Of a DNA stretch of 20,540 bases, positions 1-20,540 are shown piece after piece. The translations under genes and the position numbers were made by a program. Every line of letters starts with the position of its first letter. Position 1 is the first letter of the stretch. The stretch is taken from positions 1-20,540 of the IMG/VR virus record IMGVR_UViG_3300023174_000751. One strand, written 5' to 3'. The notes under the pieces are model-generated. The model saw only the letters and a program-made list of their open reading frames with translations, did no database searches and was not told where the DNA came from. Origin of the DNA: a virus.

Positions 1-402
1 GACGGCTGCCTGAATCTGAAAGTAACCAAAGACCGGCCAGGATTCGTCCGCGCCATCTGCCAGGACGCCAAAGACCTCGGCGTCGCAAACTTGAAGAGCA
101 ACAAGGACGGAACGATCACCGTCACGATTAGCGGCGGCATAATCCGAGTGACGACGAAGGAACAGAAGCTGCAAGAGATATCAAACTTCTTCGAGCGAAT
201 CGGAACCGAGATAGGCCAGAACGACATCCGCAAAGGACTGCGGCAAGAAGGAATCGAGATCGGAAACCAAGAACTAGGGCAGGCCCTGGAGCAACTCATG
301 GCCGGCGGCTTCATCGAATTTAGGAAACTGGGGCAGAAATATCTCTACAAATTCAAGAACCAATTCATGATCGGTGACGTCAACGCATGGGAAGTGGAGT
401 AA
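1..402 (+). CDS. 3' end of a probable phage replicative ATPase/helicase (AAA or RepA-like), C-terminal winged-helix part
   Basis: The reading frame is open from the left edge to the TAA at 400-402, so this is the last 133 codons of a longer gene. No ATG lies in the visible part, and a TTG at codon 31 sits inside a continuous domain, so it is not a credible start. The first residues include VTKDRPGFVRAI. I recall this as typical of the end of the ATPase core in actinophage AAA/RepA-like proteins, where the strand is followed by a winged helix. From about residue 52 the pattern fits a winged helix: a helix near KLQEISNFFERIG, then NDIRKGLRQ, then LEQLMAGGFIEFRKLG and a terminal beta hairpin. 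Its likely role is unwinding or loading at the phage origin. The repeat-rich region directly downstream supports a replication role. The ATPase motifs would lie outside the window, so the family assignment is tentative; the coding call is firm. Confidence 0.6.
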   Translation, partial: DGCLNLKVTKDRPGFVRAICQDAKDLGVANLKSNKDGTITVTISGGIIRVTTKEQKLQEISNFFERIGTEIGQNDIRKGLRQEGIEIGNQELGQALEQLMAGGFIEFRKLGQKYLYKFKNQFMIGDVNAWEVE

Positions 403-430
403 ACAGCCTGTGGATAACTTAACTGTTCCG

Positions 431-460
431 CCGTTCCGCACCGTTCCGCACCGTTCCGCA
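431..460 (+). repeat. Three perfect 10-bp direct repeats (CCGTTCCGCA), iteron-like
   Basis: Three head-to-tail copies are identical. A degenerate half-copy (CTGTTCCG, 423-430) precedes them. Ten-base spacing is about one helical turn, so the GTTCC words would sit on one face of the DNA, as in iterons bound by an initiator. The same GTTCC word recurs downstream in the hairpin. Confidence 0.75.
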
Positions 461-485
461 GAACAGCAGGGCAAGAGCGACCAAA

Positions 486-527
486 CTGTTCCGCCGTTCC
501 CCCCCTATAAGGGGGAACGCGGAACAG
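486..527 (+). repeat. Long imperfect palindrome with a 17-bp stem
   Basis: The left arm is CTGTTCCGC (486-494), one bulged C (495), then GTTCCCCC (496-503). The right arm is GGGGGAAC (511-518) then GCGGAACAG (519-527). The seven-base loop is CCTATAA. Apart from the bulge, every base pairs. It is not followed by a T-run, so a Rho-independent terminator is not obvious. It could be an initiator or operator site, a hairpin origin, or an mRNA structure ahead of the gene starting at 556. Two further GGAACAG words follow, at 529-535 and 544-550. Confidence 0.75.
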
Positions 528-555
528 TGGAACAGCAGCCAAAGGAACAGAATAA

Positions 556-930
556 ATGAAAGATTCAAACTTCAAACCCATTTATTGCACACCCTGTGGA
601 AAACTTATCTGGGAAGGGATGACCGTCGGATTTCAGATCAGACTCGACCCCGGAACTTTGACCATTCAAGAAGAGATCATCAAACGGATCCAGGGCAGCC
701 GAACATTTGAACTACATAGAACGGCCGTATCATTTGAAGCAGGGCTGCGATCACTGAACGCCATCCAAAGAAGCAAGGGAAAGAAGCCAGTCATTCTGGC
801 CAGCCACAACTGCAGCCGGAGTAAAGAGATATTCAGATTCAAAGGGCAGGAGCCAAGCGAAGATGAGATCCCGGATTATTGGAACAGCAGGAAGAAGCCA
901 CAGCTCGAGAGCGAAGGGATACCGTTCTAA
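556..930 (+). CDS. Small putative zinc-binding phage protein of unknown function
   Basis: This 124-residue protein starts at an ATG preceded by AAAGGAA (541-547). It carries an N-terminal CxxC (C11, C14) and a later HxC (H84, C86), which together could form one zinc site. I recall small actinophage proteins with the same plan: a CxxC-G start, a central part resembling VDGFxVRxDP and a C-terminal His/Cys pair. They usually lie next to the double zinc-finger protein, as here. The stop TAA shares its last A with the ATG of the next gene (TAATG at 928-932), indicating translational coupling. No enzymatic motif is visible. The C-terminal third is charged and probably disordered. It may bind DNA or a host protein, but nothing in the sequence decides this. 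Confidence 0.8.
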   Translation: MKDSNFKPIYCTPCGKLIWEGMTVGFQIRLDPGTLTIQEEIIKRIQGSRTFELHRTAVSFEAGLRSLNAIQRSKGKKPVILASHNCSRSKEIFRFKGQEPSEDEIPDYWNSRKKPQLESEGIPF

Positions 931-1667
931 TGGACTGCACCATCTGCGGCAAGAAGGCCGAGCGACCAGGAGCCTGCAATCGATGCGCGGCCAAAGTGCG
1001 CAATCAGATCGCAGAGCTTCCCCAGCTTCACAAAGAAGCCGGCCAATTCCTACACCCATCCAGGACAGGATCAGGAACGGCCAGCACCGAGCGCAGCATT
1101 GGAATCAATGTGGCGGCTTTGGATTTCACAATGGCAACCGAGCTACTGCGAACCCTTCACGCCTGGGAATCCACGATCCGCTTCGATCGCAAACTGACAA
1201 GGCCGGCGATGATCATGAAAGAACCGACAACAGAGAGCGAAGTCCTGGCGAGCGCAACCTTCCACCTGACGCACCTCGACTGGTCGCTCGGACAAGAATG
1301 GGCTGCAGACTTCGCCCACGAAATCCAGATGATCCATGCCAAAGGAAGAGCAGCTGCAAAGCGCTTCTCAGAACAGCCCCGGCGAATCCCATGTCCAACA
1401 GACGACTGCAAGAAGTACGTGGTCATTGACGCCGATAACTTAACGGCCGAAGTTTCATGCTTCGGATGCAAGCAACAATGGACGGTGCTCCGGTTGATAG
1501 CATTAGCAATGAGCAACCCCAGCAAAACCTTCTACCTTGATGTTGAAGCGATTGCAATGTGGCTAGGAATTACAGAGCGCGAAGTTTATAGAACGATAAA
1601 GAAGAACGACATCCAAAGAAGAGGAAGTCTTTATGACATCGCAGCAATTATCCAGGCACGATCATGA
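930..1667 (+). CDS. Double zinc-finger / helix-turn-helix DNA-binding protein
   Basis: This 245-residue protein starts at the ATG overlapping the previous stop. An in-frame start at 879 lies inside the upstream gene and would add a run of residues before the conserved MDCTICGK, so it was not chosen. Domains in order are a four-cysteine finger (C3, C6, C16, C19), a helical middle (about 20-145), a second four-cysteine knuckle (C155, C160, C177, C180), and a C-terminal helix-turn-helix of excisionase/MerR type (about 204-242, DVEAIAMWLGITEREVYRTIKK). I recall this layout from many actinophage genomes, where it lies between the replication genes and the HNH/terminase region. A role in transcriptional control is plausible. 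The family is recognised, but the function is not established. Confidence 0.85.
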   Translation: MDCTICGKKAERPGACNRCAAKVRNQIAELPQLHKEAGQFLHPSRTGSGTASTERSIGINVAALDFTMATELLRTLHAWESTIRFDRKLTRPAMIMKEPTTESEVLASATFHLTHLDWSLGQEWAADFAHEIQMIHAKGRAAAKRFSEQPRRIPCPTDDCKKYVVIDADNLTAEVSCFGCKQQWTVLRLIALAMSNPSKTFYLDVEAIAMWLGITEREVYRTIKKNDIQRRGSLYDIAAIIQARS

Positions 1668-1672
1668 ATAAC

Positions 1673-1704
1673 GATTTGACAAAAGTGTCAATCAAATCTG
1701 ATAC
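1673..1704 (+). promoter_or_regulatory. Candidate promoter with an overlapping palindromic operator
   Basis: A perfect TTGACA (-35 consensus) at 1676-1681 is followed by a 17-base spacer and TGATAC at 1699-1704, a weak -10 match. The -35 hexamer is also the left half of a perfect inverted repeat, TTGACA-aaag-TGTCAA (1676-1691). A second pairing, GATTTGA (1673-1679) with TCAAATC (1692-1698), nests over it. A palindrome covering the -35 is a typical repressor site. The site lies in the 85-base gap upstream of the small gene at 1753 and could drive the nuclease genes that follow. Confidence 0.4.
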
Positions 1705-1752
1705 GCTTGCGTTAGCAGATGCAACCATCCCCGAAAGACAAAGGGGAATCGA

Positions 1753-1953
1753 ATGCTAAATATAACGATAAGCATCGGCGATGTTCATACGGACATGACT
1801 ACAGACAATAACCTCTCATTCGACGCGATTGAGTCGTTACTTAACCGAGCAGTTTCAGCAACATTGCAATCATATCTATCGCTGCCGGAGAAGGACAGAC
1901 TCGCGCTCTATGGATCGGAATTCGAAGACGAACATGACGGAGACGACGACTGA
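1753..1953 (+). CDS. Small acidic protein of unknown function
   Basis: This 66-residue ORF starts at an ATG preceded by AAAGGGG about nine bases upstream. Its first half is a beta-like stretch (LNITISIGDVHTDM). A helix (about 23-45) follows, and the protein ends in a strongly acidic tail (EFEDEHDGDDD). Its end overlaps the most likely start of the next gene by 20 bases, so the two would be translationally coupled. The good ribosome binding site and the promoter-like element upstream favour a real gene. No family is recognised. The acidic tail could be a DNA mimic or a protein-interaction tail, but this is speculation. Confidence 0.6.
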   Translation: MLNITISIGDVHTDMTTDNNLSFDAIESLLNRAVSATLQSYLSLPEKDRLALYGSEFEDEHDGDDD

Positions 1954-2314
1954 AAGAACATGCGTACGATGCAAGGAAACCAAACCTCTGAATCTATTCT
2001 GCAAAGATAGAAGAAGAGCAGATGGAGTGCGTGAGTTATGTCGTCATTGCCGGAGTGCTGATCGCAGGATTATTAACAAGGCGAATAAGAATCGCCAGAC
2101 GATACTCGAAGAGCAGAACCATTCGTGCGCTATCTGTAGCGTCCATATTGAAGAGAGCGCAACGCGATTCGTAATGGATCACAATCACGAAACAAATCAG
2201 ATTCGTGGAATCCTCTGCAGCAACTGCAACGTCGGACTCGGATACTTCAAAGACCAACCAGGCAGGCTAGGCCAGGCAATCAAGTACCTCATGGATTACG
2301 ATGGCCCTACCTAG
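1934..2314 (+). CDS. Recombination endonuclease VII-like Holliday junction resolvase
   Basis: This 126-residue protein matches the phage endonuclease VII family (T4 gp49 type), which cuts branched DNA before packaging. It has an N-terminal pair of CxxC motifs (C10/C13, C36/C39) and then the catalytic zinc core: C65/C68, the DHNH motif at 82-85 and C95/C98 followed by N99. The signature order CAIC, then MDHNHE, then RGILCSNCN, then GLGYFKD is complete, so the enzyme is expected to be active. The start at 1934 gives the usual family N-terminus just before CVRCKETKPL. An in-frame ATG at 1910, with GGAGAAGG upstream, is an alternative that would add eight residues. The gene overlaps both neighbours. 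Resolving replication intermediates fits its place between replication and packaging. Confidence 0.85.
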   Translation: MTETTTERTCVRCKETKPLNLFCKDRRRADGVRELCRHCRSADRRIINKANKNRQTILEEQNHSCAICSVHIEESATRFVMDHNHETNQIRGILCSNCNVGLGYFKDQPGRLGQAIKYLMDYDGPT

Positions 2315-2609
2315 ACCATGCAAAGACTGCGGAACCATTGCACGCGCAGCTCGATGCAATGACTGCGATTGCATTCACCGAAAGATTAAAGAAGCATCCC
2401 GGCCCACACGTGCGCAGCGCGGATACGACTATCAGTGGCGACAGATCAGCAAAGCGCTTCGAGAAGAGCAACCCTGGTGCAGCGAATGCGGCAGGACAAA
2501 CGACCTCACCGTCGATCACATAAAGCCCCTGGCAGATGGCGGCATGACGATCAGATCCAACCTTCAAGTTCTCTGCAGAAAATGCAATTCCAGCAAATCG
2601 AATAGATAA
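2301..2609 (+). CDS. HNH homing-type endonuclease, probable packaging accessory
   Basis: This 102-residue protein overlaps the resolvase gene by 14 bases. An N-terminal knuckle with C7, C10, C19 and C22 is followed by the basic linker RPTRAQRGYDYQW, typical of phage HNH proteins encoded beside terminase genes. The HNH fold itself shows the structural pairs C60/C63 and C92/C95, the catalytic DH at 72-73, and N87 and N96 in SNLQVLCRKCN. Family knowledge: in HK97-like phages, terminase-linked HNH proteins stimulate terminase cutting at cos. Here a methyltransferase fusion separates it from the small terminase, but the G/C-rich gap directly downstream could be the cut site. All key residues are present. 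Confidence 0.9.
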   Translation: MALPRPCKDCGTIARAARCNDCDCIHRKIKEASRPTRAQRGYDYQWRQISKALREEQPWCSECGRTNDLTVDHIKPLADGGMTIRSNLQVLCRKCNSSKSNR

Positions 2610-2761
2610 ACACACACAGACCCCCCACCCGGCATATCCCGGTACGGCCCTAAACTTCAGGACGCAAGGGGGGAGTTCACCCCGACGCCCCAAAAACGCG
2701 CACCGTCGCAGTTCAGGGGTTTTCGGGGTTTGCCAGATAAACTAAAAACAGGGGGAAAAAT
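2610..2761 (+). other. G/C-run-rich intergenic region, candidate cos or leader
   Basis: This 152-base gap is among the longest non-coding stretches in the window. It contains CCCCCC (2621-2626), GGGGGG (2668-2673) paired with CCCC (2680-2683), GACGC repeated at 2661 and 2684, and two further GGGG runs near 2715 and 2725. Several weak hairpins can form but none is a classic terminator. Its position after the HNH nuclease and close to the terminase genes is where many phages carry cos. It ends in a leader AACAGGGGGAAAAA that serves as ribosome binding site for the next gene. The cos suggestion rests on position and base composition only. Confidence 0.3.
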
Positions 2762-4087
2762 ATGATCAACGAAAGCTTGAAAAGTTTGGCCACGCCAATC
2801 GACGACTTGCACACGCTGCCAGGCAATCCACGCAGGGGCGACATCGCGGCCGTTGCTCGATCGCTCGAGCGCTTCGGCCAGCGCAAGCCGATCGTTGCGA
2901 AACACAGCGACGGAACCATCATCGCCGGCAACCACACATGGCAAGCAGCGAAGCAGCTCGGCTGGAGTGAGATTGCCGTCGTTTGGACAGACGACGATGA
3001 CAACACAGCCCACGCATTCGCGCTCGCAGATAACCGAACCGCCGAACTTGGAACTTACGACGAAGACGCGCTTCGAGAGATGATTGCGCAGCTCGTAAAT
3101 GTAGATCCGGAATTAGTAAGCGACGCCGGCTATAGCCAGGAAGCGATTGCAGAGATTCTCAAGATGCCGGTGGAAAAGATTCCAATGGCCGGCGATTTAG
3201 ATGCAGCACCAGCGAAGTCAAGAACAGCGCACAGCATCGAAGGCGACACATGGATCCTCGGGCCGCACCGCCTCGTTGTTGGAGATTCAACAAACCCGGA
3301 AATTCTAAACAAGGCACTCGGCGGCAAACTTGCAGATTGCATCTTCACCGATCCACCATACAACGTTGCATACACCGGCGGAACAAATGAGAACTTAACA
3401 ATTCAGAACGACTCGATGAGCGACTTAGAATTTGAATCGTTCCTCCTTGCAACTTACGCAGCGATGTATGCAAACGCGAAAGAAGGCTGCCCGATTTATG
3501 TCTGCCACGCAGATGGAAGCAGCGTCACATTCAGATCAGCGTTCAAGACTTCCGGATTTATGCTGAAGCAAATTCTTATCTGGGTCAAAGACAACTTCAC
3601 ACTCAGCCGCCAGGATTATAACTGGCAGCACGAACCAATCATCTACGGATGGAAACCAGGAGCAGCACATCCCTGGTTTGGCCCATTCAATGACTCAACC
3701 GTTCTGGACTTCGCAACGAAGGACTTGGACACATTGAGCAAGACAGAACTTGTAAAGATAATCGAAACAGCCAGAGAATCTTCAACCATTATCCGCGAGC
3801 CACGTCCACGCAGAAATTCAGAACACCCGACCATGAAGCCCATCAACCTCATCACTCGAATATTGAGCAACTCGGCAAATCGTGACTCGTTTGTTCTGGA
3901 TCCATTTGGCGGATCAGGTTCCACACTTGTAGCAGCTCACACACTCGGAATGACTGCAGCACTTGTAGAATTAGATCCCATATATGCAGACGTCATCTGC
4001 AAGCGCTGGCAAGAACTGACTGGAATCCTTCCAATCAATGAACTCACCGGCAAGCCTTACGATTTCATAGGAAGCGACAATGCCTAA
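2762..4087 (+). CDS. ParB-like domain fused to a beta-class DNA (N4/N6) methyltransferase
   Basis: This 441-residue protein starts after a strong AGGGGG leader. Residues about 10-95 form a ParB/Srx-like domain (LPGNPRRGD, then GTIIAGNHTWQAA, then FALADNRTAEL). About 155-435 is a DNA methyltransferase. Motif IV, DPPY, is at 197-200 and the SAM-binding FGGSGST is at 382-388. The order IV, target-recognition region, I marks the beta class. HPTMKP at 355-360 is the usual helper motif before motif I. DPPY fits N6-adenine or N4-cytosine methylation. All core motifs are intact. The gene overlaps the small terminase by eight bases, so methylation is coupled to packaging genes. It likely protects phage DNA from host nucleases or marks it for packaging. 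The ParB-like part may add DNA binding or nucleotide-dependent clamping. Confidence 0.92.
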   Translation: MINESLKSLATPIDDLHTLPGNPRRGDIAAVARSLERFGQRKPIVAKHSDGTIIAGNHTWQAAKQLGWSEIAVVWTDDDDNTAHAFALADNRTAELGTYDEDALREMIAQLVNVDPELVSDAGYSQEAIAEILKMPVEKIPMAGDLDAAPAKSRTAHSIEGDTWILGPHRLVVGDSTNPEILNKALGGKLADCIFTDPPYNVAYTGGTNENLTIQNDSMSDLEFESFLLATYAAMYANAKEGCPIYVCHADGSSVTFRSAFKTSGFMLKQILIWVKDNFTLSRQDYNWQHEPIIYGWKPGAAHPWFGPFNDSTVLDFATKDLDTLSKTELVKIIETARESSTIIREPRPRRNSEHPTMKPINLITRILSNSANRDSFVLDPFGGSGSTLVAAHTLGMTAALVELDPIYADVICKRWQELTGILPINELTGKPYDFIGSDNA

Positions 4088-4517
4088 TCCCCCAAAGACA
4101 ATCGAGCAGAAGCGCAAACTTGGCAATCCAGGAAAGCGACCGCTGCCAGATAAAGGAACGCTGATCTCTTTGCCGATGGCAAAAGAAACACCGGAACCAC
4201 TTCGCCCACTTGGAGCAGAAGGACAAAACATGTGGGAACGAATCTGGCAAGCAGGACGTGCATGGATTTCTCCAACCACAGACATCGAACATGTGATGAT
4301 TCTTTGCGAAACGATGGATGAACGCGTTCAACTTCGGGCAATAGTTTTCAGAGGCGGAGAATGGCGCGACAGGGTTGCATTAAGACACCTTGATCACCAG
4401 ATAACGGCAATGCTTTCATTGATTGCATTCAACCCGGTCGAGCGTTCGCGACTTGGACTAGCAGAAGTTCAGGCACAGACACGCATCCAGGAATTAATGA
4501 CGCGAGCACGTGGGTAA
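4080..4517 (+). CDS. Terminase small subunit, P27-like
   Basis: This 145-residue protein has the N-terminal signature of the P27 family (KRKLGNPGKRPLP), close to the family's usual GNPGKRPL motif. The remainder is predicted helical, with WERIWQAGRAWISPTTDIEHVMILCETMDER matching the helical core that follows in this family. The small subunit recognises the packaging site and delivers DNA to the large subunit. It is coupled on both sides by eight-base overlaps, with the methyltransferase upstream and the large terminase downstream. The length is normal for the family. Confidence 0.85.
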   Translation: MPNPPKTIEQKRKLGNPGKRPLPDKGTLISLPMAKETPEPLRPLGAEGQNMWERIWQAGRAWISPTTDIEHVMILCETMDERVQLRAIVFRGGEWRDRVALRHLDHQITAMLSLIAFNPVERSRLGLAEVQAQTRIQELMTRARG

Positions 4518-6045
4518 GAAAAAAATACAATCATGGCCGCCGCGTTGGATTACGCCGGTGGCTATTGCAGACCGCAAACGCGGCGACGGCCCACTCTATA
4601 CAGAATTTGCAGAAGCCGTATGCAGAGTAACCAAAGACTCCGTCGCAGCGCCAGCCGGCGAACTTTTACATCTTCGCGATTGGCAGAAGGAACTTCTCAA
4701 CCACGCACTTGCACGCAGGCCAGATGGCAGACTCAAACACAGAGTCGCCCTAATCGGCATGGCGAGAAAAAATGGAAAGAGCGCGCTCGCAGCTTCGATG
4801 GGATTATCGGCGCTCACACTTGGCGGCAACGGTTCTGAAATTTATTCATGCGCAGCAGATCGAGATCAGGCTCGCATCGTATTTGGAACAGCAAAGCGAA
4901 TGGTTGAACTTGACCCGGAACTTTCTTCCATGTTCACGCTTTACCGCGATGTAATCGAATACAAAGACAAGGGATCCGTTTACCGCGCACTTTCAGCAGA
5001 GGCATACACGAAAGAAGGACTCAACCCTTCACCGATTGTAATCTTTGACGAAGTTCATGCGCAGCCAAACCGCGAACTCTGGGATGTTATGTCGCTTGCA
5101 GGCGGCGCACGATCCGATTCACTTCTCCTCGGCATAACGACAGCAGGAGTAAAGACGCAAGCAAACGGCCAGGACAGCCTTGCATATTCGTTATATCAAT
5201 ACGGCCAGAAGCTCGTAAAAGGCGAGCTGACGGATTCGTCGTTCTTCTTCGCCTGGTGGGAACCGAAGAACCCAGAAGCAGATCACCGAGATAAGCAGCT
5301 CTGGATCGAATCAAACCCCGGATTCGCAGACATCGTCGATGCCGAAGATTTCGAGAGCGCAGTCTTGAGAACGCCAGAAGCAGAATTCAGAACCAAGCGC
5401 ACGAATTGCTTCGTATCAACAGCAACCGCCTGGCTTCCAACAGGATCATGGGAAGCCTTGATCGACACAGAGAGAACCCCAGAACCAGGCGAAGATGTAA
5501 TTCTTGCATTTGATGGAGCGTTCTCAAACGACAGCACCGCGCTAATTGCCTGGCTACTTGGCGGAGACAAACCGCATCTCATGGTTGTAGGAATCTGGGA
5601 GCGACCAGACGACGCAGAGCAGGGATGGCATGTGCCGGTCGCCGAAGTCGAACAGACGATCATCGACACATTCAGAAACAGCAACTTCCAAACCAAAGAG
5701 ATCGTCTTCGACCCGGCGCGATGGCAGCGCACATTTATGGTTCTGGACGAACAAGGAATGCCAGTCGTTTCTTACCCGAACAGCGCAGAGCGCATGGTTC
5801 CAGCAACGCAAAAATTCTACGAAGCCGTAGTGAATCAAAGCTTCACCCACGATGGCGATGAAAGAATGGCAAGGCACATAACAAACTGCGTCACGAAGCA
5901 ATCATCTCGGGGCGTAATGGTTGCGAAAGCAAGCTCGAAGCGGAAAGTCGATGCGGCCGTAGCAGCAATCTTCGGATACGACAGAGCAACGCAACCAGCA
6001 GAACCAAAGCCACCAGTGGCTAGGTTCTTCTCGGTTCAACTTTAG
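4510..6045 (+). CDS. Terminase large subunit (ATPase and nuclease)
   Basis: This 511-residue protein starts at a GTG inside the end of the small-subunit gene. The N-terminal ATPase has a Walker A-like MARKNGKS at 84-91, the variant form typical of phage terminases with the Lys after the Gly. Walker B with catalytic Glu, IVIFDE, is at 176-181, and a coupling motif LLGITTAG follows at 206-213. The C-terminal RNase H-like nuclease shows ILAFDGAFSNDSTAL with D335, D401 in IVFDPARW and D481 in KVDAAVAAI, the expected acidic triad. The motor docks on the portal, translocates DNA into the prohead and cuts it. The length and motif order are those of a complete HK97-like terminase. Confidence 0.95.
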   Translation: MGKKKIQSWPPRWITPVAIADRKRGDGPLYTEFAEAVCRVTKDSVAAPAGELLHLRDWQKELLNHALARRPDGRLKHRVALIGMARKNGKSALAASMGLSALTLGGNGSEIYSCAADRDQARIVFGTAKRMVELDPELSSMFTLYRDVIEYKDKGSVYRALSAEAYTKEGLNPSPIVIFDEVHAQPNRELWDVMSLAGGARSDSLLLGITTAGVKTQANGQDSLAYSLYQYGQKLVKGELTDSSFFFAWWEPKNPEADHRDKQLWIESNPGFADIVDAEDFESAVLRTPEAEFRTKRTNCFVSTATAWLPTGSWEALIDTERTPEPGEDVILAFDGAFSNDSTALIAWLLGGDKPHLMVVGIWERPDDAEQGWHVPVAEVEQTIIDTFRNSNFQTKEIVFDPARWQRTFMVLDEQGMPVVSYPNSAERMVPATQKFYEAVVNQSFTHDGDERMARHITNCVTKQSSRGVMVAKASSKRKVDAAVAAIFGYDRATQPAEPKPPVARFFSVQL

Positions 6046-6052
6046 GAGCGCA

Positions 6053-6193
6053 ATGAAAAAAATAGATTTCTCACTCGTAGCAGAAGTGACTGGCGTAGCA
6101 TTAGCAACCACAGGAATCGCAATGCTTTCATTGCCGATCGCATTAATTACACTAGGCACATTCCTAGTATGGATAACAGAAAAGGCTAACTGA
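6053..6193 (+). CDS. 46-residue single-pass membrane protein
   Basis: This short ORF starts at an ATG four bases after AGGAG (6044-6048). It ends in TGA overlapping the portal ATG (TGATG). The sequence begins MKKIDFSL, has one continuous hydrophobic segment (about residues 13-41, including GIAMLSLPIALITLGTFLVW) and ends with ITEKAN. A good ribosome binding site, coupling to the portal gene and a membrane segment make it a likely real gene. Small membrane proteins between terminase and portal are seen in other actinophages. I do not know their function. Candidates are membrane anchoring of the assembly site or superinfection exclusion. Confidence 0.7.
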   Translation: MKKIDFSLVAEVTGVALATTGIAMLSLPIALITLGTFLVWITEKAN

Positions 6194-7584
6194 TGAGTCT
6201 ATCGAAGCGAATCAAAGCAGCAGAGCAGAAGCGCCAAAACAATAGTCAATGGGTCGAACCACTTATCCCAGGACGCCCTGCTTATATGGCCCCATCTGGA
6301 ATCGATGTGAATGCAGATTCTGCAATCCGCATGTCGACAGTTTATGCCTGCGTAAGATTGCTCGGCGATACGATTTCCTCATTGCCACTTGCAGCATACG
6401 TGCGACGCGGCAGAAACAGAATCTCATACGCCAGCGTTTATGGATCGCAACCAGCCTGGATCAACAAACCAAATCCAGAAGCATCGCGCCTAGAGTTTTA
6501 CGAGCAGATAATCGCTTCACTTAATATTCATGGCAACGCATTCATCCTCACCGTTCGCGACGACATGGACGAAGTACAAGAAGTCTATTGCGTACATCCA
6601 GACGACGTTCGCATTGAACGCCCACGTCCAGGAGAGCCAATCATCTACAAGATGAGAGATGAAGAAGGAACATACTCGCGCATTTTGACCTCACGCGAAA
6701 TGAAACACATTCCACTCTTCAGACTTCCCGGTTCGCTTTACGGCCTCGGCCCAATCGCAGCAGCTCGACTCACGATCGGCGCAGCGATGGCAGCAGACAC
6801 ATACGCAGCCGCATACTTCGGCAACGCAGCAAACCCAGGCGGCGTCATTGAAGTACCGGGCGAATTAACAGAAGAGCAGGCAAGCGACATCGGCCGCGAT
6901 TGGAACGTAACCCACACAGGGCCGTACCGCGCAGGCAAGATTGGAATCCTTTCAGGCGGCGCACAATTTAGACCACTCACACTCAATGCAGCAGACGCGC
7001 AGCTGCTAGAAGCCAGAAGATTCAACGTTGAAGATATCGCAAGATTATTCCGAGTACCGATCAGCCTTCTAGGACACCCAGTAGCAGGAGCGATGTCATT
7101 CGCCAGCGTTGAAGCGCAGAACCTTTCATTCGTGCAGCATTCACTTCGCCCATTATTGGAACGAATCGAACAATCAATGTCCGAATTACTTCCAGAACCG
7201 GATGGCTTCATCAAATTTAATCTTGACGCATTGCTTCGAGGAACCACACTCGAGCGCTTTGACGCATACACGAAGGGCCTCCGCGAAGGTTTCCTATCAT
7301 TAAACGACGTCCGCGCCGTTGAAGATTTATCCCCACTGGGAATACCAGGCGATCAATTCAGAGTGCCATTGCAGAATATTGACGCGGCAGATGCACCAGA
7401 TGTAGGACTCAAACTTCGAGCAGAGATCGCAGCTAGCCTGATCCAGGTCGGCTTTGATCCAAAGGCCGTAACAGAAGCCGTTGGATTACCACCGATGAAA
7501 CACACAGGAGTACCGAGCACGCAACTCCAGCAAGTCGGCACAATTGACCCAGCGGATCCGGCTTCGGTTTATGAGGTGGAATAA
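6193..7584 (+). CDS. Portal protein, HK97 family
   Basis: This 463-residue protein matches HK97-type portals. Residues about 41-70 hold the hallmark ADSAIRMSTVYACVRLLGDTISSLPL. Next come the wing region with GNAFILTVRDD and LYGLGPIAAA, then the crown/stem part VEDIARLFRVPISLLGHP followed by a helix containing SFVQHSLRPLLERIEQSMSELL. The C-terminus (about 390-463) is variable, as in the family. The dodecameric portal forms the DNA channel at one capsid vertex, nucleates prohead assembly and docks the terminase. Its stop at 7582-7584 directly abuts the next ATG (7585), giving tight coupling with the protease gene. Confidence 0.93.
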   Translation: MSLSKRIKAAEQKRQNNSQWVEPLIPGRPAYMAPSGIDVNADSAIRMSTVYACVRLLGDTISSLPLAAYVRRGRNRISYASVYGSQPAWINKPNPEASRLEFYEQIIASLNIHGNAFILTVRDDMDEVQEVYCVHPDDVRIERPRPGEPIIYKMRDEEGTYSRILTSREMKHIPLFRLPGSLYGLGPIAAARLTIGAAMAADTYAAAYFGNAANPGGVIEVPGELTEEQASDIGRDWNVTHTGPYRAGKIGILSGGAQFRPLTLNAADAQLLEARRFNVEDIARLFRVPISLLGHPVAGAMSFASVEAQNLSFVQHSLRPLLERIEQSMSELLPEPDGFIKFNLDALLRGTTLERFDAYTKGLREGFLSLNDVRAVEDLSPLGIPGDQFRVPLQNIDAADAPDVGLKLRAEIAASLIQVGFDPKAVTEAVGLPPMKHTGVPSTQLQQVGTIDPADPASVYEVE

Positions 7585-9117
7585 ATGCCATATTTCATAA
7601 GCGAGAGCCAGAGCGACTGCGCAGGATGGGCAACCGTTAAAGAAGAAGCAGACGGCGCATACACCACAATCGGATGCCACGAAAATAAGCAAGACGCCAT
7701 CGACCAGATGGTGGCCGTTTCAATCGCAGAAGACATGGAACCAGGCGGCGAAGTCAGCAAGCGAGCCATTGATTTATCAGTCCCGGCATTTATTCAGGCA
7801 AACGCAGAACGCGGCCTGAAATATTTAGCAGAGGGATATGGCGGCGACGGTCTCACAGAAGGAACCAAACGAGCAGCTCGCGAGATGGCAGCAGGCAACA
7901 TAACCGAAAACAAGATCAGGAAAATGGCCCCCTGGTTCGCAAGGCACAAAGTAGACGGCCAGGCCCCAAAGAACAGCAACCAGTCCGATCCAGGATACCC
8001 AGGCGCAGGATTAGTGGCCTGGCTTTTATGGGGCGGAGATTCAGACTTCAGCGACCGAGCACAAAACTGGGCGCAGAGAAAAATAGACGCACTCGACGCA
8101 GAAGCAGACTCAAGGAGAAAAATGAAAAAAATCGAACGCCGCACCTTCACGATCAAGAACGTAGAAGCACGCCAGGCAGAAGACGGAACCATGCGCCTCT
8201 CCGGATACGCAGCAGTATTCAATAACGACAGCGTGCCGCTTCCATTTATCGAAAGAATCGCACCCGGCGCATTCCGCAAGACGCTGACAGAAACACCAGA
8301 TGTGCGCCTTTTAATAAATCACGAAGGCCTACCTTTGGCACGCACGAAGAACGGAACCCTTCGCCTTACAGAAGATCAAACCGGCCTCTACATGGACGCA
8401 GATCTTCCGGACACGCAGGCAGCTCGTGACCTTTACACCCTGGTCGAGCGCGGCGACGTTGATCAAATGAGCTTTGCATTTCGAGTCATCCGCCAGAAAT
8501 GGAACGAAGGAAGAACAGAACGCACGCTTACAGAATTATCGCTGGCAGATGGCGACGTTTCAGTCGTTACTTATCCAGCCTATCCAACCACCACAGTAGA
8601 AGCCAGAGAACAGATCGCAGCAGCTCGACAAGCAATCAAGGAAGGCCGCGAGATCACAGGCGAAAGCCTGATCGTAATCCAGGCAATTCTCGACAAGATT
8701 GACGAATCATACGAATATCTTGGCGAAGGAAAATCGATGCTGGAAACAGTTCTCGGAATTTCAGAAGACCCAATGATGGAACAAGACGCAATTCGCGCAG
8801 TTGATACAGTCGGCAGCTTCGTATCATGGGATTCTTCAGGTGGAACAGCACGTGGAAGAATTGAACATGTTATGCGAGAAGGCGTTCTAGGAATACCAGG
8901 AACAGATTTCTCAATAACAGCTGAAGATGGTGATCCTGCTGTTTTGATTAGAATCTATGAAGAATTTCGAGATGGATGGCGTGCAACAGAAACTCTCGTA
9001 GGACACAAAGCCTCCACACTTACAGCAATCGATCCATTACCAGAAGCAAGTCCAGAAGATGCAAGTCGTAAGATTTCTCTACGCCTTGCGCAAGCAATCG
9101 TAAACAATACAAACTAG
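7585..9117 (+). CDS. Multidomain prohead protease (HK97/S78 type) with N-terminal and C-terminal accessory domains
   Basis: This 510-residue protein has four parts. Residues 1-55 are a small domain (ISESQSDCAGWATVKE, ending in DAIDQMVAVSIAED). Residues 65-150 form a helical domain (RGLKYLAEGYGGDGLTEGT, then KMAPWFARHKVD, then GYPGAGLVAWLLWG) that I recall fused to phage maturation proteases. Residues 180-340 are the HK97-type serine protease, with GYAAVFN, FIERIAPGAF, likely catalytic H246 in LLINHEG and S296 in MSFAFRV. Residues 408-482 form a compact beta domain (GSFVSWDSSGGTARGRIEHV, ending in VGHKASTLTAI) resembling domains in XkdF-like proteins. It should cut the capsid delta domain and itself during maturation. 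A ribosome binding site and ATG at 8122 could produce the protease alone. The C-terminal 130 codons use more T-ending codons than the rest. Confidence 0.9.
   Translation: MPYFISESQSDCAGWATVKEEADGAYTTIGCHENKQDAIDQMVAVSIAEDMEPGGEVSKRAIDLSVPAFIQANAERGLKYLAEGYGGDGLTEGTKRAAREMAAGNITENKIRKMAPWFARHKVDGQAPKNSNQSDPGYPGAGLVAWLLWGGDSDFSDRAQNWAQRKIDALDAEADSRRKMKKIERRTFTIKNVEARQAEDGTMRLSGYAAVFNNDSVPLPFIERIAPGAFRKTLTETPDVRLLINHEGLPLARTKNGTLRLTEDQTGLYMDADLPDTQAARDLYTLVERGDVDQMSFAFRVIRQKWNEGRTERTLTELSLADGDVSVVTYPAYPTTTVEAREQIAAARQAIKEGREITGESLIVIQAILDKIDESYEYLGEGKSMLETVLGISEDPMMEQDAIRAVDTVGSFVSWDSSGGTARGRIEHVMREGVLGIPGTDFSITAEDGDPAVLIRIYEEFRDGWRATETLVGHKASTLTAIDPLPEASPEDASRKISLRLAQAIVNNTN
8112..9117 (+). CDS. 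Internal in-frame start giving a shorter protease product (alternative start ATG 8122)
   Basis: AAGGAG at 8112-8117 lies four bases before ATG 8122, in the same frame as the 510-residue protein. It would give a 331-residue protein starting MKKIERRTFTIKNVEARQ. That is exactly the N-terminus expected of a stand-alone HK97 prohead protease. The adenine-rich context (aaaaATGaaaaaa) is also typical of a true start. The entry begins at the ribosome binding site. Either both forms are made, or this is a relic from a time when the upstream domain was a separate gene. Confidence 0.5.
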
Positions 9118-9230
9118 AATTCTGCTGCAATCAGCAGATACAAAGCCGGAGCGCCTCTCGCACCCAATATGCGCCGCGAGAAAAAGTGACACCACTTTGA
9201 TCCAAACCCTAATCAGAAGGAGATCAACAC
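9118..9230 (+). promoter_or_regulatory. Leader of the capsid gene with two small hairpins and a strong ribosome binding site
   Basis: The gap starts with a 7-bp hairpin, TCTGCTG-caat-CAGCAGA (9121-9138). A weaker one, TCTCGC/GCGAGA (9156-9161 and 9176-9181), follows and runs into AAAAA. The leader ends in AAGGAG (9217-9222), eight bases before the capsid ATG. No convincing -35/-10 pair is visible. The region may carry a capsid promoter of unknown type, an mRNA processing site or a partial terminator for the upstream operon. Confidence 0.35.
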
Positions 9231-10583
9231 ATGTCAAAGTCTTTCCTTGATAAGTTGATCGAGCGTCGTGATGCAGTTAAGTCAGAGATGGACGCAGTTC
9301 TCGAAGCAGTAGCAGAAGAGAACCGCACTGACCTAACAGAAGAGGAAACCACAAAGGTGGATACACTCGTAGAAGAATCACGCTCACTCGATTCAAAGAT
9401 TGAAAAGATGAAAGCACAGGCAGATGCAGATGCAAAGGCATCTGAAATCCGCTCAGCAGTTTCAGATGTTGTAATGCCACGCACTACAGGCAGCGCAACA
9501 GTCACACGCGAAGAGCGCACATACTCAGCGCATTCAGATGCATCATTCGTGAAGGACGCATTCAATGCGCAATTCTCAAATGACTACGCAGCAAACGAGC
9601 GCCTCGCACGCCACATGCGTGAAGAATCAATCGAGCGCCGCGATGTTGGAACAGCACAGTTCGAAGGTCTTGTAATTCCACAATACCTCGTCGACCTTGC
9701 AGCTCCACTAGCACGCGCAGGACGCCCATTCGCAGATGCAGCTACAAACAAGATGACACTTCCACCAAGTGGAATGACTCTGAATATTTCTCGCATGACC
9801 ACAGGTTCATCAACAGCCGTTCAAGTTACACAGAACGATGCAGTATCAGAAACAGATGTGGATGACACACTGCTCACGATCAATGTTCGTACAATCGCAG
9901 GCCAGCAAGATATTTCTCGCCAGGCACTAGAGCGCGGAACAGGTATCGATTCATTCGTAATCGCTGACTTGATCAAGTCATGGCACACCACACTCGATGC
10001 ACAGATCCTCAATGGCGCAGGAACAGCCGGCACAATCAAAGGCCTTCGTGCTTCAGGTGGAAACGCCGTAACATTCACATCAACAGCACCAACAGTCGGA
10101 TTGCTTTATCCAAAGCTCGCTGACGCAATTCAGCAGATCCAGACAAACGCATTCGTCTCACCTTCACACTGGGTAGTTCACCCACGTCGTCTCGCATTCT
10201 TGCTCGCAGCAGTGGACAGCACAAACCGTCCGCTTGTTGTTCCAGCAGCAAACAACGCGATGAACGCAGTAGGAGTCGGCGGAGCACCAACATACGGAAA
10301 CTCCGGATACCAGATGCTCGGACTTCCAATCATCACCGATGCAAACATCGGAACAACATACGGAACAACAACAAACCAGGATGAAATCTATTGCGTAACA
10401 GCAAGCGAAGCTCATCTCTGGGAGCAACCAGGATCACCATTCGCACTTCGCTTCGATGCGACAGGCGCTGGAAATCTTCAGATCAAGTCTGTCGTTTACG
10501 GTTATGCCGCATTCACAGCAGAGCGCTACCCACTTGCAGCCTCGATCATTTCAGGCACAGGTCTAAGCGCACCAACCTTCTAA
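9231..10583 (+). CDS. Major capsid protein, HK97 fold, with delta-domain scaffold
   Basis: This 450-residue protein has a charged coiled-coil N-terminus (about 1-75, LDKLIERRDAVKSEMDAVLEAV onward). It is the delta domain that replaces a scaffold protein and is removed by the protease. The mature part begins after a linker (about 80-110). It carries HK97-fold features: FEGLVIPQYLVDLAAPLARAGRPF, the P-domain stretch TAGQQDISRQALERG after NVR, LADAIQQIQTNAFVSPSHWVVHPRR and the C-terminal AFTAERYPLAASIISG. No other scaffold gene is visible, in keeping with a self-scaffolding capsid. All 25 arginine codons are CGC or CGT (17 and 8) with no AGA, AGG, CGA or CGG, unlike neighbouring genes. This suggests selection for high expression. 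Confidence 0.95.
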   Translation: MSKSFLDKLIERRDAVKSEMDAVLEAVAEENRTDLTEEETTKVDTLVEESRSLDSKIEKMKAQADADAKASEIRSAVSDVVMPRTTGSATVTREERTYSAHSDASFVKDAFNAQFSNDYAANERLARHMREESIERRDVGTAQFEGLVIPQYLVDLAAPLARAGRPFADAATNKMTLPPSGMTLNISRMTTGSSTAVQVTQNDAVSETDVDDTLLTINVRTIAGQQDISRQALERGTGIDSFVIADLIKSWHTTLDAQILNGAGTAGTIKGLRASGGNAVTFTSTAPTVGLLYPKLADAIQQIQTNAFVSPSHWVVHPRRLAFLLAAVDSTNRPLVVPAANNAMNAVGVGGAPTYGNSGYQMLGLPIITDANIGTTYGTTTNQDEIYCVTASEAHLWEQPGSPFALRFDATGAGNLQIKSVVYGYAAFTAERYPLAASIISGTGLSAPTF

Positions 10584-10603
10584 TCAAAGGACAGCACTAA
10601 ATT

Positions 10604-10646
10604 GTGCAGGGCGAGTGGCCCACCCCCCGAGTCACTCGCCCTGCAC
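10604..10646 (+). terminator. Strong terminator-like palindrome after the capsid gene
   Basis: A perfect 14-bp stem, GTGCAGGGCGAGTG (10604-10617) and CACTCGCCCTGCAC (10633-10646), encloses a 15-base C-rich loop. Only TTCT follows, so the U-tract is poor. It may act as a partial terminator or as an mRNA 3'-end stabiliser. Either would let capsid mRNA be more abundant than downstream messages. Confidence 0.7.
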
Positions 10647-10666
10647 TTCTAAACAGGGGGAAACAA

Positions 10667-11350
10667 ATGAAGACAGGACACAAAGTAACAATCGGCTCAT
10701 GCGATCCAGGATCCGTAAACGGATCATTTGCATACACGCTGATCCAACTTGCGCAAGCAAGAAGCAGCAGACTCGGGCCATTTGTAAGAATTAAGGGTTC
10801 CGGGCTTTTATCAAAGCAACGCAACCGAGTGGTCAAACAATTTCTAGAGAAGACCGACAGCGACTGGCTTCTTATGTTGGACTCAGATGAACAGCTCGGC
10901 GTTGGAGCATTTGACGCCTTGATTGACACAGCCCATGACAAAGACCGCCCGATTGTCGCAGGCCTTGTCTTTGCAGGATTTGGAGTACCAGGCAAGCCTT
11001 ACCCAAAACCAGTCCCGGCAATATTTCAGGACTCAGATAAGGGCTTCCTTCCGCTTTACAAATACGACAAGAATGCAGTCTTTGAAATTGACGCAGCAGG
11101 AACAGGATGCTTGCTCGTTCACCGGAGCGTTCTGGAGAAGATGCGCGAAGTCGCAGATCCAAACCAGGGCAAAGACTGGTGCTGGTTCTGGGATGGGCCA
11201 GTAAACGGCGAATGGATTGGCGAAGATTTATTATTCTGCCGAAGGGCAAAGGCGCTCGGATTTACGATTCACGTAAACACAGCTGCAATCTTGCCGCACC
11301 AGAAGAGCTTCTGGATGGAAGAGATTCATCATGATATTTGGAAAGATTAA
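10667..11350 (+). CDS. Glycosyltransferase, family 2-like (GT-A fold)
   Basis: This 227-residue protein starts at ATG 10667 after AGGGGGAAAC. A GTG at 10604 in the same frame would put the start inside the terminator palindrome and was not chosen. A GT-A fold is suggested by residues 4-70 (VTIGSCDPG, then the strand DWLLMLDSDE), with the DxD-type metal/nucleotide-sugar motif DSD at 72-74. The acceptor side has GTGCLLVHRSVLEKM (145-159) and GEDLLFCRRAKALGF (185-199), where ED fits the catalytic acidic pair. H211 follows. No membrane segment is seen, so it acts in the cytoplasm. Its place right after the capsid gene makes capsid or tail glycosylation the leading idea. DNA-base or host-surface modification are alternatives. 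Confidence 0.8.
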   Translation: MKTGHKVTIGSCDPGSVNGSFAYTLIQLAQARSSRLGPFVRIKGSGLLSKQRNRVVKQFLEKTDSDWLLMLDSDEQLGVGAFDALIDTAHDKDRPIVAGLVFAGFGVPGKPYPKPVPAIFQDSDKGFLPLYKYDKNAVFEIDAAGTGCLLVHRSVLEKMREVADPNQGKDWCWFWDGPVNGEWIGEDLLFCRRAKALGFTIHVNTAAILPHQKSFWMEEIHHDIWKD

Positions 11351-11456
11351 GAAGACCCGGCGCAAGCCGGAAAAGGAAACAGCAACCGCCGATCCCAAAC
11401 TAGAACGAGCAATGCTGCCGAAACCGGAAAGAAGGACGAAGCGTGGCCCTAACTAA
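11331..11456 (+). CDS. Tiny basic ORF (41 residues), unknown
   Basis: The ORF starts with ATG inside the end of the glycosyltransferase gene (20-base overlap). It ends with TAA 14 bases inside the start of the connector gene. The product is very basic (MIFGKIKKTRRKPEKE at the start, PKPERRTKRGPN at the end) and probably disordered. Without it there would be a 92-base hole in an otherwise overlapping gene string, which supports coding. The upstream sequence GGAAGAG (about 11317-11323) could be a ribosome binding site. It could bind DNA or RNA, or contact the capsid interior. No homologue is recognised. Confidence 0.5.
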   Translation: MIFGKIKKTRRKPEKETATADPKLERAMLPKPERRTKRGPN

Positions 11457-12051
11457 TGCCTATTGCACCCTGGCCGAATTAAAGGCCTCACTTGCGATCA
11501 CAGACAGCGTGGACGACACCCCACTCGAAGCAGCAATCACAGCAACCAGCCGGATGATTGACGATTACACCGGGCGCTTCTTTTACCGCAATGGAACGAC
11601 AGGATCACCAGTAGTTCGTTATTACACCCCACTCGATCCCTGGACGATGAACATGGACGATAACGTTTCGATCACGCAATTGGCCACAGACGATAACTTC
11701 AACCAGACATGGGATACCGTCTGGTCTACCAGCGACTACATGCTCGAACCAGTAAATAACCCACAGCGCGGATGGCCAGTCAACCGCATCCTTGCGATTG
11801 GCCGATATGTTTGGCCTTATTATTTGCCCCAGGCTTGCAAGATCACCGGCGTCTGGGGATGGACAGCAACACCAGCTGAGATCAACATGGCAACCTTGAT
11901 CCAGGCAGCTCGATTATTCACACGCCGCCAGTCGCCATTCGGAATCGCAGGAAGCCCGGACTTAGGCACAGTGCGCCTCACAGCAAAACTAGACGCAGAC
12001 GTTGAAGCATTGCTTCGACCATTCCGCAAGAACAATGGGCTGGCTAAATAA
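11443..12051 (+). CDS. Head-tail connector (gp6-like adaptor)
   Basis: This 202-residue protein starts at GTG 11443, preceded by AGAAGGACGAA. It begins ALTNAYCTLAELKASLAI, followed by LEAAITATSRMIDDYTGRFF, the first helical pair typical of HK97 gp6-like connectors. A long insert with strands (about 50-120) follows. The C-terminal helix NMATLIQAARLFTRRQSPFG then leads to DADVEALLRPFRK, which matches the family end. These proteins form a ring under the portal and link head to tail. The stop shares a base with the next ATG (TAATG). Confidence 0.8.
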   Translation: MALTNAYCTLAELKASLAITDSVDDTPLEAAITATSRMIDDYTGRFFYRNGTTGSPVVRYYTPLDPWTMNMDDNVSITQLATDDNFNQTWDTVWSTSDYMLEPVNNPQRGWPVNRILAIGRYVWPYYLPQACKITGVWGWTATPAEINMATLIQAARLFTRRQSPFGIAGSPDLGTVRLTAKLDADVEALLRPFRKNNGLAK

Positions 12052-12455
12052 TGCCTATGCAACCAAGTCAAGTGCGCGACGGATTAAAGACAAGACTTCA
12101 AACAATTTCTGGGCTTCGCGCTTACGATGTGATTCCAGAACCAGTAACACCGCCATGCGCGATCGTGGGCCAGCTCGACTTCACATTCGATATCGATAAC
12201 GCTCGGGGATTAGATCAAGCAAACGTAGATATTTATGTGATTGTCCAGCGCTTCTCAGAGCGAGCAGGCCAGGACAAGCTCGACGGATACCTTGCAGGCA
12301 CAGGAGCAACATCCATCAAAGCAGCAATAGAAGGCGACAGAACGCTCGGCGGAACATGCCAGACATTGCGAGTCACCAGCGCAGAGTCCGGAACCTACGA
12401 CTCCCAATCGAATACATTTCTCTCGTACCGATACCGCCTAACAATCTACGGATAA
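12051..12455 (+). CDS. Probable tail terminator / head-tail closure protein
   Basis: This 134-residue protein follows the connector with a one-base stop/start overlap. It starts with a helix (SQVRDGLKTRLQTI), then beta strands with PPCAIVGQLDFTFDI and VDIYVIVQRFSERAGQDKLDGYL, and ends in LSYRYRLTIYG. This helix-strand plan, with a central VxVxV strand followed by a helix and a paired end strand, is that of minor tail protein U/gp11-like tail terminators. These cap the tail tube and join it to the head. Identity is inferred from pattern and gene order rather than any unique motif. Confidence 0.65.
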   Translation: MPMQPSQVRDGLKTRLQTISGLRAYDVIPEPVTPPCAIVGQLDFTFDIDNARGLDQANVDIYVIVQRFSERAGQDKLDGYLAGTGATSIKAAIEGDRTLGGTCQTLRVTSAESGTYDSQSNTFLSYRYRLTIYG

Positions 12456-12464
12456 GGAACCGAT

Positions 12465-12656
12465 ATGACATATACAATAATCTCAAACCGGGAAGTCTGC
12501 GGAAAGACCACAGGCGACACGCTCACAGCCGAAGAATTGCAAGATGCAGGAGTCAGCGCAGAAACTCTGATCGCCGGCAACCACATCAAAGCAAGTAACA
12601 CAGCACCACAAATCCCATCCATCACAATCAAAATAGAAGAAGGAGCGACTAAATAA
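12465..12656 (+). CDS. Small unknown protein before the tail-tube genes
   Basis: This 63-residue ORF starts nine bases after the previous stop, with AAGGAA nearby. It ends in TAATG with the next gene. The central part, TGDTLTAEELQDAGVSAETLIAGNHIKA, looks like a short helix-turn pattern. The C-terminus IPSITIKIEEGATK is strand-like. I do not recognise the family. Tight coupling to the tail-tube gene suggests an assembly or regulatory role in the tail. Confidence 0.65.
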   Translation: MTYTIISNREVCGKTTGDTLTAEELQDAGVSAETLIAGNHIKASNTAPQIPSITIKIEEGATK

Positions 12657-13066
12657 TGGCTCGCATAGTTCTAACAGACGCATTCGTCTCCGTTGGCGGA
12701 GTGGATCTGAGCGATAGAGTCGCTTCAGCAACACTAAACACCACACGCGACGTAGTCGAAACCACAGCATTCTCATCAACAACAGCAAAGACAAGAGTCA
12801 CTGGCCTTATAGATAACTCAGTAACCCTTGAATTCCATCAAGACTATGCAACAAGCGAAGTGGAACAGACAATCTATCCACTTCTAGGAACAGCATCAAC
12901 AGTAATCGTAAAGCCAAACGGCGCTTCTACCAGCGCGTTTAATCCCAGTTATACATTCTCCGCTATAATTTCAGAATGGACTCCGATAAACGGATCCGTC
13001 GGGGAATTGGCCACAGTTAGCGTGACCTGGCCGATCACAGGAGCAATCACTAAGGCGGTCGCATAA
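12656..13066 (+). CDS. Tail-tube-type protein, copy 1
   Basis: This 136-residue beta-rich protein begins MARIVLTDAFVSVGGVDLSDRVASA. The motif VVETTAF is followed by TGLIDNSVTLEFHQDYATSEVEQTIYPLLG and by EWTPINGSVGELATVSVTWPITG. These features fit siphovirus tail tube proteins, which polymerise as hexamer rings around the tape measure. It is about 70 percent identical by eye to the next gene, with one single-residue gap. The DNA copies differ mainly at third codon positions, so the duplication is old. It is coupled to both neighbours by TAATG overlaps. Which copy builds the bulk of the tube cannot be told. Confidence 0.75.
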   Translation: MARIVLTDAFVSVGGVDLSDRVASATLNTTRDVVETTAFSSTTAKTRVTGLIDNSVTLEFHQDYATSEVEQTIYPLLGTASTVIVKPNGASTSAFNPSYTFSAIISEWTPINGSVGELATVSVTWPITGAITKAVA

Positions 13067-13473
13067 TGGCAAGACTTGTACTAACAAACGCATCCGTTGT
13101 ATTCGGAAGCACAGACTTGAGTTCGTATATTTCGAGCATCACTCTAAATTCAACATTTGATATCGTGGAAACAACTGCATTCGGAAACACAGCGAAGACA
13201 CGTGTGGCTGGTCTTGCAGACAATTCTGTGACGTTTGAATTCCACCAGGACTACGCAACATCAGCAGTCGAGCAAACAATTTATCCATTGCTCGGAACAG
13301 CAGTCACAGTCGTTGCAAAGCCAGTAGCAGGAACAACAACAACAATCAATCCGCAATACACATTTTCTACGCTTGTCTCCGAATGGACTCCTCTAAATGG
13401 ATCCGTCGGTGAATTAGCAACTGCGAGTGTGACTTGGCCGATCTCCGGCGCAATTACCAAAGCAACATCCTAA
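13066..13473 (+). CDS. Tail-tube-type protein, copy 2
   Basis: This 135-residue paralogue of the preceding gene starts MARLVLTNASVVFGSTDLSSYISS. Conserved blocks are VETTAF, TAKTRV, DNSVT, EFHQDYATS, VEQTIYPLLGTA, NGSVGELAT and SVTWPI. Divergence concentrates at residues 10-33 and 80-95, probably surface loops. It starts inside the previous stop (TAATG) and is followed by a leader with AGGGGG for the chaperone gene. One copy may form the tube and the other a specialised ring, or both may alternate in a mixed tube. The codons are somewhat more T-rich than in copy 1. Confidence 0.75.
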   Translation: MARLVLTNASVVFGSTDLSSYISSITLNSTFDIVETTAFGNTAKTRVAGLADNSVTFEFHQDYATSAVEQTIYPLLGTAVTVVAKPVAGTTTTINPQYTFSTLVSEWTPLNGSVGELATASVTWPISGAITKATS

Positions 13474-13494
13474 AGAAAATAGGGGGAAACAAAG

Positions 13495-13773
13495 ATGGAT
13501 GGATTAAATATTAAAGTCAAGACGACTGATGGCGTGGAAAAAACGTTCTCATTACGGCCACGCATCATCGTCGACTTTGAACAAAAGTATGGCAAAGGTC
13601 TAACAAAACTAATCGGCGAAGAGCAGAAACTCGAACATATTTATTATCTCGGGTGGCTTGCACTTAGAGCAAACGGAGTCGTTGTGAAACCATTCGGCCC
13701 GGAATTCTTGGATACGCTCGAAGGGGTTCAGTTAGATACAGACCCAAATTCAGAATCCACAGAGACAGCCTGA
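13495..13773 (+). CDS. Tail assembly chaperone, short form (gpG-like)
   Basis: This 92-residue protein starts after AGGGGGAAACAAAG. It begins with strands (LNIKVKTTDGVEKTFSLRPR), followed by helices (IIVDFEQKYGKGLTKLI, then LEHIYYLGWLALRANG). This is the usual plan of the first tail assembly chaperone, which binds the tape measure before tube growth. It lies between the tube gene and the tape measure gene, as in nearly all siphoviruses. A -1 slippery heptamer near its 3' end allows the extended form. Confidence 0.8.
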   Translation: MDGLNIKVKTTDGVEKTFSLRPRIIVDFEQKYGKGLTKLIGEEQKLEHIYYLGWLALRANGVVVKPFGPEFLDTLEGVQLDTDPNSESTETA

Positions 13774-13910
13774 CATATTCAATCGCAGCAGTTTCTGTGG
13801 AGACGGGAATAGATCCGATTTCACTCATGGATGCACCAGACGGCATTCTTGAAGCGATCGTGATTTATCTCAAGGAGAAGGCAAAGGCGGCAAACAAATA
13901 TGGCCAATGA
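13495..13910 (+). CDS. Tail assembly chaperone, -1 frameshift fusion form (gpGT-like)
   Basis: Slipping back one base at 13743-13749 joins residues 1-85 of the short form to a 53-residue extension ending at TGA 13908-13910, for 138 residues in all. The extension reads FRIHRDSLTYSIAAVSVETG, then IDPISLMDAP, then DGILEAIVIYLKEKAKAANK. It is helical and has the ISLMDAP...LEAIVIYL pattern seen in the second half of such fusions. That frame has no suitable start of its own, which supports frameshifting. The end overlaps the next gene (ATG 13900). The ratio of short to long form normally sets correct tail assembly. Confidence 0.8.
13743..13749 (+). promoter_or_regulatory. -1 ribosomal slippery heptamer C CCA AAT
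   Basis: In the zero frame the codons are gaC CCA AAT, matching X XXY YYZ with X=C, Y=A and Z=T. After slippage the tRNAs pair with CCC and AAA. The zero-frame stop is 22 bases downstream. No other XXXYYYZ site was found in the region where the -1 frame is open (after the TAG at 13665). Confidence 0.75.
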
Positions 13911-14451
13911 AGTCGTTGCAATTAGCGGCATCAAAGAAACCACCGCAGCCTTGAAGAAATTCGACAAGGATGCAGCTCGTCGGCTGAACAAAGTGATCAA
14001 CGACGAGCTGCGCCGAGCCGAAGGAGATGCCAGAGATCAGATAGACAGCAAACCGCCCATGAGTGGCTGGAGAACTACAGCAGCACAGAACCCACGAAAG
14101 GGCGTCAGAGGCGGCCAGGGCTGGCCGGCATGGGATGCCCAGGCAATCCGACAGGGCATCGTCAAAACTCGCTCAGAGGGCCGCGTGAGGGCTGATTACA
14201 CCACCAGCGCCGGCGCACTCTTCAACAAGAACGCCTCCGGCGTTATCTTCGAAGTTGCAGGACGCAGGACACCAGGAGAAGGAACAGGCCGCCAGATGAT
14301 CGGCGTATTAAACGAGCGGATCAGGAAAGCATCACGCGGAATCTGGTTCGTGATCGATCGCGATCGCCCGAAGATTTATGCCAATATCAGATCAGCAATG
14401 AACGACGCCCAGAAGATTCTGCAAGCCAATCTAAATAAAGAGAAGGGATAA
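13900..14451 (+). CDS. gp10-like head-tail or minor tail protein
   Basis: This 183-residue basic protein starts within the end of the chaperone frameshift extension (11-base overlap). The start VVAISGIKETTAALKKFDKDAARRLNKVINDELRR fits the HK97 gp10-like opening (a strand, then Gly-Ile, then a long helix). The middle contains a Trp/Gly-rich loop (MSGWRTTAAQ, GGQGWPAWDAQA). The C-terminal helix carries SAMNDAQKILQANLNK. In HK97-like order gp10 normally sits between the connector and the tail terminator. Here it lies between the chaperone and the tape measure, so it may have been moved or may do a different tail job. The assignment is tentative. Confidence 0.55.
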   Translation: MANEVVAISGIKETTAALKKFDKDAARRLNKVINDELRRAEGDARDQIDSKPPMSGWRTTAAQNPRKGVRGGQGWPAWDAQAIRQGIVKTRSEGRVRADYTTSAGALFNKNASGVIFEVAGRRTPGEGTGRQMIGVLNERIRKASRGIWFVIDRDRPKIYANIRSAMNDAQKILQANLNKEKG

Positions 14452-14457
14452 TCGAGC

Positions 14458-16797
14458 ATGGCAATAGGTGCAGTAGTCGCCCGGATTATCACCCAATATT
14501 CAGATAAAGGCAGCAAGGCAGCAGCTAGGGATATCAACAAGCTCGGAAAATCTTTCGACAAATTTGCAGGCAAGGTAGCAAAATCCTTTGGAATCGCAGC
14601 AGCAGCCAGCGCAGCATTCGCAGTCAAGATCGGTGTCGATTCAGTAAAGGCTGCGATTGCAGATGAAAAATCTCAGGCGCTTCTAGCAAATTCACTAAGG
14701 AATACAACCGGCGCAACCGACGCCGCGATTGCCGCGACCGAATCTTATATTGACCAGACTCAGCGAGCATTCGGAATAGTCGATGACGATTTACGTCCGG
14801 CCTTATCAAAACTAGCCTCAGTAACCGGCAGCGTTACAGCAGCGCAACAACTTCTCGGATTGGCGATGGATGTCTCCGCCGGTGGAAATGTAGATCTTGG
14901 ATCAGCAACAAACGCAGTCACAAAGGCGCTTCAAGGAAATTACAAAGCGCTAAAAAACCTCGGCGTTCCAATTACAGACGCAATGGTCAAATCCAAAGAC
15001 CTAAACGCGATACTCGAACTGACTGCAAAGACATTCGGTGGAGCAGCAGCAACCAGAGCAAATACCTTTGAATTTAGAATGATTCGCCTCAAAATTGCAT
15101 TGGGAGAAGCTGAGGAAACACTCGGCAAGGCACTTCTGCCAACAATTGAAGAGTTATTCAAAACACTCACCACAAAAGTTATTCCAGCAGTTCAAGAATG
15201 GCTCACAGAGAACGGCGATAAACTCGTTGCAGTTATGTCCAGCGCGATCAAGGCCGTCATCGGTTTTGCATTTGTAGTATTTAAGACATTCGCATTCGTA
15301 GCAAAGCATAAAGAAATCTTCATAACGCTTGGCGCGATATTTGCCGCAACATTTGTAGCAGGCAAGGTGATCGCATTCGTTACAGCGATACAAGGACTGG
15401 TCAAGGCTTACCAGGCAATCAGAGCAGCAGCGATTGGAGCAGCAGCAGCACAGGCAGCAGCCACCGGCGGAATTTCAGTCGCAGCAGCTGCCGCCGGCGT
15501 TGCCGCATTCGCAGCTACACTCGGCGGCCTTTATCTAGTAACTAAAAAGGCGAACGACGAGATGGGCAAGATGGAAGGAGCCGGCGAAGATTTAGAATTC
15601 TCCTTCGACGGATTAAATTCAACCACTAAAGACTTCGTCAGTGACCTCGGTGGTCTTAATCTAAATCTTGGAAAAGCAACAGGAAAAACAAAAGCGCTCA
15701 CAGCAGCAGACCTCAAACTTATTGCAACAAAGAAGGCGCTTGCTGCTTTGACAAAATTAGGCGTCAAACCAACCACAGAGACGGATCCAATCCAACTCGA
15801 AGCGGCACGTTTGAACTTAATCAAACAAAATAACATCGCAGAACAAAAGCGCGTCGAAGCAATCCTGGCTAACTTAGAAGCCCAACTAAAGGCAAACGAT
15901 GCGATAAAGCGATACACAGACCTGCTCGGCGTTGTTGCAGATTCAAAGATTTCACCAGAGGAAGTAATTATCCTTTCTCAAAAATGGGGAATCAGCAAAG
16001 ACGCCGTCGTCGCTTACACCAGTGCAATCTTCGCAGTTAATGATGGCAAAATCACCACAAAGGAAGTCGACGCACTCGCGACTCAATGGGGCGTAACAAA
16101 ACAGCAAGCGCAGATATATCTTGATTTTTTCGCAGCACTTAATGACGGCCAACTTGATGATACAGAGATCAACAAACTGGCTGCCAAATGGGGCTTTACA
16201 AATAAAGAAGTAGCCGATTACGCAAAGAAAATCGCAGAAGGAGTAACACCTTCGACACTTTGGCCTACACCCGGTAACCAGGCAGAACAATCATGGAAAG
16301 ACGCTCTCACAGCACTTAATAAATACGTTGCAGCTTCAGGGGCAAAGATTGAAGCGCCTACCGTTCCAGCGCCAGTAGCAGGAACACCGCTACCGCCAGG
16401 CTTCGTGCCTGAAATCGTAATGCCAGTAAATCCAATCAAGCCAGGAGATCAAGGCTTCATCGGGCCAGTCATTCCAAAGGCAGCAACATCGACACCAGTA
16501 CCATCAACATCAAGCAGCATTTACACGACTCAGGGCTTGATTAACAAGCTCAACCGCATGCCAGCATTGGCAGACGGCGGCATCGTTAACAGCCCCACAG
16601 CAGCGCTAATCGGCGAAGCAGGGCCAGAGGCCGTTATTCCACTCAACCGAATGGGATCAATGGGCGGATCCAATGTCAACATTGTCGTCAACGGCAGCGT
16701 GACAAGCGAAGGCGACCTCGTCAACGCGATCCGTAACGCGATCCTTCAGGGTCAAAATAACGGACAGGCGATCACAAAGACAGCGATTCAACTCTGA
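14458..16797 (+). CDS. Tape measure protein
   Basis: This 779-residue protein has an Ala/Lys-rich helical N-terminus with ARDINKLGKSFDKFAGKVAKSFG and SFEFRM-type helices (about 1-260). Next come hydrophobic segments (about 260-315 and 320-365) with FAFVVFKTFAFVAKHK and AAAAQAAATGGISVAAAAAGV, then three 34-residue repeats (about 495-596). A Pro-rich hinge (about 630-690) follows. The end is MPALADGGIVNSPTAALIGEAGPEAVIPL, the standard tape measure C-terminus. It sets tail length; by the usual rule of about 1.5 angstrom per residue the tail would be somewhat over 110 nm. It also helps DNA cross the membrane. Its stop overlaps the next start (TGATG). Confidence 0.93.
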   Translation: MAIGAVVARIITQYSDKGSKAAARDINKLGKSFDKFAGKVAKSFGIAAAASAAFAVKIGVDSVKAAIADEKSQALLANSLRNTTGATDAAIAATESYIDQTQRAFGIVDDDLRPALSKLASVTGSVTAAQQLLGLAMDVSAGGNVDLGSATNAVTKALQGNYKALKNLGVPITDAMVKSKDLNAILELTAKTFGGAAATRANTFEFRMIRLKIALGEAEETLGKALLPTIEELFKTLTTKVIPAVQEWLTENGDKLVAVMSSAIKAVIGFAFVVFKTFAFVAKHKEIFITLGAIFAATFVAGKVIAFVTAIQGLVKAYQAIRAAAIGAAAAQAAATGGISVAAAAAGVAAFAATLGGLYLVTKKANDEMGKMEGAGEDLEFSFDGLNSTTKDFVSDLGGLNLNLGKATGKTKALTAADLKLIATKKALAALTKLGVKPTTETDPIQLEAARLNLIKQNNIAEQKRVEAILANLEAQLKANDAIKRYTDLLGVVADSKISPEEVIILSQKWGISKDAVVAYTSAIFAVNDGKITTKEVDALATQWGVTKQQAQIYLDFFAALNDGQLDDTEINKLAAKWGFTNKEVADYAKKIAEGVTPSTLWPTPGNQAEQSWKDALTALNKYVAASGAKIEAPTVPAPVAGTPLPPGFVPEIVMPVNPIKPGDQGFIGPVIPKAATSTPVPSTSSSIYTTQGLINKLNRMPALADGGIVNSPTAALIGEAGPEAVIPLNRMGSMGGSNVNIVVNGSVTSEGDLVNAIRNAILQGQNNGQAITKTAIQL
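15940..16245 (+). repeat. Three 34-residue repeats inside the tape measure gene
   Basis: Repeats begin near residues 495, 529 and 563, exactly 34 residues apart. Each has D-x-K/Q-I/L-xxx-E, then a helix, then KWG or QWG with V/F, then a second helix: DSKISPEEVIILSQKWGISK, DGKITTKEVDALATQWGVTK, DGQLDDTEINKLAAKWGFTN. The DG-K-I-xxx-E part resembles the second half of an EF-hand loop but lacks the first acidic positions. The DNA is well diverged, so this is old protein-level repetition. Confidence 0.8.
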
Positions 16798-18053
16798 TGG
16801 CAGGCATTCCACAGCTCGGAGCATCAATCGACTTCGTCAACGGCCCGGCCTTTATTTCGACCGCATTCACATTGGATGACAGCATCAAGGGCAAGCTCGG
16901 AACAGGCCAGCTCGCAGACGCAGACGACTCGGTCGACATTTCCAGCATCATCCTGCGATCATCGATCCGTAGAGGACGAAACCGCATCCTGAACAAGTTC
17001 GAAGCAGGAACGGCCGTTGTTGAGATCAAGGACGACAATGGCGACTGGAACCCGGCCAATACAGCAGGCCCCTACTACGGCAAGCTCGTACCCTTGCGTA
17101 AGATTCGAATCTGGGCCGATTACAACGGCGTTCGTTATTATTTATTTTCAGGATTTATCACCAGTTACGACACCACATTCGCAATCGGAGCCAATGAAGT
17201 CTCAAGAGTGATCCTCAACTGCGTCGATGGATTCCGCCTTCTCAATAACGCAGCGATCACTACAGTACCCGATACCGGCGCAGGCCAATTAAGCGGAACA
17301 CGCATCAACAAACTTCTGGACGTTGTTGATTGGCCATTATCGCAAAGAGATATTGACGCTGGCGACAGCACGATGCAGGCAGATCCAGGAACAGCAGATA
17401 GAACCGTCCTTGAAGCAATTCAAACGGTAGAAAATAGCGAATTCGGTGGCTTTTTCTTGGACGCAGAAGGAAATGCAACCTTCTACTCCAGAACCACAGT
17501 CAGCCAGTACGCAGACTCAACACCGACAGTTTTCAGCGACGACGGTACAGGAATCGGATATGCCCAGATTGACCTGGCCTTTGACGACACCTTGATCGTG
17601 AATGACGTCTCGGTTCAAAGATTAAATGGCACAACACAGGAAGTATCAAGCCAAACATCAATCGATAACTACTTCATCCATTCAGGAGCAAGAACCGGCA
17701 TCCTGGTGCAATCAGATACAGAAGCGCTAAACCAGGCAACGATGATCTTGCAGGCACGTAAGGATGCAACCCTTCGCATTGATTCGATGACGCTCAATCT
17801 AGTCGACGACGGACAAGTCGCAAGAAACATCGCCGGCATTAATCTGGAGATTTTCGACCTAGTCAACGTTACGAAGAGCATGCCGGGATCAACATCGATC
17901 ACCAGCGAATTATTCGTGCAAGGACTTCAACACGACATAACAAGGACAACATTCACCACTAAGATACTGACGAGCGAACCGATCATCCAGGCGTTTATTC
18001 TCGACAGTACATCGCAAGGAATTCTGGACGTCGCAGGCGTTCTCAGTTACTAA
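16797..18053 (+). CDS. Minor tail protein (distal tail / tail-associated type)
   Basis: This 418-residue protein begins at the ATG overlapping the tape measure stop. The N-terminal half has the pattern of actinophage minor tail proteins that follow the tape measure: IRRGRNRILNKFEAGTAVVE, then DDNGDWNPANTAGPYYGKL, then PLRKIRIWADYNGVRYYLFSGFI. The second part (about 130-418) contains FRLLNNAAI, then VLEAIQTVENSEFGGFFLDA, a domain common in baseplate hub proteins where it binds the tail tip ring. It probably combines Dit-like tube docking with a hub function. No lytic or protease motif is seen. It closes the coupled tail operon, because the next gene has its own AAGGAG. Confidence 0.75.
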   Translation: MAGIPQLGASIDFVNGPAFISTAFTLDDSIKGKLGTGQLADADDSVDISSIILRSSIRRGRNRILNKFEAGTAVVEIKDDNGDWNPANTAGPYYGKLVPLRKIRIWADYNGVRYYLFSGFITSYDTTFAIGANEVSRVILNCVDGFRLLNNAAITTVPDTGAGQLSGTRINKLLDVVDWPLSQRDIDAGDSTMQADPGTADRTVLEAIQTVENSEFGGFFLDAEGNATFYSRTTVSQYADSTPTVFSDDGTGIGYAQIDLAFDDTLIVNDVSVQRLNGTTQEVSSQTSIDNYFIHSGARTGILVQSDTEALNQATMILQARKDATLRIDSMTLNLVDDGQVARNIAGINLEIFDLVNVTKSMPGSTSITSELFVQGLQHDITRTTFTTKILTSEPIIQAFILDSTSQGILDVAGVLSY

Positions 18054-18065
18054 CAAGGAGAAATC

Positions 18066-18746
18066 ATGGCAGGAGCAGGATACAAACTATTCGCAACAGG
18101 CGACGTTTTGACGGCAGCGCAAGTCAACACTTACTTGATGCAGCAGACGGTGATGGTATTTGCATCTTCAGCAGCTCGAACCGCAGCCCTAAGCGGAGTA
18201 TTGGCAGAGGGCATGGTTTCATATCTCCAGGACACAAACAGCCTCGAAGTTTATGACGGATCCGCATGGATCGGCGCAACAGGAGATATCACAGCTCTGA
18301 CGGCAGGAACAGGAATCAGCATCTCAAGCGCAACTGGGCCAATTCCAACCGTTGCCATTGATTCCACCGTTGCCACTTTGACCGGCAGCCAGACTCTGAC
18401 AAACAAGACTCTGACAGCGCCACTGATTAACCTGGCTTTTAATGCACAAACAGGCACAAGCTACACACTCGTGGCTTCTGATTCCGGCAAACTTGTGTCC
18501 TTATCCAATGCTGCTGGCATTACATTGACGCTGCCCATTTCGGTTTATGCAGCAGGGGAACAGATCAACATCATCGCAACTGGTACAGGTCAAGTGACCT
18601 TGGCTGCGGCAAGTGGTGCGACCATAGTCTCAACAGGTGCAACATCGGCTGCTCCTAAGCTGCGAGTGCAATACTCGGCGGCCACAATCATCTGTCAAAC
18701 AGGTGGCGCAACTCCAACATTCTATGTCGTGGGAGACCTTGCCTAA
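18066..18746 (+). CDS. Tail fibre-like minor tail protein
   Basis: This 226-residue protein has AAGGAG five bases before its ATG. The N-terminus AGYKLFATGDVLTAAQVNTYLMQQTVMVF, then SAARTAALSG and GMVSYLQDTNSLEVYDGSAW, is a module I recall at the start of many actinophage fibre proteins, probably the virion-attachment part (1-75). A linker (about 78-105) is followed by the fibre repeat LTGSQTLTNKTLTAPLI. The C-terminal half is a beta-rich, Thr/Ala/Gly-rich region (YTLVASDSGKLVSLSN onward) like the folding tip of small fibres. The gene shares a base with the next start (TAATG). It probably serves as the scaffold to which the following three proteins attach. Confidence 0.8.
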   Translation: MAGAGYKLFATGDVLTAAQVNTYLMQQTVMVFASSAARTAALSGVLAEGMVSYLQDTNSLEVYDGSAWIGATGDITALTAGTGISISSATGPIPTVAIDSTVATLTGSQTLTNKTLTAPLINLAFNAQTGTSYTLVASDSGKLVSLSNAAGITLTLPISVYAAGEQINIIATGTGQVTLAAASGATIVSTGATSAAPKLRVQYSAATIICQTGGATPTFYVVGDLA

Positions 18747-19294
18747 TGACTCCGATTCTAGGGATTTTGGCTTCGTCTATATCGGGTAGTTTGAATGCTT
18801 CATCTTACGAGTCTATTCAGACTGTGACAGTGGGTTCAGGTGGTCAGGCTTCAATCTCGTTTACCTCAATTCCATCTACCTATAAGCATTTACAGTTAAG
18901 ATATATTGCTCGCGCTTCTTCAGCCGATTTAGTTGTATTTAGAGTTAATGGAAGTACTGGAAATGATTACGCCCTTCACGCTTTACAGGGCAATGGAAGC
19001 GCGGCATCCGCTGTAGCAACTACCTCTTACAGTTACGGCGGTGTTGCTCCAATCAGCGGAACGGCTGATACTTTTGGCGCGGGTGTCTTAGATATTTTAG
19101 ATTATGCCAATACCAATAAATATAAAACTTTTAGAACTTTAGGTGGTAGAGACTTAAATGGCAGCGGTATTATTGAACTTAGAAGTAGTCTCTATATGAG
19201 CACTTCTGCAATTAGTTCAATCGTTTTATCTACTGACTCGGTATTAAATTTTCAACAATACTCATCATTCGCACTTTACGGCGTGAAAGGATAG
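18746..19294 (+). CDS. Receptor-binding-type tail protein, paralogue 1
   Basis: This 182-residue protein is the first of three tandem relatives. An extra hydrophobic N-terminus of about 20 residues (MTPILGILASSISGSL) precedes the shared fold. Shared blocks are ESIQTVTVGSGGQASISFTSIPSTYKHLQLRY, then YKTFRTLGG, then STSAISSIVL and the end SSFALYGVKG. The pattern is all-beta and Ser/Thr-rich, as in tail-tip adhesins or decoration proteins. I recall similar proteins in uncultured phages from water samples. Codons change clearly here to T-ending and TTA-type, unlike the GCA/ACA/CGC-rich genes upstream. This suggests transfer. The function is inferred from position and composition. Confidence 0.7.
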   Translation: MTPILGILASSISGSLNASSYESIQTVTVGSGGQASISFTSIPSTYKHLQLRYIARASSADLVVFRVNGSTGNDYALHALQGNGSAASAVATTSYSYGGVAPISGTADTFGAGVLDILDYANTNKYKTFRTLGGRDLNGSGIIELRSSLYMSTSAISSIVLSTDSVLNFQQYSSFALYGVKG

Positions 19295-19297
19295 ACG

Positions 19298-19792
19298 ATG
19301 GCATCTACCTACACTCCGATTGCGACTACTACTTTGGGAAGTTCGCAAGCAACTGTAGATTTTACCAGCATCAGCGGCAGTTATACCGATTTAGTCCTTG
19401 TCATAAATTGCACAACTGCGACAGGTGGTGATGATTTATGGATCAGAGTCAATTCAGATACAGGTACAAATTATTCCTTAACTCAATTATCAGGCAACGG
19501 CACAGCTGCTGCATCAACTCGAAGAAGTGCTTTTAGCAGATTTATGGCAGATAACGCCTATCCAAGTACCACACAAGGATTTAACCAAATAGTCCATTTT
19601 ATGAACTATTCAAACACCACTACTTACAAAACATTCCTGTCTAGAGCAAACAGAGCAGACTTAGCCACGGGTGCGACAGTAGGCTTGTGGCGTAGCACAA
19701 GTGCAATTACTAGCATCAATTTGCTGGTAGCAAACTCATTAAGTTTTGCTTCTGGCTCTACCTTTACCCTATACGGAATAAAGGCGGCTTAA
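19298..19792 (+). CDS. Receptor-binding-type tail protein, paralogue 2
   Basis: This 164-residue protein starts three bases after the previous stop. It shares with its neighbours the start STYTPIATTTLGSSQATVDFTSISGSYTDLVL, the middle YKTFLSRANRAD, TSAITSINLL and the end STFTLYGIKAA. It lacks the extra N-terminus of paralogue 1. The central region (about 60-100) differs most and could be the ligand-contact part. The base composition is the same T-rich type as the other two copies. No catalytic motif is seen. Confidence 0.75.
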   Translation: MASTYTPIATTTLGSSQATVDFTSISGSYTDLVLVINCTTATGGDDLWIRVNSDTGTNYSLTQLSGNGTAAASTRRSAFSRFMADNAYPSTTQGFNQIVHFMNYSNTTTYKTFLSRANRADLATGATVGLWRSTSAITSINLLVANSLSFASGSTFTLYGIKAA

Positions 19793-19794
19793 AT

Positions 19795-20307
19795 ATGGCA
19801 AATACATACACACTTATCGCTTCTTCTACTGTCGGAGCTGGCGGGGCTTCAACCATAGACTTCACTTCTATTCCTAGCACCTACACAGATTTAGTTCTTA
19901 AATACTCTTTACGCTCAAACTCTGCTGGCGATGATTATTTGGGCGTTAAATATTCATTTAACTCATCTACCGCATCATTTACCTACCGACACGTTTATGG
20001 AACAGGCTCTGCAACTGGTTCTGGAAACGGAACAACAAACAATCCTAGCGGTTATATGCAAGCAGGTTTAACTACTTCAAGCGTATTTGCTAACGGTGAA
20101 ACATATTTACCTAATTATGCAGGAAGCACAAATAAGTCTTTCAGCACAGATTCAGTAGTGGAAAATAACGCTACTTTAGGATTTGACGATTTGCTTGCTG
20201 GTCTTTGGAGCAATACTGCCGCAATCACGTCGATTACACTTACTCCTGCTTCCGGTAATTTCGTCCAATACTCAACCGCCTATCTATATGGAGTCAAAAA
20301 TGCCTAA
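19795..20307 (+). CDS. Receptor-binding-type tail protein, paralogue 3
   Basis: This 170-residue protein starts two bases after paralogue 2. It begins NTYTLIASSTVGAGGASTIDFTSIPSTYTDLVLKY, nearest in the N-terminal block to paralogues 1 and 2. It then diverges in a Gly/Ser/Thr-rich centre (TGSATGSGNGTTNNPSG) and ends in AAITSITLTPASGN and AYLYGVKNA. The end overlaps the ATG of the following small gene by eight bases. It is likely part of the same exchangeable adhesin set. Confidence 0.75.
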   Translation: MANTYTLIASSTVGAGGASTIDFTSIPSTYTDLVLKYSLRSNSAGDDYLGVKYSFNSSTASFTYRHVYGTGSATGSGNGTTNNPSGYMQAGLTTSSVFANGETYLPNYAGSTNKSFSTDSVVENNATLGFDDLLAGLWSNTAAITSITLTPASGNFVQYSTAYLYGVKNA

Positions 20308-20524
20308 TCCAACACGAATCGAAATCAACTGCGAGACAGGCGTGGAGTCAATCATTGAATTGACTGACGCTGAAGTAGCACAGATGCAAGCAGACCGCGT
20401 AGCAGCAGAAGCGCGCAAGGCTGAGGAAGATGCAGCAGCAGAAGCCGCAGCGACAGCCAAAGCCTCAGCCCAGGCCAAACTTGCAGCTCTTGGCCTGACA
20501 GAAGACGAGATCGCCGCCCTATAA
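20300..20524 (+). CDS. Small Ala/Glu-rich helical protein
   Basis: This 74-residue ORF starts at ATG 20300, inside the end of the previous gene. A longer in-frame start at 20183 would run inside that gene and was not chosen. The first third is strand-like (NPTRIEINCETGVESIIEL). Then comes a long helix rich in Ala, Glu and Lys (about 24-62, AEVAQMQADRVAAEARKAEE onward), ending in LGLTEDEIAAL. This plan resembles small proteins encoded after tail fibre genes in many phages, some of which act as fibre assembly chaperones. A coiled coil is likely. The function here is inferred only from place and shape. Confidence 0.7.
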   Translation: MPNPTRIEINCETGVESIIELTDAEVAQMQADRVAAEARKAEEDAAAEAAATAKASAQAKLAALGLTEDEIAAL

Positions 20525-20540
20525 ATGGGATACCAAGACG
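20525..20540 (+). CDS. First codons of the next gene (cut by the window edge)
   Basis: ATG at 20525 directly follows the TAA of the previous gene and reads MGYQD before the window ends. Head-to-tail spacing like that of the neighbouring genes suggests a real start. Nothing can be said about the product. Confidence 0.4.

Follow-up and report, generated by a model that had tools for sequence, protein, structure and literature searches.

Where does replication of this phage begin, and is the start made by host DnaA or by a protein of the phage itself? The question is raised by the region behind a replication gene in the viral fragment IMGVR_UViG_3300023174_000751 from IMG/VR, of which we analysed positions 1-20,540 (the window, 20,540 bp). 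The sequence-only reading had seen there a possible origin at which replication starts with help from host DnaA. The features needed to answer the question are the following.

1-402, plus strand: 3′ end of the replication-protein gene, encoding the C-terminal 133 residues (residues 556-688 of the 688 in the intact homologue, L015)
157-354, plus strand: winged-helix (WH) domain, the proposed reader of the repeats (AlphaFold2 model, Foldseek; its tree follows the word class)
265-303, plus strand: recognition helix H3 (NQELGQALEQL...), AlphaFold2 helix 46-58 of the translation of window 130-399
409-417, minus strand: perfect DnaA box TTATCCACA, read as TGTGGATAA, probably accessory
424-459, plus strand: four direct repeats (iterons) YGTTCCGC, at 424-431, 432-439, 442-449 and 452-459
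485-528, no strand assigned: bulged hairpin with arms 485-502 and 511-528 and a loop at about 504-510
529-550, minus strand: two reverse GGAACAG units (529-535, 544-550) reaching into the next gene's ribosome-binding region
556-930, plus strand: downstream gene for a small phrog_10480-like protein with a CxxC motif (PHROG, 1.1e-9)
595-603, plus strand: relaxed DnaA-box match TGTGGAAAA inside the open reading frame 556-930, on Cys-Gly-Lys codons

Positions 403-550 are a genuine cis-element whose features are real and conserved. That this element is the replication origin of the phage is very probable and the best explanation of what can be read off the aligned sequences, namely which parts it has, how they are conserved and base-paired, and that WH domain and repeat word are exchanged together; from these we infer the biochemical steps proposed below.

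A nucleotide search with this DNA found no match among cultured phages. Among terminases, those of Pontimonas and Streptomyces phages resemble the window's most, and actinobacterial genomes contain distant relatives, mainly of the Prim-Pol half of the replication protein, so the host of this freshwater phage is probably an actinobacterium. Pontimonas phage phiPsal1, which has the nearest cultured terminase, differs in its replication module. Directly upstream of the terminase genes, window 2762-4087 encodes a ParB-like N-terminal domain fused to an N6/N4 DNA methyltransferase. Four long relatives (G001, G002, G004 and G006) end at GGGGGGAGTTCAC and three of them (G001, G002 and G004) start shortly before CGCGCACCGTCGCAGTTC, and the window reads through the GGGGGGAGTTCAC/CGCGCACCGTCGCAGTTC junction at 2671-2690, with an HNH gene beside it and the terminase genes downstream; the relatives' ends at this junction, together with the window reading through it, make a cos site with a short overhang likely at about 2671-2690.

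The repeats of the element are more numerous than had been thought. The three perfect 10-bp copies of CCGTTCCGCA seen earlier are indeed present at 431-460 and belong to a more extensive series of YGTTCCGC-type units (424-431, 432-439, 442-449, 452-459 and 487-494, and in reverse 519-526, 529-535 and 544-550), and the last three iterons are spaced by 10 bp. Two of these units lie in the arms of the hairpin, forward at 487-494 and reverse at 519-526. The hairpin itself is real, but its stem consists of 10 + 8 bp with one bulged base rather than the 17 bp first described. As DNA, the region folds better than its shuffled versions on both strands (z = -4.4 and -6.4), with 0 of 200 shuffles as good. 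Among the 24 sequences of the window's clade, defined by a helicase at least 84% identical, hairpin columns 487 and 526 covary perfectly (14 T-A and 10 C-G pairs, no mismatch), and the bulged base is the variable one, 495. In three relatives (L005, L022 and L030) a gene has been inserted behind the helicase, and the box, repeats and hairpin stay together as one unit beside the next gene. Both multiple short direct repeats and, immediately downstream of the replication gene, a conserved stem-loop are found behind the initiator gene.

An earlier relaxed GTTCC scan of viral contigs was biased because the contigs had been selected for GTTCC, and it was used as a lead only and replaced by a protein-alignment search, in which the repeats were not part of the query and which gave 80 viral loci. 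Those loci with enough downstream sequence carry direct repeats and a hairpin, a few of them behind an inserted gene. Six repeat words occur (YGTTCCGC, GTTCCTCC, GCGCCGAACC, YGAACCT, GTTTCCC and CGATCCGC), which are clade-specific and nearly exclusive within a locus. The hairpin arms of each class hold that class's own word and remain complementary, the 5′ arm having additional unpaired bases; for the GTTCC types the two hairpin spacers can still pair in all 13 of 13 distinct sequences. Across classes the loop recurs with the core CCCCCTCTTTAGAGGGG or a TATA form, and two classes have longer C-runs. Behind the helicase genes of L246, L258, L265, L267 and L086 we also observed an extended element with a second repeat array; these have in common a TTTACGCTCA-like motif in an AT-rich spacer, a region that is possibly an unwinding element.

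If the words are specific to clades, which protein reads them? The window's fragment of the replication protein, which ends with a TAA stop at 400-402, is 95% identical to the intact homologue (L015:2336-4399, 688 aa), in which Pfam finds Prim-Pol (2.6e-11) and AAA_25, a RepA-like helicase (3e-9), as well as a weak MCM_C winged-helix match at the C-terminus, and no SF3/D5 helicase match. The AlphaFold2 model of the WH domain (pLDDT 83.5) has the order H-H-H-E-E, and its best Foldseek match is the Hop2 WH 2mh2 (E 6e-4), followed by Fur-type WH domains; Prim-Pol, helicase and C-terminal WH are thereby placed in one protein. The class-specific residues of the WH are located in the recognition helix, including the start of H3, and in the wing: class A keeps N644, E646, F/Y662 and K/R664, and class C has S/G, M/S, mostly V, and Q/H at these positions.

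By the trees and near-identical pairs compared here, the repeat word follows the WH domain, not the body of the protein or the next gene. The tree of residues 1-594 (the primase-helicase body) requires 12 changes of word class, the C-terminal WH tree 7 (minimum 6) and the tree of the downstream gene 11 (minimum 5); the mean mutual information between residues and word class amounts to 0.75 for the WH versus 0.35 for the body. Where bodies at least 98.5% identical go with different words (L264/L051, L227/L053, L267/L051, L264/L253 and L267/L253), the WH domains are only 39-44% identical. In L053 (class A) and L227 (class C) nothing but WH and origin differs, the flanks on both sides being 90-100% identical: the difference starts just past the VSISGG codons and extends as far as the next gene's ribosome-binding site, the differing block still contains the loop core CCCCCTCTTTAGAGGGG in both, and the downstream protein is identical despite the different elements. 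As judged from this alignment, the pair represents a natural swap of a WH-plus-origin module. Some WH domains are 70-82% identical despite different words (the GTTTCCC, GTTCCTCC and YGTTCCGC classes), and these are also the words most alike. Two loci with a gene inserted between WH and repeats (L249 and L253) have class-A WH residues together with class-A words, and class-A repeats in separate lineages go with the same helix and wing residues. The co-variation of word and WH, the swaps, the WH fold and the class-specific helix and wing residues therefore make this protein, through its WH domain, the best candidate for the reader of the repeat word, though, as WH and origin adjoin, simple linkage on the DNA may account for some of the coupling.

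We propose that the C-terminal WH of the phage Prim-Pol/RepA-like helicase protein would bind the YGTTCCGC repeats behind its own gene, where several protein copies would gather, melt the duplex and load their helicase part in ring form. The hairpin would be extruded, its stem still presenting the same word as duplex, and the conserved C-rich or TATA-type loop would mark the priming place for the Prim-Pol part. In the window's clade, the one host DnaA box may assist.

Could host DnaA instead lead, binding boxes and opening the DNA with the repeats as auxiliaries? The perfect DnaA-box complement reported seven bases past the stop is exact: in the 20,540-bp window the match at 409-417 is the 1 observed versus 0.07 expected, it is invariant in the 24 sequences of the window's clade, and it stays beside the repeats where a gene is inserted upstream. 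However, other clades, including ones having the same repeat word as the window, have no DnaA box at this place though they keep repeats and hairpin; the box is conserved within the window's clade only. The match at 595-603, put forward as a second box, exists but is explained as coding sequence for Cys-Gly-Lys. Cumulative GC skew, a proposed check, was followed in seven long relatives and does not turn at the element in any of them, which is a weak test because nearly all genes have the same direction and the element is near the contig end. DnaA-led origins normally have far more boxes than one, and instead of several conserved boxes we found one conserved box in one clade. With the box limited to one clade, the second match coding and no turn in the skew, a DnaA-led origin is therefore unlikely, in our estimate very much so, and host DnaA is possibly an accessory at most, in the window's clade only. 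What is well supported of the earlier proposal is the origin, by the co-variation of repeat and WH, by the swaps of WH and origin and by the precedents of pRN1, P4 and SaPI, and not its emphasis on DnaA; a self-sufficient initiator made of Prim-Pol, RepA-like helicase and WH appears the better model.

The element might also be an origin in which WH and word are associated merely as linked neighbours exchanged in one block, another protein reading the word. The WH-coding end does adjoin the repeats, and a single crossover pair can move both, but the other neighbour, about equally close, is decoupled from the word, L249 and L253 retain matching class-A residues and words despite the inserted gene, and the same helix and wing residues accompany class-A repeats in separate lineages, which leaves this account rather unlikely. 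Somewhat less likely again is a role in control of the downstream gene in place of an origin, the element acting in RNA or as an operator: a leader with regulatory function, an attenuator or a site of autorepression. The hairpin ends ~27 nt before the start codon, the last GGAACAG unit overlaps the ribosome-binding region and the hairpin could form in RNA (z = -5.3); yet RNA folding does not need direct repeats of the same word outside the hairpin, the T-A/C-G switches occur without G-T intermediates in the 24 sequences, and an Rfam search gave no family at gathering score, only sub-threshold miRNA-like matches to the hairpin. A site serving the downstream gene also fits poorly with a word that covaries with the WH domain, and with L053 and L227, whose downstream proteins are identical and whose elements differ. 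A DNA packaging or recombination site is suggested by the place of the element in full-length relatives, about 2.2 kb away from where their genome is inferred to end. Such a site is extremely unlikely: the cos junction is inferred at another place (window about 2671-2690), there is no integrase gene next to the element, and what the element follows is the end of the replication protein.

The proposed origin, read by the WH of its own replication protein, resembles several known systems. As in the plasmid pRN1 with its protein ORF904, Prim-Pol, helicase and C-terminal WH form one protein with a stem-loop downstream, and structure is kept while sequence varies; the pRN1 stem-loop origin lies directly downstream of the ORF904 gene and is required for replication (PMC4234260). 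Unlike the present element, pRN1 lacks iterons and has a helicase of the SF3 type, whereas here we find AAA_25, iterons and the word in the hairpin arms; the element would thus function in the manner of pRN1, but we do not class it with the pRN1 type, because the helicase matches AAA_25 and not SF3/D5. The P4 alpha protein likewise has primase, helicase and a WH origin-binding domain in one protein and binds origin repeats (PMC4234260), but its primase is of the Toprim type and no shared sequence is demonstrated. In SaPI Rep and SCCmec Cch2 the C-terminal domain of the initiator helicase binds short iterons, which lie, as here, directly downstream of its own gene, although the helicase families differ and the Cch2 inverted repeats are dispensable for binding (PMC7581432). 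For RepA of the PLE satellites of Vibrio cholerae, DNA-binding domain and iterons are swapped as a module and are experimentally cognate, and the swapping is connected with an origin-targeting nuclease of a phage (PMC8263062); the covariation of DNA-binding domain and iterons is similar here, where it is read from the sequences, and the RepA_N initiator is unrelated and lacks a fused primase or helicase (PMC8263062). RSF1010 likewise combines iterons with a RepA helicase and primes at hairpins, with RepA, RepB′ and RepC as three separate proteins (PMC4234260), as against apparently one polypeptide and a hairpin with the iteron word here. Set beside these systems, what is distinct, judging from the loci compared, is the combination of a protein in which Prim-Pol and WH are fused to a RepA-like helicase, tandem words that return in a hairpin, and six words with natural swaps. 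Among open-access papers we found no description of this origin family.

Similar arrangements occur more widely. Of 19 cultured or complete phages with related helicase or primase domains, taken from matches to these proteins and picked by hand for host diversity, so that the proportion is not a frequency estimate, 12 have the most repeat-rich window of the locus directly behind the gene, each with its own word (e.g. TATCGGCA in Verrucomicrobia phage P8625 and CGGTACA in Idiomarinaceae phage 1N2-2); two of these are weak (ct76p945 and Kc237), and the other 7 did not stand out. Salicola phage CGphi29 is a further cultured phage that shares the layout of P8625 and 1N2-2. Separately, Streptomyces phage Dagobah (L293:4272-4398) has, behind a helicase only 31% identical, a hairpin with the CTCTTTAGAG core common to the window's relatives. 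Twelve unrelated viral contigs (L083, L084, L088, L089, L105, L108, L110, L121, L125, L127, L130 and L139) each contain a pair of GTTCCA-type hairpins, one per strand, at a distance of about 214 bp, and in L083 a terminase gene is nearby; the relaxed GTTCC scan gave hits next to terminase genes.

We lean slightly towards the view that these loci represent a widespread class of phage replicon, in which one protein, made of Prim-Pol or another primase, a RepA-like helicase and a WH, recognises a private word present in tandem and in an adjacent hairpin, the WH/word cassette is exchanged between near-identical phages, and residues and words form a recognition code. If so, two known designs, iterons and stem-loop origins, would be joined in one system, many uncultured phages would gain a defined, testable origin and initiator, and phage origins could be located by looking directly behind the RepA-like helicase gene. 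The residue-word pairs would be a readable recognition code, and the natural pairs that differ almost only in WH and word are ready-made swap experiments on origin recognition and the change of specificity. Exchange of the WH/word cassette would perhaps let these phages escape incompatibility or origin-targeting nucleases.
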